From NCBI GenBank assembly GCA_903927025.1, contig CAIYLG010000002.1:62001-126000 (forward strand): a stretch of 64,000 bases of DNA, read 5' to 3'. The position numbers and the translations under genes were made by a program. Positions 1-64,000 of the stretch are shown here, one piece after another (the first letter of the stretch is position 1; each line of letters opens with the position of its first letter). The notes under the pieces were generated by a model. The model made no database searches. It saw only the letters and a list, made by a program, of their open reading frames with translations, and was not told the origin of the DNA. Source of the stretch: an uncultured Armatimonadota bacterium (GTDB taxonomy: Bacteria > Armatimonadota > Fimbriimonadia > Fimbriimonadales > Fimbriimonadaceae).

Positions 1-1469
1 CCGCGTTTGACGATCAGGCTGCGCTCTCTCCCAATGGGGAGACTCTCGCGTTCGTCTCCTCTCGTAAATTGGGCCTTGCCCATGTCTGGCTGATGGACAT
101 GAAGACGCGCCGATCGCGCCTTCTGAGCAACCAGCCGGGCAGCGGCTTTCATCCCGCCTGGTCGCCGGATGGCAAGTGGCTGGCGTTCAGTTCCGACGGC
201 GGACGCTTCGCCGGACACATGCCGGGGCGGTGGGAGAAGACTCAGTCGCTCAGCGTCTACATCGTCCGCCCGGATGGGTCAGGGCTTCGCCGGATCACCC
301 GGGGCAGAGGGGTTGCAGGTTCACCCCAGTGGTCGCCAGATGGCAAGCGAATCTTCTATTACGAAACCTCGGAAATCGGCGCGGTGTTCGCTTCTGGCGC
401 TAACGCAACCAAGGGCGCAACCCAGATCGTCTCGGTCGACGCTGCAGACGGAACGTTCGCCCAGGTCACGACCGGGGACGGGGTACGTCGCTGGCCACAG
501 CCTCTCGCCGACGGCAGCATCGCGTTCCTGGATTCTGATCCAAAGGGTTCCACGGCCCTGTGCCGTGTGAAGGATGCCGTGATCACAAAAGGCGGATTGG
601 GAGACATCCGCTCGCCGTCTTGGGCTCCCGACGGAAAGACCGTGGTCTACGCCAAGGTCTCATGGGCGGACAAATTTGAGCTACAGCCCGGTTTCTCCAT
701 GCATCCCGCATTTCAGCTGACCAGGCTTGCCAGCGGAGGATTTTTTCCAACTCCGATGCCCAACGGTGGGCGGATGGTGGTCTCGTCCAATATGCAGAGT
801 TTGGTTTCCATGAAGCCCGACGGCTCCGATCGCAAGGAAATCTTGTCTTCAACCGATAGCCTGCTGCTGTCGCCGGTGGCTTCCCCGGATGGAAAAAAGA
901 TCGCGTTCTCTCTGGGGATGTACTTTCGCCCCTCAGGGCACCCCATCGGCCAGATCGGCATCATGAATGCGGACGGGACAAACGTCCAATACAGTGGCGT
1001 TGCGAACACCAACAGCGGCTTTCCAACCTGGTCTCCGGACGGGAAGAACATCGTGTACTCGCAGGATGCCCACTTGGTCGTTTGGAATCTTGAATCGGGC
1101 CAGCGACGAAATCTGACCGTGCCCGGCGCCCAACGAGACACGTTTCCGCAGTGGTCTCCGAAAGGGGATTGGATCGCCTTTTCGAGTGATCGCGACAGCG
1201 ACGAGGACTTTAAGCTGTTCCTGATCCGGCCGGATGGCACTGGCCTGCACCGCCTGACCGACAAATCGGGCGACTCCCACTGCTCCTGGTCGCCGGATGG
1301 AGACTGGCTCATCTTCTCCAGCGCGCGGATGGGATTCAAAGACGAGCACGCCCTCTCCGAATCTCCCCAGCCCTACGGCCAACTCTTCATCATCCGCCCC
1401 GACGGCTCCGGCCTGCGCCAGATCACCGACAACAAGTGGGAAGCCGGGACGGCGATATGGATAAAGTAA
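1..1469 (+). CDS. PD40/TolB-like beta-propeller protein (5' end missing)
   Basis: The reading frame is open from base 3, so the gene begins before the window; 488 residues are visible. It contains about eight blocks of the form WSPDG followed by a hydrophobic strand (for example AWSPDGKWLAFSS and QWSPKGDWIAFSS), each spaced about 45-60 residues and often preceded by an IxRPDGSGLxxIT strand. This is the PD40/WD40-like repeat of TolB-type propellers, so the product is probably an exported or periplasmic propeller that binds protein or carbohydrate. The substrate cannot be read from the sequence. It ends 15 bases before the next gene, an esterase, so the two may be co-transcribed. A TTG at 69 is in frame but lies inside a propeller blade and is not the real start. 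Confidence 0.88.
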   Translation, partial: AFDDQAALSPNGETLAFVSSRKLGLAHVWLMDMKTRRSRLLSNQPGSGFHPAWSPDGKWLAFSSDGGRFAGHMPGRWEKTQSLSVYIVRPDGSGLRRITRGRGVAGSPQWSPDGKRIFYYETSEIGAVFASGANATKGATQIVSVDAADGTFAQVTTGDGVRRWPQPLADGSIAFLDSDPKGSTALCRVKDAVITKGGLGDIRSPSWAPDGKTVVYAKVSWADKFELQPGFSMHPAFQLTRLASGGFFPTPMPNGGRMVVSSNMQSLVSMKPDGSDRKEILSSTDSLLLSPVASPDGKKIAFSLGMYFRPSGHPIGQIGIMNADGTNVQYSGVANTNSGFPTWSPDGKNIVYSQDAHLVVWNLESGQRRNLTVPGAQRDTFPQWSPKGDWIAFSSDRDSDEDFKLFLIRPDGTGLHRLTDKSGDSHCSWSPDGDWLIFSSARMGFKDEHALSESPQPYGQLFIIRPDGSGLRQITDNKWEAGTAIWIK

Positions 1470-1484
1470 GCCCTCTCATTGACC

Positions 1485-3143
1485 ATGAAATACTCCCTCC
1501 TGCCCGTCTTCACCCTCTTAATGGCTTCAGTGCTAGCCCACGGCACTGAAGCAACGAAATCCAACGAACAGAAGACCCTGCGCGTTTTCATCTTTGCCGG
1601 ACAGTCAAACATGGTCGGCTCGGATTCTAAAGTTCAGGATATTAAACTCTTTCCGCCATTCGTGGGCCTCGATGCGCCTCAGGACAAGGTGATGTATTGC
1701 TACAACATCGGGCGCGAGGACAAGCTGACCTCAAACGGCTGGGTTCCCTTACAGCCGGTGGACAACGTGGTGGGCCCGGAGCTCAGTTTTGCCCGAAGAG
1801 TTTCGCAAGAGACGAAGGCTCCCATCGCCATCATTAAATGTGCCGCAGGAGGAACGAACCTGGGCGCAGATTGGAATCCCGACCATCCGGGTGGCTTTAA
1901 GCTGTACCCATTGGCATTGCAGCTGGTTCAATCATCCCTGGCGGAACTCGATCGACGGAAAATTCCATACCGGATCGAAGGTTTCATGTGGCATCAGGGC
2001 GAGAACGATATGTTCGACAAAGAATTCAGGCCCAACTACGGAAAGAACCTGAAGAACTTCCTAGCCAGTTGGCGACGTGACCTAAAGACACCGCATCTGA
2101 AATTCTATATTGGCGAGCTTTGTTCCAAGACGGTTTGGGGAATGGACAACCGAGAGAACATGTATGCCATCCATTTGGGGCAGAAAGCCGTCACCGAATC
2201 TGACCGGTACGCAGAATACATACCGACTTCACACGATGCTGTCGAAATTGGCGGAGGGGCAGGTCTGCATTACCACTACGGCACCTTGGGTCAGCTTGAG
2301 CATGGCGTGAACTACGCCGACGCCTACTTGCGGACGATTGGAAAGAAGCGAGCCAGCTCACAATCCCTGAGAGAATTGCCCTATCCCAAAGGAAGCCCAG
2401 TCAAGCTTTTCATCCTAGCTGGACATCGCAACATGGAGGGCGAGCGCGCCTTTACAGACGAGCTCAAGGGACTGCCCGGAAAGGAAGTCTTGGCAAAGGC
2501 GAATGCCAAAATCGCCTATAAGTTCAGCATCGGTGGCGGCTATAAATCCTCCAATGGATGGGTGCCTCTGAGCCCGGCAGGGTTCTACGACACCTTTGGC
2601 CCTGAACTTAGCTTCGGAAAGATGCTGCACGACAAGGTCTCCGGCAACATTGCGATCGCCAAATTCACAGACAGCGGTTCGCAGATAAACGATTGGACAC
2701 CTCAGGGAACAGTGGCGACGGATCGAAACGTGTATTCGAAATTCATCGCCTTCATTCAATCATCCATCAAGGAACTTCAGGCAAACGGGCATCCGGTGGA
2801 ACTGGCCGGCATCTTCTATCACGTTGGGGAGAACGACATGGCGTTTGGGCCCTATCGCAGCAACGCGAGGAAATGGCTCCAATCCATGGTCGCAAAAAGT
2901 CGTATGGATTTAGCCCTGCCTACCCTGAAGTGGTACGCCAGTCAACAGTTGCCACCCGATGAGGACGGGCTGAAGAGCATTGACGTCACTTCCAGTCTCG
3001 CCGCCTTTGCCGACGCCGATCCAGGATTCATCCTCTTAAATGCGTTCAGCCTTGCGCCTCAGCAAGACAAACTCGTGATCAATACCAAGGGCATCGTTCA
3101 ATTGGGAGAGTTGCTTGCGCAAGGATATCTCGATCACAGGTAA
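1485..3143 (+). CDS. Sialate O-acetylesterase-type (SASA) carbohydrate esterase, two domains
   Basis: 552 residues from the ATG at 1485; a TTG two codons earlier is less likely. A signal peptide ends near residue 20. Domain 1 (about 32-290) has the SGNH-type nucleophile motif FAGQSNMVG with Ser at about 41, the block MWHQGENDM near 169, and a GLHYHY segment that could supply the catalytic His. Domain 2 (about 308-550) repeats the fold, with LAGHRNMEG near 311 and FYHVGENDM near 444. There the nucleophile Ser is replaced by Arg, and no DxxH-like His is seen near the C-terminus. Domain 1 is therefore probably an active secreted deacetylase for esterified polysaccharide, and domain 2 probably a non-catalytic copy. 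The carbohydrate substrate is unknown. Confidence 0.85.
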   Translation: MKYSLLPVFTLLMASVLAHGTEATKSNEQKTLRVFIFAGQSNMVGSDSKVQDIKLFPPFVGLDAPQDKVMYCYNIGREDKLTSNGWVPLQPVDNVVGPELSFARRVSQETKAPIAIIKCAAGGTNLGADWNPDHPGGFKLYPLALQLVQSSLAELDRRKIPYRIEGFMWHQGENDMFDKEFRPNYGKNLKNFLASWRRDLKTPHLKFYIGELCSKTVWGMDNRENMYAIHLGQKAVTESDRYAEYIPTSHDAVEIGGGAGLHYHYGTLGQLEHGVNYADAYLRTIGKKRASSQSLRELPYPKGSPVKLFILAGHRNMEGERAFTDELKGLPGKEVLAKANAKIAYKFSIGGGYKSSNGWVPLSPAGFYDTFGPELSFGKMLHDKVSGNIAIAKFTDSGSQINDWTPQGTVATDRNVYSKFIAFIQSSIKELQANGHPVELAGIFYHVGENDMAFGPYRSNARKWLQSMVAKSRMDLALPTLKWYASQQLPPDEDGLKSIDVTSSLAAFADADPGFILLNAFSLAPQQDKLVINTKGIVQLGELLAQGYLDHR

Positions 3144-3242
3144 AGGCACTGATGATTCCCAGGTCAGCGAGTCGCCGATGTCGCCCGAGTCCCTCTACCT
3201 CGTCTCCGCTGAACAACTGGTTACTCGTTCAACGAACGTAAA

Positions 3243-4088
3243 ATGATTGATGTGAACTTCTCACGACCGCTTCGGTCGATCCTGTTTTCTGCTTTAGCGC
3301 TTGCTTCGGTCTGCCAGGCGCAGATTCGGGCGACACCTTCTAACCAGCGATTTGAGATTCCGGCGGTGGCTCAGATGCCTGGCTGCCCACCCGAGGGGTG
3401 GTGCGGGGAGGCGGCGCTGCAGATGATCTTTATGTACTACGGCGCGTACATCCCGCAGAAGATGATCAACGCCGCCGGGCATCCGGAGCATCCCGACCTT
3501 TGGAGCAACAACCTTGGGCCGGCAATGCAGAGCCTGGGCTTCAAGTGGGAGGACTTCTCAACCGGCGACACGGACGCGTACATCCGGAAGGTGAAGAGCT
3601 ATCTGGCGGATGGGGTCCCGGTCCTGATGGGCGTGAATGTCTACTCGAACGGCAGCGGCGGTCCCCATTTCTGCGTGGCGGCGAAGTGCGACGAGACTTC
3701 CCTGACCATCAACACCACTTGGGCGATGAAGGGCGACGTCTTTACATGGGCCAAGCTCCACACGAAGGCGGGCGGAATCTCGCTTGCCGACCCCTTCCAG
3801 GCGCTGGCGGTTCCCGCACCGGACCTGCTGGCCAACCACCGGCTCCGCCTCTATCCGACTGACCCGGCGAAGTTCTATGAGAAGCGATGCAAGCTGCGGA
3901 TGGCGGCTTCGAACCTGATCAAGGGAGCCAAGTACCAGGTCCGGCGCTATGCGTCGATGCAGCTAGCGGACGTGAATCGAGGCGGCGGCGAGATCGTGGA
4001 CGAGTTTACGGCGGACACCACTGAGTACACGAAGGACGTTGTGGTGGATCGGGATGCCGAGGTTGTCTTTGTGTTGGGGCGAGGCTAG
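3243..4088 (+). CDS. Secreted C39-like cysteine peptidase family protein
   Basis: 281 residues. The N-terminal hydrophobic stretch (about 11-26, ending CQAQ) is a signal peptide. The motif EGWCGEAALQM places the putative nucleophile Cys at 54 directly before a helix, as in papain-fold C39_2 domains. A Gly-Gly-Pro-His-Phe block supplies the likely catalytic His at about 142, and an Asn follows in LTINTTW. The C-terminal 80 residues look like a small beta domain. Bacterial C39_2 proteins are often peptidases or peptidase-like proteins of unknown substrate; there is no ABC transporter here, so bacteriocin processing is not suggested. It lies between an esterase and a GH2 gene on the same strand. 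Confidence 0.72.
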   Translation: MIDVNFSRPLRSILFSALALASVCQAQIRATPSNQRFEIPAVAQMPGCPPEGWCGEAALQMIFMYYGAYIPQKMINAAGHPEHPDLWSNNLGPAMQSLGFKWEDFSTGDTDAYIRKVKSYLADGVPVLMGVNVYSNGSGGPHFCVAAKCDETSLTINTTWAMKGDVFTWAKLHTKAGGISLADPFQALAVPAPDLLANHRLRLYPTDPAKFYEKRCKLRMAASNLIKGAKYQVRRYASMQLADVNRGGGEIVDEFTADTTEYTKDVVVDRDAEVVFVLGRG

Positions 4089-4155
4089 GCAAGGAAGGCT
4101 CAGGAACGGCCCGCCCCGAGGAGTTCCGTCTGGCTCATCTGGTACACCTGCAAAC

Positions 4156-6627
4156 GTGTCAAGCTTTTTTCGGACTGAGGCGCTGATTCGGTGGTTGGTG
4201 ACTTCGATCGGAATGGTCACCCTAGGGTTCGCGGCGCCAGGGCCCGAAATCAGCAGGGGTCGGGAGGTTCTTTCGCTCGACCAAGGATGGCGTTTCCACC
4301 TTGGAGACATTGCTCCTACCACTTTCAGGCCGAACGGCGATGAAGCCCAGGGTGGCGGGAAGGGCGGAGGGGCATGGGGTGCAGCATCACCTGCCTACGA
4401 TGACGCATCGTGGCGGGTTCTGGATCTTCCTCACGACTGGGTTGTCGAGCAGCCGTTCGATCCAAACGCAGTCCGAAATCAGGGCTACCGTCCTCGCGGA
4501 ATCGCTTGGTATCGTCGGCAATTCAGACTCGACCCGACGGCACGCGGCAGGCATCTTGAGGTTCAGCTTGATGGTGTTTCAACGCACTGTTCGGTCTGGT
4601 TCAACGGGTCGCCGGTCTATCAGAGCCAAAACGGGTACCGATCCTTTTCGATTGACATCAGTTCGATGGCGCAGTACGGCGACACTCTCAACACCCTGGC
4701 TGTGCGAGTCGATGCAGAAGCAATGGAGGGGTGGTGGTATGAAGGCGGCGGAATTTATCGCCACACCTGGCTCGTCGAGCGCAGCCCACTTCACATCGTC
4801 ACGGACGGTGTTTATGCAAACCCCGTCAGGAGTGCGGGTGGCCTCTGGAAGATCCCAGTTGAGGCACTCATCGAAAACGCGGAGAGTTCGACGTCAAATG
4901 CGCTGGTCGAAGTCGCACTGTCCGACCCACAGGGAAGAATCGTCGCACATGGCTCGTCTCGCACGATGATCGAAGCGTGGCAGCGAGTTGCCGCCAAGCT
5001 CTCGCTGTCCGTTGCTTCACCGCAGCTTTGGTCCATACAGCATCCAAACCTCTACACCGTATTCACGAAGGTCTCAGGCGGCGGAAAATCGGATTCAACA
5101 TCGACGAAATGTGGCTTTCGAACCATCCGTTTCGATGCCAAGAATGGCTTCCTTCTAAACGACCGTCGCGTTGAGCTACAAGGCGCGTGCTGCCATCAGG
5201 ACCATGCAGGCGTGGGCGTAGCAATGCCAGATTCGCTTCTGGAATTTCGATTGCGCAAGCTAAAGCAGATGGGCGCGAACGCCTACCGGTGCGCCCACAA
5301 TCCCCCCTCTAAGGAACTGCTTGATTATTGCGACCAGATGGGGATCCTCGTTATGGACGAGAACCGGCATTTCAACACCTCCGCCGAGGTCCTCGGCGAT
5401 TTGGAGTGGCTGGTACGCCGGGATCGCAACCATCCTAGTGTCATTCTTTGGTCGCTGTTCAACGAGGAGAACGCGCTGCAGGGAACCGAACAGGGCCAAC
5501 AGATGGTGCGACGCATGATGGGAGTGGTCAAAAGTCTCGACAGGACCCGACCTGTGACAGGCGCACAGAATGGCGGGCAACTTGCCGGTAGCCAGCCAAA
5601 CATGCACAACGCGGCAACAGAATTGGATGTCGTCGGAATCAACTACCAGGTAGACCTATACAAAGCGATTCGCGCCGCCTATCCGGACAAACCGATTATC
5701 AGCACGGAAGACACTTCTCAAGTGATGACTCGGGGCGCGTTTGCAACGGACTGGGGCAAACTCGCGCTCGCCTCGTATGACGATAAGTTTCCTGGCTGGA
5801 CATCAGAAAATCGGGCGGATTGGGCAGCGATCGCTCATGAGTCGTCCTTTGGTGGTGGATTTATCTGGACTGGCTTTGACTACCGAGGTGAGCCGTCTCC
5901 TTTTGCCTGGCCCGCCGTAAGCTCTTACTTCGGCTGTATGGACCTGTGCGGCTTTCCAAAAACTGCCTTCTTCATACGACAGGCACTCTGGGTGCATGAC
6001 CGCCCCGTGCTGACGCTGGTGCCGCACTGGAACTGGGCAGGCAAGGAGGGGGAGGTCATTCGGGTCATGGCGCTCAGCAACACGGATACCGTAGCGCTGT
6101 ATCTGAACGACAAGCTCATCGGCGAGAAGCCAGTCGACCCAGTCAGGATGGTGGAGTGGCAGGTGAAGTACGCTCCCGGTCGCCTGATGGCGGTCGGAAA
6201 GAAAAAGGGCGTGGAGGTAGTGCGATTCGCGGTGGAGACGACAGGCGAACCCGTAGCCCTTCGCCTGACCGCAGACCGGCCGAACCTCGGTGGAGACGGA
6301 GCGGACGCCCAGCCGATCACTGTGGAGGCCATCGACGCGGAAGGACGGCCCGTACCTACGACCAACGTAGAGGTTGAGTTTGAGATTGAAGGGCCCGGCA
6401 CCATCATTGGTGTGGGAAATGGTGACCCAACCAGTCACGAGCCGGAAAAGGGAAATCGGCGCAGATTGTTCAATGGACTCGCGCAAGTCATTCTCCAAAG
6501 TCGGCGACGTGGGACGGGGAGACTGCTCCTGCGTGCCAAAGCTACCAACCTAAGGCCTGCAACAACAACAATCGAGGTAACCGCCAGCCGTCTAGCCCCT
6601 GGGGACGGCGTCAATCGTGCCCATTAG
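4156..6627 (+). CDS. Glycoside hydrolase family 2 (beta-galactosidase-like)
   Basis: 823 residues from the GTG at 4156, chosen because it puts a signal-peptide-like segment (LIRWLVTSIGMVTLGFA) at the N-terminus; longer frames back to 4039 run into the C39 gene. Order of domains: GH2 sugar-binding jelly roll (LDQGWRFHLGD, then LPHDW), an Ig-like domain, a TIM barrel with the block YRCAHNPP, then a DUF4982-type and an Ig-like C-terminal domain. The acid/base is probably Glu437 in LFNEEN and the nucleophile Glu518 in ISTEDTS. Family members remove terminal beta-linked galactose, glucuronic acid or related sugars; the exact substrate is not determinable. Likely secreted or periplasmic. Confidence 0.9.
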   Translation: MSSFFRTEALIRWLVTSIGMVTLGFAAPGPEISRGREVLSLDQGWRFHLGDIAPTTFRPNGDEAQGGGKGGGAWGAASPAYDDASWRVLDLPHDWVVEQPFDPNAVRNQGYRPRGIAWYRRQFRLDPTARGRHLEVQLDGVSTHCSVWFNGSPVYQSQNGYRSFSIDISSMAQYGDTLNTLAVRVDAEAMEGWWYEGGGIYRHTWLVERSPLHIVTDGVYANPVRSAGGLWKIPVEALIENAESSTSNALVEVALSDPQGRIVAHGSSRTMIEAWQRVAAKLSLSVASPQLWSIQHPNLYTVFTKVSGGGKSDSTSTKCGFRTIRFDAKNGFLLNDRRVELQGACCHQDHAGVGVAMPDSLLEFRLRKLKQMGANAYRCAHNPPSKELLDYCDQMGILVMDENRHFNTSAEVLGDLEWLVRRDRNHPSVILWSLFNEENALQGTEQGQQMVRRMMGVVKSLDRTRPVTGAQNGGQLAGSQPNMHNAATELDVVGINYQVDLYKAIRAAYPDKPIISTEDTSQVMTRGAFATDWGKLALASYDDKFPGWTSENRADWAAIAHESSFGGGFIWTGFDYRGEPSPFAWPAVSSYFGCMDLCGFPKTAFFIRQALWVHDRPVLTLVPHWNWAGKEGEVIRVMALSNTDTVALYLNDKLIGEKPVDPVRMVEWQVKYAPGRLMAVGKKKGVEVVRFAVETTGEPVALRLTADRPNLGGDGADAQPITVEAIDAEGRPVPTTNVEVEFEIEGPGTIIGVGNGDPTSHEPEKGNRRRLFNGLAQVILQSRRRGTGRLLLRAKATNLRPATTTIEVTASRLAPGDGVNRAH

Positions 6628-6636
6628 AGACGATGT

Positions 6637-7116
6637 TTAGGTGTGGGAATCTGGCGTTCGCTTCATCGTCACGATTGATGCCGCTCCCAGTTCCATCTCG
6701 TAGGTGTCGGGGCCGGTGAACCTTTGACGGGCTTTGTATTGGGTTTTGGGTTTGAGGGCGTCGACGAAGTTGTATGTCATCCACCCATTGTCCAGCTTCA
6801 CGGTGCCCAGGTAGATGGTGTCGCCGTTGTGCATGTCCAGGTAGGACACGGCTTTCTTGACGGGGTCCCAGCCCATGTTTGGGTGCATGTAAAGCACGGG
6901 CTTGCCGTCCTTTGTCACGGTGCCTTCACCCCGGATCACCGTCCCTCCGGCGGCGAAGACGAAGTGATGGGTGATCTCCAAACCGTTTGGAAAGGTTCCC
7001 TTCCATGTGCCACCAACGAAGCGTTTGAGCTCCGTGAAGACGGGGCCGTTGAGGTAGGCATCCTCACTGCCCTTCAGAATCGTCGCACTCAGAATTGCGG
7101 CTGTCAATAGAACCAT
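6637..7116 (-). CDS. DUF1579-like secreted protein
   Basis: 159 residues with a short hydrophobic N-terminus (MVLLTAAILSATILKG) that could be a signal peptide. The body has the pattern of DUF1579-type lipocalin-like proteins: LKRFVGGTWKG near the start, then antiparallel strands such as HHFVFAAGGTVIRGEG, YMHPNMGWDPVKKAVSYLDMHNG-like and MELGAASIVTMKR segments. No catalytic residues are recognised. The gene is convergent with the GH2 gene, with only 9 bases between stop codons and no clear terminator hairpin there. Function unknown. Confidence 0.72.
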   Translation of the reverse strand: MVLLTAAILSATILKGSEDAYLNGPVFTELKRFVGGTWKGTFPNGLEITHHFVFAAGGTVIRGEGTVTKDGKPVLYMHPNMGWDPVKKAVSYLDMHNGDTIYLGTVKLDNGWMTYNFVDALKPKTQYKARQRFTGPDTYEMELGAASIVTMKRTPDSHT

Positions 7117-7345
7117 TTGTCACTCCAGTGTGTCGGCCAACCTCCAGCAATCTTGGGCGGCCGCCTGAATGCTACTAGTCATGACTCGCAAAAAGCCACG
7201 GGTTCACTCCAGCCTCTCGATTGTTTCATCGTTCGGCCCTTACTATTTCAGGGGTTCGCTAGAAAGGTCGATCCGTGTTGCTGTGTACGTTCATGCCATG
7301 GGAACCGCACGGAGCGGCTGTTCACGTCCGAAGCAGTCCTAACGA

Positions 7346-8673
7346 TCAGCCCCTGAGGAATGCACCCTTGTTCTCAAGCACCACTCTCACCAGGACTGCC
7401 GCGTATTCGCAGTACTTGTTGCTTCCATCCGGGTTGGTAGTCCCGTCAGGCTGAGGGTGATATCGCTCTCGCCAGAATCCGTCTTTGGCGGCTTTGCTCA
7501 CTAGGCGGGCACCCTCCACCAGCCGGGCGGTATCGCCCATTCGCCCACAGGCAAGTGCTTCCAGGTACCAGCAGCGGCCCATGGAGGCGACGTCGTTGGT
7601 CTTGGGGGAGGTTTCAAACGGGACGTTCTCGTTTTCCCATGGCTCGTACGCGAATGGCTTAGTGACGGGCAGGGTTGGCACGCTTCCCCACCAGAAAGCC
7701 TTGTCGGCACGAAGCTTTGGCCAGAGGGTTTTGGTTTGGGACCGAGTTGCCAGACCGAACGCGATGGCGGCCCAATTTGTGTCGGAGAGTCCATGAATGT
7801 CGACGGGGCCGTGGGTGGGGTGGATGTACTCGGCGAAATGGTCGCCCATCCAGAAGGCCTTGCCGAAGCTTTTGGCGAGAGCGTTTGCCTGCCTTCCCAC
7901 TGACGAGCCACCTGGGTTCTACCGGTGGCTCGTTCCAATTCGGCGACGTCCCGAAAGCCGTTCACGGCATAGCACTGGGTCACGCCGTCCCAGCCAATTC
8001 TGGGAGGAAGCTCGGTATAGAACCCAGAACCGCTCAGCAGGCCGTTGCCCGAGATTTGGGTCTGCAGGTATTCGGCGCACCTTTCCACCGAAGGCAGGTG
8101 GTCCTTCAGCCAGCCTCTGTCCTTCGTCGCTTGGTAAATCTCCTTCGCCGTCATCAGATAGCAGATTGGCCCAAGCGTGCCCAGCGGGTTCGACTCGATT
8201 TCCCAATGTCGGAACAGGCCCACCCATTGGCGGGTCTGTCGGCTGGATTCGGGAAGGCCCTCGAGCACCGGTGGTTTGTAGGTGAACTGATCGTCGGGCC
8301 ACTTCATGCCTCTCAGATAGGTGCTGCCGGGCCGAGTGTCGCCGGAGAAGATGGCGAAGGGGATGTTTCCGTCTTTCCGCTGCGAGGCGCGGACGAAGTC
8401 GAAGTAGTCCGTCACAATCCTCGTTTTGCCCAGGAGCAGGTACGCGCCCGCCATTTGCCAGGAGTCCAATCCCGGCCATGTTGTGTCGCTGCCGTACCCG
8501 CCGCCGTCGGCATTGATGTAAAAGTGGCCCGGGTAGGCCTTTTCATCAGCGGACGGGAGCATGTTCAGGCTAACCGCCGCCGCAAAGCCGGCACGGACCT
8601 CCGGATCTTTGATTTTGGAAGTCCAATCTTCGCTTTGGTGCGCCATTGCGGAAAGCGCGATGAGGGGGAGCAT
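7346..8673 (-). pseudogene. Six-hairpin (alpha/alpha barrel) glycosidase-like gene interrupted by a frameshift
   Basis: The N-terminal part runs from the ATG at 8673 (MLPLIALSAMAH, signal-like) and keeps family-like sequence to about 7895: SDTTWPGLDSWQMAGAYLLLG, FVRASQRKDGNIPFAIF, IGWDGVTQCYAVNGF. The following sequence is meaningful only in the neighbouring frame, which continues VGRQANALAKSFGKAFW and FWRERYHPQPDG to the stop at 7346. Joined across about 7890-7905, the product would be about 442 residues, a typical six-hairpin glycosidase length. A single missing base near the segment that reads RQWEGRQ explains the break. No slippery heptamer is evident, so a recent mutation or a sequencing error is more likely than programmed frameshifting. 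Activity and family number are unassigned. Confidence 0.75.
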
Positions 8674-8769
8674 CTTAGCCGGATTATGGAGGCTAATGTT
8701 TCGGTTCGATTCGGTCACGCGGTGCGTCCCGTGGACTTTTTGGCGTCTCACGGCCCGTGTTCCAGGGTA

Positions 8770-8818
8770 GTCGCTGAAGCGACAACCCTTCGCTGGATCA
8801 GGCAATCCCTGCGGGATT
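8770..8818. repeat. Two adjacent short hairpins in an intergenic region
   Basis: GTCGCT/AGCGAC (8770-8783, 2-base loop) and AATCCC/GGGATT (8804-8818, 3-base loop) are perfect inverted repeats in the 279-base gap between the SGNH gene and the frameshifted glycosidase. Neither is followed by a clear T run on the minus strand. They look like a degenerate REP-type element or a processing/termination structure. Confidence 0.45.
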
Positions 8819-8952
8819 GGGGTCTAGGGTCACGATTGTGATCGGCGTGTACGGACCTTTTCCTCCCTTTCTCAGGGCAAGGCGATACGGATTGGCTCCC
8901 ACCACCTCGGTGCCAGGGGCGCGTGTTCATTCGACACCTGACTATGCTCTGA

Positions 8953-10197
8953 TTAGCCTGCCACGGGCACCAGTTGGTATTTGTGGGGGACGGGTTGTGC
9001 GGCTCTGATCACCTCTGCTTCCAGAGCCTCTGCGTAGCGGTCCAGGGACTTCATCACGTCGGACTTTTGACGCGCGGCGGCTTTTTCGTTGCCGAATCCC
9101 CAGCCAGTCATGTAGGTGCGCCACATTTGGTTGTGGGCTTCTTCCCGCTCTCTTACCAGCGCCGTTACTCGGAAGGCCTGAGCCTTCATCGGCGTGTTCA
9201 GGGTGGCGAGGTTGACTCCAGCGGAGAGTTCGTCGGCGGAGAAGGCCTGGACCGGTTTGCCGTCGATGATCAGGTTGTATTTACCGGTGATGCCGGTGAC
9301 TTTGAGCGTCTCCTGATTCAGCGCTGTGATGAAGTCTGAAGAGTCGATCACCAGCTTGATGCCGGGGTTGCCAAGGTCCAGCGGAAATGGGAGGGCGCTC
9401 TCCGTCTCGGTCCAGCTTAATCCGCCGGTTCCAGAAGCCAGCCCGGTCACCTTTGCGCCATCCAGCGCGCCCACCTTGTCGCCGTTTATCTCCACGGAGG
9501 AGACGAGGCTGGGCGCGTTCCATGCCCTCAGAAGCGCTTCTGCCATCGTGAGATGACCGGCATCGCCAGGGTGGACGCGGTCTTGAATCAGCTTCTGGGC
9601 GAGATCAGGGTTGAGCGATTTTGCCTTCTCCAGCATCGATACCACAGGTGAGTTGAGGTCAGCGGTTGAGCCACCCGATCGGCTGGCGAGGTCCTTCAAA
9701 TAGTCTCCGTACTTGAGAAGCACGCTGTTGTAGCCGCCTTCAAAGTTGGGGGGACGGGTGACGTCGTCATAGGGTGACGGAATGATAAGCGTGATCCGCA
9801 CGCCAGGAGCTTCTGCTTTCAGGCGGTCTACGATGTGCTGGTAACCCTTCGAGAACGTATTGAACAGGCCCTGATCAAACGGCCGATAACCTGCGTCGTT
9901 CATCGCCAGCATGCTGGTCACCACGGTGGGATGATAGGCAAACACATCCCGTGTGAGTCGCGTATCGACATCTCCTCCACCTCCGCCGGTGACTCGGTCT
10001 CCACCCCAGCCGGAATGGACAAACGAAACCTTCAGCTTCGGAAAGCGGGTTCGAACGAATGCTTCCGTGTAAAAGGTGTAAAGTCGCTGGTCCGTAATGC
10101 TATCGCCGTAGAACACCACTCGGTCGCCATCGTGGAGGGCGAACTGGGCGGCGGCGAGGCTGGGAACGAGGGCGAGAAGGGCGGCGCAGGTTTTCAT
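8953..10197 (-). CDS. Secreted SGNH/GDSL hydrolase
   Basis: 414 residues with a clean signal peptide (MKTCAALLALVPSLAAAQ). SGNH blocks are in the expected order: block I VVFYGDSITD (Ser about 34), block II SGWGGDRVTGG (Gly), block III AMNDAGY (Asn), block V QDRVHPGDAGHLTM (Asp/His). After about residue 230 there is a beta-rich extension and a helical C-terminus (EREEAHNQMW, KSLDRYAEALEAE) of the sort found in planctomycete- and acidobacterial-type SGNH proteins. It is probably an exported carbohydrate or lipid esterase. It lies 279 bases upstream of the frameshifted glycosidase on the same strand, separated by two short hairpins. Confidence 0.88.
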   Translation of the reverse strand: MKTCAALLALVPSLAAAQFALHDGDRVVFYGDSITDQRLYTFYTEAFVRTRFPKLKVSFVHSGWGGDRVTGGGGGDVDTRLTRDVFAYHPTVVTSMLAMNDAGYRPFDQGLFNTFSKGYQHIVDRLKAEAPGVRITLIIPSPYDDVTRPPNFEGGYNSVLLKYGDYLKDLASRSGGSTADLNSPVVSMLEKAKSLNPDLAQKLIQDRVHPGDAGHLTMAEALLRAWNAPSLVSSVEINGDKVGALDGAKVTGLASGTGGLSWTETESALPFPLDLGNPGIKLVIDSSDFITALNQETLKVTGITGKYNLIIDGKPVQAFSADELSAGVNLATLNTPMKAQAFRVTALVREREEAHNQMWRTYMTGWGFGNEKAAARQKSDVMKSLDRYAEALEAEVIRAAQPVPHKYQLVPVAG

Positions 10198-10277
10198 GAC
10201 TTTGAGTTCGGAGAAGGCTTCTGGTATTCGGATTCTAACCGAATGAGCTGAATGTTGGGGCCGGACCTTACCGACGG

Positions 10278-10308
10278 CCAGTAGGTTTTGAAAATCCAGT
10301 AGGTTTTG
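10278..10308. repeat. Two-copy 18-base direct repeat upstream of the DUF6933/pRiA4b gene
   Basis: The 13-mer CCAGTAGGTTTTG occurs at 10278-10290 and again at 10296-10308, a period of 18 bases. It lies about 85 bases upstream of the start at 10392 and about 80 bases upstream of the divergent SGNH gene. It may be a regulator site or chance slippage. Confidence 0.4.
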
Positions 10309-10391
10309 CGACTACTTGTCGCGCCGGGGGAGCCCTTTCTGCGTTAGAGTTCAGTCGAGCGGCTAATTCAATTGCCCTTTCCGGTGACCTG

Positions 10392-11510
10392 ATGAAATCC
10401 CAAATCTGCTGTTCCCAAAAACTCATTCTCGCGTTGGGGCTCAAGCCAGGGGCCCTGCCGTATCAAGAGCAGGGACTCCCGCCGCTTTCCACCTGGTACG
10501 CAGACATTTTCACGTTCAACCATCGCAAATGTGTGGCGTTCTATAACCCCTCGACTGGGTACGGATTTGTGGCGGCGTATCTCGTCAAGAAGCAGCTTCA
10601 GAACTTGAACCAGCAGTTCTTGCGCACCTATCAGGCGGCGATGACCACTGACGGAGTCTCGGCAACACGGATGGAGGAGCTGCTGGGGACAATGGCAGAA
10701 CCCAACCTTTGCCGAACAACGGACCGAAAGGCGCGTGGACATCTTGTCCAGGCGGTGAAAGACTGCGCTTGGTCTCTCCCTCACGCTGATGTCACGGACC
10801 CGAAGTCAGTTGAACGCCAGGGGCACCTCACCCTCGGGCATGGCGTTGGAGGGCCATTCATGGCGCCTCTCGAAACATTCAGCAAGTATGTCGGGGAAGA
10901 GTTGATGAGTCGAGTCGTGATCCTCGACCGGCATCGCGATATTTGCGAAATCCTGGTGACTCTGGAAGGTGTAGAACCCCCAATCTATCGGCGCATCCTC
11001 GTCCCTTCCCTGCTTACGCTAGACCGGGTCCACCTCGTCATTCAGGGAGCATTTGGCTGGACAAACTCCCATCTACATATTTTTCTAGCGGGCACCAGGA
11101 AGTTTGAGGCGATCTACGAAAAGGTCGAGGAATACGAGGGAGAAGATGAGCAATTCATGGATCTTGCCGAGCTTTTAGAAATGGGGGCCGGTTCAGCGGA
11201 ATACATTTACGACTTCGACGACGAGTGGAGACACACGATCCGCTTGGAAAAGCGCTACGTCTCGGACGAGATGACGGGTCCTACCTGCATGGACGGATCG
11301 CGTTCTGGCCCACCAGAAGATGCCGGAGGGCCCGATGGCTACGAGCAGATGCTTAAACTGTTCGCAAAACCGGCCAATCGAAACTACAAATCGCTCATGA
11401 ATTGGCTGCCAGAAGGCTTTGATCCGGAAGAGTTCTCCGTTGAATCCGCGAACCAGCGGATCTATGACATGTTGCGGCCGCACGTTGACAACTTGATCAC
11501 GTTCGCCTAA
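10392..11510 (+). CDS. DUF6933 - pRiA4b ORF-3-like fusion protein
   Basis: 372 residues, no signal peptide, probably cytoplasmic. Residues 1-115 (SQKLILALGL, WYADIFTFNHRKCVAFYN) resemble DUF6933. Residues about 175-365 match the plasmid pRiA4b ORF-3/IS1096-TnpR-like family: ILVTLEGVEPPIYRRILVPS, LHLVIQGAFGW-like, SHLHIF, YIYDFDDEWRH, CMDGSRSGPPEDAGG and a terminal FDPEEFSVESANQRI. Both families are widespread and of unknown biochemical role; despite the historic name there is no transposase catalytic signature. A GGTGA sequence lies just before the ATG. The stop codon overlaps the convergent gene's stop. Confidence 0.83.
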   Translation: MKSQICCSQKLILALGLKPGALPYQEQGLPPLSTWYADIFTFNHRKCVAFYNPSTGYGFVAAYLVKKQLQNLNQQFLRTYQAAMTTDGVSATRMEELLGTMAEPNLCRTTDRKARGHLVQAVKDCAWSLPHADVTDPKSVERQGHLTLGHGVGGPFMAPLETFSKYVGEELMSRVVILDRHRDICEILVTLEGVEPPIYRRILVPSLLTLDRVHLVIQGAFGWTNSHLHIFLAGTRKFEAIYEKVEEYEGEDEQFMDLAELLEMGAGSAEYIYDFDDEWRHTIRLEKRYVSDEMTGPTCMDGSRSGPPEDAGGPDGYEQMLKLFAKPANRNYKSLMNWLPEGFDPEEFSVESANQRIYDMLRPHVDNLITFA

Positions 11511-12388
11511 TCCATTGGAAGGCGTCTTGTTGCACGAAACCTACCGGACACCTGAGGCTCCCTCAACAGCTTCACCACATTCGAAGGTAGTCCAGCAAGG
11601 TTTCCTTCCGAGTCGATCGGCACAACTCTAAGGTAGAAGGCTCCAACTTCGTAACCGGGCGGCGGCGGACTTTTCAAGAGTTCCCTGGCGGTAAAGCGCC
11701 TATAGTCTGCCAATCCGCGTGAGCGATCGTTGAGGTCCATCGTGGTGTACTGACTAGAGGCCCAGCCCTCCCAGCCACGAAACATCATCTGGCTCAGCTG
11801 CACCACGATCCGCTTCGCCGCTCTCGCCGATGTGCTCCATCGAAACTCTGTATCCAAGTCAAAGGGGGCATCCTCTTTCCAAGTTTGTCCGCCGCCTGCA
11901 CGCCTCCGCTCGGAGACTTGCAGGAGTGTAGGCAAGCTCGGTGGAGTTGGTTCTCCGATCTCGACGGGGGTTGTCGCCAGCTGTTCGCCGGTTGACTCCC
12001 GGCTGAGCCCAAGGTACAGGCGGATGTGCCCCGTCATATTCAGTTCCCTTGCCACGAAATCCTTCTTGTCGGCGCGGTCAATGAGGTCGCGCATGTTCAG
12101 GTCAAATTCAGACCCGGTCACAGTTGCGTGGTTGACGTAATCGCTCAAAAACCGACGCCCGGTATTCATGTCGCGACCCCACTCCCGATACACGGTCACC
12201 CGGCATGTGCCCCAACTTGGGTTGCCGCCAAGCACCTTGCAATGGACCAGCATTTTGCCTCGACGCGGCAAAAACGCGGTTTGAGCCTTTTCGCTTCCGG
12301 GGACCTGCACCGATAACTTGACCCCATCGGCACGGGAGCCAAAACTCGTGCACGACATGGCCAGGCACAGAACGGAGAGGATGGGCAT
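11507..12388 (-). CDS. Secreted protein of unknown function
   Basis: 293 residues, not recognised. The N-terminus (PILSVLCLAMSCTSFGSRADG) is signal-like; a Cys at 13 could be a lipid site but the preceding LAMS is a weak lipobox. The rest is beta-rich with an Ig/fibronectin-like look (VYREWGRDMNTGRRFL, FYLRVVPIDSEGNLAGLPSN) and one Pro/Arg-rich linker near residue 160. It could be a surface or periplasmic beta-sandwich protein. A hairpin lies 24 bases upstream of its start. Its TAG stop overlaps the TAA of the opposing pRiA4b gene by 2 bases within CCTAA. Confidence 0.65.
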   Translation of the reverse strand: MPILSVLCLAMSCTSFGSRADGVKLSVQVPGSEKAQTAFLPRRGKMLVHCKVLGGNPSWGTCRVTVYREWGRDMNTGRRFLSDYVNHATVTGSEFDLNMRDLIDRADKKDFVARELNMTGHIRLYLGLSRESTGEQLATTPVEIGEPTPPSLPTLLQVSERRRAGGGQTWKEDAPFDLDTEFRWSTSARAAKRIVVQLSQMMFRGWEGWASSQYTTMDLNDRSRGLADYRRFTARELLKSPPPPGYEVGAFYLRVVPIDSEGNLAGLPSNVVKLLREPQVSGRFRATRRLPMD

Positions 12389-12763
12389 AGATTTTGAGAC
12401 GAATCAGAATGAGCCTCGTTACCAAGGGACGAGGCTTGTCATCTGGAGCCTAATGTCGTCCAGTTTGAGAGACAGCATCGATCAAAAGAAGACGGCAAGT
12501 TTGCGTTGAAGCCGTTACGCCCCTTAGGTGGTGCCAATCTCAGAAACAAGGAGCTTGAAGCACTCCCGTTCAACTGGTTCTACTCAAACAGACTCGCTTG
12601 GCGATGTGAATGGGTACCGAGTTCTTGCCATCCCAACGTGTCACCCCATTTCGGAAAGCCTGACGAAGCCAACAATATATAGATCCCAAAAAGTGGAAAC
12701 TCAGGCAGATAGGCGGACATTCAACCGAGTAGATTAACTTCGTAGTAATGCGAGGTTGGCACG
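12389..12763. other. 375-base divergent intergenic region with one hairpin
   Basis: This region separates the unknown secreted gene (-) from the aldehyde oxidoreductase operon (+). It must hold promoters for both. A perfect 8-bp inverted repeat AGCCTCGT/ACGAGGCT (12412-12419 and 12429-12436, 9-base loop) lies in the leader of the minus gene. An AT-rich stretch ACAATATATAG near 12671 could be part of a promoter for the plus operon. No convincing coding sequence is seen. Confidence 0.5.
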
Positions 12764-13393
12764 TTGGATAATTTCGAGGAACAGGGGAAGGGCGGCGAAG
12801 GGGTATCCAGGCGCGGACTATTAGGCGCCGCGATCACCGGCGGGGCGGGGGCGGCATTAGCGCCACTGTTAGGAAATCGTGCGGCGGCGGCAGTGCCGGC
12901 GTCTTCACCAAGTGCCCCTCCAGCAAGTTCAGCGGCGGGAATGACCCTTCATGTCAACGGACAAGCTCACTGGGTGGAGATTGAGCCAAGGGTCACTTTG
13001 GTGGACGCCCTCCGAGACCACTTAGGGATGTACGGAACCAAGAAGGGCTGCGACCATGGCCAATGCGGAGCGTGCACGGTGCTGATCAACGGAGTGAGAG
13101 TCAACTCCTGCCTAACCCTCGCCGCGATGCACACCAACGAAGAGATCACCACCATCGAGGGTCTTGCCGACGGAGATCGGCTTCACCCAGTGCAGGAGGC
13201 GTTCATCGAGCATGACGGTTTCCAGTGCGGTTACTGCACGCCCGGACAAATCTGCTCTGCAGTCGGACTGATCCACGAGGGCCATACGAAGACGGACGAC
13301 CAGATCCGTGAAGGCATGGCCGGAAACATCTGCCGATGCGGGGCTTACTCCAATATCGTGGACGCGGTTAAAAAGGCGATGAAAGTGTCATGA
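12764..13393 (+). CDS. paoA: Aldehyde oxidoreductase, [2Fe-2S] subunit (PaoA-like), Tat-exported
   Basis: 209 residues from a TTG start at 12764, with GAGG about 8 bases upstream. A twin-arginine signal SRRGLLGAAITGG precedes an Ala-rich cleavage region. The plant-ferredoxin-type cluster motif is GCDHGQCGACTVL with a following Cys, and the second cluster is GFQCGYCTPGQ ... NICRCGAY, the standard arrangement in xanthine-oxidase-family small subunits. The Tat signal and downstream subunits match E. coli PaoABC, a periplasmic enzyme oxidising aromatic and other aldehydes to acids. The stop overlaps the paoB start (ATGA at 13390), so translation is coupled. Confidence 0.92.
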   Translation: MDNFEEQGKGGEGVSRRGLLGAAITGGAGAALAPLLGNRAAAAVPASSPSAPPASSAAGMTLHVNGQAHWVEIEPRVTLVDALRDHLGMYGTKKGCDHGQCGACTVLINGVRVNSCLTLAAMHTNEEITTIEGLADGDRLHPVQEAFIEHDGFQCGYCTPGQICSAVGLIHEGHTKTDDQIREGMAGNICRCGAYSNIVDAVKKAMKVS

Positions 13394-14379
13394 ACGACTT
13401 CTCCTACTCTCGCCCTACAACGACAACCGAGGCGATTCAGACGCTTCTGAGTCACCCCGACGCGCTCTACCTCGCGGGAGGTACCAACGTTATCGATCAC
13501 CTCAAGCTTGGCGTGGTCACTCCAAGTCAGCTCGTCGATATTCGCCATCTCGGACTCGACAAGATTTCGACAGACGCTCAGTCCGTCACGATTGGCGCTG
13601 GGGCGACAAACTCAGCCGCCGCCTATCACCACGAGATTCAAACCCACTTCCCTGCGCTTGCCGAGGCAATCTTGGCTGGGGCCAGCCCGCAGCTTCGCAA
13701 TGTGGCGACCACTGGCGGCAATCTTCTGCAGAAGACCCGCTGCACCTATTTTCGAGACATCCACTCGGCATGCAATAAGCGCCAGCCGGGGTCTGGTTGT
13801 GCTGCGTTAGAAGGGTTCAACCGCAGCCACGCGATTCTTGGGACCAGTGATGCCTGTATCGCCACCCACCCCTCGGACATGGCCGTGGCGCTCACGGCTT
13901 TGGAAGCGGTGATTCACATCCAAGATCAGTCGGTAGTGCGCACCGTCCCCATTGAGGCGTTCTATGTTTCTTATGGAGAGGACCCTGCAAAAGAGAACGT
14001 ACTGAAACCGGGCGACCTCATTGTTGCCATCGAGATTCCGCGAACGGCTTGGGCGGGCCATTCCCGCTACGTCAAGGCAAGGGACCGCTCCAGCTATGAG
14101 TTCGCTCTCGCCTCGGCCGCTGTTGCGGTCGACGTTGATGCTGGGAAGATCCGAAACTGTCGGATTGCGCTGGGCGGTGTCGCCACCAAACCCTGGCGTG
14201 CCCATGCCGCGGAAGCCGCGTTGGTGGGTCAGTCAGCTACTCCTGTTGCCTTCCGAGCCGCCGCTGAAGCCGAACTTGCTTCAGCCAAAGCGCAGAAAGA
14301 GAACGGATTCAAGATTGAGCTCTGCAAACGAGTGATGGTCAAGGCGCTGCAGGAAGCGGCCGAAATGAGGAGAGCCTGA
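13390..14379 (+). CDS. paoB: Aldehyde oxidoreductase, FAD-binding subunit (PaoB-like)
   Basis: 329 residues. FAD contact blocks LAGGTNVIDHLKLG and NVATTGGNLLQKTRC are typical of the FAD-binding domain of molybdopterin dehydrogenases. The segment KTRCTYFRDIHSACNKR, then GSGCAALEG and a later Cys in TSDACIATHPSDMAVA, supplies the four Cys that in E. coli PaoB bind an additional [4Fe-4S] cluster, which separates this type from ordinary xanthine dehydrogenase. No export signal of its own: it would travel folded with PaoA through Tat. The paoC start follows 2 bases after the stop. Confidence 0.92.
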   Translation: MNDFSYSRPTTTTEAIQTLLSHPDALYLAGGTNVIDHLKLGVVTPSQLVDIRHLGLDKISTDAQSVTIGAGATNSAAAYHHEIQTHFPALAEAILAGASPQLRNVATTGGNLLQKTRCTYFRDIHSACNKRQPGSGCAALEGFNRSHAILGTSDACIATHPSDMAVALTALEAVIHIQDQSVVRTVPIEAFYVSYGEDPAKENVLKPGDLIVAIEIPRTAWAGHSRYVKARDRSSYEFALASAAVAVDVDAGKIRNCRIALGGVATKPWRAHAAEAALVGQSATPVAFRAAAEAELASAKAQKENGFKIELCKRVMVKALQEAAEMRRA

Positions 14380-14381
14380 AG

Positions 14382-16628
14382 ATGCCAAATCAAGAGAAAG
14401 CAACCGGAGCCGTAGGGGCTCCAACTCGGCGAACCGACGGACGCGAAAAGGTCACCGGCGCTGCCCGGTACGCAGCCGAGGCTCCGATTCCTAAGGCGGC
14501 ATTTGGCTACATCTTGCCAAGCACCATCGCCAAGGGAGTGATCAAGTCGATCGACACCTCTGTTGCCGAGAAGGCAATTGGGGTGATTGCCATTCTTACA
14601 CCCTTGAACATGCCGAAGCTCCACGGAGGTCACTCGGGAGACAGCCGGGCTCCATTCAGCGACATGAACATTCTGTACGCCGGCCAGCATGTAGCAGTCG
14701 TCGTTGCAGACACGCCGGAACGGGCGCGGCACGCCGCCTCGCTTATCAAAGTGGAATACACGGAAGCCAAGCCGATTGTGGATGTCCACGATTCCTCTGC
14801 TCCACTGAATGAAACCCCCACCTTCTTTGGAAGTCCCCTCGGGTTTAAGGAGGGCGACGTCGCGTCTGCGGTCAGTGCCCCCGGAGTGACGGTAGTCAAA
14901 CAGACCTACACCACCCCCATTGAGACGCACAACCCGATGGAAATGAGTGCGACGGTCGCGCTGTGGGAAGGGGATGACAAGCTGGTCGTTTGGGATTCCA
15001 CCCAAGGCGTCAGCAATACTCACGGATCCTTGGCCAGAGCATTTGGCCTCAAGCCTGAGAATGTGCGGGTCTACTGCCCCTATACAGGGGGCGGATTTGG
15101 ATGCAAGGGGGAAGAGTGGCCCCACAAGTTCCTGGCGGTGGCCGCCGCCAAGCTGGCAAAACGCCCGGTTCGGCTCCCTTTAACCCGCGCTCAGATGTTC
15201 ACGAACAGCGGCCATCGGCCGTTCTGCGAGCAGGTGATCACTGTCGCCGCCGGAACTGATGGCAAGCTCAAAGGGCTGAGGCACTTTGTTCTATCCCAAG
15301 TCTCGCCGAGCAGCACCTTCATCGAAACGTGCGCCGCCGGCACAAGCCGAGTTCTGTATGATACGGCGAGTCTTGAGATTGTCCAGCACGTCAAGACGAT
15401 GGACCTGCCCCCTGGCACCTGGATGCGCGCACCTGGTGAAACCCCTGGAATGTTCGCCCTGGAAAGCGCCCTGGACGAGTTGGCCCACGAGCTCAAGATG
15501 GACCCCATCGCACTCAGACTCGCCAACCATGCCGACGTGAGCCCAGAAAGTAAGAAGCCCTGGTCCAGCAAGCACCTAAAGGAGTGCTACACCAAGGGAG
15601 CCGAGAAATTTGGTTGGTCTCGCCGCAATCCAATCCCGGCCTCTACGAAGACGCCAGACGGAAAGTGGATCGGATATGGAATGGCCAGCGCAACCTACCC
15701 TGCCATGATTTTCCCGGGCAAGGCGCGGGTGCGACTCTATAAGGAAGGAAACGGAGTGCGGGCGGTGTCCGCCGCCGCCAGCCAAGATTTGGGTACGGGA
15801 ACCTGGACCATCGGCGTTCAGATGACCGCTACATTGCTTGATCTGCCCGCCGGACAGGTCAAATTCGAACTCGGTGACAGCAAGTTGCCCGTGTCCGGAC
15901 AATCTGGTGGTTCTGCCACCGCTGGTAGCCTCGCCCTCGCTCTAGGCGATGCGGCGGAAGCACTGAAAGCGGAGTTGCTGAAGCATGCTGACGGGACGCC
16001 GCTGGCTGGAATAGACATTAAGGACGTCCAATTCAAGGGTGGCGAATTAGCCTCCATTTCAAAGCCCACCCAGAAGGTGAAGCTGAGGGATTTGGTACAG
16101 AAGGCCGGCTCGGAGTATGTCGAAGGCGTGACCTCGGATCGCAACAAGTTTCAGCCGACCGGCGAGGACTACATGGCGAACGATGCCAAGTACGCCTTCC
16201 AAAGTTTCGGCGCCCACTTCGTGGAGGTCCAGATTGATGACCTCCTTCCACTCGTGAAGGTAACTCGGGTGGTTAGCGTGATGGATATTGGCAGAGTGCT
16301 CAATCCCAAGACGGCGCGGAGCCAGGTGATTGGCGGAGTGGTGATGGGCTTGGGGCAAGCGCTCACAGAGGACACCCACTACGACCTTCGAACTGGAAGG
16401 CCGACCAATGACAACTTTGCGGACTACAGGGTCCCCGTGAACTCGGATATCCACTCTCTGGAAGTTGAGTTCATCGATGTTCCCGATCTCCACTTCAACC
16501 CAATCGGGTGTCGCGGAGTCGGCGAGATCGGGATCACGGGAATCGCGGCTGCTGTCGCCAACGCGGTGTACAACGCAACCGGCAAGCGAATCCGTGACCT
16601 CCCAATAACGCCAGACAAGCTGCTTTAG
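14382..16628 (+). CDS. paoC: Aldehyde oxidoreductase, molybdenum-cofactor subunit (PaoC-like)
   Basis: 748 residues, the usual length of PaoC. It begins with TRRTDGREKVTGAARYAAE, the N-terminus of the xanthine-oxidase-like large subunit, and contains GGGFGCKGE, RAPGETPGMFALESALDELA and a C-terminal RGVGEIGITG in which the Glu is the catalytic base next to the Mo centre. It should carry molybdopterin cytosine dinucleotide. The chaperone PaoD and cofactor genes are not in this window. Its TAG stop shares three bases with the TAA of the opposing GH127 gene. Confidence 0.93.
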   Translation: MPNQEKATGAVGAPTRRTDGREKVTGAARYAAEAPIPKAAFGYILPSTIAKGVIKSIDTSVAEKAIGVIAILTPLNMPKLHGGHSGDSRAPFSDMNILYAGQHVAVVVADTPERARHAASLIKVEYTEAKPIVDVHDSSAPLNETPTFFGSPLGFKEGDVASAVSAPGVTVVKQTYTTPIETHNPMEMSATVALWEGDDKLVVWDSTQGVSNTHGSLARAFGLKPENVRVYCPYTGGGFGCKGEEWPHKFLAVAAAKLAKRPVRLPLTRAQMFTNSGHRPFCEQVITVAAGTDGKLKGLRHFVLSQVSPSSTFIETCAAGTSRVLYDTASLEIVQHVKTMDLPPGTWMRAPGETPGMFALESALDELAHELKMDPIALRLANHADVSPESKKPWSSKHLKECYTKGAEKFGWSRRNPIPASTKTPDGKWIGYGMASATYPAMIFPGKARVRLYKEGNGVRAVSAAASQDLGTGTWTIGVQMTATLLDLPAGQVKFELGDSKLPVSGQSGGSATAGSLALALGDAAEALKAELLKHADGTPLAGIDIKDVQFKGGELASISKPTQKVKLRDLVQKAGSEYVEGVTSDRNKFQPTGEDYMANDAKYAFQSFGAHFVEVQIDDLLPLVKVTRVVSVMDIGRVLNPKTARSQVIGGVVMGLGQALTEDTHYDLRTGRPTNDNFADYRVPVNSDIHSLEVEFIDVPDLHFNPIGCRGVGEIGITGIAAAVANAVYNATGKRIRDLPITPDKLL

Positions 16629-19009
16629 CGAGCAGGGACCTTCTGGTCAAGAAAGGCCTGAAGCTCTGCACAGGAGGCGAAGTTTTGGGATGGGTTGTCG
16701 CCCGACGCGGGAATGCCGATCACGCGGATGGCGACAATCGAAACCGGTGCAAAGCGAACCACAAACTTCTGTCCGTCCGTGAGTCCGGCAGGGTTTTGAG
16801 AGGTGGTGGTTGGGTATCTGTCCAAAGTCGCGACAGTTACCCAGTCTCCGCCTTTGGTGGTTTGAACCTGAACCAGCGGCTTGTGCGCTCCACCTGACGT
16901 ATCGAACCAGCCACCGTCGTGAAAAGCGTGACCGTGGGCAAAAACGATGCCTCCGGTCTTCACCGGTTTCGGCGCGGTGACCGCGAACCAATCTTCATTG
17001 GCTTTGCTGTTGGTGAACGTGACGGCGTAGGTCGAAGTGTCATCGTCCGTGATGTCGCCTGCCACATTCCCCATGCGCGAGGCTGACCATGGACTGCCAC
17101 CCAACAGGGAGTTCACGCTATTTTTAGGCGCGGAGCGCGGAATCCAGACTTCAAAGCGACTCTTTCCATCTGCCCCTGCGTCGGCGTAAGGCACGAGGGT
17201 GAGCTTCGTGCTCCCTTCGCCAGAAACGGTGAAGCTGGTCTGCCCTGCTCGATTTACGTAATGCAGATTGGCGAAGGATCTCTTCATCCCGAGACCCAAC
17301 GTTCTCAGCGGAGGACGTCCCAAGTTCTGACTGCTGTCCAATGCCAAAACGAGCGGACCATGCATCACCAGTGCCTTCCCTGAATTCTCGTGATCGCCGA
17401 TAATCAGCCGATCCGCCAGCACCAAGTTTAATCGGATGACATCGTGCAATTTCCATGCACGATTCAAGACAACATAGCGGGATTGCTGATTATCGCCGAG
17501 ACCGCTTGCCATCGTTCGCCCGTTCACCGTCACTTGGAAACTCTTCGCGGACGGTGGGATGCGGAGCCTTAGGGGAAATTGCTGAAGGGATTTGGTTGGT
17601 GAAACGATCAGCTTGACCTCCCCACTCAGCGGATACTGCGTCGACTCCTCAACGAATACCTGCCCGCCTTTGACTTGAGCGCGTATCGATCCCGAGTTGT
17701 AAATGTTGAATACCAGGCCGCCATCGGCACTTGTCATCGCTGCAAGGCTGGGTATCAGTGCCACCCCGCGTGGTCCGCTGGAATGGCAACATGTGGTCAC
17801 TGCATCATACGGCTTGTGTCCTTCGAGAGGGGTGTAGTAAGCCCAGTCATCTCCGGTTGGCTTTTGAGCTGCCAACAGGTGGTTGTAGATCGACTTCTCA
17901 AGCTGGTCGGCATACCGCGGATCGCCAGTTAGCCGAAGGAGCTGTAGGTTCATCTGCTCCCACGTCACAGTGACGCAGGTCTCACAGATGTTTGCGCTCA
18001 TCTGGTTGGGTAGATGAAAATTGTCCTGAAACACTTCAAAGGAGGAGGCGCTGCCGGTGGGGTACAGCCGGTTCTTGACGATGTCAGTCCACGCCACCTG
18101 CATTAGCCGGAGCAGTCGCTTTTCGCCAGTCGCCCGATACATCTCCAGCAGGCCGTTGAAGTTGGAAGTCATCTCATACGCTTTCGCGTTGGCTACCGCT
18201 CGCACGGTGTGCATGCTGTCCAGCGATGCCAGAATCGCAGGTCCGCCCGGCGCGTTATAGTTGTCCACGATATAGTGGGCGAACTTTAGGTACCTGGCGT
18301 CCTGAGTGGCGCGATAGAGAAGAACGATCGGCTCCAAAACGCTGTCGGCGGCCATGCCCATGTGCTCACCGGCTTTGTTGAGGTCCCGCTTGCCCGGCTC
18401 AGTGCCGAATGTCGTTACGAGCAGATCCCCGATTTTGCGGCATGCGCTGAGCGCCTCAACTCCGAGCGGCGTTGGGTGATCATCGTTGTCCAGTTTGGTG
18501 AACTGGTAGTAGGTGAGAAGGCCGAGCAGGTCGTATTTGTGAACCCAGACATCCCAACTGGTCCAGCGTTTCGCCTTGGTGTAGGTCCCAAGATATCCGT
18601 CGGACTCCTGGGTCTTAAGCAATCGCGCCGCAACCCGATCGATCTTCACCTTGAGATCGGCGGAATGGGTGTAGTTCCAGGTCAGCGTGGCGGCATGGAG
18701 GTATTTCCCCACGTGTTCACCCTGCCAGTCCTGATGGAACACTTCCCTTCGCTCGAACGCGTCGAGGAGGTCGTCTTCATCCACCTTCAGCATCCGGTTC
18801 TTGGCATTGGCGTCGATTCGCCCACCAAGAAACCCGCCTCGGAGTCTCACATCCTGGGGAAGCAGCGGCGAGAAAACATCCTGCACCTGAGCGGTGCCAG
18901 GCAAAACGAGTGAGCGAGGATTCTGCTGGGCATACCCGCTCACAGCCTGGGCGGCGAGACCTGCAGAAACAAGGAGCGATAGACGCCCGGAGCAAATTCT
19001 TATCGACAT
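16625..19009 (-). CDS. GH127 beta-L-arabinofuranosidase-like (DUF1680)
   Basis: 794 residues with a signal peptide ending near GYAQQ. The (alpha/alpha)6 barrel carries the characteristic opening LPQDVRLRGGFLGGR, EGHV-like GEHVGKYLHAA, and ESDGYLGTY. The zinc/catalytic set of GH127 is present: Glu343 and Cys345 in ICETC, and Cys407-Cys408 in TTCCHSSGPRG, matching Glu338, Cys340, Cys417 and Cys418 of the bifidobacterial enzyme HypBA1. A C-terminal beta-sandwich of about 200 residues follows. It probably releases L-arabinofuranose from arabinan or arabinosylated glycoproteins outside the cytoplasm. It stands alone, convergent with paoC. Confidence 0.92.
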   Translation of the reverse strand: MSIRICSGRLSLLVSAGLAAQAVSGYAQQNPRSLVLPGTAQVQDVFSPLLPQDVRLRGGFLGGRIDANAKNRMLKVDEDDLLDAFERREVFHQDWQGEHVGKYLHAATLTWNYTHSADLKVKIDRVAARLLKTQESDGYLGTYTKAKRWTSWDVWVHKYDLLGLLTYYQFTKLDNDDHPTPLGVEALSACRKIGDLLVTTFGTEPGKRDLNKAGEHMGMAADSVLEPIVLLYRATQDARYLKFAHYIVDNYNAPGGPAILASLDSMHTVRAVANAKAYEMTSNFNGLLEMYRATGEKRLLRLMQVAWTDIVKNRLYPTGSASSFEVFQDNFHLPNQMSANICETCVTVTWEQMNLQLLRLTGDPRYADQLEKSIYNHLLAAQKPTGDDWAYYTPLEGHKPYDAVTTCCHSSGPRGVALIPSLAAMTSADGGLVFNIYNSGSIRAQVKGGQVFVEESTQYPLSGEVKLIVSPTKSLQQFPLRLRIPPSAKSFQVTVNGRTMASGLGDNQQSRYVVLNRAWKLHDVIRLNLVLADRLIIGDHENSGKALVMHGPLVLALDSSQNLGRPPLRTLGLGMKRSFANLHYVNRAGQTSFTVSGEGSTKLTLVPYADAGADGKSRFEVWIPRSAPKNSVNSLLGGSPWSASRMGNVAGDITDDDTSTYAVTFTNSKANEDWFAVTAPKPVKTGGIVFAHGHAFHDGGWFDTSGGAHKPLVQVQTTKGGDWVTVATLDRYPTTTSQNPAGLTDGQKFVVRFAPVSIVAIRVIGIPASGDNPSQNFASCAELQAFLDQKVPAR

Positions 19010-19068
19010 GGATTCATCACCCTCAGCACATTGGAACCGTACCTGAGAGTTGGAGCCAATCTCCGGTC

Positions 19069-19128
19069 CCCTTCCTTTTGCTCGCCGAGAGGAAGGGCTA
19101 CGGAAGGAGAGCCGGGCCGTTCAGGCTC
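19069..19128. repeat. Structured intergenic element (two inverted repeats)
   Basis: CCCTTCCT/AGGAAGGG (19069-19076 and 19090-19097) forms an 8-bp stem with a 13-base loop; GAGCC/GGCTC (19109-19113 and 19124-19128) forms a second stem. Further purine/pyrimidine-biased sequence continues to 19235. It sits in the 244-base gap upstream of the GH127 gene and downstream of the lipoprotein gene. It could terminate the lipoprotein transcript or be a dispersed palindromic repeat. Confidence 0.4.
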
Positions 19129-19253
19129 GGACGCATGCCTGCCAGTTGGACGTATGCTACCAACGCTAGACGCGTTGGCTCTGCCTCTCCAGCTCTCCCT
19201 CTCGCCAGGCGAAAGGAAGAGAGTCCAAATGTCGGTCCGCTTCCGGAAGGTCC

Positions 19254-19646
19254 TTACTGCTTGTACAGGTCCCAGGACATGCCCAGCCCTGTGATCAGCA
19301 AGGTGCCCGAGTTGAACTTGTGGCCGGTGATCGCGATGTCTTTGTCCACGCGCACTAACAGGGGAAAGCCGCCGTTCTCACCACAGAAGCCGACGGGATG
19401 AAGATTGGTGTAGTCGGAGGTCAGCAGGGTGCGCAACTCCATCTCGGTCGCTTCACGCATATTGAATTGACCGTACCACTTGATGCTCAAGGCATATCCG
19501 CTGTCGCGCTTCTCTAGCTTGGCAATTCCGGAGCCACCTTCTGAATCTGCGTAGCTTCCGATGAAGTTGCTTCGGTCATCGCATCCCGATAGCCCCACTA
19601 AAGCAACCAGCAACATCGCAAGTGAATATGTCGAAACAATGTTCAT
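19254..19646 (-). CDS. Small lipoprotein of unknown function
   Basis: 130 residues. A signal peptide ends in a good lipobox, LSGC, with the lipidated Cys at about 22. The mature part has the look of a small beta-barrel (GSYADSEGGSGIAKLEKRDSG, IKWYGQFNM, FPLLVRVDKDIAITGHKFNSG). No family is recognised. It stands alone between the GH127 gene and the regulator cluster and reads in the same direction as both. Confidence 0.7.
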   Translation of the reverse strand: MNIVSTYSLAMLLVALVGLSGCDDRSNFIGSYADSEGGSGIAKLEKRDSGYALSIKWYGQFNMREATEMELRTLLTSDYTNLHPVGFCGENGGFPLLVRVDKDIAITGHKFNSGTLLITGLGMSWDLYKQ

Positions 19647-19709
19647 CGCATCCTCGAGGACACGTTACTGGGGGCCCACGGTGGGGGGCATCACCCCCGC
19701 AGGTGAATC

Positions 19710-20642
19710 CTAGTGACCCAATCGGGTCATTTGGAACTGGCTGATCGCCATAGCCGCCGCAATCACATCGGATCGCTTTTTGAGTCTGGTCTTGTGGTAG
19801 ATATTGTCAAGGTGCCGTTTGACGGTATGTTCCGAGATGAAGAGCGCCTGACCGATACTTTTCGTGTTTTTGCCTTGGGAAACCTGCACCAAGACTTCGA
19901 TTTCCCGATCGCTCAACTTCGCCAATTCTGCACCCAGATCGTCCGATGCATCCTGATGGCCAGACGCCCAATGGGCAATATCTACCTGCGCCGATTGGAT
20001 TCTCCGCAGCAGAGCCGCTGGCTTTTCCACCTGCAGACTTAGGTCGTCGAGGATGGCGTTAAACTTTTGAGCGTCTGTAGCAGCGCGATTGAGCGCGCCT
20101 TTCCTTTCAGCCTTCTCGACTTCGGCCTGAACGATCAGAGAGGCCCTTCTCCGCTGGATCAATTCGGTTGCCCGAAGGACCAGCCACTCGATCGCAGCAA
20201 GTGCTTCTTCGTCATAGGCATGGTGCGCGTAAGCCTGAATGGAAAGCACCCCATCGGGCAGCTGCGTGTGGGGGACTCCGATCCACATGGGCCAGTGAAC
20301 GGCTGAACATGTAACCGTTTCGAGGTTCGCAAATTGAATGTATGCGAGGCCCGCTGCGTGTTTGGGTTCAAGGATGATCTTGGGTTTCCCGTTGTTCGCA
20401 ACCCAACTGGTGGGGCCATTGCCAAAGGGATGGGGGTCTGGTCGATCAAAGCGGTCCCCTTCGCAGTTATAGACAAAATGAAGCCAATCCGGCGACCGCT
20501 GGACCCGGCACAGGTAGAAGGCATCCACCGTGACCAGTTGCGACGCTGCATCGTGAATCAGGCGGTGGAACTCCAACTCGGTAGAAACCGCAGTTCCGAG
20601 AAGCTTCTCGGCGGATAGGAACTGGCTGGCTGATGGGTTCAT
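19710..20642 (-). CDS. LuxR-type regulator with an N-terminal sensor domain
   Basis: 310 residues, cytoplasmic. Residues 15-165 are a GAF-like domain (FHRLIHDAASQLVTVDAFYLC, GNGPTSWVANNGKP, GVLSIQAYAHHAYDEEALAAIEWL), which usually binds a small ligand. A helical linker (150-235) follows, then a LuxR/FixJ helix-turn-helix at 240-300: LSDREIEVLVQVSQGKNTKSI and ISEHTVKRHLDNIYHK. It probably senses a cytoplasmic signal and controls transcription; targets are unknown. It is the last of three LuxR-type genes in this stretch, with 348 bases before the next one. Confidence 0.87.
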   Translation of the reverse strand: MNPSASQFLSAEKLLGTAVSTELEFHRLIHDAASQLVTVDAFYLCRVQRSPDWLHFVYNCEGDRFDRPDPHPFGNGPTSWVANNGKPKIILEPKHAAGLAYIQFANLETVTCSAVHWPMWIGVPHTQLPDGVLSIQAYAHHAYDEEALAAIEWLVLRATELIQRRRASLIVQAEVEKAERKGALNRAATDAQKFNAILDDLSLQVEKPAALLRRIQSAQVDIAHWASGHQDASDDLGAELAKLSDREIEVLVQVSQGKNTKSIGQALFISEHTVKRHLDNIYHKTRLKKRSDVIAAAMAISQFQMTRLGH

Positions 20643-20990
20643 GAAGGCTCGCCCTGACTACACCTTCATTTTCCCAGATTCAACTGGTTTCACGCAGTTA
20701 AGTTGCTCAATCTGATTCCAATTTAGCCGTTGGTCTGGTTCTGGCGAAATAGGATAGAGCTCCCGACAAAAAAAATGCCGAATCGAATAAATCACCAAGT
20801 GACCGCACTACAACCTCGTGTCTAGAATGGGGGGTATTCGATGTGCCGATTAATCCTGAGGAAAAGGTCGAGGACGCTTGGGCCTGCTCGTGCGACATTT
20901 CTGTCCCACACACCCGGTAATAGCTTTGTAGCTGCGTCCTCCATAACAATATGAAGCTTGGCGCCTAACAACTACTATCGTTGTTTTGCC
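20643..20990. other. 348-base intergenic region between two LuxR-type genes
   Basis: A possible 80-codon minus frame (20707-20949) has no recognisable domain and poor amino-acid composition, so I do not call it. An A8 run lies at about 20767-20774. The region presumably carries the promoter of the 19710-20642 regulator and the 3' end of the upstream HTH-PAS gene. I see no strong hairpin. Confidence 0.4.
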
Positions 20991-21683
20991 CTACACCGCA
21001 GGTTGCTGTTCGGGCTGATCCGTCTCAATATCTTCTGGAGGCAACGTCTGTCTATCGCCTGTGAGCAGCGTGTGGTCGCGGCAGATCTTTACGATACCGA
21101 TTAAGTTGCCCTCTTCATCTAGTACCGTACTGGCGAAACCGCTCCCCCAGAACTTCGACCCATCCTTCCGCTGATGCCATCGCTGGTTGTTCGCCCGACC
21201 AAGTTCCATTGTTGCAGACAGTTCTTGTTGAAGCGCGCCCGCGCTACGATCAGCTTCGGTGAAAATGATTTCCGCTGAACGCCCAATCCACTCATTCTCA
21301 TCGTAACCGAAGACCTCCTTAACACCTTCGTTCCAAGTACGAATGATGCCGGTCGGCTCCATGATAAAGATCGCGAAGTCGGGAACGGATTCGACGACGA
21401 GCTTCATGATGTGCTCGTACTCTCGCTCGCTCCGCGATTTTTCTCGATAGAACTGAGCCAGCAGCTTGCTGATCGACTGAATCCGGTTGCGGGTTCCGAG
21501 CTTCTCCCGGATTCGATCCCAATAGGTTCGAATAGTTGCGAGTTGAAGATCCAAGCGTTTGGCGATCTCCTTATCTGTCAGTCCGTCTGCCGCCAAAAGC
21601 GCGACTTGGCTCTCTCGACCACTGAGTTCACCAGCCGGCGACCTGTCACTGTTGGATTTATTACTTAGCGACTGATTTTTCAT
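20991..21683 (-). CDS. HTH-PAS regulator (LuxR-type HTH first, PAS domain last)
   Basis: 230 residues from the ATG at 21683; a GTG 4 codons upstream is also possible. The LuxR-type helix-turn-helix is at the N-terminus (about 20-75: LSGRESQVALLAADGLTDKEI, ATIRTYWDRIREKLG). A short coiled linker leads to a PAS domain (about 95-215: VPDFAIFIMEPTGIIRTWNEG, GYDENEWIGRSAEIIFTEADR, RKDGSKFWGSGF, GIVKICRDHT). This order is the reverse of most PAS-LuxR proteins. The tail is acidic. It is a paralogue of the gene at 22242-22862, and the membrane protein gene at 21881 lies between them. Confidence 0.87.
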   Translation of the reverse strand: MKNQSLSNKSNSDRSPAGELSGRESQVALLAADGLTDKEIAKRLDLQLATIRTYWDRIREKLGTRNRIQSISKLLAQFYREKSRSEREYEHIMKLVVESVPDFAIFIMEPTGIIRTWNEGVKEVFGYDENEWIGRSAEIIFTEADRSAGALQQELSATMELGRANNQRWHQRKDGSKFWGSGFASTVLDEEGNLIGIVKICRDHTLLTGDRQTLPPEDIETDQPEQQPAV

Positions 21684-21880
21684 GGTGTGGTCCACTGGAG
21701 CCGTCCGACACAGTGCGGCTCCAAATTGGTTGAGAACGTCACGGATGGCTCCATGCCATCGTCATCGTCCTACTCGCAAATCGCTTTGCCGTTACAGATA
21801 CTTCGACGACCTTGACGTACAGGCTTAGGCACTGCCCCGTATCAAGACTCTCGAAAAAGTTTGGGATAGGAATTCAACGA

Positions 21881-22054
21881 CTAGGCGCGCGGTCCGCCAC
21901 CGTACCACCCTGATCGTGATCCATGAAATCCGAGTCCGCCAAGGAGCCAAAGAATTGCCAACACGATGAGCACTGTGCCGAGGGTTCCGTGCAGACCAAA
22001 GCCTACGCCGCCGAGAAGGAGGAAAACGATTAGAACAAGCAGAAGTAGTCCCAT
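21881..22054 (-). CDS. 57-residue two-helix membrane protein (DUF3309-like)
   Basis: A complete small reading frame on the minus strand from the ATG at 22054 to a TAG at 21881. It begins MGLLLLVLIVFLLLGGVGFG, continues with a second hydrophobic Leu/Ile/Val/Gly segment (TVLIVLAILWLLGGLGF), and ends in a short polar Gly/Arg tail. Two short membrane helices separated by a His-Gly-Thr turn match the DUF3309/Lmo0937-type small membrane proteins found widely in soil bacteria and often associated with stress. The upstream sequence has only a weak ribosome site. It sits between the two HTH-PAS genes, which suggests but does not prove regulation by them. Confidence 0.72.
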   Translation of the reverse strand: MGLLLLVLIVFLLLGGVGFGLHGTLGTVLIVLAILWLLGGLGFHGSRSGWYGGGPRA

Positions 22055-22241
22055 GATTGTTTCTAATTGTTGATGCGTTGCCAGGGCTGGCTCAAGTCCG
22101 CCCTTTCGATGTCAGTTCAGCAGTGTCTAAGAATGCTCGTACATAGCCAGAATGTTACGTCTGGATCCGGCGAGATCCGAACCTTTTGGCACTATTAGGC
22201 CCGGACTGCCTATTGGACGGACGATGCCATTAACGACTCGG

Positions 22242-22862
22242 CTAAGGTCTTGCCAGGCTCAACAAGCTGATGCAACCCACGATGTCGCCAGCCTCATCAG
22301 CTAACGGACTCACTCGCAGCTGCAGATCCTTGAATTCCCCATCCAGGCCAATGACCGACTCTTCGCCGGTTAGTGCCCTCAGGTGTGCCGCCACAGCGAG
22401 GTTCGTTGTATCTGTCGTCTTGAAGATCTCATAAACCGTTTTGCCGACCTCCCACTTGACTCCGCAGCGAGATGAAGGCAACGCCTCGTTTGCGAGGATA
22501 TTGATTTTGAGGCTGGTGTCGGTGGCCCAAACGGTGGCAGAGACTTGACTCATCGCAAAATGGAACCTTGCGAGCGTCGCCCTTGCCTCAAAGTCGCTGT
22601 CGTGATGATCAACGAGCATTGCCGTAAGCAGTTCGCGGCTTTCGTTTGTAGCTTGGAGCGCCTTTTCGGCTCTCCCCTTAATCACTCTAACAACCGTGTC
22701 CGTCCTACCCAAACCGCCAACTTTCAGCTTGATTCGCAACCAATACGTGTTGACGGTCCCTACGCTGATCCCGAGCCGGTGCGCGATCGCCTCATTGGTT
22801 AGACCTTCGGCGCACAGGCTCACTATCTCCTCTTCGCGGGGTGAGAGGTTTGTAGATGCCAT
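22242..22862 (-). CDS. HTH-PAS regulator (second copy)
   Basis: 206 residues. The start at 22862 is chosen because AAGGAG lies 5 bases upstream; a longer frame to 22949 lacks this. The N-terminal LuxR-type helix-turn-helix (about 5-60: LSPREEEIVSLCAEGLTNEAI, VGTVNTYWLRIKLKVG) is followed by a PAS-like domain (about 95-205: ATVWATDTSLKINILANEALP, KWEVGKTVYEIFKTTD, LQLRVSPLADEAGDIVGCISL). It has the same reversed architecture as the gene at 20991, and the recognition helix shares the TYWxRI pattern. It is divergent from the GH35 gene. Confidence 0.87.
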   Translation of the reverse strand: MASTNLSPREEEIVSLCAEGLTNEAIAHRLGISVGTVNTYWLRIKLKVGGLGRTDTVVRVIKGRAEKALQATNESRELLTAMLVDHHDSDFEARATLARFHFAMSQVSATVWATDTSLKINILANEALPSSRCGVKWEVGKTVYEIFKTTDTTNLAVAAHLRALTGEESVIGLDGEFKDLQLRVSPLADEAGDIVGCISLLSLARP

Positions 22863-23089
22863 TTCCGCTCCTTGACCCTTCAGCGAATCGAGGCGGTTCG
22901 TTGGAGTCAATTCAAGCCTACCGGCACGATCTACGAGTGGCAAGTCCATAAATCCTCTGACAAAGGCTCACTGACCTCGGAGGTGGCGGGAGGATTCGCG
23001 AATGTCTCGATTCGTTCAGACCATTCGGAACGTAGAGGTTAGCCGCGTGTTGAATGGTGTAAAACTCCACACGGTCGCAACGCAGCGCT

Positions 23090-25465
23090 ATGGTCAAGCT
23101 CGAGAATCGCCGCATCGTCATTGATGGAAAACCTCGCCTCATTATCTCGGGCGAGGTTCAGTATTTCCGCCTGAAGCGAGGCGAGTGGCGGGAACGCATT
23201 CGTCAGGCGAGAGAGGGGGGCCTCAACGCAATTGCCAGCTACATCCCGTGGATCTTTCACGAGGAGATCGAGGGAGATATCGACGTAACCGGGCGAAAGC
23301 TTCCGGAGCATGACGTGGCCGCATTCATCGATATGTGCCATGAAGAGGGCCTCTGGTTCCTGGCGCGGCCGGGCCCGTATCAGATGGCGGAGCTGAAGAA
23401 CGAGGGTTTGCCCTATTGGATCTTTACCAAGTATCCGGATGCTCTTTCCGAGACATGGGGCGGTAAGCGAGCCAACGGCAAGAACGTCGACTACCTCCAT
23501 CCAGGGTTTCTAGCGTCGTCCCGAAAGTGGTACGCCGCCATTATGCCAGTGTTGGCACAACGCCTCCAGCAGAACGGCGGCAACGTCATCGGAGTTCAGC
23601 TAGACAACGAAATCGGAATGCTGATGTGCTGGAACGAGCAGGCTGTTCTCAACGAGGACGTGCAGTGCGGCGTGGCCGCCTATGCCCAACACAAATATGG
23701 CCCGGACGCTGCCAATTTGAGATACGGGTTCGACCTCGCAGATCCCACCCTTCGGCGGACGAACTTCTGGAAGGGCGACTTTTCCAAGGCTCTCGCCTTC
23801 CATACCGACTATATCGAGTTCATGCGAGACCGCTTCGCCCAGTACATTGCGAAGCTCAAGTCCTTCGCGGAAGAGAACGGAGTTAGGGACGTCCCATTCA
23901 TCGTCAACATCCAGGGAACTGGCGGCGGCAGCGCCAAAACTTATCCGCTCGGCATCAGCGAAACGATGCGGTGCTTCAACCAAGCGCCCGGATACCTCCC
24001 TGCCAGCGACCAATATCTCAATGAACTGACCCGCGCCAATATTGCCGATTTGTACATGCTCAACGCGGTGACCGCATGCGTCAGCCGACCCGAACAGCCG
24101 CTGAGCTCCATCGAATTCCAGGCAGGAACCGGCGATTACGGCGAGAACGGCTCGGAACGGTTGACCGGTGCAGCGGCGGACTTTAAGGTCCGGCTCTGCC
24201 TGGTCCAGGGCAACCGGATGCTGAACCACTACACCTTTACTGCCGGCGTGAATCCCAAGCTGGAGGTTCCGCACGGCGACGGCAATGAGACGATCGGTAC
24301 CGGCGGGGAGCGGCACGACCCGACTTCGGCACCGATTGGAGTCGGCGGGCGGCTTGATCCGATCTACTTCTCAACGCGGGAAACCAACACAACGATGCTC
24401 GCGGTAGGCGACCTCCTCGCCGACATGGACGAAGAACTGGACAGCGTCCGGCTCGGGTTCGTGCCCGACTACTATTCCACCGACGTGAAGCCAGCGGGCC
24501 CGATGCGCGAGCTGGCAGTCAAACTGGAGAGCGCACGGGATCGCATCGGTGCGATCATGCGTCCGCTCCTCGATGCATCCTTCTCGTTTACGGCGGTCAA
24601 CCTGCAGGGTCCAATTCCCGCAGCCTGCCGGTCGATTGTCCTCTCCTGCGCCGTTTGCCTCCCCCACGACGTTCAGGAAAGACTGCTCGCTTTCGTCGAG
24701 GCTGGAGGCTCTCTCCTCTCGGTGGGCCGATTACCGGTAGAGGACCTGGAGGGGAACCCAGCCACCCTGCTGATTGACCGACTCGGCGTCAAGCCTGGGG
24801 GAATCCTGAACTCAGAGGGCAAGCACATGGGGATTCACGGCATCGGCTGGGCCAAGCACGAACCTCCGATGGCGGCATGGGAACTGCAGCATTTCACCTC
24901 AGCAGGAACGCCGTTTCTCCAAGTCCTTGGCTCCAGCGAGGTGTGCGGGGCGACAATTTCGCTCGGCAAAGGCAAGGTGGTGCTTGTCACCTGCGACCCA
25001 CCCGGAAGCCGCAGCTTCTGGGATGGAGTGTTCGCCGAATTGAATATTCATCCCCGAATAAGCCATGACTACGACTTCGGCGGCGTCGTTCTCAACCAGG
25101 TGAGCAACGGCAATGGCCAGAGCTTCATCAGCCTGGTGAACCTCGACCTTATCGACAAGGAGATGACCGTGCACGAGAACGGCAAATCTCTGTTTGATGG
25201 AAAGCTGATGTTGCCCGGCAAGAAGGCTAAGATGCTTCCCATCAACGTCTCGGTTGGCGGCCTCATGATTCACTGGTCCACCGCGGAGATCACGGAGGTG
25301 ACCAAGTCCGGTGTCTCCTTCCGCCAATCCTCAGCAGTAGAGCGGATCAGCTTGGCCGGCGATGTCAAAGTGGGGAAAGGCGCGAAGGTCGTCCGCACCG
25401 AGGGCCGAGGAACGATCGTCGAAATTGAACCCGGTTTCGGAACCGTCACGATAACTCCCAGGTGA
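23090..25465 (+). CDS. GH35 beta-galactosidase-like protein
   Basis: 791 residues without a signal peptide, so probably cytoplasmic, unlike most hydrolases here. The N-terminal TIM barrel has the GH35 opening (ENRRIVIDGKPRLIISGEVQYFR, AREGGLNAIASYIPWIFHE, WFLARPGPYQMAE). The acid/base is probably Glu174 in VQLDNEIG; Glu342 in SIEFQAG is a candidate nucleophile. The C-terminal half contains beta-galactosidase trimerisation-like (about 410-600) and beta-sandwich segments. The expected activity is removal of terminal beta-galactose from an imported oligosaccharide. It is divergent from the HTH-PAS gene; 227 bases separate them. Confidence 0.87.
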   Translation: MVKLENRRIVIDGKPRLIISGEVQYFRLKRGEWRERIRQAREGGLNAIASYIPWIFHEEIEGDIDVTGRKLPEHDVAAFIDMCHEEGLWFLARPGPYQMAELKNEGLPYWIFTKYPDALSETWGGKRANGKNVDYLHPGFLASSRKWYAAIMPVLAQRLQQNGGNVIGVQLDNEIGMLMCWNEQAVLNEDVQCGVAAYAQHKYGPDAANLRYGFDLADPTLRRTNFWKGDFSKALAFHTDYIEFMRDRFAQYIAKLKSFAEENGVRDVPFIVNIQGTGGGSAKTYPLGISETMRCFNQAPGYLPASDQYLNELTRANIADLYMLNAVTACVSRPEQPLSSIEFQAGTGDYGENGSERLTGAAADFKVRLCLVQGNRMLNHYTFTAGVNPKLEVPHGDGNETIGTGGERHDPTSAPIGVGGRLDPIYFSTRETNTTMLAVGDLLADMDEELDSVRLGFVPDYYSTDVKPAGPMRELAVKLESARDRIGAIMRPLLDASFSFTAVNLQGPIPAACRSIVLSCAVCLPHDVQERLLAFVEAGGSLLSVGRLPVEDLEGNPATLLIDRLGVKPGGILNSEGKHMGIHGIGWAKHEPPMAAWELQHFTSAGTPFLQVLGSSEVCGATISLGKGKVVLVTCDPPGSRSFWDGVFAELNIHPRISHDYDFGGVVLNQVSNGNGQSFISLVNLDLIDKEMTVHENGKSLFDGKLMLPGKKAKMLPINVSVGGLMIHWSTAEITEVTKSGVSFRQSSAVERISLAGDVKVGKGAKVVRTEGRGTIVEIEPGFGTVTITPR

Positions 25466-25488
25466 GCCACCCTCAAAATGGAGCGCTG

Positions 25489-25593
25489 GGTTCACCCGGC
25501 TTGCCGAGCAGAGCTTCAGCCTGCGAGAAACGCCCGGAAACCTGACAGGCTCGGAGCGTGCGCTGAAGCATCACGTCGCAAGCCGGGTGAACC
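25489..25593. repeat. Large imperfect palindrome between convergent genes
   Basis: A perfect 16-bp inverted repeat (GGTTCACCCGGCTTGC at 25489-25504, complement at 25578-25593) encloses a second perfect 8-bp pair, GCTTCAGC (25513-25520) and GCTGAAGC (25562-25569), and a 6-bp pair AGCCTG/CAGGCT (25518-25523 and 25546-25551). It fills the gap between the stops of the GH35 gene (+) and the Spy-fusion gene (-). Either strand would form a stable branched RNA. It may be a bidirectional terminator or a REPIN-like mobile palindrome. Confidence 0.75.
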
Positions 25594-25610
25594 GGGCTGT
25601 CCAGTCATGC

Positions 25611-27710
25611 CTACAAGTCAAATAGGGCCTCAATGGCAATTGGTTTGCCCAGGCTCTCCTTCCAACGGTTGCGCTGCGAATCGGTGAGCAACGCCTCCAG
25701 TTGGCGTCCAAGGTCTGCCCGGAGACTCAACACTTGGTGCTGAACTTCGGCTTTGTTGGTTCCACTCTGGGCCCTGGCAGCCGCTGCCACCATTTTAAGG
25801 TGCATCGGCTCGATTGCTGCCATGAATTGAGCCCTTTCGTCGTCCGTGATCTGCAGATTCGCCCAAAGCCCAGGGCCGCCAAACAGGCCCTCTCGCTGTC
25901 TCACTAGCTCACCAAGTCGCTTCTGTTGGGCGTCCGTTAAGATATCTTTCAGCACCGATTCAAGGCTCCTCAGCGCCTTGGATCGATGCGTGTCGAAGTC
26001 GCCGCGACGCGCTTCATAGGATTGGAGAAATGCCGTCTCGGCTGGCGCTACCGTATGCAGGTATTTCTCAACCGCATCCTTCTGGTCAGGGGAAAGGCCA
26101 AGTTCTGCCTGGATCTTGTCCCGCGTAACAAGGAAGGAAAACCCGAACTCATGCCTCAGCTTTCTCCGCGTCTCTTCTGTGACGTCCTCGGTGACCGACG
26201 GCTCTCCATCACCCATCAGCTTCAGGATCGCTTCGGCTGCCTTCTCTGCTCGGTCGAAGTCCTTCGCCTGAAGTGCCGAGCCCAATTCCTGCATGAGCGG
26301 CTCTGCCTCAGCCTGCCTTCCCGTCTTCTGAATCCATGGAGGAAGCTCAGTCTGTATCCTGTGAATCTTCGGAGGCAGTCGCTCCAAAAGCGTGGGAGTT
26401 TCCGAATTCGTTTCAGTGAGGCGTCCTCCTCCAAGGAACTTCCGATAGGCCCCCAGGGCCTCTTCACTTTCAGTAACTTGCCGGAACTCGTTGTTCCGGT
26501 TTGCCTCGCCCCCGATTCCCCAGGAGAACACGTCCACGAGCGTCGCTCCATGGTTGAACATCTTCGCCAAGTAGGTTTCCATGTTCATGCCGGAATGCCC
26601 AGGACCCGCCCCGAGCTGCAGGTTGGTACCCTCGCAAGAGCCCCACCCCACCTGGTTGTGATCGGCCAGCTGAGCATATATATCGTCAAAAAGACCCGGT
26701 TGTGGGTAGGTCGAAAAGCCAGGCCGATGATTCTCACCAAACGCCACAGAAGGCGGCGCGAAGTGGTTGAATTTGGAATACGAGAGTGGTTTATTGTCGC
26801 CTTGGTCGAAGACACGGTGAGACAAAAACGCGGTATGCGAGTAAATTTTTTCAGTCGGAACACCCGCCTCCGCCAACCCTTTCGTCCACAAATCGATAAA
26901 TTCCTTCACCACCGCCTTGAGCTCAAGGTCCATGTCCTTGGGTGGGTGCTTGCGACTGAAGCCCCGGTTGGTGAGGGCCCTGTATCCCAGATAGTTGCCT
27001 GTCGCGAAGTCCTGACCGATCATCGTCTCGGAACCCGCAATGACTCCAGCAAATAGCTCCGACCGCTTGAGCGTGCCTAGCCTTTTCAGTTCCGCGGCGA
27101 TCGCTCTGCCAAAAACGATCGCTCGATGCTGAACTTCATGTTGAATCGAGGTGCTGTTGAAGCACATCTGGGGAGGAGCCTGCGTTGGCGTCTTCCCCCA
27201 ATCTAAGCGCCGACCGGTGCTTGGCGTGCCCTCCCAGTCCATTGCCTCCACATTCTTTGGGTCACTCCACAGATCCTTCCGGTTGCCCCAAAACATGGAA
27301 TCGTCGATCTTAATTCCGACGGCTAAGTTAGTCTCAAGGGCTAAGTCGAATCCGATCTTAATGAAACTTGTGATCTCTGCATCAGTTTGATCGAAACAGC
27401 CGATCGGACCGAGGAAGAATCCGAGCCGATTTTGGCGATCGCCAACAGTTCCAATTCGGTTCTTAATATCCTGGATATACGGCAGAAGAGGTGCTTTTGA
27501 TGGAAGGGTCGTACCTGACGTTCCGAAGCCTGCCATCTTCGGATCGGGGCTCCAGGTGAAAATCTGAAACGCGAGGTACCGGGTTTCAGACTCGATCCTC
27601 TTTGGTGATGTCCTCACATGAGGAGTCCGTTCTGGGACCCGGGCTTCCACCCCCTGACACAAGACGCATAGGATGCCCACCAAACCGAGGGAGAATGAAC
27701 TTAGCTTCAT
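25611..27710 (-). CDS. Secreted barrel-like protein with C-terminal Spy/LTXXQ-like domain
   Basis: 699 residues from the ATG at 27710, which gives a clear signal peptide (SFSLGLVGILCVLCQGVEA). Residues about 35-430 are not matched to a named family by eye; they contain glycosidase-like elements (RYLAFQIFTWSPDP, FFLGPIGCFDQTDAEI, NLAVGIKIDDSMFWGN, FAGVIAGSETMIGQD), suggesting a TIM barrel. Residues about 535-699 are helical with repeated L(S/T)xxQ-type motifs: LGLSPDQKDAV, ILTDAQQKRLGEL, LQITDDERAQF and LLTDSQRNRW, as in Spy/CpxP/CnrX periplasmic helical proteins. A Glu/Ala-rich linker lies between. It is divergent from a free-standing Spy-like sensor gene. Confidence 0.72.
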   Translation of the reverse strand: MKLSSFSLGLVGILCVLCQGVEARVPERTPHVRTSPKRIESETRYLAFQIFTWSPDPKMAGFGTSGTTLPSKAPLLPYIQDIKNRIGTVGDRQNRLGFFLGPIGCFDQTDAEITSFIKIGFDLALETNLAVGIKIDDSMFWGNRKDLWSDPKNVEAMDWEGTPSTGRRLDWGKTPTQAPPQMCFNSTSIQHEVQHRAIVFGRAIAAELKRLGTLKRSELFAGVIAGSETMIGQDFATGNYLGYRALTNRGFSRKHPPKDMDLELKAVVKEFIDLWTKGLAEAGVPTEKIYSHTAFLSHRVFDQGDNKPLSYSKFNHFAPPSVAFGENHRPGFSTYPQPGLFDDIYAQLADHNQVGWGSCEGTNLQLGAGPGHSGMNMETYLAKMFNHGATLVDVFSWGIGGEANRNNEFRQVTESEEALGAYRKFLGGGRLTETNSETPTLLERLPPKIHRIQTELPPWIQKTGRQAEAEPLMQELGSALQAKDFDRAEKAAEAILKLMGDGEPSVTEDVTEETRRKLRHEFGFSFLVTRDKIQAELGLSPDQKDAVEKYLHTVAPAETAFLQSYEARRGDFDTHRSKALRSLESVLKDILTDAQQKRLGELVRQREGLFGGPGLWANLQITDDERAQFMAAIEPMHLKMVAAAARAQSGTNKAEVQHQVLSLRADLGRQLEALLTDSQRNRWKESLGKPIAIEALFDL

Positions 27711-27790
27711 AGATCTGCTACCGCCGTGGCAACTCAAATGAGTCTCCACTCAACACTTACACTCAGATAGGACCCCTACAAGCCTCCAGC

Positions 27791-27832
27791 GGGAACATAT
27801 CCCCTGCCCTGGTTAATATCGACAATGTTCCC
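27791..27832. promoter_or_regulatory. Inverted GGGAACAT pair in the divergent promoter region
   Basis: GGGAACAT at 27791-27798 and its exact complement ATGTTCCC at 27825-27832 face each other across 26 bases in the 168-base spacer between the Spy-fusion gene and the Spy-sigma module. GGAAC resembles the -35 core of many ECF-dependent promoters, and one copy points towards each gene. The plus copy has TTAATA 16 bases downstream. It is either two divergent ECF promoters or one dyad operator. Confidence 0.5.
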
Positions 27833-27878
27833 GGAAAAGAGCAGCACCCGTCTCTACTCATAAAGCAGGAGAAATGAA

Positions 27879-28679
27879 GTGATCACAAGAATTGCATTGA
27901 TGTTCGCCGTCGTCGCCACGCTATGCGGGGCCGCCTTTACTTTGGGGAGCACGTCAACAGGAAGGCGTCAGGATGCTGGCGGAATTCCATCCGAGCATCC
28001 AATCGTCCTGGCCCTCCACTACCAGCATGAGTTGGCACTCTCTGATGAGCAGGTTCAGAAACTCAGCGCACTTCGGGACGCTTTAGGGAAGGAATTCGCA
28101 CCTTTCCATCAGCAGGCGGATGCGCTTCAGCAGCGAATGCAGGAACTGCAGCAGAGCGGAAATCCAGACCCAGCAACCGGGGCAAAGCTGAAACAGGATG
28201 CAGATGAACTCGGGGCAAAGATGAAGCCGATGTTTGATCGCTATTCTGAAGAGGTCGGCAAGCTTCTTTCGGATGAGCAGCGTCAGAAACTAATGAAGTT
28301 CTCTAGTGTAGCTGGGCACCCTTCAGACGGCCAAGAGTTCGTACTCAACACCATGATGCAGTCCCGGGAACAGCTCGGGATCACTCCGCAACAATTCACC
28401 CAGCTCCAGTATCTGCTGGCCGACTTTATCCGCGCATTCGCTCCGGTTCGCGAGAAGATGGAGTTGCTCCAACTTGAGATGAAGACAAAGTTTGCCGATC
28501 CAGGATCGACACCAACCCCGGAATATGTTGGCCGTGCCGCCGAGCTACAAAAGCAGGTCGCAGCACTTCAGTCTCAGTTCTCTGACCAGGCGGCAAAGAG
28601 CGTTTTGGAGCCCAAACAGAAGGCAAAGCTCGAGGAACTTCTTCATGGAGATCATCGCCCTCAATCCAACGGAGGTTAG
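27879..28679 (+). CDS. Spy/CnrX-like periplasmic sensor protein
   Basis: 266 residues from a GTG at 27879, with AGGAG 6 bases upstream. One N-terminal hydrophobic helix (residues 4-24) is a signal or membrane anchor. The rest is helical with four LTXXQ-type motifs: LALSDEQVQKL, LLSDEQRQKL, LGITPQQFTQL and VLEPKQKAKL. A His-bearing stretch (His40, His47, His50) lies just before the first helix, reminiscent of the metal ligands of CnrX. It overlaps an ECF sigma gene and precedes a one-TM protein, the gene set of CnrYXH-type metal-sensing systems. I infer a periplasmic sensor that controls the sigma factor; metal specificity is unknown. Confidence 0.78.
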   Translation: MITRIALMFAVVATLCGAAFTLGSTSTGRRQDAGGIPSEHPIVLALHYQHELALSDEQVQKLSALRDALGKEFAPFHQQADALQQRMQELQQSGNPDPATGAKLKQDADELGAKMKPMFDRYSEEVGKLLSDEQRQKLMKFSSVAGHPSDGQEFVLNTMMQSREQLGITPQQFTQLQYLLADFIRAFAPVREKMELLQLEMKTKFADPGSTPTPEYVGRAAELQKQVAALQSQFSDQAAKSVLEPKQKAKLEELLHGDHRPQSNGG

Positions 28680-29193
28680 GCCCGACTACAGCGCCGACCT
28701 GGAGCTTGCTCGCCGCTGCGCAACCGGCGACGAGCGAGCTCTGCGTGAAGCCTTTGAAGCTTACGAGTCGCTTTTGCGCAAGCTGATCTACCGAAACCTC
28801 GGCAGCCGAGAAGATGCCGAGGAACTTGTTGCGACTACGTTTTTGAAGTTCTGGAAATCAGCTCATCACTATCGGGGAATAAGTTCACTGCGAAGCTATC
28901 TCACACGCATCGCACTGAACCTCTGTCACGACGCAAGTCGAAAACGTCGTCTAAGCGTTGTCCCCGAACCCGCTTTGCCGTCTCAAGAAGAACACCCGCT
29001 TGCAGAACCGATCCGGCAAGGGCTCTTGCGGTTAGACCGCGAAGATCGGGAACTGCTGAGCCTTTACTACCTTGAGGATTGGGACTACAACGAGATTTGC
29101 GACAGTCTCGGCATCACGTACGACGTGCTCCGAACTCGTCTTGTACGCGCACGAAAGAAACTACGGCTCACCGTGGAGGAGAACAATGACTGA
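28645..29193 (+). CDS. ECF sigma factor
   Basis: 182 residues from the ATG at 28645, inside the end of the sensor gene (35-base overlap) with AGGAAC upstream; longer frames to 28492 are only the overlap. Region 2 is at about 15-80 (RDAEELVATTFLKFW-like SREDAEELVATTFLKFWKS, YLTRIALNLCHD), and region 4 at about 125-172 (REDRELLSLYYLEDWDYNEI, ITYDVLRTRLVRARKKL). It should direct RNA polymerase to stress or metal-responsive promoters, possibly including the GGGAAC sites upstream of its own operon. The overlap at both ends indicates tight stoichiometric coupling to sensor and anti-sigma. Confidence 0.92.
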   Translation: MEIIALNPTEVRPDYSADLELARRCATGDERALREAFEAYESLLRKLIYRNLGSREDAEELVATTFLKFWKSAHHYRGISSLRSYLTRIALNLCHDASRKRRLSVVPEPALPSQEEHPLAEPIRQGLLRLDREDRELLSLYYLEDWDYNEICDSLGITYDVLRTRLVRARKKLRLTVEENND

Positions 29194-29545
29194 CGAACAG
29201 TTCGACGAGATTTGTCGAAGCGCTCTCGCTTACGATCCTGGTGCGGCAAGCGAACCCACATGGTCGAAAATCCGCCGGAGGCCAAGGTGGAGTTGGCTCC
29301 CAACCATTCCCGAGACTCTGACCTGCGGCCTAGCTTGCGGCTTTATCCTCTTCGTATTTTGGGTCCAGCTTGGCCACAAGACGGGTCTTCCAACAGATTC
29401 CAATCCAGTGGTCCAAAAGGCCGTAGGAGGATCGTTGGCTGGGTTGCAGGCGTCCACGCTCCAGGTGCCAGATACGACTCAGTGGACTGAAGCCTCTCTC
29501 GGCTTTCCCAGAGTCATTGGGTCGGAGGCGAGGAAGGGTCGCTGA
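29186..29545 (+). CDS. One-TM putative anti-sigma factor
   Basis: 119 residues; the ATG at 29186 lies 8 bases inside the sigma gene, preceded by GGAGGAG. An N-terminal cytoplasmic segment of about 40 residues (DEQFDEICRSALAYDPG, TWSKIRRRPRW) is followed by one membrane helix (ETLTCGLACGFILFVFWVQLG, about 43-63) and a periplasmic tail of about 55 residues. No zinc-binding HxxxCxxC motif is present, as in CnrY-like anti-sigmas. Function is inferred from position directly after an ECF sigma gene and from this topology. Confidence 0.75.
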   Translation: MTDEQFDEICRSALAYDPGAASEPTWSKIRRRPRWSWLPTIPETLTCGLACGFILFVFWVQLGHKTGLPTDSNPVVQKAVGGSLAGLQASTLQVPDTTQWTEASLGFPRVIGSEARKGR

Positions 29546-29598
29546 CTGCAGGAGCCATCATTCACCCAGCCATCGCCTGAGTTTTCTAGGACGGCTCG

Positions 29599-30309
29599 CT
29601 AACACTTCGCCGTCTTTTTCTTCTTCCCAACCGCGCCCTTGGCTTTCGCATCGGCAATCCGATCGGGCGCGAATGCGACTTTGCACGCAGTGTTGCCCAC
29701 AAAGACCTGGACGGGTCCGATTTCGGCTGCACACTGGGAAGCAAAGTCGGAAAGGCTGGCGATGTTGGTTCCACAGGCGATCACGAACCCATTCATCGTG
29801 GATCGCACACGGTTGGGCTGACTATGGATGGTAGCGGCCACACGCTTCAGAAGCGCCTCATACTCGGCGAGATCGAGGTCGGCATCCGCCCGAATTAGGG
29901 ACAGGGAACTCAGGGTGCACCATCCGGCACAGGCGATATTCTCTATCGAAGACTCGATCCACTCGACGGCGCAGTCCCGGCCATGCTTTCCGGCAGAGGC
30001 GACCCAAGGCACCGTACTCTCTGAATGGAGCGACCAATTGGCACCCTCCACCCAGGTTTGGAGATCTTGCCGAGTCATCTTCATGTCATCGGTGATGAGC
30101 CCCGCCAGGTACATGGCATCGGAAATGCCAGTCGCGTACAGTTCCAGGGCCAACTCGTAGTTGGGTTTTAGTCGCTTCTCAATCGGCTTGAGATCGCTGA
30201 TCTTCACCCCGAAAAACGGCTCCTGGGCGCCGTGATTCACCAGCACTTTCTTAATCGATGCGCTACCTAGCGCCCGCAACTCTTCAATAATCTCAGCACA
30301 AGATGGCAT
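29599..30309 (-). CDS. AlkD-like DNA alkylation repair family protein
   Basis: 236 residues from the ATG at 30309, with GGGGA about 7 bases upstream; a frame 10 codons longer lacks this. The sequence is all-helical with HEAT-like repeats and the family pattern PFFGVKISDLKPIEKRLKPNYELALELYATG, then LQTWVEGANWSLHSES and AVEWIESSIENIACAGW. Such proteins are annotated with the AlkC/AlkD 3-alkyladenine glycosylase-like superfamily; whether this member excises bases is unknown. The Lys-rich C-terminus (GKKKKTAKC) could contact nucleic acid. It converges with the anti-sigma gene. Confidence 0.75.
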   Translation of the reverse strand: MPSCAEIIEELRALGSASIKKVLVNHGAQEPFFGVKISDLKPIEKRLKPNYELALELYATGISDAMYLAGLITDDMKMTRQDLQTWVEGANWSLHSESTVPWVASAGKHGRDCAVEWIESSIENIACAGWCTLSSLSLIRADADLDLAEYEALLKRVAATIHSQPNRVRSTMNGFVIACGTNIASLSDFASQCAAEIGPVQVFVGNTACKVAFAPDRIADAKAKGAVGKKKKTAKC

Positions 30310-30411
30310 AGCAATATCCCCTGGTGACAAGTTTGCCACGAGAGAAATCCTATCATCTTTGGAGCAAACCCGTGTGCGAGCCTGCCGAAACAGTCGGGGT
30401 CAGATGCCAAC

Positions 30412-31770
30412 TTAAAATTGGATGAACTCGATCAGCCCACAGGTGGAATCGTATTGAGTGACGTACACTTGGCCACTGGAGCCAAAAGCGAAATCTCTTG
30501 GCGTAGCGTGAAACTGGCCAGGGAGGTAGGCATGGAAATTCGCCTTCTGCCCAGCCATTCCAAAGGTTCGGACGAATCTTCCTTGGGCATCGAAGACCGA
30601 TACTCTTGGCAAGATTTTCGCATTGACGCCATCTTCGGAAAGGAAGATTCCCCCATCAGGCGAACATCGCATCCCCGACCTCCCGGTGGGCACGATCTCA
30701 CCGAGGCCACCTGTGCCCATTTTCACGACAGTCTCAGAGTTCCCGAAGTTTGGATCGGTTTTGACAAGATTATTCGTGGCGAGGATCCAAAGCACCTGAT
30801 CGCCAGACAGATCAAAAGGATCGCCAGGTCGGATGCTAAAACCGCCGATCCTGTTGCCGCTGGATGCTGAAATTTTGTAGTCCTCGAATGTGGAAACTTT
30901 GGTGCCAACCTTCATGAAGAGGCGCCCTTTGGAATCGAAGCGAGCATCTCCTGGCCACTCATCCAAGTTCCCTGGGAAGGCAGGGGCGGTTGTACCGTCT
31001 TGAGTGACCCTGACACAGTTGTGCTGGTTGTATAGTCCGACCAGATAGTCATGCGTCACCGGATTGAGCGCCACCTCTCGGCCCTCTGCTGGCAACGTGC
31101 CGAATTCGCCCTTGAACTCCCCATCCTCGGAGAAGCGCCATAGAGCTTTGTGATTTCCCTCGCCTACCACCACATCACCGTTTGGATCAACCACGACGCC
31201 GCACCCCTTCAGCGATGACTTGGGATGGAGAAACTGCTTATGGAATGTCAATCCGCTGATAACCGCATGAACCCTCACGTTGACCGTTTCAGGATTCAGC
31301 TTGATTCCTTTGACAGATCCAGGGATTGAGATCGACGACTCTTGGTCGGCGAGATCCCCAAAATAGCAAGGTGAGCTGAATTCCACCGTCTCCATCCGCG
31401 TCTTTGTGCCTTCGGTGCCATCGTCTAGCTTCACTTTGTAAGCCTCCGTCACGCTTACAAAATCAAACCGAACCCCTTGGATAGAGGTGCCAGCACCATT
31501 TGCCAGTGAGAAGTTCGCGCTCAAGATCCCATCTCTATAGGCGAGGTCTGCCTCCGAAAGACGGCAGCTTCCCTTCCAAATTGGAGTCTTCAACTCATCA
31601 CCAGATACAGAAACTTCTCCAGCAGGAGTGATCGTGAAATCGACGGAAAGCCCCTTTGACACTGGAGCAACTTTTGCGGAAGGCCCGACCAATGTGGAAA
31701 GTAAACCTACTTGCGGCTGAATGACATCCTTCTGAAGAAGGCTGAGGATAATGAGACTTACTGGCAACAC
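30412..31770 (-). CDS. Secreted NHL-like propeller protein
   Basis: 452 residues with an N-terminal hydrophobic signal (LPVSLIILSLLQ). Residues about 25-180 are a beta domain of unknown type. From about 190 on there are NHL/SMP-30-like blades: GCGVVVDPNGDVVVGEGNHKAL, FSEDGEFKGEFG, ARFDSKGRLFMKVG, VFDAQGRFVRTFGMAG, and FAFGSSGQVYVTQYDST. NHL propellers bind proteins or ligands; no active-site signature is evident. It is the last gene before the AlkD-like gene on the minus strand and has no clear functional partner nearby. Confidence 0.75.
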   Translation of the reverse strand: MLPVSLIILSLLQKDVIQPQVGLLSTLVGPSAKVAPVSKGLSVDFTITPAGEVSVSGDELKTPIWKGSCRLSEADLAYRDGILSANFSLANGAGTSIQGVRFDFVSVTEAYKVKLDDGTEGTKTRMETVEFSSPCYFGDLADQESSISIPGSVKGIKLNPETVNVRVHAVISGLTFHKQFLHPKSSLKGCGVVVDPNGDVVVGEGNHKALWRFSEDGEFKGEFGTLPAEGREVALNPVTHDYLVGLYNQHNCVRVTQDGTTAPAFPGNLDEWPGDARFDSKGRLFMKVGTKVSTFEDYKISASSGNRIGGFSIRPGDPFDLSGDQVLWILATNNLVKTDPNFGNSETVVKMGTGGLGEIVPTGRSGMRCSPDGGIFLSEDGVNAKILPRVSVFDAQGRFVRTFGMAGQKANFHAYLPGQFHATPRDFAFGSSGQVYVTQYDSTCGLIEFIQF

Positions 31771-31984
31771 AACCTAGTATTTCACATTGCGTTGCGAAGG
31801 TCCCTGGCAATGGACCTATCCGCGATTTGCTCTCGTACCACCGAAAAATGCGATGGAATGAATCGACGCGTGTTTACTCGAAAGGGAATCAAACGTGCGG
31901 CAACTGCCTCGGTAAACAGTTTCGAGGGTAGCGCTAATTTGCTCTGAACCGTCTCTGCCTTCGCAAAAGTCAATTCATTCAACC

Positions 31985-32371
31985 ATGATAGGCCAACTCC
32001 GCATCGCCCGCCCCGTCACAAACCTTGCGCGCACTGCGGAGATGTACCGGAGCGGCCTTGGTCTAGAGTTCCTCGGCCAGTTCGAAGCCCACGACGGCTT
32101 CGACGGAATTATGCTCGGCCTGCCCGATTGTCCCTATCACTTCGAGTTCACCTACTGCCAGACCCATCCCGTCCCGCCAAGTCCCACGCCAGAGGACCTC
32201 GTCGTTTTCTACATTCCGGACGCTTCGGAATGGATCCAGACGTGTCAGCAGATGTCGAACGCTGGATTCATCATCGTGCCAAGCCTCAATCCCTACTGGG
32301 AAGTCCACGGCAGAACATTTGCCGACCCAGACGGTTATCGAGTCGTCATTCAAAATGCCGCTTGGAATTAA
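31985..32371 (+). CDS. VOC family (glyoxalase/dioxygenase-like) protein
   Basis: 128 residues, cytoplasmic. The two beta-alpha-beta-beta-beta repeats of the vicinal oxygen chelate fold are visible: LRIARPVTNLARTAEMYRSGLG and LEFLGQF in the first, LVVFYIPDASEWIQTCQQM and GRTFADPDGYRVVIQNA in the second. HFEFTYC near 52 and the C-terminal DPDGY motif are where VOC metal ligands usually sit, but the full metal set is not certain. The substrate is unknown. It is the only plus-strand gene in this stretch. Confidence 0.85.
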   Translation: MIGQLRIARPVTNLARTAEMYRSGLGLEFLGQFEAHDGFDGIMLGLPDCPYHFEFTYCQTHPVPPSPTPEDLVVFYIPDASEWIQTCQQMSNAGFIIVPSLNPYWEVHGRTFADPDGYRVVIQNAAWN

Positions 32372-32471
32372 TGGTTGCTTGGACGATGCCGTGAACAACA
32401 TTTCGAGACGCTGGTAGAGAGCGTCAATAGCCAGGTGCTAATTCCAATTCTCCAAAGATGGCCGCAGCCCG

Positions 32472-32822
32472 CTAGCTCATCCAAACCCAGTGGTATCGGC
32501 CCCACCACTCGCAACTTTCACATATCTCGACCCAGCCACCGCGGCCGCATAACCACTCTGGCGGTGCATCGTTCTCCCAGTAGACCCACCTCATTTGGTT
32601 CGTACAGAATGGGCAAACCCAAGACGGGTAGTCAGGAGGATGGCCGCTTCTCTCGGATCGCTTTCCTTTCTTGAGCCAAGCTGAAATCTCGTCCCAATCA
32701 TACGGGCACTCGGACAGGGCATCCTTCAAAGCCTTCTTGGCGTCAGAGAGCCCCAATCCGTTCAGCTTCACAAACTGAGGGATATCTGGCAGAGCAATGT
32801 CACGTCTCGGAGCCCAAGCCAT
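32472..32822 (-). CDS. Small Cys-pair protein downstream of the RES toxin
   Basis: 116 residues, unrecognised. The C-terminal half has CPFC, a single Cys in EWLCGRGG, and CESC, which could form a zinc ribbon, surrounded by many Trp residues (WVYWEND, CEWWGRYHWVW). The N-terminal half is a helical segment (LPDIPQFVKLNGLGLSDAKKALKDAL). It starts 23 bases after the stop of the RES gene on the same strand, so it may be the third gene of the toxin-antitoxin transcript. Its role there is unknown. Confidence 0.65.
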   Translation of the reverse strand: MAWAPRRDIALPDIPQFVKLNGLGLSDAKKALKDALSECPYDWDEISAWLKKGKRSERSGHPPDYPSWVCPFCTNQMRWVYWENDAPPEWLCGRGGWVEICESCEWWGRYHWVWMS

Positions 32823-32845
32823 ATCTCAACAGAGCTCCACAGAGG

Positions 32846-33319
32846 CTATTCGAAAAGCCTTGAGTCCCAACTGAGAGGCTTCGGCATCCGCAAGTATTTG
32901 ATCGATGCGGCCTCCGGGTGGTTTGGATTGATCAAGAGATTGGTGTACGGAGCTGGCACAATCACACTCGGCACAATTAGCAAGCATGACCCTTTCGTCC
33001 GCGCCCAATGGTCTCCGTACGCCCTAGTCTGAGATTCAAGGTTGCGCCAATTTGGCAGGCTACTTCGTGACATGACATCGTAACTTAGACCAGCCGGCAG
33101 GTCTATCCAAATATATCCATGCTTCTTGGGAGGCGGCAACCCAGCGGTATGCACCCTCAATTCCAGCAAGGCCCCTTCAAGGCTTTTTGCAGCATAGATC
33201 ACCTCGGTTCCGGGAGAATTCCACCTGCCGCCGTAGATCATCGCTCCATAACCGGAGTAAAGCGGAAAGCCCCGATCGGCAATCCTCCAAACCCTGGTCT
33301 TCCGCGCTAAGACAGGCAT
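32846..33319 (-). CDS. RES-domain toxin
   Basis: 157 residues from the ATG at 33319, two bases after the antitoxin stop; a longer frame starting inside the antitoxin is unlikely. The RES fold signature is complete: RVWRIADRGFPLYSGYGAM, GGRWNSPGTEVIYAAKSLEGALLELRVH-like with the conserved Arg, Tyr and Glu, and LLIVPSVIVP with the Ser, ending in NPNHPEA. RES toxins destroy NAD+ and arrest growth; they are neutralised by Xre/MbcA-type antitoxins encoded just upstream, as here. Cytoplasmic. Confidence 0.9.
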   Translation of the reverse strand: MPVLARKTRVWRIADRGFPLYSGYGAMIYGGRWNSPGTEVIYAAKSLEGALLELRVHTAGLPPPKKHGYIWIDLPAGLSYDVMSRSSLPNWRNLESQTRAYGDHWARTKGSCLLIVPSVIVPAPYTNLLINPNHPEAASIKYLRMPKPLSWDSRLFE

Positions 33320-33321
33320 CT

Positions 33322-33738
33322 CTACGCTGGCAAACCAAATTGAATCTTTCGAAGGAGGCTTTCGACTTCCCGGGCGCCCCATTCAGATTCGGCCGCCTGA
33401 ATAGGCGACAGATCGCTAAGTTGCCTATGAGGGCGGCTGAGAAATTTATCTGCGGCTTTCCAACCGCCCCAGACTTCTACGGCGAGCGCGAGAATAAATG
33501 CCAGCCTTCCCGCTTTTTCGCTACCGGACGGCGGTAGCACCTGATCTGCTCCGTCGGGGTTCACCAGGCGACGCCACCGTGGTCGATCAAGGGTGGGGAC
33601 GTGCTGCACGACCAGTTCAAACGAATCGACTGGGAGCCCGGACTGTATCTGCCGCCAATAGGCAAGCGACGACCTATCCCGGGTTTGAAAAATTGTTCCC
33701 TCACCCAAAAGGCCAAATGCTCTCTCAGTTACGTCCAT
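33322..33738 (-). CDS. Xre/MbcA/ParS-type antitoxin
   Basis: 138 residues. The C-terminal toxin-binding domain is typical (about 95-138): a Trp-rich helix, AADKFLSRPHRQLSDLSPIQAA and a terminal GAREVESLLRKIQFGLPA. The N-terminal part is helical and probably includes the DNA-binding region that represses the operon. TATAAT lies at 33750-33745, so the predicted transcript starts at or next to the ATG (leaderless). Partner of the RES toxin downstream. Confidence 0.85.
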   Translation of the reverse strand: MDVTERAFGLLGEGTIFQTRDRSSLAYWRQIQSGLPVDSFELVVQHVPTLDRPRWRRLVNPDGADQVLPPSGSEKAGRLAFILALAVEVWGGWKAADKFLSRPHRQLSDLSPIQAAESEWGAREVESLLRKIQFGLPA

Positions 33739-33744
33739 GTCTCG

Positions 33745-33750
33745 ATTATA
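33745..33750 (-). promoter_or_regulatory. Candidate -10 box of the Xre-RES operon
   Basis: A perfect TATAAT on the minus strand ends 7 bases before the antitoxin ATG, and no ribosome-binding site separates them. No good -35 hexamer is seen 16-18 bases upstream. If used, the mRNA would be leaderless. Confidence 0.45.
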
Positions 33751-33947
33751 TACGTCGTTTGGCGAAGGCGCATGATGGCAGTCGCACCGTGTTTGGGTAA
33801 CTTGTGTTCTAGCGGATCACCCCAACAGCAAGAAAACTCAGTCTCATAAAAATATGCGGTTGAATGATCTACACCACTCAATGCTGTCAATGTCTTTCTC
33901 ATCAATCGCAGCGATCGGCCTGGGCACATTTGCTAGTTGCCCCCCAA

Positions 33948-36440
33948 TTAGCGGTTCGGAACGGCGCTTCCTCCGAAAACCAAAACCTCATACGGCTTAA
34001 GCTCGATCTTTAGTAGCTTCCGACTCGAAAACTCCCCCACACCCTGCACTCTCTGATCCCGGTACGGTGACTTGAGCATGTATCGTGTCGGTGCCCCGCT
34101 TGGGAGCTCGAAAACGACTGCTGGATCCAAGGTAATCGTCTGGGGCTTATCGTCTGGGTTGCGGAGCATCAGGGTTGCCTTGTGCGGGTTCCATGAGGCG
34201 TAGCCGTAGATTTGGAGCTGCAGGGGGTCGCCCCCGATCCAGTGGGAGTCGACGAGGACATCGGCGTTGCGTTGCGCCCACTTGGCGGCGGTGGCGACGT
34301 CGTCCCAGGCGGCTGAGTCCATCATCGATGGGGTCAAGTACAGCTCCTGCAGGGAGGTGCCGTTGGCGAAGTAGCTGCGTGCTTCGTTTCGTAGATGCGG
34401 GCCAGTTTTGCCGATTGGCTCACCCTGGAAGTTACGACCGTGAACGATGCCGTGATGCATCACCGAGTTCAGCGGGTACAGGGGCGAGCGGTCGACGAAC
34501 ATCCGCTTGCAGTAGCCATCCCGAAACGTGATCCACTGCTCGCGCTTGTCGCCTTTGCCCGCCCAGCCGACGTCGGCGCTTCCGTTGCGCCAAGTGCTGT
34601 CGACGTGGTTGAGCCAAAACGGAGAGGGCCAAGTGCCTACCGTCACATTGATAAACACCTTGGGGTTCTCGTGGCGAAGATGGCGAGCCACATCCAGCAG
34701 CGCCATAAAGTGCGGACTCACTCCGTCCCCTGCCCGGTCCCATTTGAAGGCATTGACGCCGTCCCCCCGCATCAACTTGAGGCAACGCTCTTGAAACCAC
34801 TGCTTGTAGCCAGGATAGGCAAGGTCGAGTTGGGCTCCCTTCGGAATGATTCCCATCTTCTGGGCATCGGCGGTCCGCTCCTCAGCCCCGCCATAACCGC
34901 CCAGCGGTGAGATCCAGATGGCAAGATGGGCACCGAGTGCTTCCATCTTGGGACGAAGAGCCTTGAAACCACCGGGGAACTTCTCCTGGTTCTCCAGCCA
35001 GAGCCCCTTGCTCGGATCGTCCCAGCCGTCGTCCACCAGGTACGACTGCACCTTCACGCCCCGCTTCTGCACCAGTTCGCGGTTGAACTGCGTCGCCGCG
35101 TCCAGCATCTTTGCGGCATCCACGTCGAACCCCAGGTCGTACCAGCAGTTGTAGTGGAGGAAAGGCGACGACGGACGGGCGCGTTCGCGCTCCATGTAAT
35201 AAAGGAAGGACCGACGAAGCTGCCCAGCTGGGGCGACGCCTACTACCGAGCCGAACCTATAGGCCTGGGCGGGTGCCAGCCTCAGGTCGCACCCGAAAGA
35301 GATTCGCCCGCCGGAGTCATCCGTATGAGAAATCGCACCTGGCATCTCTATGCCAAAGAACATCCCACTTCCCGCGACTGGACAGCCAGGCACGCTGCCT
35401 ATTGTCCTGGCATCCGGAAGTCGATAGTCACCAAATTCAACTCCGTGAAGCCTAATTTCACGACGTGAAGCAGCAAGCACGACGGTTTCGTGGATGTAGT
35501 TGGAGCCATCCCGAAGTTCCGCCCGCCAATGGGCTTCAATGCCGGTGGGAGAGCTCAGTTCAGCCTCAATCGCTTCCCCGCCGATGCGGTCGGCAACCCG
35601 AATACCGCTCTTGTCCGGCTTTATCCTAGTGATCTTGGGCGGTCTTACGCAGGCAAAGGAGTCAGAAGTCAGGTCCAGCCTCGGGGTGTCGTTCAGCACC
35701 TGGCCGAGGATGCGCTCGCCCTTCTCGGTGATCACGTTGAACACCGTATTCTTCTCACGGAGCCCGACGAGAATGAACTTCTTGGTTTGAGGAAATACAA
35801 CTTCAAGCGCCGGTCCCCAGGTCATCCCCTGGTCAGTCTGCTTGTCGATCCAGCAGCTCACCACTTGCGCGCCCTTGGGAAAAGGGAACTCTTTGGTGAA
35901 GCCTTCATGGGCATGGGCTTGGATGTCGAGGGTTTGCCCGGGAGCGAAACTCATGTGCGAGACGAGTGAGTGCCCTGCGGGTCCGATGTCGCCGGGGTTG
36001 TTGGTCGGTTCACCCTTCAGGCTCATTTTCCCGATGCGAATCAGGCCCGGGATGCCGGGAAACTCTTTGATGGGATACGAGCTGAGTTCCTGCCAGGTCG
36101 TGCCGTCCGCGGAGGCAAGTGCGACGATTCGAGTGGCTTCCAGGCGGATGCCCACGTACGCGCCGACGTGGATGGCGGCCGGCTTGGTCGCGAGGCGGAA
36201 GAGCTGAGTACCGCGCTGGTCGAAGCTTTGCTTCTGCAGTTGATTGGAGATGCCGTACGGTCGGAGGTGGCCGTGGACCCATTGCCAAGTCGCGCTGATG
36301 GCTTGGTTTGAAAGTGTGAACTGTGTTTGGGAGTGCGTCGTTCGGGCGTTGCCGGGCTGGGGGCCGGGGAATTCGACGCTGGCTTGGGTAGTGGCTATGA
36401 GCAGTAGGGTGAGGATGGCCAGGCAGAGTCGGGGCGGCAT
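33948..36440 (-). CDS. GH36/GH27-like alpha-galactosidase (enterotoxin-type annotation)
   Basis: 830 residues with a signal peptide (LCLAILTLLLIATTQA). The N-terminal 400 residues are beta-rich. The clan-D TIM barrel follows with HYNCWYDLGFDVD, SYLVDDGWDDPSKGLW, HLAIWISPLGGYGG and NAFKWDRAGDG, whose Asp568 is the probable nucleophile; FVDRSPLYPLN follows. A C-terminal beta domain (from about 750) ends the chain. Proteins like this are often labelled 'enterotoxin' in databases but are alpha-galactosidase relatives acting on alpha-galactosides. It begins 10 bases after the stop of a hybrid histidine kinase, so the two are probably co-transcribed. Confidence 0.87.
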   Translation of the reverse strand: MPPRLCLAILTLLLIATTQASVEFPGPQPGNARTTHSQTQFTLSNQAISATWQWVHGHLRPYGISNQLQKQSFDQRGTQLFRLATKPAAIHVGAYVGIRLEATRIVALASADGTTWQELSSYPIKEFPGIPGLIRIGKMSLKGEPTNNPGDIGPAGHSLVSHMSFAPGQTLDIQAHAHEGFTKEFPFPKGAQVVSCWIDKQTDQGMTWGPALEVVFPQTKKFILVGLREKNTVFNVITEKGERILGQVLNDTPRLDLTSDSFACVRPPKITRIKPDKSGIRVADRIGGEAIEAELSSPTGIEAHWRAELRDGSNYIHETVVLAASRREIRLHGVEFGDYRLPDARTIGSVPGCPVAGSGMFFGIEMPGAISHTDDSGGRISFGCDLRLAPAQAYRFGSVVGVAPAGQLRRSFLYYMERERARPSSPFLHYNCWYDLGFDVDAAKMLDAATQFNRELVQKRGVKVQSYLVDDGWDDPSKGLWLENQEKFPGGFKALRPKMEALGAHLAIWISPLGGYGGAEERTADAQKMGIIPKGAQLDLAYPGYKQWFQERCLKLMRGDGVNAFKWDRAGDGVSPHFMALLDVARHLRHENPKVFINVTVGTWPSPFWLNHVDSTWRNGSADVGWAGKGDKREQWITFRDGYCKRMFVDRSPLYPLNSVMHHGIVHGRNFQGEPIGKTGPHLRNEARSYFANGTSLQELYLTPSMMDSAAWDDVATAAKWAQRNADVLVDSHWIGGDPLQLQIYGYASWNPHKATLMLRNPDDKPQTITLDPAVVFELPSGAPTRYMLKSPYRDQRVQGVGEFSSRKLLKIELKPYEVLVFGGSAVPNR

Positions 36441-36450
36441 TGGGTTCAGC

Positions 36451-38742
36451 TTAGCGCTTTGGGAGAACGGCTAGGACGGCGGCTAGGAGTTGGGCGGAGT
36501 CTACGGGTTTGGTGACGTAGCCGTTCATGCCTGCTTCCAGGCAGGCTTCCCTGTCTCCCTGCATTGCATGGGCGGTGATGGCGATGATCGGGATTTGTCG
36601 GATGTTGGGCATCTTTCGGATCCGCATCGTGGCGTCATACCCATCGACCACCGGCATTTGGCAATCCATGAGGATGAGGTCGTATGCCTTCTTCGCTACC
36701 ATCGCAAGCGCGATCTGGCCGTCGTTGGCGCAATCCACTTCAGCACCAAAGCGGGCAACCATTCGCTGAGTGACCATCTGGTTCACAGGGTTGTCTTCTG
36801 CCAGCAGGATGGAGATCCCTGCAAGCGGCAAAAGATCTTCGCTGTCCCGTTGCGCCCCCGATTCCGATCCGCTCGGTGTGTTATGTGCGGGCACTTCGGC
36901 GGCGATGTCCAATTCAATCTCAAACCAAAACGTGCTTCCGATGCCGAGTGCACTCTCCGCGTGGATCGTGCCACCCATGAGCTCAATCAGCCTTCTGGAT
37001 ATAGAAAGCCCCAGCCCGGTTCCCCCAAACCTCCGACTCGTCGAGCTGTCCCCTTGCGTGAAGGTTTCAAAGATCACAGGGAGTCGGCTTGGGGCGATCC
37101 CGATGCCGGTATCACTCACCGAAACGGCGACCCTAACCCTGTCCGAATCGCACATTGTGGAGGCCAATCGAATGGCAATGGAGCCGCTCTCGGTGAATTT
37201 GAGGGCGTTGCCAACGATGTTGTAAAGGATTTGGCGAATTCTGGCAGAGTCGCCCATCAGCGCTTTCGGGAGGGCAGGATCTGCGTCGACATCGAGATTC
37301 AAACCCTTTTGCTTAAAGGTCGGCTCGAGAAGCAGGCACGTGTCTCTGACCACCTGCATCAGGTCGAACGGATGACACTCAATTTCCAGTTTGCCAGCAT
37401 CCATTTTGGACAAGTCCAGCACGTCATTGAGGATTGTTAGAAGCGTGGATCCGGAAGATTTGATGGTCTGGACATACTCCCGCGCCTCGTCATCCAAATC
37501 GCAATGAAGCAGCAGGTCTGCGATGCCAAGGACGCCTCCTATCGGCGTGCGGATCTCATGGCTCATGTTGGTGAGGAAGTCTGACTTCGCCTTGGTAGCC
37601 GCCTCAGCAGCTTCCTTTGCGGTTTGAAGTCCCACGTTCACTTGCTTCAGCAGTTCCGCTTCTCGGGTAGCCCATTCGGCTTCGTGCCGATACTGAGCCA
37701 GCTGTTCAACTCGAGTCAGGTCCAGTCGACGGTTCTCCTCCACTAAAAGCGCATAGGTCTTGAGTTCTTGGAGCGCAAGCAGGGGTTCCCCCAACTGTTC
37801 GTATGTCTCGGCAAGTTGGGCGCAGATTCGCTGAAGGCCAGGGTTCCCCTGCATTTCCAGGGAGAGTCGTTTGGCATCCTCGAGGCAGATTCGAGCCTGC
37901 TCCCATCGCCCGAGCTTCATTTGGGCGGCACCCAGCTCCTGCATTGGGGTGGGAACGTAGATTAGCTTCACCGCAGTCCGAAACAATTCTTGCGACTCGC
38001 GGGCAACTTCCCTGGCCTCTTCAATCGTTGAAAACTCGCTCATCGCGACAGCCAGGTTGTTCAACAGGAATGCGCGAATGGTCACAGTTCCGCCATCACC
38101 AATTCGATCTAGCCCCTCTCTCGCGCACTTGGCAGCCTCTTGAAATCGCCCGACTGAGCAAAGCGCGCTGGCAATGTTGTTCAGAAGGCGAACTTTGCGC
38201 TCCGGCGGCAACAGATGCTCAAACTCGCGATGAAGCTCTAGAAGCAAGTCCAGGTTGCCGTCATCAATGTTCATCTCCAGCGCAGACAATGCTTTGCCTA
38301 TCTGGGTCTCAACCTTTTGCCGCAAGAGTCCAGCGGAGTCCGCGATTTGGATGGCGCGGTCCAAGACCTCAAAACTGGATGCGAGGTCGGACATGTGAAC
38401 GTAGCAGGAGGCACAGTATCGGAGGGCGATGACCTGTTCTTCTGGCTCGCCAAGGTCGCCAAGGGCTTCTGCGGCTTCGCCAGCAATTTGTAGGCTTCGG
38501 ACAAGAAAACCCGAATCTCGGATGGGATAGGCTCGCGTGCGATTGAGCATCGCGACGGCAAACATGTCTCCTCTCTCCGTTGCCTCGGCGAGATTCAGTT
38601 CAATGATCTCAGAAACCTGACGATCCCCGTTTCGGTGCCTTGTCTCCAGTTCGGCGGCATAAGCCTTAACAGCATCGCGGGATGCAAGCCAATCCGCTTC
38701 GCTTGGAGCCTGACTCTCCACCAAAAAAGTTATGTCAGACAT
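36451..38742 (-). CDS. Cytoplasmic TPR hybrid histidine kinase with receiver domain
   Basis: 763 residues from the ATG at 38742; a TTG at 38790 would add 16 residues. Residues 1-360 form a TPR-type helical array ([40 protein letters not shown]), with no membrane helix. HisKA is at about 385-450 ([16 protein letters not shown], His about 394), HATPase at about 495-610 ([36 protein letters not shown]), and a receiver domain at about 640-760 ([21 protein letters not shown] with the phospho-Asp). It directly precedes the GH36-like gene. Whether it relays to another protein is unknown. Confidence 0.92.
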
Positions 38743-38809
38743 GGGGCCGATCCAACTTTGCCGCCTCAGATCGGTGAAGACCGAGCGCAATTATTTCTAT
38801 TGTGCATGG

Positions 38810-38849
38810 TTGGGCTGTATTAGGCGTGCTGAAGCCTAATCCAGCCCAA
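38810..38849. promoter_or_regulatory. 16-bp dyad upstream of the hybrid kinase gene
   Basis: TTGGGCTG-T-ATTAGGC (38810-38825) pairs with GCCTAAT-C-CAGCCCAA (38834-38849), 15 of 16 positions, with an 8-base loop. It lies 68 bases upstream of the kinase ATG. It could be an operator, a leader hairpin of the kinase mRNA, or a second terminator for the efflux operon. Confidence 0.5.
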
Positions 38850-38899
38850 TTTGAGTTCAAAAAAATTCGGTAAGCGCCCGAGTTGCTTTCAATCGACAA

Positions 38900-38924
38900 A
38901 ATTCCCCTCCTGAGGAGGGGAATT
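38900..38924 (-). terminator. Candidate terminator hairpin after the metal-efflux operon
   Basis: AATTCCCCTCC and GGAGGGGAATT form a perfect 11-bp stem with a 3-base loop. Read on the minus strand the stem runs into TTTTG, so it is placed to terminate the efflux operon whose last stop is at 39006. A related core CCCCTCC/GGAGGGG occurs at 61658-61674, so the element may also belong to a dispersed palindrome family. Confidence 0.55.
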
Positions 38925-39005
38925 CCAGCCATCCGGCCGTGTAGTTCTCAAACTAGATAGAGCTGTGCTGAAGCGCGAACTCCATTTGGGTGGTTTCCAA
39001 TCCGG

Positions 39006-42000
39006 TCACTCTCCCTCATCTTCCTCGGTAACTGGCCACTCCCATTCCCTGCGCAGAAAGGTCTTGTTGAGCCAGCGGACGAAGTCGTCGACATAGGTGT
39101 GCATGATGGGGATGTCGAACAGGGAGAGAATCGTTCCCGAGATCAAGCCTCCTACCACTGCCATCGCAAGGGGCTGATACGCGTCGAGGCCGGTCTTGGG
39201 GGCTAAGGCCACGGGGAGCATGACCACGAGAGTGATGCCTGCCGTCATTAGGATCGGACGAAGCCGGTCTGGGCAGGCATTCCGAATCGCCTCGTCGCGC
39301 GGCATCCCGCGGTCGCGGTACTTCATGATCAGGTCGATCATCAGCACGGCCGTGGTGATATCCATACCGGTCAGAACGATAATTCCCAGGATGGAAACGG
39401 TCGAGAACGACTGGTGAGCGAGGAACAGGGCGACAAACACTCCGGCAAGCTCCAGCGGAAGCGATGCCAGCATCTGAAGCGGCTGAAGGAAGCCACGGAA
39501 CTGCACCACCAGCACGAGATACATCATCACAAGAGACAGGGCAAGACCGCTGACCAGGCGCTTGAAGCTATCCATCATCTGGGTCATGTCCCCGCGCATC
39601 TCAATTCCGTAGCCGGGTGGAAAATTCACGGGCCGAATGCCGAGTTTCTTGTTGCCGCCGTAAGTGTTGGACACAAGGTTCATCACCACATCCATGCTTG
39701 GCAGGTTGCCCATACGGTAGTAGCCGGTTACCCCAATCACGCGCCTCAGGCCATCATGCTCAATTGCAGTCGGTGCCTGAGCGGTCACAATTGTTGCAAC
39801 CGACTTTAGCGGGATTTGACGGCCGTCTGGCGTGGAGATATTGAGCTGTTCAAGGTCTTGAGGCGTGCGTCGCTCGTCTCCCTCGTAACGCACCAAGATG
39901 GTGTTCTGTCGAAGATTAGGGAGTCGGAAGTATTCAGTTGTGAGTCCGCCGCGTGTGGCGTAATAAGCCTGATCCGCGATTTGCGAAGAACTGAGCCCGA
40001 CTTCCTGGGCCCTTTGGAGATCGACCTGAATACGATAGTCGGGTACGCCCATGGCCCAGGTTCGGGAGGGCTGGAACATCTCCGGCATCTTCTCCGCCAC
40101 CGCCTGTACTTGAGCGCCAAGGCGGTCTAGTACTTGAAGGTCTGGCCCGTAGATGTTCACATGAACGGGAGCTGCCGCGGTGGCCATCACGTCTGAGCCC
40201 ATCTCCTTGATCTGGAACCTTCGAATTCCAGGGATAGTCCTGAGCGCCTCCTTCTGAATCGTGTCCATCAATTGGAAGATCGTAAGGCCCCGTTCGTCTT
40301 TGTCACTCAGCGTCAGCATCAGGGCCGCCCCGTTCGCGGCAGGCATGGTGTAGCCGGTGAAGAACGGAGACCAAGTCTCAAACATCGACTCAGCACCTAG
40401 TTCAATGCTGGCCTTCTGGATTTCGGGATGCTTGCGGATGATTCCTTCGATCTGCTTAATCGCGGATTCCGTGCCAGCAAACGACGTACCCGGTTGCATC
40501 TCCAGGAATCCGGATGCTTGGCCGGTATCGGCAAGCGGCATCATCTCGGAACCCAGGAAGTAGTAGAAGCCAAATCCAAGAATCAAGGTCGCCAGCACTC
40601 GGGTGAAGTTGGCAAGGCGATGCTTCAGCAACCAGTCGATTAGCCGCCTATATCCAGCTTCCATACGATCTAAGCCGTGCTGGAACGGGTCAAGCACCCG
40701 ATAAAGCAGTCCCAGGAGCGGACGCTTTCGCTCCTCATCTCGAACGTGCGCTGGTCGCAGGAGCTTGGAGGCAAGAAGGGCGGTGAGCGTGAAGGACACG
40801 AACATTGAGGCAAGAAGGCCAAAGATGAGCGGCCAGACCAGTTCGACAAACATGAGACCGACGATTCCGCCGGAGAAGATCAGGGGAAGCAGGGCGACCA
40901 CAATCATCAGGGTCGAAGCAATCACGGCCACCCGGACTTCGGCAATCCCCTCCACCGTGGCACGCTTGGGGTCTTTGCCCATCTTGAGGTGACGCTCCAC
41001 CGCGTGGATATCGATGATCGAGTCGTCAACAAGCCTTCCGATGCTCAATAGAAGCCCGATCAGGGTTCCGCTGTTGAAGGTCATCCCAAACGGCACCATC
41101 ATCAGCACCGCCATTGCCAGCGAGGTGGGCAGCGTGATCATCGCGATCAGAGTTCCGCGCCACTCGCCAAGGAAGAACATGAGGGCGAGTCCAGTGAGGA
41201 TGATGGCGACACCGAGTTCGTGCCAAACATTGTCAAATAAGATTCCGACAAAGTGAGCGTTGTCGTAAGCCACGTTGAACTTGATTCCGGGGTTCTCCGA
41301 CTCCAGCTGGTGGACTACTGCCATGACGGCAGGAACGATCTCTGCTGAACTCGCACCGGGGTTCTGGATCACACTTGCGGAAATGGATGGGTGGACGGTT
41401 CCGCTGGTGTTGTCCAGATAATCGTAGGCACTACGTCGTTCCCAGTACGTGTCCAGGACTCGCGCCACATCTCGAACGTACACCACCTTGGGACGCGCAC
41501 TTGAAGCGGGTCGTCCACCACTGGGAGCGGGAGGTGCGGCAGATGAACCGCCGCCCATCCCCATTCCTCCCGATGCAGGAGCTGGACCGGTTATCGCGAC
41601 CCCGCCATTGATCGTGGCAATCGGGTAGTGGGATACATCCTCCGCGGTCGCGGCTTTGGTTTCTACGCGGACGATCCCCTCGTGATTTCCATCCGTCAGC
41701 GTGCCACCGCTTGCACTAACATTGGAGCGGTCGATTGCATTACGGACATCGAGTATCGAGAGACCATAGCCGGCCAGCTTGCCGCGGTCTGTAATTACCT
41801 GGAGCTGGCGTCGATATCCTCCGAATGGCACCACCGCGTACACATCCTTGACCGCTTTGAGCCGACGAACGACGGCGTTGTCCGTAAATTCGCGCACCTT
41901 GGCCATATCCCAACCCTGAGCATTGTCCCCTTCGATAGACAGGGAGAGAATCGGTAAGTTGAGCGGATCAATGGGGACGATGAAGGAAGGCTTAAGGTTG

Positions 42001-42398
42001 GCTCCGGTAGCAGGAAGATTTGACTGGACGACGTTCATCAGGGATTGGATGTCGGTCTGCGCCTGCTGCATGTTGGTCCCGTAAGGGAATTCCAAGGTGA
42101 CAATCGAAAAGCCATCTTGCGAGGTCGACCGTACGTAGCGCACCCCCTTAACATTGATGAGCTGCTCCTCGATTGGTTTGGAGATGTAAGTCTCCATCTC
42201 CTGCGAAGAGAGGCCCGGCATCATCGTGACGACGCCCACCATCGGGCTCTCCACATACGGGGCAAAGCGGCGAGGCATCCGCCCGATGGAAATCCAGGCG
42301 AGGGCGATCATCGCCACAAAGAAGGAGATCACCGCATACGGGTGCTCGATTGACCATTGCGGGATCCGGTTGAGAGAACCCTGGACTCTCTCCTTCAC
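39006..42398 (-). CDS. RND efflux pump, inner-membrane subunit
   Basis: 1130 residues, full RND length. The N-terminus has the first membrane helix (YAVISFFVAMIALAWISIG) and RND porter motifs (MPGLSSQEMETYISKPIEEQL, SQDGFSIVTLEF). The TM4 proton-relay motif is GRLVDDSIIDIHAVERH with Asp near 456-457. A Gly/Ala/Pro/Met-rich loop (about 275-305) interrupts the second periplasmic porter segment. The C-terminal membrane block contains LMIDLIMKYRDRGM and RPILMTAGITL. Cusp-like gene partners with cupredoxin and Met/Cys-rich proteins suggest copper or silver, but the Met ladder of CusA was not checked. Start overlaps the adaptor stop by 4 bases. Confidence 0.92.
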   Translation of the reverse strand: MKERVQGSLNRIPQWSIEHPYAVISFFVAMIALAWISIGRMPRRFAPYVESPMVGVVTMMPGLSSQEMETYISKPIEEQLINVKGVRYVRSTSQDGFSIVTLEFPYGTNMQQAQTDIQSLMNVVQSNLPATGANLKPSFIVPIDPLNLPILSLSIEGDNAQGWDMAKVREFTDNAVVRRLKAVKDVYAVVPFGGYRRQLQVITDRGKLAGYGLSILDVRNAIDRSNVSASGGTLTDGNHEGIVRVETKAATAEDVSHYPIATINGGVAITGPAPASGGMGMGGGSSAAPPAPSGGRPASSARPKVVYVRDVARVLDTYWERRSAYDYLDNTSGTVHPSISASVIQNPGASSAEIVPAVMAVVHQLESENPGIKFNVAYDNAHFVGILFDNVWHELGVAIILTGLALMFFLGEWRGTLIAMITLPTSLAMAVLMMVPFGMTFNSGTLIGLLLSIGRLVDDSIIDIHAVERHLKMGKDPKRATVEGIAEVRVAVIASTLMIVVALLPLIFSGGIVGLMFVELVWPLIFGLLASMFVSFTLTALLASKLLRPAHVRDEERKRPLLGLLYRVLDPFQHGLDRMEAGYRRLIDWLLKHRLANFTRVLATLILGFGFYYFLGSEMMPLADTGQASGFLEMQPGTSFAGTESAIKQIEGIIRKHPEIQKASIELGAESMFETWSPFFTGYTMPAANGAALMLTLSDKDERGLTIFQLMDTIQKEALRTIPGIRRFQIKEMGSDVMATAAAPVHVNIYGPDLQVLDRLGAQVQAVAEKMPEMFQPSRTWAMGVPDYRIQVDLQRAQEVGLSSSQIADQAYYATRGGLTTEYFRLPNLRQNTILVRYEGDERRTPQDLEQLNISTPDGRQIPLKSVATIVTAQAPTAIEHDGLRRVIGVTGYYRMGNLPSMDVVMNLVSNTYGGNKKLGIRPVNFPPGYGIEMRGDMTQMMDSFKRLVSGLALSLVMMYLVLVVQFRGFLQPLQMLASLPLELAGVFVALFLAHQSFSTVSILGIIVLTGMDITTAVLMIDLIMKYRDRGMPRDEAIRNACPDRLRPILMTAGITLVVMLPVALAPKTGLDAYQPLAMAVVGGLISGTILSLFDIPIMHTYVDDFVRWLNKTFLRREWEWPVTEEDEGE

Positions 42399-44740
42399 CT
42401 TGCAACCGCCTTGCCGTTGAGCATGTTCATCGGGCAGGTAAAGTTCAGCTCCTTGCCCGCCAACTGGGCAGGAAAGTCGATCTTCACCGGCTGATTTAGC
42501 GGGAGAGACTTATGGATGCCGAGATCCGGGAAGATGACCTCAGTTCCGCAGGACTTATCGTCGCGGCGAATGAATGTGACGCTGAACGGCTTGCCAACAG
42601 GGACGATGATCGAGGGCGGGTTATAGCCAGCAGCGGTGATCTCAATTGTCTGATCAGTTGGAGCTGCCGCCATCGCCTGGGCAAGCTGATTTTGCATCGT
42701 GACACGCCCTCCAGCAGTTAGGCCCTGCGGCGCGTCAAGCACGACTTGCTGACCCGCGAGAATTCCAGACACCAAAGCCGTGAACTCGCCAGACCTGCCC
42801 AAAACTTCAATCTGGTGCCGAGAAACGGTGAACTCGTTGTGGGTGGCTGGATCGGCGACCCACACAAAGCTGTGGCTCTCCTCGGTCTGTACCGACTCGC
42901 TTGGAATCACGACAGCGGATGTCTCGGAGCCAACCGAAATCTCCATCGACAGGTACTGACCGGGTAGGTACCGCCCATCCGTATTCGCATAGAGCGCCTC
43001 GACGACACCCGTTCGAGAACTGGGGTCCACCGTAGGAGACACGGAGGTTACTTTGAGCGCCAGTGGGGGTTCGCTGACGTCCCGCCGCTTCACTTTGATC
43101 GTCGCGCCAAGCATTATTCGAGCAAGGTCCGATTCGGGCACGTTGGCCTGGAGGCGAATTGGGGAAATCTGAGCGACTTTCAGCACGGATTGCCCTGGAT
43201 TCACAACAACGCCTGGGCTGATCAGCCGCGCGGTAACCACGCCGTCCACTTCGGATCGAAGCTCTGCGTAGCCGCGCTGGGTCGTGGCACCGCGAAGTCC
43301 GGCAGCCGCTTCGGCAACTTCGGACCGGGACTGCCCGATCTTGGCTTTGGAAGCGGCCGATGCAGACTGGGCCGTGACGATTCCGGCCACTTTGGCCCGG
43401 ACCTGCGCTTCAACCTGCTGAACTTTGCGCTTAGCGGCAGAAATCTCGGCATCCGCCTTTCGCAGTTCGGACCTGGCTGCCGCGACGCCAGCTTGAGCCC
43501 GAGTAACGCCTTCTCGTGCTTTCTCTGCCCCAGCGCGAGATTTCTGCGCGTCCGATTGGGTGCGTTGCCACTCGTCCTTGGAGATTGCGCCCTTATCAAA
43601 GAGCGACTTCATTCGCAGGAGCTCCTGCTCTTGGTAATTAATGTCTGCCTCCGCAGCGCGGAGGTCCGCACGCATCGCCGCGACGTCGGATTCTGCGGAA
43701 ACTACCTGGGATTCAGCAGTTCCACGTCCCTGCTCTGACGCATCGAGCATGGACCTCGATTCAGCAAGCTCGCCCTGCGCCATCGAGACCTCCGCGCGCG
43801 CCTGGTTAACCATGTTGAGGGACTGCTGATACTCCATGGACGCCACGTCGACTCCTTTAGAGGCGGTGTTAACGCCAGCCGTCTTCTCACTGACCATCGG
43901 GTCAATCTGGGTGGTATCGAGCTTCGCGAGGATCTGCCCCTTGGTGACTTTGCTGCCGACGTAGGAAGGCATCCAAATGATCGCACCCGAGACGCGAGCC
44001 ACAACGTCCTGCTCCACAAATCCGACTGCCTGTCCGCTATAGGTCACCGTTGTACTGAACGGCTTCATCTCTGCCTTTGCGAGTCGAACTGGCAGAGAAC
44101 CCTCAGGAGCAGGCGCATTCATCTCCATCCCCTGAGCTTCCAGCGGTGTCATGGATCCAGGTCGTCGGAAAGTATTGACCGCCCAAACTGCCACCGCCAA
44201 TGCACCCCCCAGCAGTAGTACGGACCAGACCGCCTGCCAGCTGAAAAGCCCTTTCCAATTCAACCTCTGCCCCGATCGTTTGACCTGTAGGAGGACTAGA
44301 CCGATCACGCCGACGACGAGAAGCACTAGAATCGCGGTGCTCGGTGTAAAGCCGCCAGTCGAATCTGCGGTCTGTCCGGACGTGATCTTTAGTACTGCCT
44401 GGCTCGAGCCAAGTGGCCCACTGATAGAGATGGATGCGTCGTAGGTGCCGGCCATTCCGAACACCGCTGGAGCAGAATAGGAACCAGGCGTGGTACCGGC
44501 CGCAGCCGTTTCTTCCCGTTCCCCCATCGGCATTCCGGGCATCTGAGCAAGAACCTTCACGGTTGCTCCCGTAACGGGCTTGCCAGCGGAGTCGGTGAGA
44601 GTCACCAGCAACTTCGCACGTCCCAATGGGACGATAGCCGGATCAGTCTTCAGATCGATACGGTAAGGGCCGGCCGAAGTTTGGATGGCGAACGCGCAAA
44701 AAGCCCAAAGGGCGAGCATGAGGGAGAAGAGAAATTTCAT
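42395..44740 (-). CDS. Periplasmic adaptor with YtkA/FixH-like and cupredoxin domains
   Basis: 781 residues, about twice the usual length of an RND adaptor. Order: signal peptide (1-20), a YtkA/FixH-like beta domain (about 25-120: DPAIVPLGRAKLLVTLTDSAG, AQMPGMPMGEREE), two membrane helices (about 134-152 and 168-190), a HlyD/CusB-like core (about 212-690) with a long Ala/Glu-rich coiled coil (290-480) and lipoyl half-motifs, and a C-terminal cupredoxin domain (about 693-781) with CGTEVIFPDLGIHKS and FTCPMNMLNGK. The Cys, His and Met residues fit a type-1-like copper site. It probably links pump to TolC and binds copper directly. Confidence 0.88.
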   Translation of the reverse strand: MKFLFSLMLALWAFCAFAIQTSAGPYRIDLKTDPAIVPLGRAKLLVTLTDSAGKPVTGATVKVLAQMPGMPMGEREETAAAGTTPGSYSAPAVFGMAGTYDASISISGPLGSSQAVLKITSGQTADSTGGFTPSTAILVLLVVGVIGLVLLQVKRSGQRLNWKGLFSWQAVWSVLLLGGALAVAVWAVNTFRRPGSMTPLEAQGMEMNAPAPEGSLPVRLAKAEMKPFSTTVTYSGQAVGFVEQDVVARVSGAIIWMPSYVGSKVTKGQILAKLDTTQIDPMVSEKTAGVNTASKGVDVASMEYQQSLNMVNQARAEVSMAQGELAESRSMLDASEQGRGTAESQVVSAESDVAAMRADLRAAEADINYQEQELLRMKSLFDKGAISKDEWQRTQSDAQKSRAGAEKAREGVTRAQAGVAAARSELRKADAEISAAKRKVQQVEAQVRAKVAGIVTAQSASAASKAKIGQSRSEVAEAAAGLRGATTQRGYAELRSEVDGVVTARLISPGVVVNPGQSVLKVAQISPIRLQANVPESDLARIMLGATIKVKRRDVSEPPLALKVTSVSPTVDPSSRTGVVEALYANTDGRYLPGQYLSMEISVGSETSAVVIPSESVQTEESHSFVWVADPATHNEFTVSRHQIEVLGRSGEFTALVSGILAGQQVVLDAPQGLTAGGRVTMQNQLAQAMAAAPTDQTIEITAAGYNPPSIIVPVGKPFSVTFIRRDDKSCGTEVIFPDLGIHKSLPLNQPVKIDFPAQLAGKELNFTCPMNMLNGKAVAR

Positions 44741-46020
44741 AGTTGCGCTCCACTGGCTCGGGTGAGCCTAGCGACAGCGATCACATGATCAAAGGTGGCC
44801 TGTGCAAGATCGGCTTTGGCACGGACGAGGGACTCGAGAGCGTCAAGCTGCTCGACGAGAATGCTTTTGCCGGCTGTTACCCGCAGGGCGGTGACGTCAT
44901 AAGCAGATTGGGCAGCTTTGACAGAGGCTTCGGCAGAGGCGGCGTTGGCCCGCGCGGTCTGGACGTCCAGCCACGCCTGGCGCACTTCTTTTTCCACCGT
45001 GAGTTCGGCAAGGCGAAGACTCGAATCAGCCTTCGATTTCATCGACTTCGCCTGCGAGACCTCTGCGTTTATTCGTCCGCCATCGAAGATTGAAAAGCTG
45101 AGAGTGAGGCCAGCCGTGATTCCGCCCATGCCTGGGCTATTCGTCGCATCGCTCATCACCACTCCATATAGAGATGGGGCGTGCTGACCATTCGCGGCGC
45201 GAGCATCGGCGGAAGCGGCCTCCTGTCGAGCATGCGCGGCCAAAACCATTCCCCGCGCAGAGTGGGCCCTCAAGCGATAGGTTGGAAGGTCCGAGAGGGG
45301 GTTCACATTCTTCAAGTCGTCGCTTGGATCGAGCGGAATCGCGAAGTCGGCTCCCATTGTTGCCTGAAGGTCGAGACCGGCTTTTTCTTCGTCGTTCTGT
45401 GCGGATGTGAGGGCTCGCTGAGCGCGAGATAATTCAGCTTGCGTGCGGAGGACACTGGCCTCGATTCCTTTACCAGCCTCAAACAGCGCTTGGGAGGTGC
45501 GGACAAGCTCCTTGGTGGCGGCCACTTTTGCTCCTTCGGCCAAGACCATCTGCCGCGCGAGAAGCACTCGGCTATACGCCTCTGTCACCTGAAGGTCCAG
45601 GTCTCCGCGAGCTTCAGCGAGGTCACCTGCTGCCGCCCGAGCCTGCCAACTTGCTGCGCTGGCCATCCCACGAAGTCGCGGCGCGAAGATTGGAAGCATC
45701 AGTGACAGGTTCCCATCGAGGAAGCCACCGGCCGGTATCAGCATCCAGGCGGGTGGCTCGACCATCGGGGAGGAACTCATCACACCAGGGTTGTTGCCAG
45801 TGGTTGCAAAGCCGTTCGCAGAGATCACCGGCATCAGCCTTGCCTTGGCAACCTTGGAGGCGGAATTTGCCGCTTCGGCATCCGACGTTGAACCTGCAAG
45901 AACTGGGCTGTTTTGATGAGCGAGGCGCAGGGCTTCTGCAAGGGAAATCTTCTGAGAGGGTGCCTGCGCAAATCCCAGCGATGCGATCGCGAGGGATATT
46001 AAAAAGAGAGCGCTTCTCAT
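44737..46020 (-). CDS. TolC-family outer-membrane efflux protein
   Basis: 427 residues with a signal peptide (ALFLISLAIASLGFAQ). Two tandem OEP repeats of alternating long helices and short strands: SLAEALRLAHQNSPVLAG, QVTEAYSRVLLARQMVL, LFEAGKGIEASVLRTQAELSRA in the first; GLTLSFSIFDGGRINAEVSQA, EKEVRQAWLDVQTARANAASA and VTAGKSILVEQLDALE in the second. It would form the trimeric outer-membrane channel of the efflux pump. It overlaps the adaptor start by 4 bases and is itself preceded by a 4-base overlap with the Spy-like gene. Confidence 0.92.
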   Translation of the reverse strand: MRSALFLISLAIASLGFAQAPSQKISLAEALRLAHQNSPVLAGSTSDAEAANSASKVAKARLMPVISANGFATTGNNPGVMSSSPMVEPPAWMLIPAGGFLDGNLSLMLPIFAPRLRGMASAASWQARAAAGDLAEARGDLDLQVTEAYSRVLLARQMVLAEGAKVAATKELVRTSQALFEAGKGIEASVLRTQAELSRAQRALTSAQNDEEKAGLDLQATMGADFAIPLDPSDDLKNVNPLSDLPTYRLRAHSARGMVLAAHARQEAASADARAANGQHAPSLYGVVMSDATNSPGMGGITAGLTLSFSIFDGGRINAEVSQAKSMKSKADSSLRLAELTVEKEVRQAWLDVQTARANAASAEASVKAAQSAYDVTALRVTAGKSILVEQLDALESLVRAKADLAQATFDHVIAVARLTRASGAQL

Positions 46021-46430
46021 TTCGAGGCTCCTTCAACAAGCTCTTTCTGCTTCGGGTTGAGCTGAGCGCATGCTTGGGTCCAATAGCTTGCCCGGGTCGT
46101 GTCAAACGACCGGGACAGTTCGGAATAGGCTTGTAATCCGGCGCTGATCTGATCAGCTCGCCCCTGTTTCGGCTGGTAGGCAGACATGGCGGTGAGCAGC
46201 CGCGCGCGATTTACCTGCCAAGAAGATTCAATCGACTGGATGGCGGAACGCTGCTCTGCCGTGAGGGAAAGCCCGCTTTGGGTTAGGAGCGAGCCCGGCT
46301 CAGGCTTAAAAAGCGGGCGAGACGGTGCAGGCAAATGCCCCATCTGAGGCTTCTCGGTTCGCATCTGCACGAATCCGACAATTATGATGATCGCGACGAA
46401 CGCAAGCATCACAAGCGTGCCAGGGCCCAA
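46017..46430 (-). CDS. Membrane-anchored Spy-like small protein
   Basis: 137 residues if it starts at the TTG at 46430. One N-terminal helix (TLVMLAFVAIIIIVGFVQM) anchors a periplasmic segment with two Spy-type motifs, LSLTAEQRSAIQSIESSW and QLNPKQKELVEG. The frame stays open upstream to 46598 and encodes a Cys-rich stretch (SCGSANCGCHS) directly before the membrane helix, but no ATG, GTG or TTG start exists there. An ATT or ATC start near 46493-46502, or a sequence error, would add metal-ligand residues. It could be a metal chaperone or sensor of the efflux operon. Confidence 0.68.
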   Translation of the reverse strand: MGPGTLVMLAFVAIIIIVGFVQMRTEKPQMGHLPAPSRPLFKPEPGSLLTQSGLSLTAEQRSAIQSIESSWQVNRARLLTAMSAYQPKQGRADQISAGLQAYSELSRSFDTTRASYWTQACAQLNPKQKELVEGASK

Positions 46431-46567
46431 TAGCTTCGTTTTGGAGTGGCAACCGCAATTGGCTGAGCCGCATGAACCTGTTTTCTTTTGAATGGGGGAG
46501 ATGTTGAAACCCTCGCTGATCTCGCAATGGCCGACAGCGCTACGCGCAAGTCGGCGAGGCCGAGATA

Positions 46568-46990
46568 TCAGCGAACGGGAGGCGCACGAAGACCGTGTTC
46601 AGAAGGATTGGGTGGCCGTATGCGCGGTACCGTGAGATGGTGCGGTGCCGGCAGTTCTCGAACTCCAGAGAGTCCGGAAAGATCAAGCTTTAGCTGGGGG
46701 AGAATTGCGACGAGCGGGGCGGCAGCGGGAGCCGCGATAACCGCCGGGTGCGAAGGCGCCGCCACTCGAATAGAGCAGTTCGGTTGCTCCTTAACAGGAT
46801 GCAGGGTGTGGCTCTTCGCAGGTGCCTTGCAGCACCGGCAACACTCCTTCATGCCCATCGGGCAGTTTTGAGAAACCTTGTTCGAGGTGCCAACCTGAGA
46901 GGTTGCGGGGCACGCGCCGATGGCTGAGCCAATCAAAGACTGGGTCATCAACACCACTAGGGCGATCATCCATCGAATAGCGAATCTCAT
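46568..46990 (-). CDS. Exported Cys-rich small protein at the head of the efflux operon
   Basis: 140 residues from the ATG at 46990. A signal peptide (RFAIRWMIALVVLMTQSLIGSAIGA) is followed by NCPMGMKECCRCCKAP, a dense Cys/Met cluster that could bind copper or zinc, and then a Pro/Ala-rich beta segment. No family name is certain; DUF2946-like proteins have a comparable CPMG pattern. It is the first gene of the minus-strand efflux group, with 137 bases to the TTG start of the next gene. Confidence 0.65.
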   Translation of the reverse strand: MRFAIRWMIALVVLMTQSLIGSAIGACPATSQVGTSNKVSQNCPMGMKECCRCCKAPAKSHTLHPVKEQPNCSIRVAAPSHPAVIAAPAAAPLVAILPQLKLDLSGLSGVRELPAPHHLTVPRIRPPNPSEHGLRAPPVR

Positions 46991-47137
46991 GCTCTCTACT
47001 TGTTGAACGAGGATCTCCTGCAAAAAGTGCCTGGGAGACAATCGCTCGTGCTCTATTGTGCACTGACTAATGGTCACCTGCCAGTCCGTGCATTAGCGTC
47101 CTTGAAACCCATGGCGCGGCTCTCTGGGGCTGGTGGG

Positions 47138-47920
47138 CTACCGGACGAACACCACAGTGTTGCCGGCTTTGAGCTTTCCGTCGCTCGTGATGTTGAGGAT
47201 GATCCTGTCTGAGCCTTCGATAAGCGTTAGCTGCGAACCGTTGTGAACCCAGATTCCCGATTTGCCATGCACACGGTACTGGTGATTAGGATAGAGATCG
47301 ATAAACGACATCAGCGAGCCTTCTGAGGCATCTGCCTCCTTCGCAAAGTCCTGGAGACCTTCTAAGCCGCCGATCTTGTACCGCACCTTTCCGTCCAACC
47401 GTTCAGGAAACCTATCGGGACCTTGCCAGAGGCCAACGAGGCCCTGATCGCCAGCGTCTGCCGACTGGGCAGGATAGGGCCGATCACCAGTTACACGATA
47501 GACATGGAAGCTTCTTAAGTTCCCCTTGACGCGGTAGGTGAACTCCAGTGAGCCGGTTCGCTCTTCGTAGTCGCCCTCGAAATTCTGCATGGAGCGAGCG
47601 TAAGCTTCATTGTTCAACCTTGCCTGGCTGGGATTCATCGCCTCAACGAGTCTGTCCTTAAAGTAGTTCTCCAACTCCATCGCGGTGACGGCCCGGAAAT
47701 AGTAGTGGCTTCCGCTCACCGAGAACTTGCCCTGCTGGATAAAGTCAGGGGTCGTCAGCATATAGGTCGAACTCGACATGAACCGGAGGACAGGGTGAAA
47801 CTCCCTCGGACTGGCCTTCTGGACGGGAAGTGGCTCGTCCCAAAAGTCGAGCCCAGCCGGTGTCGGCATCTGGCGCGTGGGAGCAAGTACACCAAGGGCG
47901 GCCATGAGAGTCAGACACAT
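47138..47920 (-). CDS. Secreted protein of unknown function
   Basis: 260 residues, unrecognised. The N-terminus (CLTLMAALGVLAPTRQMPTPAG) is a short signal-like segment. The chain alternates strands and helices (FSVSGSHYYFRAVTAMELENYF, LEFTYRVKGNLRSFHVYRVTGD) and ends with a small beta domain (SLMSFIDLYPNHQYRVHGKSG, IILNITSDGKLKAGNTVVFVR) like a lipocalin-type barrel. It lies 132 bases downstream of the GH89 gene on the same strand and may be co-transcribed. No catalytic signature seen. Confidence 0.65.
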   Translation of the reverse strand: MCLTLMAALGVLAPTRQMPTPAGLDFWDEPLPVQKASPREFHPVLRFMSSSTYMLTTPDFIQQGKFSVSGSHYYFRAVTAMELENYFKDRLVEAMNPSQARLNNEAYARSMQNFEGDYEERTGSLEFTYRVKGNLRSFHVYRVTGDRPYPAQSADAGDQGLVGLWQGPDRFPERLDGKVRYKIGGLEGLQDFAKEADASEGSLMSFIDLYPNHQYRVHGKSGIWVHNGSQLTLIEGSDRIILNITSDGKLKAGNTVVFVR

Positions 47921-48052
47921 ATTGACAGAATATCACAGGTTCTTCTAAACCCAAAGTGGATTTTGGAAGTGCCTCACGTCATCTGCAAAAGGCCCATTTC
48001 GAACCCGGAGCTTGAGCACCTATGGGCTTTGCGCTTAAGGTTTGTCGCTTCC

Positions 48053-50236
48053 TCAATGTACTTCCGGGAGCGTCTCATTGCACGCAGCTTCGACGAGCTT
48101 TTTCGCCTCAGCGACGGGATTGGCATAGGGCTCAATCTTGCTGACGCTGCTCTTTCGGACCCAGGACTCCTCCCACGCAGGGATGCTGATATTCTTTCCA
48201 GTTCGAAGCTGTTCGAAGACCATCTTCATGCGCGGAGCGTAGTAGTCCCGTATGAGGCCACTCCAGATCCGGCATGAGTAGTCGTTGATTGGCGGTCCCC
48301 AAAGGGTAACAATTCGCCTTGCATCGGACGCATATTTGGCCTTCTCGGCGGCGTCCGTGCCATGGCTGGAGGCGAATTCGACCCATCGCTGCAATCGGTG
48401 CGTTGGATGCGACTCCAAAAGCCGATCGACAGCCAGGAGCAGTTCCAGCCCACGTGCGGCGGCTTTGTCGCGAAGGTCACCGTTGTGCTTGAGGTGCGCT
48501 TGGTATCCAATCTGGAACCAGTCACCAGCTTTTGCACCCAAAACCATTGCCGCCTGCTCAAGCGCATCGGCTTGATAGAGGGGAGAGCCGGATAGTTCGG
48601 GCGCGCAATCAAGGAATTTCCGAACGCCTTGAGCCACCTTCGGGTCCTGATTCATCGTTCCGGGTGACGTGCTGTCCCCATGCTGCCATCCGTAGTGGGG
48701 GTGGTCGGTGAACGTCCCGTAACAGCTTAGCCGCAACAGATCCCACGCCTCCTCCATCGCGGGAGGACACCCGCCGTATCGTGATTTCGCATAGTCAGAA
48801 ATCCAAACCTTAAGGTTCGGTCCTTTTGTGAGCCAGGCGTTGTCCGTGATCAGCTCGTAGAGGATTTCGTTGTTCTCGATTCCCTCAGGGTCGGTGCCAT
48901 ATCCAACCAATCGCCCACGTGCCTTGTCTCCTTCGACTTCGAAAATATGATGGGCGTAGAACTCTAGGACACCGGTGTAGCCCGTTTTTCCGCCCATGTT
49001 GGGGATCGTCGCGTATACCCATGGCTTACCGTAGAACGCTTCAAAATGCTTCCAATTCATGTCGGTGTGCCAAAAGTTGGCGTTGTAGTCGCACGCCTCG
49101 TCCAACACCAGCATCTTGTCGTTCGGTACGCGGCTAAGCAGGGCTTTGAAGTTCCCGTTGTCCCAGGTTTCCCTTCCATATCCCAGCATCCAGCCCTGAA
49201 TGACCCAAGTTGCGTTGGGATTGCCCGCCTTTAGCGACTCGTAGGTAGCTTGGCCGTAACGGGCCAACAGCTCACTTTGGGACACGGTTGACTTCGGCAG
49301 ATCCATTTCATTGAAGCTGTCCACGAGCCAGTAGTTTGAGGTGCCGAACTCCTTCTGCCACTCCGCCAGCACCATCTTCCCGACCTTTAGAAATAGCGGG
49401 TGATCGGGTTGAAGGATATGCGCCTGCTTGTCTTTCGGGAAGCCGCCCCAACTGGTTTGACTGAGCTTGACGTCTGGGTACAGGCGGTTGATGGCTTTGG
49501 GTACGAATCCCGCGAATCCCGGCGTGATCGGGGTCATGCCCAGGTCTCGCATGCGCCTGAGAATCTTGTGTTGAAGGGCAACCTGGTCTGCGTGCCAGCT
49601 GTGAGAAAGGGGTCCCTCGTGCTTGGTAATATTCCCCATTCGTTGCCATGGCAAGTAGGCAGGACCGGTGTAGAACTCGTCAATTTCCGATTGCGTGAGC
49701 CCCAGATGCTTCCAAACTCGCGTTCCGATCGCCTCGGTGCCGACAAGGGCCAATGGCATATTGATGCCGTGGACCGCCATCCAGTCAATCTCTTTCTCCC
49801 ATCGAGCCCAATCCCAGAACGGCATGGTGTAGCCGTAAGTAACCACGTTCAGATAGAACCGCTTTTCAAACGGCGTGGTGACGCGGGTCAACTTGGAGTC
49901 GGGCCAATTCGCCGGTAGGCTGAGCCGCTTTCCAGCCCAACTCACCATTCCCAGGTGATGGCTGCGGAGGTATTCATAGAACCCACGGCAAATGGCAACT
50001 CCACTTGAGCCGCGAACGGTGACGTTTCCACCTGAACCCTGGTACTCAAATGTGTCACAGCCGTTCGTCGCTGGCAATCCACCAAGCCGAAGCGTATTGG
50101 CTTTTGGGCCGATGATCCGCCAGAGCGCTGCCCGAGCAGATTCGATGCTCCCAGGTGAGGGAGCCTGCTGCGCATATAGCGTGCCGATCAGACACAGCCA
50201 TGCAGAGAGGCAACAGATCAGGCGGCGGTCTCTCAT
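48053..50236 (-). CDS. GH89 alpha-N-acetylglucosaminidase
   Basis: 727 residues with a signal peptide (LICCLSAWLCLIGTLYAQ). The GH89 arrangement is clear: an N-terminal small domain (CDTFEYQGSGGNVTVRGSSG, GFYEYLRSHHLGMVSW), then YLNVVTYGYTMPFWDWARWEKEIDWMAVHGIN-type sequence, LTPITPGFAGF-like, and WLVDSFNEMDLP with the putative acid/base Glu310 (human NAGLU Glu316). A second catalytic candidate lies near 455 in ENNEILYEL. It should cleave terminal alpha-GlcNAc from glycans. It starts 6 bases after the TIGR03790 gene and is very likely in the same operon. Confidence 0.93.
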   Translation of the reverse strand: MRDRRLICCLSAWLCLIGTLYAQQAPSPGSIESARAALWRIIGPKANTLRLGGLPATNGCDTFEYQGSGGNVTVRGSSGVAICRGFYEYLRSHHLGMVSWAGKRLSLPANWPDSKLTRVTTPFEKRFYLNVVTYGYTMPFWDWARWEKEIDWMAVHGINMPLALVGTEAIGTRVWKHLGLTQSEIDEFYTGPAYLPWQRMGNITKHEGPLSHSWHADQVALQHKILRRMRDLGMTPITPGFAGFVPKAINRLYPDVKLSQTSWGGFPKDKQAHILQPDHPLFLKVGKMVLAEWQKEFGTSNYWLVDSFNEMDLPKSTVSQSELLARYGQATYESLKAGNPNATWVIQGWMLGYGRETWDNGNFKALLSRVPNDKMLVLDEACDYNANFWHTDMNWKHFEAFYGKPWVYATIPNMGGKTGYTGVLEFYAHHIFEVEGDKARGRLVGYGTDPEGIENNEILYELITDNAWLTKGPNLKVWISDYAKSRYGGCPPAMEEAWDLLRLSCYGTFTDHPHYGWQHGDSTSPGTMNQDPKVAQGVRKFLDCAPELSGSPLYQADALEQAAMVLGAKAGDWFQIGYQAHLKHNGDLRDKAAARGLELLLAVDRLLESHPTHRLQRWVEFASSHGTDAAEKAKYASDARRIVTLWGPPINDYSCRIWSGLIRDYYAPRMKMVFEQLRTGKNISIPAWEESWVRKSSVSKIEPYANPVAEAKKLVEAACNETLPEVH

Positions 50237-50242
50237 GAATCC

Positions 50243-51988
50243 CTATTTAAAGTTCAAGCTGACGGCTGAGCGATACTGCGCGGCGGAAGGATCAGCGGTT
50301 TCCGCCACGATGGCGACTTCATGTCGGCCGTGCGGCAGCTTGGTGGTATCCAAGATGAGAGAAGGTCCGCGCTGAGAAACTGTCGTGCGCTTTCCATCGA
50401 AATATACGATGAACTGCCGCACCTGCACTGTTGGAAGGACACTTGGACTGATGGTGAGGCGGCCCGAAACCGTTTGCCCTTCGGCAATCCCCTTGAGCTT
50501 CACCTCAACTCGCTTTGCCCAGGGACGACAGAGCGGATCACCAATGATGAGGAGCTGGTACGGTCCAGCGAGCGACAAGTAGAACGATTCCGCGAGGGTA
50601 AATCCCTTGGCGTACTGGACGTGAATGAAGGGTGTCGGGAACTTCTCCTGCAGCGCAAATGGCTCCGTGACGGTTCCGGAACTGCCTGAAGCACCGTTGC
50701 GAATGAACTCGGTGCAAGGCGTTTGCCCAGCTCCCTTGTTGATCATTCCGCCAAAGCTGGTGAGGTGCTCGGCAATCGCTCCGGGGAGCATCGTGCTTCC
50801 CGATTTGGGCCAGTCGAAGTCCGAAATCCCGATCGTCGCGCCGGCTACATCCGTTCGATGCTGAGGCAGGAGTCCATCCTCAACTACTGCCTTGACGCCC
50901 ATAGCGTTCAGGGCGTCAGCCGCCGGTTGGAAGCCCCACTCACGAGTCGTGGATCGCACGTCGCCGTTCCGTTCAAAGTAGATGGTGCCCGCTGGATGGG
51001 TGAAGTCAGCTGCTTTGCTTCTGCGGAGGCTTTGGATGATTTCGTCCACCGTGTTCCCTCGGCCCGCTGTGACTCCGAGCACGGTCGAAAGCATGTAGTG
51101 GAACCCGGATGGGTCCACCTCACCGCTGCGATCCCACCCGACTTGGTGGGAAAATCCAACGCCTGGCTGGACGTCGATTCGTGAGCCGCGAAGGACGCGG
51201 AGAACTTGTTGAAAGCGGTCGTCGCTCTTCAGTGACGCAAGATCAGGGTCAGATGAGGTTTGGCCGAAATTTCGCCATCCCGCCGCCACCGCCATTCGAA
51301 GTGAACGAATCGCATCGTCAGGCATCCTGCTCAGCGCCTGACAGCATGCCAGGTTGTAGGCAATGTTCGGGTCCGTGCGCGGAACCTGCAGAAGCTTGGA
51401 GAGCCCTTCCATGGCAGGGCGGTAGTTGTGCTGGTCGTATTGCGACATCGCCACTGCGTAGGCAGACTGCTCATCAGTGGTTAGGTCAGAACCCTTTGGC
51501 AGAGGAAGAAAATGACGAGCGTAGCGGTTGGTGGTAAGGCCAAGATAGGCAATATCGCCCTTTGCCGACCAATCCATAAGGTAGGTGAGTCCGTTTACAG
51601 AGGCAGTTTGAGTCAGCACCTGAGGCATCGGTTTGCCCTTTACATCGCTTGCAATATTGATGGAGTAGGGGATGTCAACGCTATAGGTAATGCAGTCAAT
51701 CTGGGCGCTAAGCCCCCTGCTCTGTATCGTCTTGAGCACTGGAAGGAGGATCTCCTGCCGGAACTGCTCGACGTTGATGAACTCGGTCGCGCTCAGGTGA
51801 TGGAGGACGATTACATTTCCTTCCGGAATCTCTCGAAGTCGCTTGTACTCGTTCGCCACACTAACCGAATCTGGGCTGTCTCCGTTGAGCACAAGCGCCA
51901 CATTTTCCGGCCCCAGCCCTCCGAACGCCTTCCCCGCGGCTAGGGCGACTATCGCCCCGACGAATGCCAATTTCACTGCCAGTCTCAC
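50243..51988 (-). CDS. TIGR03790 family protein
   Basis: 581 residues with a signal peptide (VKLAFVGAIVALAAGKAFG). The TIGR03790 opening is present (GPENVALVLNGDSPDSVSVANEYKRLREIPEGNVI in part), then YSVDIPYSINI, HFLPLPKGSDL, and FIHVQYAKGFTLAESFYLSLAGPYQLLIIGDPLCRP in part. A TPR-like insertion (about 185-290: SKLLQVPRTDPNIAYNLACC) lies in the middle. The family has no known activity. Its 6-base spacing to the GH89 gene suggests a link to glycan processing. Confidence 0.82.
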   Translation of the reverse strand: MRLAVKLAFVGAIVALAAGKAFGGLGPENVALVLNGDSPDSVSVANEYKRLREIPEGNVIVLHHLSATEFINVEQFRQEILLPVLKTIQSRGLSAQIDCITYSVDIPYSINIASDVKGKPMPQVLTQTASVNGLTYLMDWSAKGDIAYLGLTTNRYARHFLPLPKGSDLTTDEQSAYAVAMSQYDQHNYRPAMEGLSKLLQVPRTDPNIAYNLACCQALSRMPDDAIRSLRMAVAAGWRNFGQTSSDPDLASLKSDDRFQQVLRVLRGSRIDVQPGVGFSHQVGWDRSGEVDPSGFHYMLSTVLGVTAGRGNTVDEIIQSLRRSKAADFTHPAGTIYFERNGDVRSTTREWGFQPAADALNAMGVKAVVEDGLLPQHRTDVAGATIGISDFDWPKSGSTMLPGAIAEHLTSFGGMINKGAGQTPCTEFIRNGASGSSGTVTEPFALQEKFPTPFIHVQYAKGFTLAESFYLSLAGPYQLLIIGDPLCRPWAKRVEVKLKGIAEGQTVSGRLTISPSVLPTVQVRQFIVYFDGKRTTVSQRGPSLILDTTKLPHGRHEVAIVAETADPSAAQYRSAVSLNFK

Positions 51989-52097
51989 GTCGGCCCCAGG
52001 TTACCAGTCGGTGTACGGCTGTGGCAAAAGCGGTTGTTTACGGGTTTCAAACAAGCGATCCCGACAAGCTTGATCTCGCTTGATCCACGCGTAGGCG

Positions 52098-53342
52098 CTA
52101 GGCGCCAACCCGGGGCTCGTTTTCGCAACCTCTCCGAGGCAGGTCGGAAGCCTCAACCAGCGCCGTTGGGTTGAGGCACTTCGCGACTCGTTCTGCGAGG
52201 GCGGTGCATCGGGCGGTTTCCCGGAGGACACTTTCGCCAGCGTCGAACGTTGCCGCTGGAAAGCGACGATAAACATCGCTGAGACGGCGAAGGTGCACGA
52301 TGGATCGATCGAGCGTTGATGCAGGAGCCTTTGATAGCTCGACGAGCTCGATCAGATGTTCGATGGCCGTGACGCCAGCCTTGGCTGACGCCACGATTTC
52401 GGGTGCGCAGGGCAAGCGGCCAGGTGAGCCTCCCTCACAACGTTCTGGGAGGGCGAAGTCGTAAAAACGGACGAAGTTCTGCTTCTTAAGCGACGCCAAT
52501 TCTTCGTAGATCCAGCCATCCGCAGCAGTGTCAGCGATCGGACCTCCGCGTGGATCCTGCTTGAGGATTTCCTCGATCCGTTCGACGCCGCCCCACTTCG
52601 TGAGTTCATCGGTCGCGAGAGCATCAATCGTCGCTTGCTGATGGGGCCATGGCTCGGCTTGTTGAAGCCGCTGGGCCGTGTTCGGGAAAACGAGGAAGAA
52701 GAGATCATCCCTTCCTTGACCTGGCGAGGACTTCCCGTCAATGACTGGCATTCCAAGTCGCTTGAGCGTAGCCAATGCCGCTTCGCCGGACTCGCTTGTG
52801 GGGCCGATATCGCCGAACACGGCGGCGGCAAACTTCTTCACAAACGGATCGTAAACCACGGCAAGGTCGCCAATTTTCACCTCAGGGACCATCCCGCCTG
52901 GAAGCACAATGTATTGAAGGTGACGCGGATCCAGATATCGGTTCGGATCGATGGCTGGCATCGCCGGATTTTGAAGGGTTGTCTCCGAGACGTAAAAGCC
53001 CTTGAATTCGCCATCTGGCTGGATGTACGGCTTGCCATCGACCCAGACAACTATCTCCCGAGATGGCTGAATCAGCAGCGCTCCGTCAGGTCGGTCCCCG
53101 TCTCGCTTACCTTCCGCCGAATCAATGACGTCAAGCGAAAGGCGATCATCAAGCGGATGGTAGGCATTGGGAGCTCCATCCACATCGCAGCTAAGCTTGC
53201 TTTGGAAGAAGAGAGCCGTGGTCCCCTGGATTCTGCGCAACGGGACACGGAGGTCGCTCCGTTGATACGACATGTTTCGGACTGTCTCGATGGGCAATTG
53301 TTGAGACAGGGCGATCGCAGCAATGGCGAATCCGAAAAGCAT
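52098..53342 (-). CDS. GH75 chitosanase-like protein
   Basis: 414 residues, signal peptide MLFGFAIAAIALSQQ. The N-terminal 240 residues carry GH75 landmarks: SCDVDGAPNAYHPLDDR (Asp53, Asp55), a polar stretch, FYVSETTLQNPA, PRHLQYIVLPGG, GDLAVVYDPFVKKFAAAVFGDIGP. These resemble fungal and actinobacterial GH75 chitosanases. Residues 240-414 are helical, unrelated to the family core. It would cut partially deacetylated chitin or a similar amino-sugar polymer; catalytic residues were not confirmed by alignment. It precedes the TIGR03790-GH89 pair by 109 bases. Confidence 0.75.
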   Translation of the reverse strand: MLFGFAIAAIALSQQLPIETVRNMSYQRSDLRVPLRRIQGTTALFFQSKLSCDVDGAPNAYHPLDDRLSLDVIDSAEGKRDGDRPDGALLIQPSREIVVWVDGKPYIQPDGEFKGFYVSETTLQNPAMPAIDPNRYLDPRHLQYIVLPGGMVPEVKIGDLAVVYDPFVKKFAAAVFGDIGPTSESGEAALATLKRLGMPVIDGKSSPGQGRDDLFFLVFPNTAQRLQQAEPWPHQQATIDALATDELTKWGGVERIEEILKQDPRGGPIADTAADGWIYEELASLKKQNFVRFYDFALPERCEGGSPGRLPCAPEIVASAKAGVTAIEHLIELVELSKAPASTLDRSIVHLRRLSDVYRRFPAATFDAGESVLRETARCTALAERVAKCLNPTALVEASDLPRRGCENEPRVGA

Positions 53343-53432
53343 TGCTAATCCTACCGTTTGAAGGTTCGGTCAGTTCCCTTGCCTAATGCCCAGAACATTG
53401 CATAGGCTCGTCATCCGCCCTTCGAACCATAT

Positions 53433-55016
53433 TCATTTTCGGCTGATCTCCACATACCAGGTGTCATTCGTTCGCATCGGTAGAGCGAGAGTCGTGTGCC
53501 CGTCTGTCACGACGACGTCTGGGAGCGACTCTGGAGACTGATACTTGGCTTCCAAGCTCTGGAGGACTGACGCAGGCAAGTGGGCGCCGTCAGGCTTAGT
53601 CCCCTGCATCTTCGAATAGAAACCGTAGACGTCGTTGCGCATATAGCCTGTTCCCCACCACTTCACGTGGTAGGTGCCGTTGGGAAGGTTTTTGAATTCA
53701 AGATTCACGGGCGGCAGCTCTGTTGGCTTCAGATCTCGATGGTAGAACGGTTCGTTGGGAGCATCCTGCTTAAAGGGAGAGTAGTCCCACAGAACGATCC
53801 GAAGGTTTTTGCCCTGCTTCGTGGCGATGACTCTCGGCTGATCGACCTTCACCTCTCTGTCATACAGCTTCGCCAGCATTTCGTAGGCGAAGAACGCGGG
53901 CTTTCGAAGCCCGTCCACATTGAGCAGACCAAAGCCGCCGTGAAACGGCGTATGAGGTGGTCCCGGTTCCTCGAACTGGTCGGAGAAGGCCCAGTAGGAC
54001 AGACCGTCTACAAGTCCTTCGCTCAGGCGCACCTTATCCAGAATAAATGGGGCGCACACATAGCTGTCGTGAATTGGATCACGGGGCGAATAGCTGGGTC
54101 CCCATTCGGAAATGAAGAGCGGCAATTTACTTGGAGTGTCGGCTCGAGATGGTCGGAAGCCGTTGATCAGGGTTTCCGGACTTGTATCCAGAACGGTTCC
54201 ACCCCCATGGCCATTTTCATCCAAGAACCCCTGCATCGCGGCGTAGGCGTGAGATGAAATGAAGTCCAAAGGAATGACGTTGGTTTTGCAGTAGGCGACG
54301 AAGTCTGGAATCCAAGCCAAACCGGCAGTCGATGGCCCGCCAACTCGGAGCCCGCTGTCCACGCTTTTCAGCGCTTTAGCGGTGGCGGCATACAGGCTAA
54401 AGTATCCATCTTTCCCGCCCGTCCAAAAACCATCAAGGTTCGGCTCATTCCAAACTTCGTAGTAGCAGGAACGGGCCTCTCTCAAGCCATATCGGGCGAT
54501 GATGTGCCTCGCAAATTCACTGACCAGTTGCTGCCACTCAGTTATCTTTGCGGGCGGAGTGACGTTGCCTCGCCAGTAAAAGATGGTTTGCTTTCCGCTT
54601 GCAAGAGCCTCTGGAATAAACCCAAGTTCAAAGAACGGTTTGAGATGGGCGGCGTGGAGCTGATCGATGAATTTGTCAACCCGAGTCCAGTCAAAGCTGA
54701 GACTGCCATCGGGATTACGTCGAACGATCTTCATCTCCTCGTTGAATAGACCGTGGCAGCGAAGGTAGCGGAAGCCAATTGCCTTTTGCAGCGTCAGCAG
54801 ATCCCGCTGATGCTCGTCCCGAAGAAAAATGAGCGCCCGATCCGATCCAACACTGAATGTGGCCATCTTCGACCTAGGCTTTGTAGGCGCCTTCCAGTCG
54901 ATCAGAACTTGAGGGTCAGCCTGGGCCACGATAGCCAATGCCACGAGCCCAATCACACTGATGCCTTTGCGCACCGCTCGTGAGGACACCGAATTCCAGT
55001 CGATGGTCTTTCTCAT
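53433..55016 (-). CDS. GH39-like glycosidase
   Basis: 527 residues from the ATG at 55016, which overlaps the GH5 stop in an ATGA; a frame extending 32 codons further lies inside GH5. The signal peptide ends near IVAQA. The barrel shows the GH39 pattern GFRYLRCHGLFNEEM, SFDWTRVDKFIDQLHAA, FELGFIPEALASG, YEVWNEPNLDGFW (acid/base Glu191), ISSHAYAAM and LFISEWGPSY (nucleophile Glu304). A beta-sandwich follows. GH39 members are mainly beta-xylosidases or related exo-enzymes. Third gene of the GH42-GH5-GH39 operon. Confidence 0.9.
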   Translation of the reverse strand: MRKTIDWNSVSSRAVRKGISVIGLVALAIVAQADPQVLIDWKAPTKPRSKMATFSVGSDRALIFLRDEHQRDLLTLQKAIGFRYLRCHGLFNEEMKIVRRNPDGSLSFDWTRVDKFIDQLHAAHLKPFFELGFIPEALASGKQTIFYWRGNVTPPAKITEWQQLVSEFARHIIARYGLREARSCYYEVWNEPNLDGFWTGGKDGYFSLYAATAKALKSVDSGLRVGGPSTAGLAWIPDFVAYCKTNVIPLDFISSHAYAAMQGFLDENGHGGGTVLDTSPETLINGFRPSRADTPSKLPLFISEWGPSYSPRDPIHDSYVCAPFILDKVRLSEGLVDGLSYWAFSDQFEEPGPPHTPFHGGFGLLNVDGLRKPAFFAYEMLAKLYDREVKVDQPRVIATKQGKNLRIVLWDYSPFKQDAPNEPFYHRDLKPTELPPVNLEFKNLPNGTYHVKWWGTGYMRNDVYGFYSKMQGTKPDGAHLPASVLQSLEAKYQSPESLPDVVVTDGHTTLALPMRTNDTWYVEISRK

Positions 55017-56125
55017 TTCTTTGCTGCCGTCATGACACTTTGGATTAGCTCTGGGTCTTGGATTTTGCCCGTGTTGCGGTCGATGGCTCCGCTTTGGGTT
55101 CCAACATCCCACAGCATCGGAACCATTCCGTGCAGAACCGCCGACCGAGTGATGTACTCATCCCAAAGTAGCCGGTACTTGTTCATTCCGGGGTATTTCT
55201 GCTTGAGGCCAGCCGCGTATTCGCCGAGAATGACGGGCACTCCACGGTCCACAAAGGCTGACTTCATCTTCTGAAATTGGGTGTCGACGTACGCCTCGTT
55301 TGCCCATGTTTCGGTTGCCGCCGGGTTAGTCGCGGCTGCCCCCCACTGCCAGATCGCACTCTTATCGTTCAGGGTGAAGTCGTAAGGTGAGTAGTAGTGA
55401 ACTTCCATGATGAGTCTGCCCTTCACCACATCCTTGGGAACCGTCAAATTCACTTTAACCGCGTTGTCGATATCGGTGTTGTATGCCTGGACAACGAGGT
55501 AGCGGCTGCGATTGTTGCCACCCGTCGCTCGAACCGCATCCACGAACGTCCGATTGAAGCTGTTCTGGACTTCTGCGTTTTCAGGAGTGGGAGCGCTGTA
55601 AACACCGGCTACGCCAACTTCGTTCGTTCCTGCAAAGAGGACGTGATCATCAAAATCCTGAAGGCTCGCGGCAATCTGCGTCCAGAACTTTTGCAGCTTT
55701 TTGTTGACCTTGTCTTGTTGGGCGTAGGTTGGCTGCATCCATCCACCGTCCCAATGAACGTTCACCATCGCATAGAGATCTGACTTTGTAGCCATCTTGA
55801 CCACATCTCTGATGTGGTCAAGCCAAGAGGTCCGAATGGCACCATTCGCGTCCGTATATTGGCTCCAAGCCACCGGAATCCTAATGCTCCGAAAGCCAGC
55901 CTTTCGAACAGCTCTCATGTAAGTCTCAGTCGGAATAGGGTTGCCCCAAGAAGTTTCAGCGGGAATCGCCTCAAGGGTGTTGCCCAGGTTGATCCCGGGG
56001 GACATCATCTCCACGATGTTATGGTCCGGGCCCTTATTGTTCTTGACCGGTCCCTTGCCCCATCCCGTCGCAGACAACGAAATGACGGCGATGCAAATGC
56101 CTATATTAGAGAGCTTCATTTCCAT
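55013..56125 (-). CDS. GH5 cellulase/endoglycanase-like
   Basis: 370 residues from the ATG at 56125, with GAGGA 4 bases upstream; the next ATG at 56119 is equally possible. The signal peptide is SNIGICIAVISLSATGWG. Core: MSPGINLGNTLEAIP, GFRSIRIPVAWSQY, YAMVNVHWDGGWM, LFAGTNEVG with acid/base Glu169 (Val replaces the usual Pro after NE), MEVHYYSPYDFT, VPVILGEYAAG with nucleophile Glu302. The pattern fits GH5 subfamilies acting on beta-1,4-glucan or mannan; the exact linkage is not known. Overlaps GH39 by 4 bases and follows GH42 by 32. Confidence 0.92.
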   Translation of the reverse strand: MEMKLSNIGICIAVISLSATGWGKGPVKNNKGPDHNIVEMMSPGINLGNTLEAIPAETSWGNPIPTETYMRAVRKAGFRSIRIPVAWSQYTDANGAIRTSWLDHIRDVVKMATKSDLYAMVNVHWDGGWMQPTYAQQDKVNKKLQKFWTQIAASLQDFDDHVLFAGTNEVGVAGVYSAPTPENAEVQNSFNRTFVDAVRATGGNNRSRYLVVQAYNTDIDNAVKVNLTVPKDVVKGRLIMEVHYYSPYDFTLNDKSAIWQWGAAATNPAATETWANEAYVDTQFQKMKSAFVDRGVPVILGEYAAGLKQKYPGMNKYRLLWDEYITRSAVLHGMVPMLWDVGTQSGAIDRNTGKIQDPELIQSVMTAAKK

Positions 56126-56157
56126 TCGGTCCTCGCAGGTACCAGCGCTTCCGTTTT

Positions 56158-58290
56158 TCACTCAACCAAATCGGCGCCTCTGGCAGAAAGGACGACTTCA
56201 TGATCGAATGTCTTGTTGGAGAGGAGGCCCTTTTTGGCAGAATCCACTGGGATTTTAACTTCGGAATAGTTTGTGTTCACATAAAAGGTCCTGCCATTGA
56301 CCACTCGGGCAAAAACACCTTCGGGAGTCGCGGGACCATTCTCAATTCCCGCAGCCTTCTTGACCCGCTCCAAAACGGCCCCGATCACCGAAACGTTTGA
56401 TTCCGTCGCTAAGTAAAACGCTTGCCCCTTCCCGAATTTATTCACGGTAAGAAGTGGGAAGTGGTCCGGAAGGTACGAGTTGGTGATTTGGCCGATTTCC
56501 TTCGCAGTTCGGGGTTCGAGAAGCTCATAGTACTGGGCAGTCGAACTCAATTCATGGCCATCAAGGCTAAATTTCACCCCGTTATCATTTCGATAAAATG
56601 CGGCGGTTCGCAGTCCGAACACATCGCTGAGAGCCCCGGGAAGAGTTGTTTCGAACCACTGCCCGTGCTCATTCACCTTTGCCGAGTAGCCGGTCATCAG
56701 CACGGTTCCCCCTTGGCTCACATATTCCCTTATCGCCTTGGCGCTTGCCTGATCCAGCAGGTAGAGGGCTGGGACGACGACCAGCTTGTACCGGCTAAGC
56801 GAATCGCGCCCGATGTTGATGACGGCGGCATCGATGTTCTTGCGATAAAGCGGCTCAAAGGCTGCCATCACCTGATCCCGGTAAGGAGTTTTGAAATACT
56901 GCTTCGTTGTGCTGGAGGGTCCGTTCGGAGCAGAGGCATTGGCACTGTCGAATGAATACGCGATGGCAACATCTGGCTGGAAATAGCGTGGAAAGCCGTA
57001 TTGCGCCAACACCTGGTAGTCCGAGGCGATGCCGCCCCATTCCTTGACTTTCCATGAAGGCTCGCCATCGTGATCCACGAGGCCAAAGAGCGCTTGCTCC
57101 TCACCTCCGGCATGGCTGTTGAATGTCCAAGCCATGATCCCCTGGGCACCGATCAGTGCGGTGACATAGGCAAGCATTCGACTGCGCCCCGGATCGCCGT
57201 ACCATCCTCCTCCGCCAGCCGTAAATTCGTTCAGCCATGTCGGAGTCTGCAGATCGCCTTTGGTCATCATCACATCAAACGATCCGTCGATGGCGCCGCC
57301 AGCATAAAACCCCTCCGCTCCAAACGAGACGTATTGTTTGTAGGAAGAAAGGTAGTCGAACCCACGACGCCAAGCGGTATCCCACAGATTGGAAAGGGTG
57401 GGAGTATCCGGCATCAACTTTCTGCGAATAGCTTCCAGTTCGTTTAGCCTCGCAATCGTCACGTCCGACCAATAGCGATGAAGGTCGATGTAGCGCTCGG
57501 CCGGGCCAGGGCCCGTCTGCAAAGGGATTTCTACGTCGTCGAAGCTGGCCAACCGTCTTGACCACCGCTGCGTTGCCCATGCCTTGTTCAGGCTCTCGAT
57601 GGAACCGTACCGCTTCTTCAGCCAATTTACAAATCGGACCCGATCCGCTGGCGAGTAAGACATAAAACCATTGCCAATCTCATTGTTGTAGCCAAGTGCA
57701 ATGATCGCGGGGTTTTGAGCATAGCGACTGAGCAGCGCCTTGGCCATCTTGGACAAATGTCGAACGTAGTCTGGATCGCTGATGTTGTCCATGTACCGTT
57801 CGGCGGGCGGCAGGCGGTTCCCCTCTTGGTTGACGAGGTCGACCCCTGGATACTTTTTATGAAGCCAGATTGGAGCGGGTGAACCGGGAATATCGAGAAC
57901 GACGCGAATTCCCATCTGATTCATTTGGTAGAGGATCTTGTCAAACCAATCAAATGTGAATTTCCCGTCTGCAGGCTCAAAAGAGTCCCAAGACAAGTCT
58001 CCCATCCGCACCACATTGAAACCTGCCGACTTCATGATCGCGATATCGGCTTTGATCTGATCGGGGCTCCGATCAATCGGCTGATAGCAGGTTCCCACGA
58101 ACATCTGGCCCGGTCCAGGAAAGTTGGTCGGGCGATGCCCTAGGTTCGGAGGAAATACCTTTTGCCCGTCAATCTCGGTGCTCATAGTTTGGTTAGGATG
58201 ATGAGTTTCAACTGCGAACGCAGCTCCAAAAACGGATAGAACCGCAATCAGGCTGAAAAGGATTGACTTCGATTGGATTTGGCTGGGCAT
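56158..58290 (-). CDS. GH42-like beta-galactosidase
   Basis: 710 residues from the ATG at 58290, which starts a signal peptide (SKSILFSLIAVLSVFGAAFA). GH42 landmarks: AGFNVVRMGDLSWDSFEPADG, DIPGSPAPIWLHKKYPGVD-type sequence, ALGYNNEIGNG with acid/base Glu204, PTLSNLWDTAWRRG-type stretch, TWLNEFTAGGGG with nucleophile Glu355, and a trimerisation-like domain with YVSQGGTVLMTGYSAK. A C-terminal beta domain ends the protein. It should release beta-linked galactose (or arabinose) from plant glycans. First gene of the operon with GH5 and GH39, divergent from an AraC regulator 170 bases away. Confidence 0.9.
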   Translation of the reverse strand: MPSQIQSKSILFSLIAVLSVFGAAFAVETHHPNQTMSTEIDGQKVFPPNLGHRPTNFPGPGQMFVGTCYQPIDRSPDQIKADIAIMKSAGFNVVRMGDLSWDSFEPADGKFTFDWFDKILYQMNQMGIRVVLDIPGSPAPIWLHKKYPGVDLVNQEGNRLPPAERYMDNISDPDYVRHLSKMAKALLSRYAQNPAIIALGYNNEIGNGFMSYSPADRVRFVNWLKKRYGSIESLNKAWATQRWSRRLASFDDVEIPLQTGPGPAERYIDLHRYWSDVTIARLNELEAIRRKLMPDTPTLSNLWDTAWRRGFDYLSSYKQYVSFGAEGFYAGGAIDGSFDVMMTKGDLQTPTWLNEFTAGGGGWYGDPGRSRMLAYVTALIGAQGIMAWTFNSHAGGEEQALFGLVDHDGEPSWKVKEWGGIASDYQVLAQYGFPRYFQPDVAIAYSFDSANASAPNGPSSTTKQYFKTPYRDQVMAAFEPLYRKNIDAAVINIGRDSLSRYKLVVVPALYLLDQASAKAIREYVSQGGTVLMTGYSAKVNEHGQWFETTLPGALSDVFGLRTAAFYRNDNGVKFSLDGHELSSTAQYYELLEPRTAKEIGQITNSYLPDHFPLLTVNKFGKGQAFYLATESNVSVIGAVLERVKKAAGIENGPATPEGVFARVVNGRTFYVNTNYSEVKIPVDSAKKGLLSNKTFDHEVVLSARGADLVE

Positions 58291-58460
58291 GGCAAGCAAC
58301 TGTGGCAAGCCCGCGGTGAGTGCTCTTTCTCAAAACGCAACGATCACGTGTAAAACGGACTACAGATTTAGCATACAACTCTAATGATTTCGGGCTCTGA
58401 CGACAATTCATGTGTCCGCATTCAGACAAGTAATTCGTTGTTTCTGCTAACGTCTCGAAA

Positions 58461-59264
58461 GTGATCGCCGCTCATCTTTGCCTCAGTTCTCCACCGGTCA
58501 TAAAGGCGATGGGTGTCCCCCGGCATGGAGAAACTCAGGCGATTGACAAGTATCTTCTTCCAGACCTCTGGTGTTTCCACATCTACAGCTACCATGCCGT
58601 TCTTGAGTTGGACGGAGTGATATACAGCATCAGTCCAGGAACGGCAAGCGTCATTCCTCCGGGCGTCCAAGCTGTTTACAGGTACGCAGGCAGCAGCGAA
58701 CATGTCTACTTCCACTTCCAGCCCCAGCCCCCGCTCCAGTCCGGTGAGAGTGGCGCGGTGCTGCCCACGATCTGCCCCCTCGGCGAACACTTCAGTGAGC
58801 TCGACCGCCGGGCAAGAAGGGCGGTTGAGTTCGCCACTTCAGCACCGGAATACGCTCAAGCGGCCCTTTGGTCAATCCTGTGCGAACTCTCGGTTGCCGA
58901 AGGAGCAGCGACCACTCACCCCACTCCTGTCCGTCATCCTGTCGTCGAAATGGCAGTCAGACACATCGAGCAGCGCCTAGCTGGGCACATCACCGTCGAG
59001 CAACTTTGCCGAGAGGTCGGAGTCTCTTACGGTTACCTTGGCCGGCTCTTCCGGACCACGCTTGGATGCACGATCCTGGAACACGTTAGGAAGCGTCGAG
59101 CTGAACATGCGGAACATCTCATTCTCTCCACCATGCTTCCGATGAAGGTCATCGCACGTGCCGTAGGAGTCTCAGACCTCCAGCAATTCAATCGCATGAT
59201 GCACCGGGTTAAAGGTCGCTCTCCGCGCGAAATCAGGGCGCTGGGCCGATCCCAAGTTCGTTGA
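58461..59264 (+). CDS. AraC-family transcriptional regulator
   Basis: 267 residues from a GTG at 58461. The N-terminal cupin-like half (FHIYSYHAVLELDGVIYSI, GTASVIPPGVQAVYRYAGSS, HVYFHFQPQ) probably binds a sugar or glycan fragment. The C-terminal AraC domain has two HTH motifs: ITVEQLCREVGVSYGYLGRLFRTT in part and MKVIARAVGVSDLQQFNRMMHRVKGRSPREIR in part. Placed divergently from the GH42-GH5-GH39 operon, it is the natural candidate to regulate it. Confidence 0.88.
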   Translation: MIAAHLCLSSPPVIKAMGVPRHGETQAIDKYLLPDLWCFHIYSYHAVLELDGVIYSISPGTASVIPPGVQAVYRYAGSSEHVYFHFQPQPPLQSGESGAVLPTICPLGEHFSELDRRARRAVEFATSAPEYAQAALWSILCELSVAEGAATTHPTPVRHPVVEMAVRHIEQRLAGHITVEQLCREVGVSYGYLGRLFRTTLGCTILEHVRKRRAEHAEHLILSTMLPMKVIARAVGVSDLQQFNRMMHRVKGRSPREIRALGRSQVR

Positions 59265-59340
59265 GGTTTGCAGCGATTGAACAAATCTCAGTCAATTCCA
59301 CCACCTCGTGACCCTAACAGGTTTAAAGTGTGTAGCTGTG

Positions 59341-61623
59341 ATGAAGCAGGAACAGCCGGGGAACGACAGCCTATACGGGTCAATCCTCATTCGAGGTGCG
59401 CGGGAGAACAACCTCAAGAACATCTCGCTCGATATTCCGAAACGGCGGATCACTGTGTTCACTGGGGTTTCGGGGTCTGGAAAGTCGTCGCTGGTGTTCA
59501 GCACGATTGCAGCGGAGAGCCAGCGCCTGATCAACGAGACCTATCCCGCTTTTGTCCAGCAGTTTATGCCCCGCTACGGTCAGCCCGAGGCAGATCTACT
59601 GGAGAACATTTCAGCCGCCATCATCGTGGACCAGCAGAGAATCGGTGGCAATTTACGATCCACCGTAGCAACGGTCACGGACACTGCACAGATGCTGCGG
59701 GTGCTCTTTTCTCGCCTGGGCGAGCCCCGACTGCCCTCACCTGGATTCTATTCCACCAATGACCCGAGGGGAATGTGTCCGGAATGCGAAGGCATTGGGC
59801 AGGTTTCCGCAATGGATATGTCGGCGGTGATTGACGAGAACAAGTCGCTCAACCAGGGAGCCCTGTTACCCAAGGGGTACGAAGTGGACACATGGTGGTG
59901 GTCCACCTTTGCCAAGTCTGGGCTGTTCGACAACGACAAACCCATCCGTGACTACACACCGGCGGAACTCGACAATCTGCTCAACCTAGACGATGGCCGA
60001 AAGATCAAGGTCGACAAGATTGGCTTCACCTACATGGGCATGATTCCCAAACTGAAGCGATCTTTGGGTGACAAGGACCCAGAGGCGATGCAGCCCCATA
60101 TCAGGGCCGAGTACGACCGAATTTTCACCAGAAAGACGTGTCCCCTCTGTAATGGGGTCAGGCTCAAAGAAGAAACACTTTCAAGCCGAATTCTCGGAAA
60201 GAACATTGCTGAAATGTCTGCGATGCAGGTCAGCGATCTTGCCGACCTCGTTCGCTCCATCCAGGCACCTCAAGTTGGGCCGATGCTTGCAGCCTTGGCA
60301 GCTCGCCTGGACAACCTGGTCACGATTGGCTTGGGATATTTGAGCCTTGATCGGGAGAGTTCAAGTCTGTCTGGCGGCGAAAGCCAGCGCGTAAAGATGG
60401 TGCGGCACCTCGGCTCTTCCTTAACCGATATCACCTACGTTTTCGATGAGCCTTCGGTCGGTCTGCATCCGCACGATGTAGGACGGCTCGCCGGACTGAT
60501 GGAGCAGCTTCGCGATAAGGGAAACACGGTCCTCATCGTGGAGCATAAACCCGAAATGATTGCGATCGCAGACCACGTTGTGGACATGGGACCGTTTGCG
60601 GGCACCCGTGGAGGCGAGGTGGTGTACCAAGGCGATTTCGCAGGGCTTCTTACATCAGGAACGCTCACCGGGAATCACATGAACAAGCACCAGAGCGTGA
60701 AGGCGAAGGTGCGAAAACCTGATGGCGAGCTCAACATCAAGAACGCCCGCCTCAACAACCTTAAGGACGTCTCCGTCACGATCCCAAAGGGCGTCCTCAC
60801 TGTTGTCTCGGGCGTTGCCGGTTCGGGCAAATCTTCGCTAATCCAGGGGTGCCTGCCCAAGGCGTATCCCGAGACGATCATTATCGACCAGAACCTGGCA
60901 CGTGGCTCGCGCCGGTCCAATACCGCGACCTACACCGGAATTCTCGACAATGTCCGAAAGGCATTCGCTAAGGCGAATGGGGTGGATGCCTCACTGTTCT
61001 CCGCCAACTCTAAAGGGGCTTGCGCAGACTGCAGCGGTCTTGGGGTCATCTACACAGACCTCGCCCACCTCGACCCGATGGTCACGATATGCGAGACATG
61101 TGAAGGGCGGCGTTTCTTACCGGAAGTCCTGGAATACCTCCTGCGGGGAAGGTCGATCTCCGATGTGTACGAAATGAGCGTGACCGACGCGGTGGACTAC
61201 TTCACTGAACCCCCTATCGCCAAGATTCTGAAGGGTCTTGATGACGTCGGACTGGGATATCTCACTCTTGGACAGCCACTTTCAACTCTCTCCGGTGGAG
61301 AGCGACAGCGACTAAAACTCGCCGCAGAATTAGGCAAGAAAGGCAATATCTACGTGCTGGACGAGCCCACGACAAGCCTGCACATGAACGACGTCGATAC
61401 CCTGATTGGATTGTTTGATCGTTTGGTGGATGAGGGATCCTCCGTGATCGTGATCGAGCACAACCTCGATGTGATCGCTCGCGCCGACTGGGTCATCGAC
61501 CTCGGCCCCGGTGCCGGGCACGACGGTGGAACGGTCCAGTTCGAGGGTTTGCCATCCGATCTGGCAAAAAGCGCGGACTCGCTGACCGGTCGATACCTGG
61601 CAGCTAGTCAGGGCGGTCGGTAA
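59341..61623 (+). CDS. UvrA-like ABC ATPase (UvrA2 type)
   Basis: 760 residues from the ATG at 59341; a GTG at 59308 is also in frame. Two UvrA-type ABC modules: Walker [10 protein letters not shown] at about 42-50 and GVAGSGKSS at about 491-499, signature [11 protein letters not shown] and [11 protein letters not shown], Walker [15 protein letters not shown] and [14 protein letters not shown]. Zinc-finger Cys pairs [17 protein letters not shown] and [16 protein letters not shown] are present. It is about 180 residues shorter than repair UvrA and probably belongs to the UvrA2-like group linked to drug tolerance or accessory repair. It stands alone after the AraC gene. Confidence 0.87.
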
Positions 61624-61657
61624 CTGGAGTTGAAATGTCCTTGTGGAGTGCCCAATT

Positions 61658-61674
61658 CCCCTCCGTCGGAGGGG
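61658..61674. repeat. Short palindromic hairpin between convergent genes
   Basis: CCCCTCC and GGAGGGG form a 7-bp stem with a 3-base loop between the UvrA-like stop at 61623 and the ECF42 stop at 61775. The core and its AATT-type flank match the hairpin at 38900-38924. No T run follows on the plus strand. Confidence 0.45.
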
Positions 61675-61774
61675 TGGACAGCGAAGCTGGACGGGGTGGT
61701 TCCGGGAGCCAGAGCGGCAGGAGGGCCGGGCCATCCGCCATTCCCACATCGTTACTGAGACCCGGTCACTCTGC

Positions 61775-63022
61775 CTATTCTAACGATTTCAAACGGGCAG
61801 AAATGAATTGCCTTTCCTGCGGGTTGCGTGCCGTTTCTAAGGCGCTCAAGAAACTGTTTCTTGCTTCCTCTCGAAGCCCAACCTTTAACTCAAAGTCCGC
61901 CTGGGCGACCCAAAAGAATGGGTATTGGTTCAACTTTTGCTGATCTCCAATGACCCGTAAAGCCACCAATCCATGTTTCGGACCATCCCGCTGACCAATG
62001 GCGATCGCACGGTTTAGTTCAATGATTGGCGAGGGCTTAAGCTTAAGCAGGTGGTCGTAGAGACCAACGATGCGGCTCCAATCAGTAGATTCGAGGTCGG
62101 GAGCCTGCACGTGGGCGGATGCGAGCATTGCCTCAATGTGATACTCACTGATGACAAGCCCGAAAGCGGATTTCGACATGTGGGCAGCCCCAGCCGCGAT
62201 GAACCCGGGATCCCAAAGGCTCCGGTTCTGTTCAATCAGTGAGTGCAGTTCGCCCTGCTCATCGGTTCGACTTCGAAGTCGAGCGGCATTGAAGCACATC
62301 AGGGAGGCAAGGGCGTAGGTCGATGGCGTGCCCCCAAAAGGGTGTTCAATAAGGAGTTCCGTGAGTCGAATCGCTTCCGCGCATAGCTGTGCCCGAATCG
62401 CCGCCTCAGACGACGCGCTGTGATAGCCTTCGTTGAACAGGAGATACAGCGCCCTTTGGACCGCGGGAAGTCGCTCCTCAAACTCTTGCTTTCGCGACAC
62501 GTTGAACAGAGTTCGCGATTCGGCGAGCACTCGCTTTCCTCGGCTGATTCGCTTCTCGATCGCGTGTCCTGAACTCACGTAGGCACTTGCGACTTCCTTT
62601 ACAGAGAATCCGGAAAGCAGATTAAGGATCAGAGCCACTTGGACCTCTTCTGAGAGCCCGTGGTGGCAACAGGAGAACATCAGCCTGAGTTCATCATCTT
62701 TGATAGCGGCCGGCCCCAGGATGCGGTCCAAATGAGACTCCGCGGTCCATTCGCCTTGAAGCATCGGATCCCACTCAGGGTCAAAGGTTCGCAGGCGGCT
62801 TTCCCGACGAATCACGTCCAGCGCGCCATTTCGGGCCGTCACCATTAGCCAGGCTGCCGGGTCAGGCGGAGTTCCACGAATGCTCCACACCTCAAGCGCC
62901 TTGCGGAAGGCATCTTGAGTGACGTCTTCCGCAAGGTCGATGTTTTGCAGTCCAAATACTTTGGTGAGGGCCGCAACAATACGGCCCCTAGCGTGTCGAA
63001 AGTGGTGGTCCACCGCCTCCAT
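61775..63022 (-). CDS. ECF42-type sigma factor with C-terminal extension
   Basis: 415 residues from the ATG at 63022, 4 bases after the stop of the DGPF partner; a longer frame to 63184 lies inside the partner gene. Sigma region 2 is at about 10-75 (HARGRIVAALTKVFGLQNIDLAEDVTQDAFRKALEVW in part, WLMVTARNGALDVIRRES), and region 4 at about 115-165 (DDELRLMFSCCHHGLSEEVQVAL, SVKEVASAYVSSGHAIEKR). A helical TPR-like extension fills 190-415. The long extension and the adjacent DGPF protein are the hallmarks of group ECF42, which lacks an anti-sigma factor. Confidence 0.92.
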   Translation of the reverse strand: MEAVDHHFRHARGRIVAALTKVFGLQNIDLAEDVTQDAFRKALEVWSIRGTPPDPAAWLMVTARNGALDVIRRESRLRTFDPEWDPMLQGEWTAESHLDRILGPAAIKDDELRLMFSCCHHGLSEEVQVALILNLLSGFSVKEVASAYVSSGHAIEKRISRGKRVLAESRTLFNVSRKQEFEERLPAVQRALYLLFNEGYHSASSEAAIRAQLCAEAIRLTELLIEHPFGGTPSTYALASLMCFNAARLRSRTDEQGELHSLIEQNRSLWDPGFIAAGAAHMSKSAFGLVISEYHIEAMLASAHVQAPDLESTDWSRIVGLYDHLLKLKPSPIIELNRAIAIGQRDGPKHGLVALRVIGDQQKLNQYPFFWVAQADFELKVGLREEARNSFLSALETARNPQERQFISARLKSLE

Positions 63023-63026
63023 GCGA

Positions 63027-63818
63027 CTAAGACTGACAGCGCTGAACGGGTCGAACTTCGACCGAACCGCCGACTCCGATGATGGGGCAGGTCTGTGCGA
63101 CTTCGATCGCTTCAGCCAAATCCTTGGCTTCAACCAGAGTGAAACCACCCACGACATCCTTTGCCTCGGCAAACGGGCCGTCATGAATCACGCTGTTTTT
63201 GGTAACCAAGGCACTGCCTTCGGAACCGAGGGGCACGCCAACATCTTTGATGGTGCCCTTGGAAATGAGGTCGTCAAACCAGTTCTGACAGTCGTCGATA
63301 TGACGCTGCATCTGTTCGGGCGACATGTCGCCCCTGTGCTGTCGATAAACAAATGCGAATTGGCTCATGCAACGCTTCCTTGAATCGGGCATTCCCGTGC
63401 CCTCAACGATGAGATTATAAAGGCTCTGGGCCGCGTAATATTCCCAGCCCTTCCTGCAATTGTCAAAGCACTCGACTTCTGGGGTGAGTCCCTGATGCGT
63501 CATCAAGATCGTCGTCTCGCCGTTTGCTTCGCTCAGATCCCAGTGAACCTCAGTCCCGGTCCACTCGTGCTTGTCTTCCAGCCACGGCAGAAAGCAGTTC
63601 GTTACTGCCCAAACATAGCGTGCGCCCGACTGCGCATCGGTGACTTCGAAATCGACGAAGGTGTCTCCAAATCGGATCGTAAATTTGTCTCCGGCCTGCT
63701 TGCTGTTCCCTTCCAGGTCCTGGCCCCACCACTCCGTTACGCGGCTGATCGCATCGTATGCATGGATGGCAGTTGCAGGGACTTGAATCGAAATCTGAAG
63801 GTCTTGTTGAGTTGACAT
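63027..63818 (-). CDS. SRPBCC (AHSA1) - DGPF/YCII fusion protein
   Basis: 263 residues, preceded by AAGGAG 8 bases before the ATG. Residues 1-145 are an AHSA1-type START-like domain (SIQVPATAIHAYDAISRVTEWW, FTIRFGDTFVDFEVTDAQ, MTHQGLTPEVECFDNCRKGWEYY in part). Residues about 150-255 are a YCII/DGPF domain (QFAFVYRQHRGDMSPEQMQRH, SALVTKNSVIHDGPFAEAKDVVGGF, AIEVAQTCPIIGVGGSVEVRPV). DGPF proteins accompany ECF42 sigma factors and are often their targets; the two domains are usually separate genes. Ligand unknown. Confidence 0.88.
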   Translation of the reverse strand: MSTQQDLQISIQVPATAIHAYDAISRVTEWWGQDLEGNSKQAGDKFTIRFGDTFVDFEVTDAQSGARYVWAVTNCFLPWLEDKHEWTGTEVHWDLSEANGETTILMTHQGLTPEVECFDNCRKGWEYYAAQSLYNLIVEGTGMPDSRKRCMSQFAFVYRQHRGDMSPEQMQRHIDDCQNWFDDLISKGTIKDVGVPLGSEGSALVTKNSVIHDGPFAEAKDVVGGFTLVEAKDLAEAIEVAQTCPIIGVGGSVEVRPVQRCQS

Positions 63819-63854
63819 GTGGTTTTCTCCTTGCTGTTGGCTATTGCCACCCCC

Positions 63855-63883
63855 TTAACGAAGAACCTCTTTCGATCCGGACA
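63855..63883 (-). promoter_or_regulatory. Candidate ECF42-type promoter of the DGPF-sigma operon
   Basis: On the minus strand TGTCCG (63883-63878) and CGTTAA (63860-63855) are separated by 17 bases and end 36 bases before the start codon. From memory the ECF42 consensus is TGTCGA with a CGA/TC -10 box, so this is a near match consistent with autoregulation. Confidence 0.35.
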
Positions 63884-64000
63884 TCTTTTTTAAGAATTTT
63901 CAAAAATGGTTCCGGCGATACCCGTATGCGACTTGAGGCCAAAATTGCCGGATCGTTTGAGACACTCCAATCTCAAGGGGCAGATCCCAAAGTGAGAGCG

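Follow-up and report, generated by a model that had tools for sequence, protein, structure and literature searches.

The window analysed here, a stretch of 64,000 nucleotides from an uncultured Armatimonadota bacterium, carries a gene in which a glycosidase-like barrel is fused to a tandem Spy-type domain; this enzyme-Spy architecture is recurrent, and in the window it adjoins a CnrYXH-like ECF sigma cassette, which here has a glycosidase-like partner. This arrangement suggests a link, undescribed so far, between surface glycan handling and envelope-stress control, and no earlier description of Spy/LTXXQ proteins with ECF factors or glycosidase fusions was found in the open-licence literature. 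The barrel represents an unclassified family with a glycosidase-like active site that spans more than 10 phyla; fusions, neighbouring genes and operons tie part of it to Spy-type proteins and ECF factors. Should this link prove functional, it would provide a testable coupling of surface glycan processing to envelope stress in the poorly studied Armatimonadota, Planctomycetota and Verrucomicrobiota, and tandem Spy domains on enzymes would gain a first candidate role. We regard it as about an even call that the cell exports the fusion as a glycosidase-like enzyme tethered to a Spy-type domain and that this protein is a member of the regulon of the adjoining ECF factor, for which the free-standing Spy/CnrX-like protein P0002 would be the sensor.

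Table 1. Positions in the window of the fusion gene, its parts and the adjoining sigma genes
Feature	Position	Strand	Evidence or remark
Barrel-Spy fusion gene	25611-27710	(-)	699 aa, uninterrupted ORF; architecture repeated in other genomes
Signal-peptide-like N-terminus, residues 1-26	27633-27710	(-)	Read off the sequence; low confidence in the AlphaFold model
Glycosidase-like (beta/alpha)8 barrel, residues 44-437	26400-27581	(-)	AlphaFold; VIA Z 24.9 against GH35; 66 related loci
E228 codon, candidate acid/base, end of beta4	27027-27029	(-)	Invariant in 68/68 homologues
E360 codon, candidate nucleophile, beta7	26631-26633	(-)	Invariant in 69/69 homologues
Helical hairpin, residues 441-498	26217-26390	(-)	Common to the Spy-like protein of the Verrucomicrobial operons
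Tandem Spy-type domain, residues 513-699	25614-26174	(-)	Pfam LTXXQ in 13/14 relatives; fold matches STV, Spy, CnrX
Perfect inverted pair CGGGAACAT (27790-27798) / ATGTTCCCG (27825-27833)	27790-27833		Candidate divergent ECF -35 elements
P0002, free-standing Spy/CnrX-like protein, candidate sensor	27879-28679	(+), divergent from the fusion gene	Pfam match
ECF sigma factor	28645-29193	(+)	Pfam Sigma70_r2 7e-16, r4_2 8e-11
Small membrane protein, 119 aa, candidate anti-sigma factor	29186-29545	(+)	One hydrophobic stretch

Translation of the fusion gene starts at an ATG at 27710, and the N-terminus resembles a Sec signal peptide, by which the protein would be exported. The AlphaFold model (mean pLDDT 86.7, about 87, from an alignment of 49 sequences) consists of the barrel, the helical hairpin and a helical C-terminal domain. 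The hairpin, although placed between barrel and Spy domain, is part of the barrel family itself, and homologues that consist of the N-terminal part by itself, some 490-590 residues long, stop near fusion residue 512, at the start of the C-terminal domain. Searched as a whole, the fusion protein gave no Pfam match above the cut-off (LTXXQ reached 13.8 bits) and no match in NCBIfam or among PDB sequences. An origin of the fusion as an assembly artefact was considered and rejected, given the identical boundary and domain in other genomes and a decayed remnant (80% identity) in genome G017.

The N-terminal part had been singled out in the first-pass annotation as resembling a TIM-barrel glycosidase of no recognised family, and both halves of that description held. 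The best VIA match of the predicted barrel is the GH35 beta-galactosidase 8faa (321 residues, 9% identity), followed by GH42 (Z about 21-22), GH14 beta-amylase (Z about 20) and then GH5. As in clan GH-A (GH35 and GH42; also GH14), the window protein is predicted to have a (beta/alpha)8 barrel with one glutamate at the end of beta4 and another at beta7, the positions of the acid/base and the nucleophile in that clan. In the predicted model these are E228 and E360, the probable catalytic pair. H292, Y335 and W356 likewise do not vary in any family member or in the window copy, and D136, where beta3 ends, is conserved in 63 of 64 homologues.

The barrel also differs from these known families. Identity to GH35, GH42 and GH14 is about 10%, the barrel matches no glycosidase profile of Pfam or NCBIfam, and its family possesses a C-terminal helical hairpin of its own and sometimes a Spy-type domain. 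Searches with the barrel sequence against Pfam, NCBIfam, PDB, plasmid records and viral contigs returned no match, and a Pfam scan of 14 family members found no meaningful family; judged by the model and by its two glutamates, the barrel family is probably a GH-A-like family that is new with respect to the Pfam and NCBIfam profiles. In most clan GH-A families an asparagine directly precedes the beta4 glutamate, whereas in the alignment of the barrel family this residue is Ser or Trp; moreover, the window copy has a lysine at position 134 (codon near 27309-27311), close to D136, where 58 of 64 homologues have histidine. Because of these two features the active site has to be read with caution. 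They might even be taken to mean that the barrel is devoid of catalysis and serves as a carbohydrate-binding module or a structural scaffold for the Spy domain, which we consider very unlikely in view of the family-wide invariance of E228, E360, H292, Y335 and W356, from which the window copy does not depart.

A single-sequence scan of genome contigs with the barrel revealed no relatives, against the 66 barrel loci retrieved by an alignment-based scan of 84,980 genomes. With about 69 homologues in all, the family is distributed over Armatimonadota, Planctomycetota, Verrucomicrobiota, Acidobacteriota, Chloroflexota, Proteobacteria, Bacteroidota and others. The majority of the homologues have no Spy domain, and many of those in Proteobacteria, Chloroflexota, Bacteroidota and a second paralogue group have neither a Spy domain nor a detected sigma neighbour. 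Barrel-Spy fusions occur elsewhere in a Gemmataceae locus (L048), in Acidobacteriia (L056), in a Verrucomicrobial locus (L070) and, as two copies, in an unclassified one (L055), while in Singulisphaera acidiphila (L087) the fusion is broken by an in-frame stop. At five loci (L050, L053, L070, L071 and L089) the Spy-type domain adjoins the barrel as a separate gene. On the barrel tree, the starred branches require the fusion label to have changed three or more times, and therefore the fusion has been gained or lost repeatedly. Within 24 barrel-bearing genomes, the strong class of the Spy subfamily (E <1e-50) lies mostly at the barrel gene, with four exceptions, a share that is biased upward since the profile seeds were picked by adjacency. 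The second paralogue group (L038, L039, L044 and L045) is divergent, about 38% identical and free of Spy domains; in some Armatimonadota its genes and those of the first group are arranged in tandem.

As for the C-terminal domain, it contains four LTxxQ-like motifs (LSPDQ, LTDAQ, ITDDE and LTDSQ), which suggest, at the level of sequence, two Spy units in tandem. The motif pattern had been likened at the outset to that of the free-standing Spy-like protein next door, and the domain is homologous to free-standing Spy-like proteins that occur throughout the phylum. Pfam LTXXQ (PF07813) scored the isolated window domain at 21.3 bits, just below the cut-off of 24.3, and matched 13 of 14 relatives, with a best E of 1.2e-6. 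Folded alone, the domain reached a pLDDT of 85, and the top 15 VIA matches, covering its second half only, were all STV, Spy, CnrX or NccX (Z 6.7-8.2), so that the C-terminus did not turn out to be unlike Spy/CpxP. A Z of about 8 is modest and ambiguous for helical bundles, and since the Foldseek E-values for the same entries exceed 0.5, the predicted Spy/CpxP-type fold is supported, short of proof. With the Spy/CpxP/ZraP (LTXXQ) proteins the window domain shares the LTxxQ motifs and, in the predicted model, paired helical hairpins; it differs from them in having four motifs per chain and in being fused behind an enzyme-like barrel.

We also considered that this Spy-type domain might be exclusive to the barrel, an idea rejected upon finding strong relatives without a barrel at four loci (L150-L153). 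At one of these loci (L151, 1-2274) two copies of the window's Spy-type domain are joined to a thioredoxin-like protein, and a gene related to this thioredoxin-like gene lies upstream of the barrel in L050. Another encodes a TolB-like propeller protein bearing the helical hairpin of the barrel family (L152, 7325-9402), after which comes a free-standing gene for a Spy-type protein of this subfamily.

Next to the fusion gene, the divergent Spy-like gene and the ECF sigma gene reported by the first-pass annotation are both present. P0002 matches Pfam Metal_resist (PF13801) at 36.3 bits, above the cut-off of 29.2, and LTXXQ at 29.2 bits; the candidate anti-sigma factor had no family match in the Pfam search. 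The Spy-fold periplasmic protein CnrX is thought to switch the anti-sigma factor CnrY and thereby to release CnrH (PMC4598750). Like the CnrYXH system of Cupriavidus metallidurans, the window encodes together a Spy-fold periplasmic protein, a small one-helix anti-sigma candidate and an ECF factor; in contrast to CnrYXH, no metal efflux genes were noted adjoining the window system, and the linked product is a glycosidase-like barrel.

The neighbourhood is preserved, in part, in related genomes of the Fimbriimonadaceae. In G004 the sigma layout of the window is kept and the barrel is unfused, while in G161 the genes for sigma factor, membrane protein and unfused barrel all run in one direction; in both genomes the anti-sigma candidate stays beside the sigma gene. 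In G017, of the same genus, the last 30 residues of the fusion survive only 13 bp from the truncated gene of the anti-sigma candidate (L143, 8580-8924), and because the fusion remnant sits so close to the rest of the membrane-protein gene, a single deletion probably took out the fusion, Spy and sigma genes together. Across 291 genomes, P0002 orthologues are limited to G000 and G004, with a more distant relative (34%) in G074, and these two genomes are also the sole barrel carriers within the genus.

In the intergenic region between the two divergent genes, the arms of the perfect inverted pair, CGGGAACAT and ATGTTCCCG, are spaced by 26 nt, and the orthologous region of G004 has GGGAACAT and ATGTTCCC at the same place, 29 nt apart, in different surroundings. 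Since GGAAC is the usual ECF -35 core, the pair may constitute two divergent promoters, or else an operator for another regulator; given its conservation as GGGAACAT...ATGTTCCC in a related genome, the ECF factor may drive both sides. The pattern occurs four times in 291 genomes, two of the occurrences being those in the window and in G004 and one lying inside an unrelated coding gene, as compared with two occurrences among reversed controls in the same search. Inspection by eye of the sequence behind the GGGAACAT sites disclosed no shared -10 element. Scanning the genome for regulon members with GGGAACAT by itself was not informative either, as there were 68 hits on one strand and 84 on the other, compared with 68 and 59 for the reversed control.

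Beyond this family, the link to ECF genes is met again in four Verrucomicrobial loci (L052, L055, L071 and L089), where the genes follow the order ECF factor, membrane protein, Spy-like protein, in some cases a Spy-type domain, and barrel. When 384 genomes were searched for the barrel by itself, six carriers came up, two of them new; of these two, G562 has the sigma operon of the Verrucomicrobial type and G377 does not show it. The barrel protein in the operon of G562 (849 aa; L167, 6400-8949) ends in a TolB/PD40-type-propeller-like region instead of a Spy domain. A plain tally of ECF genes up to 8 kb away was considered too weak a measure, and distance and gene order were used instead. On this basis 7 of the 31 genomes have an ECF gene at most 2.7 kb from the barrel gene, where 1.03 would be expected (P 6e-5), and P amounts to 0.003-0.018 with related genomes merged into 5 or 4; the genomes showing the linkage contain one ECF gene per 142-284 kb. 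The window ECF factor and the Verrucomicrobial one share 34% identity over 44 residues (E 0.001) and are not detectably of the same group.

One could argue, then, that the barrel is simply a glycan-degrading enzyme, that its Spy domain does no more than chaperone or attach it, and that the adjoining sigma genes are incidental in the lineage of the window. Such a reading would accommodate the thioredoxin-like fusion and the propeller neighbour of the same Spy subfamily (L151 and L152), as well as the majority of barrel homologues that have no sigma neighbours; we nevertheless find it rather doubtful, since the linkage is above chance, persists in three Fimbriimonadaceae genomes and reappeared prospectively in G562, and since the divergent GGGAACAT pair is conserved.

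The opposite possibility, closer to what the first-pass annotation had in mind, is that the barrel-Spy protein is itself the sensor, so that glycan bound or cut by the barrel would alter the Spy domain and, through the anti-sigma candidate or P0002, the activity of the sigma factor. Homologues are not invariably remote from sigma factors, as the ECF linkage recurs in several phyla; barrels that are fused to Spy-type proteins, or that adjoin them and ECF genes, are found repeatedly there too, and the predicted fold of the C-terminus is similar to that of the ECF sensor CnrX. On the other hand, outside the window most fused loci have no nearby ECF gene, L055 being the exception, and a better-placed sensor is at hand, namely P0002 or the Spy-like protein of the operon. 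In addition, unfused barrels coexist with intact sigma systems in G004, G161 and L052, which makes it less likely that the barrel reports glycan state to the sigma factor. We therefore hold this sensor role to be unlikely, and it seems improbable as well, in more general terms, that a glycosidase-type barrel acts as an ECF input domain, with an envelope glycan, on being bound or turned over, altering a fused or partner Spy/CnrX-type domain and through it the anti-sigma control, and that such a device was assembled more than once in different phyla. Of the originally proposed coupling of glycan or envelope state to sigma control, the recurrent association with ECF genes thus stands, but P0002 is a better candidate for the sensor than the fusion. 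As P0002 occupies the position of CnrX beside the ECF factor and the anti-sigma candidate, the fusion is more simply understood as a member, or effector, of the regulon.

In the regulon reading that we favour, P0002 would sense a periplasmic condition and act via the small membrane anti-sigma candidate, in the manner of CnrX on CnrY, upon which the freed sigma factor would transcribe its own operon and, from the divergent intergenic region, the barrel-Spy gene. The barrel-Spy protein, as a product of this regulon, would then act on an envelope or extracellular glycan, with its Spy domain most likely keeping the enzyme folded or anchoring it at a stressed site of the envelope; a further possible role of this domain is feedback on the sensor, of the kind that CpxP exerts on CpxA.

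Two further observations concern the surroundings of the fusion gene in the window. Convergent with it lies a GH35/exo-glucosaminidase-like gene (23090-25465, plus strand; Pfam GH35 E 1e-39, with a GLMA second domain), which is not kept beside the barrel in G004. Farther along, on the minus strand, three consecutive genes resemble LuxR-type regulators with sensor-like parts (19710-20642, 20991-21695 and 22242-22949).
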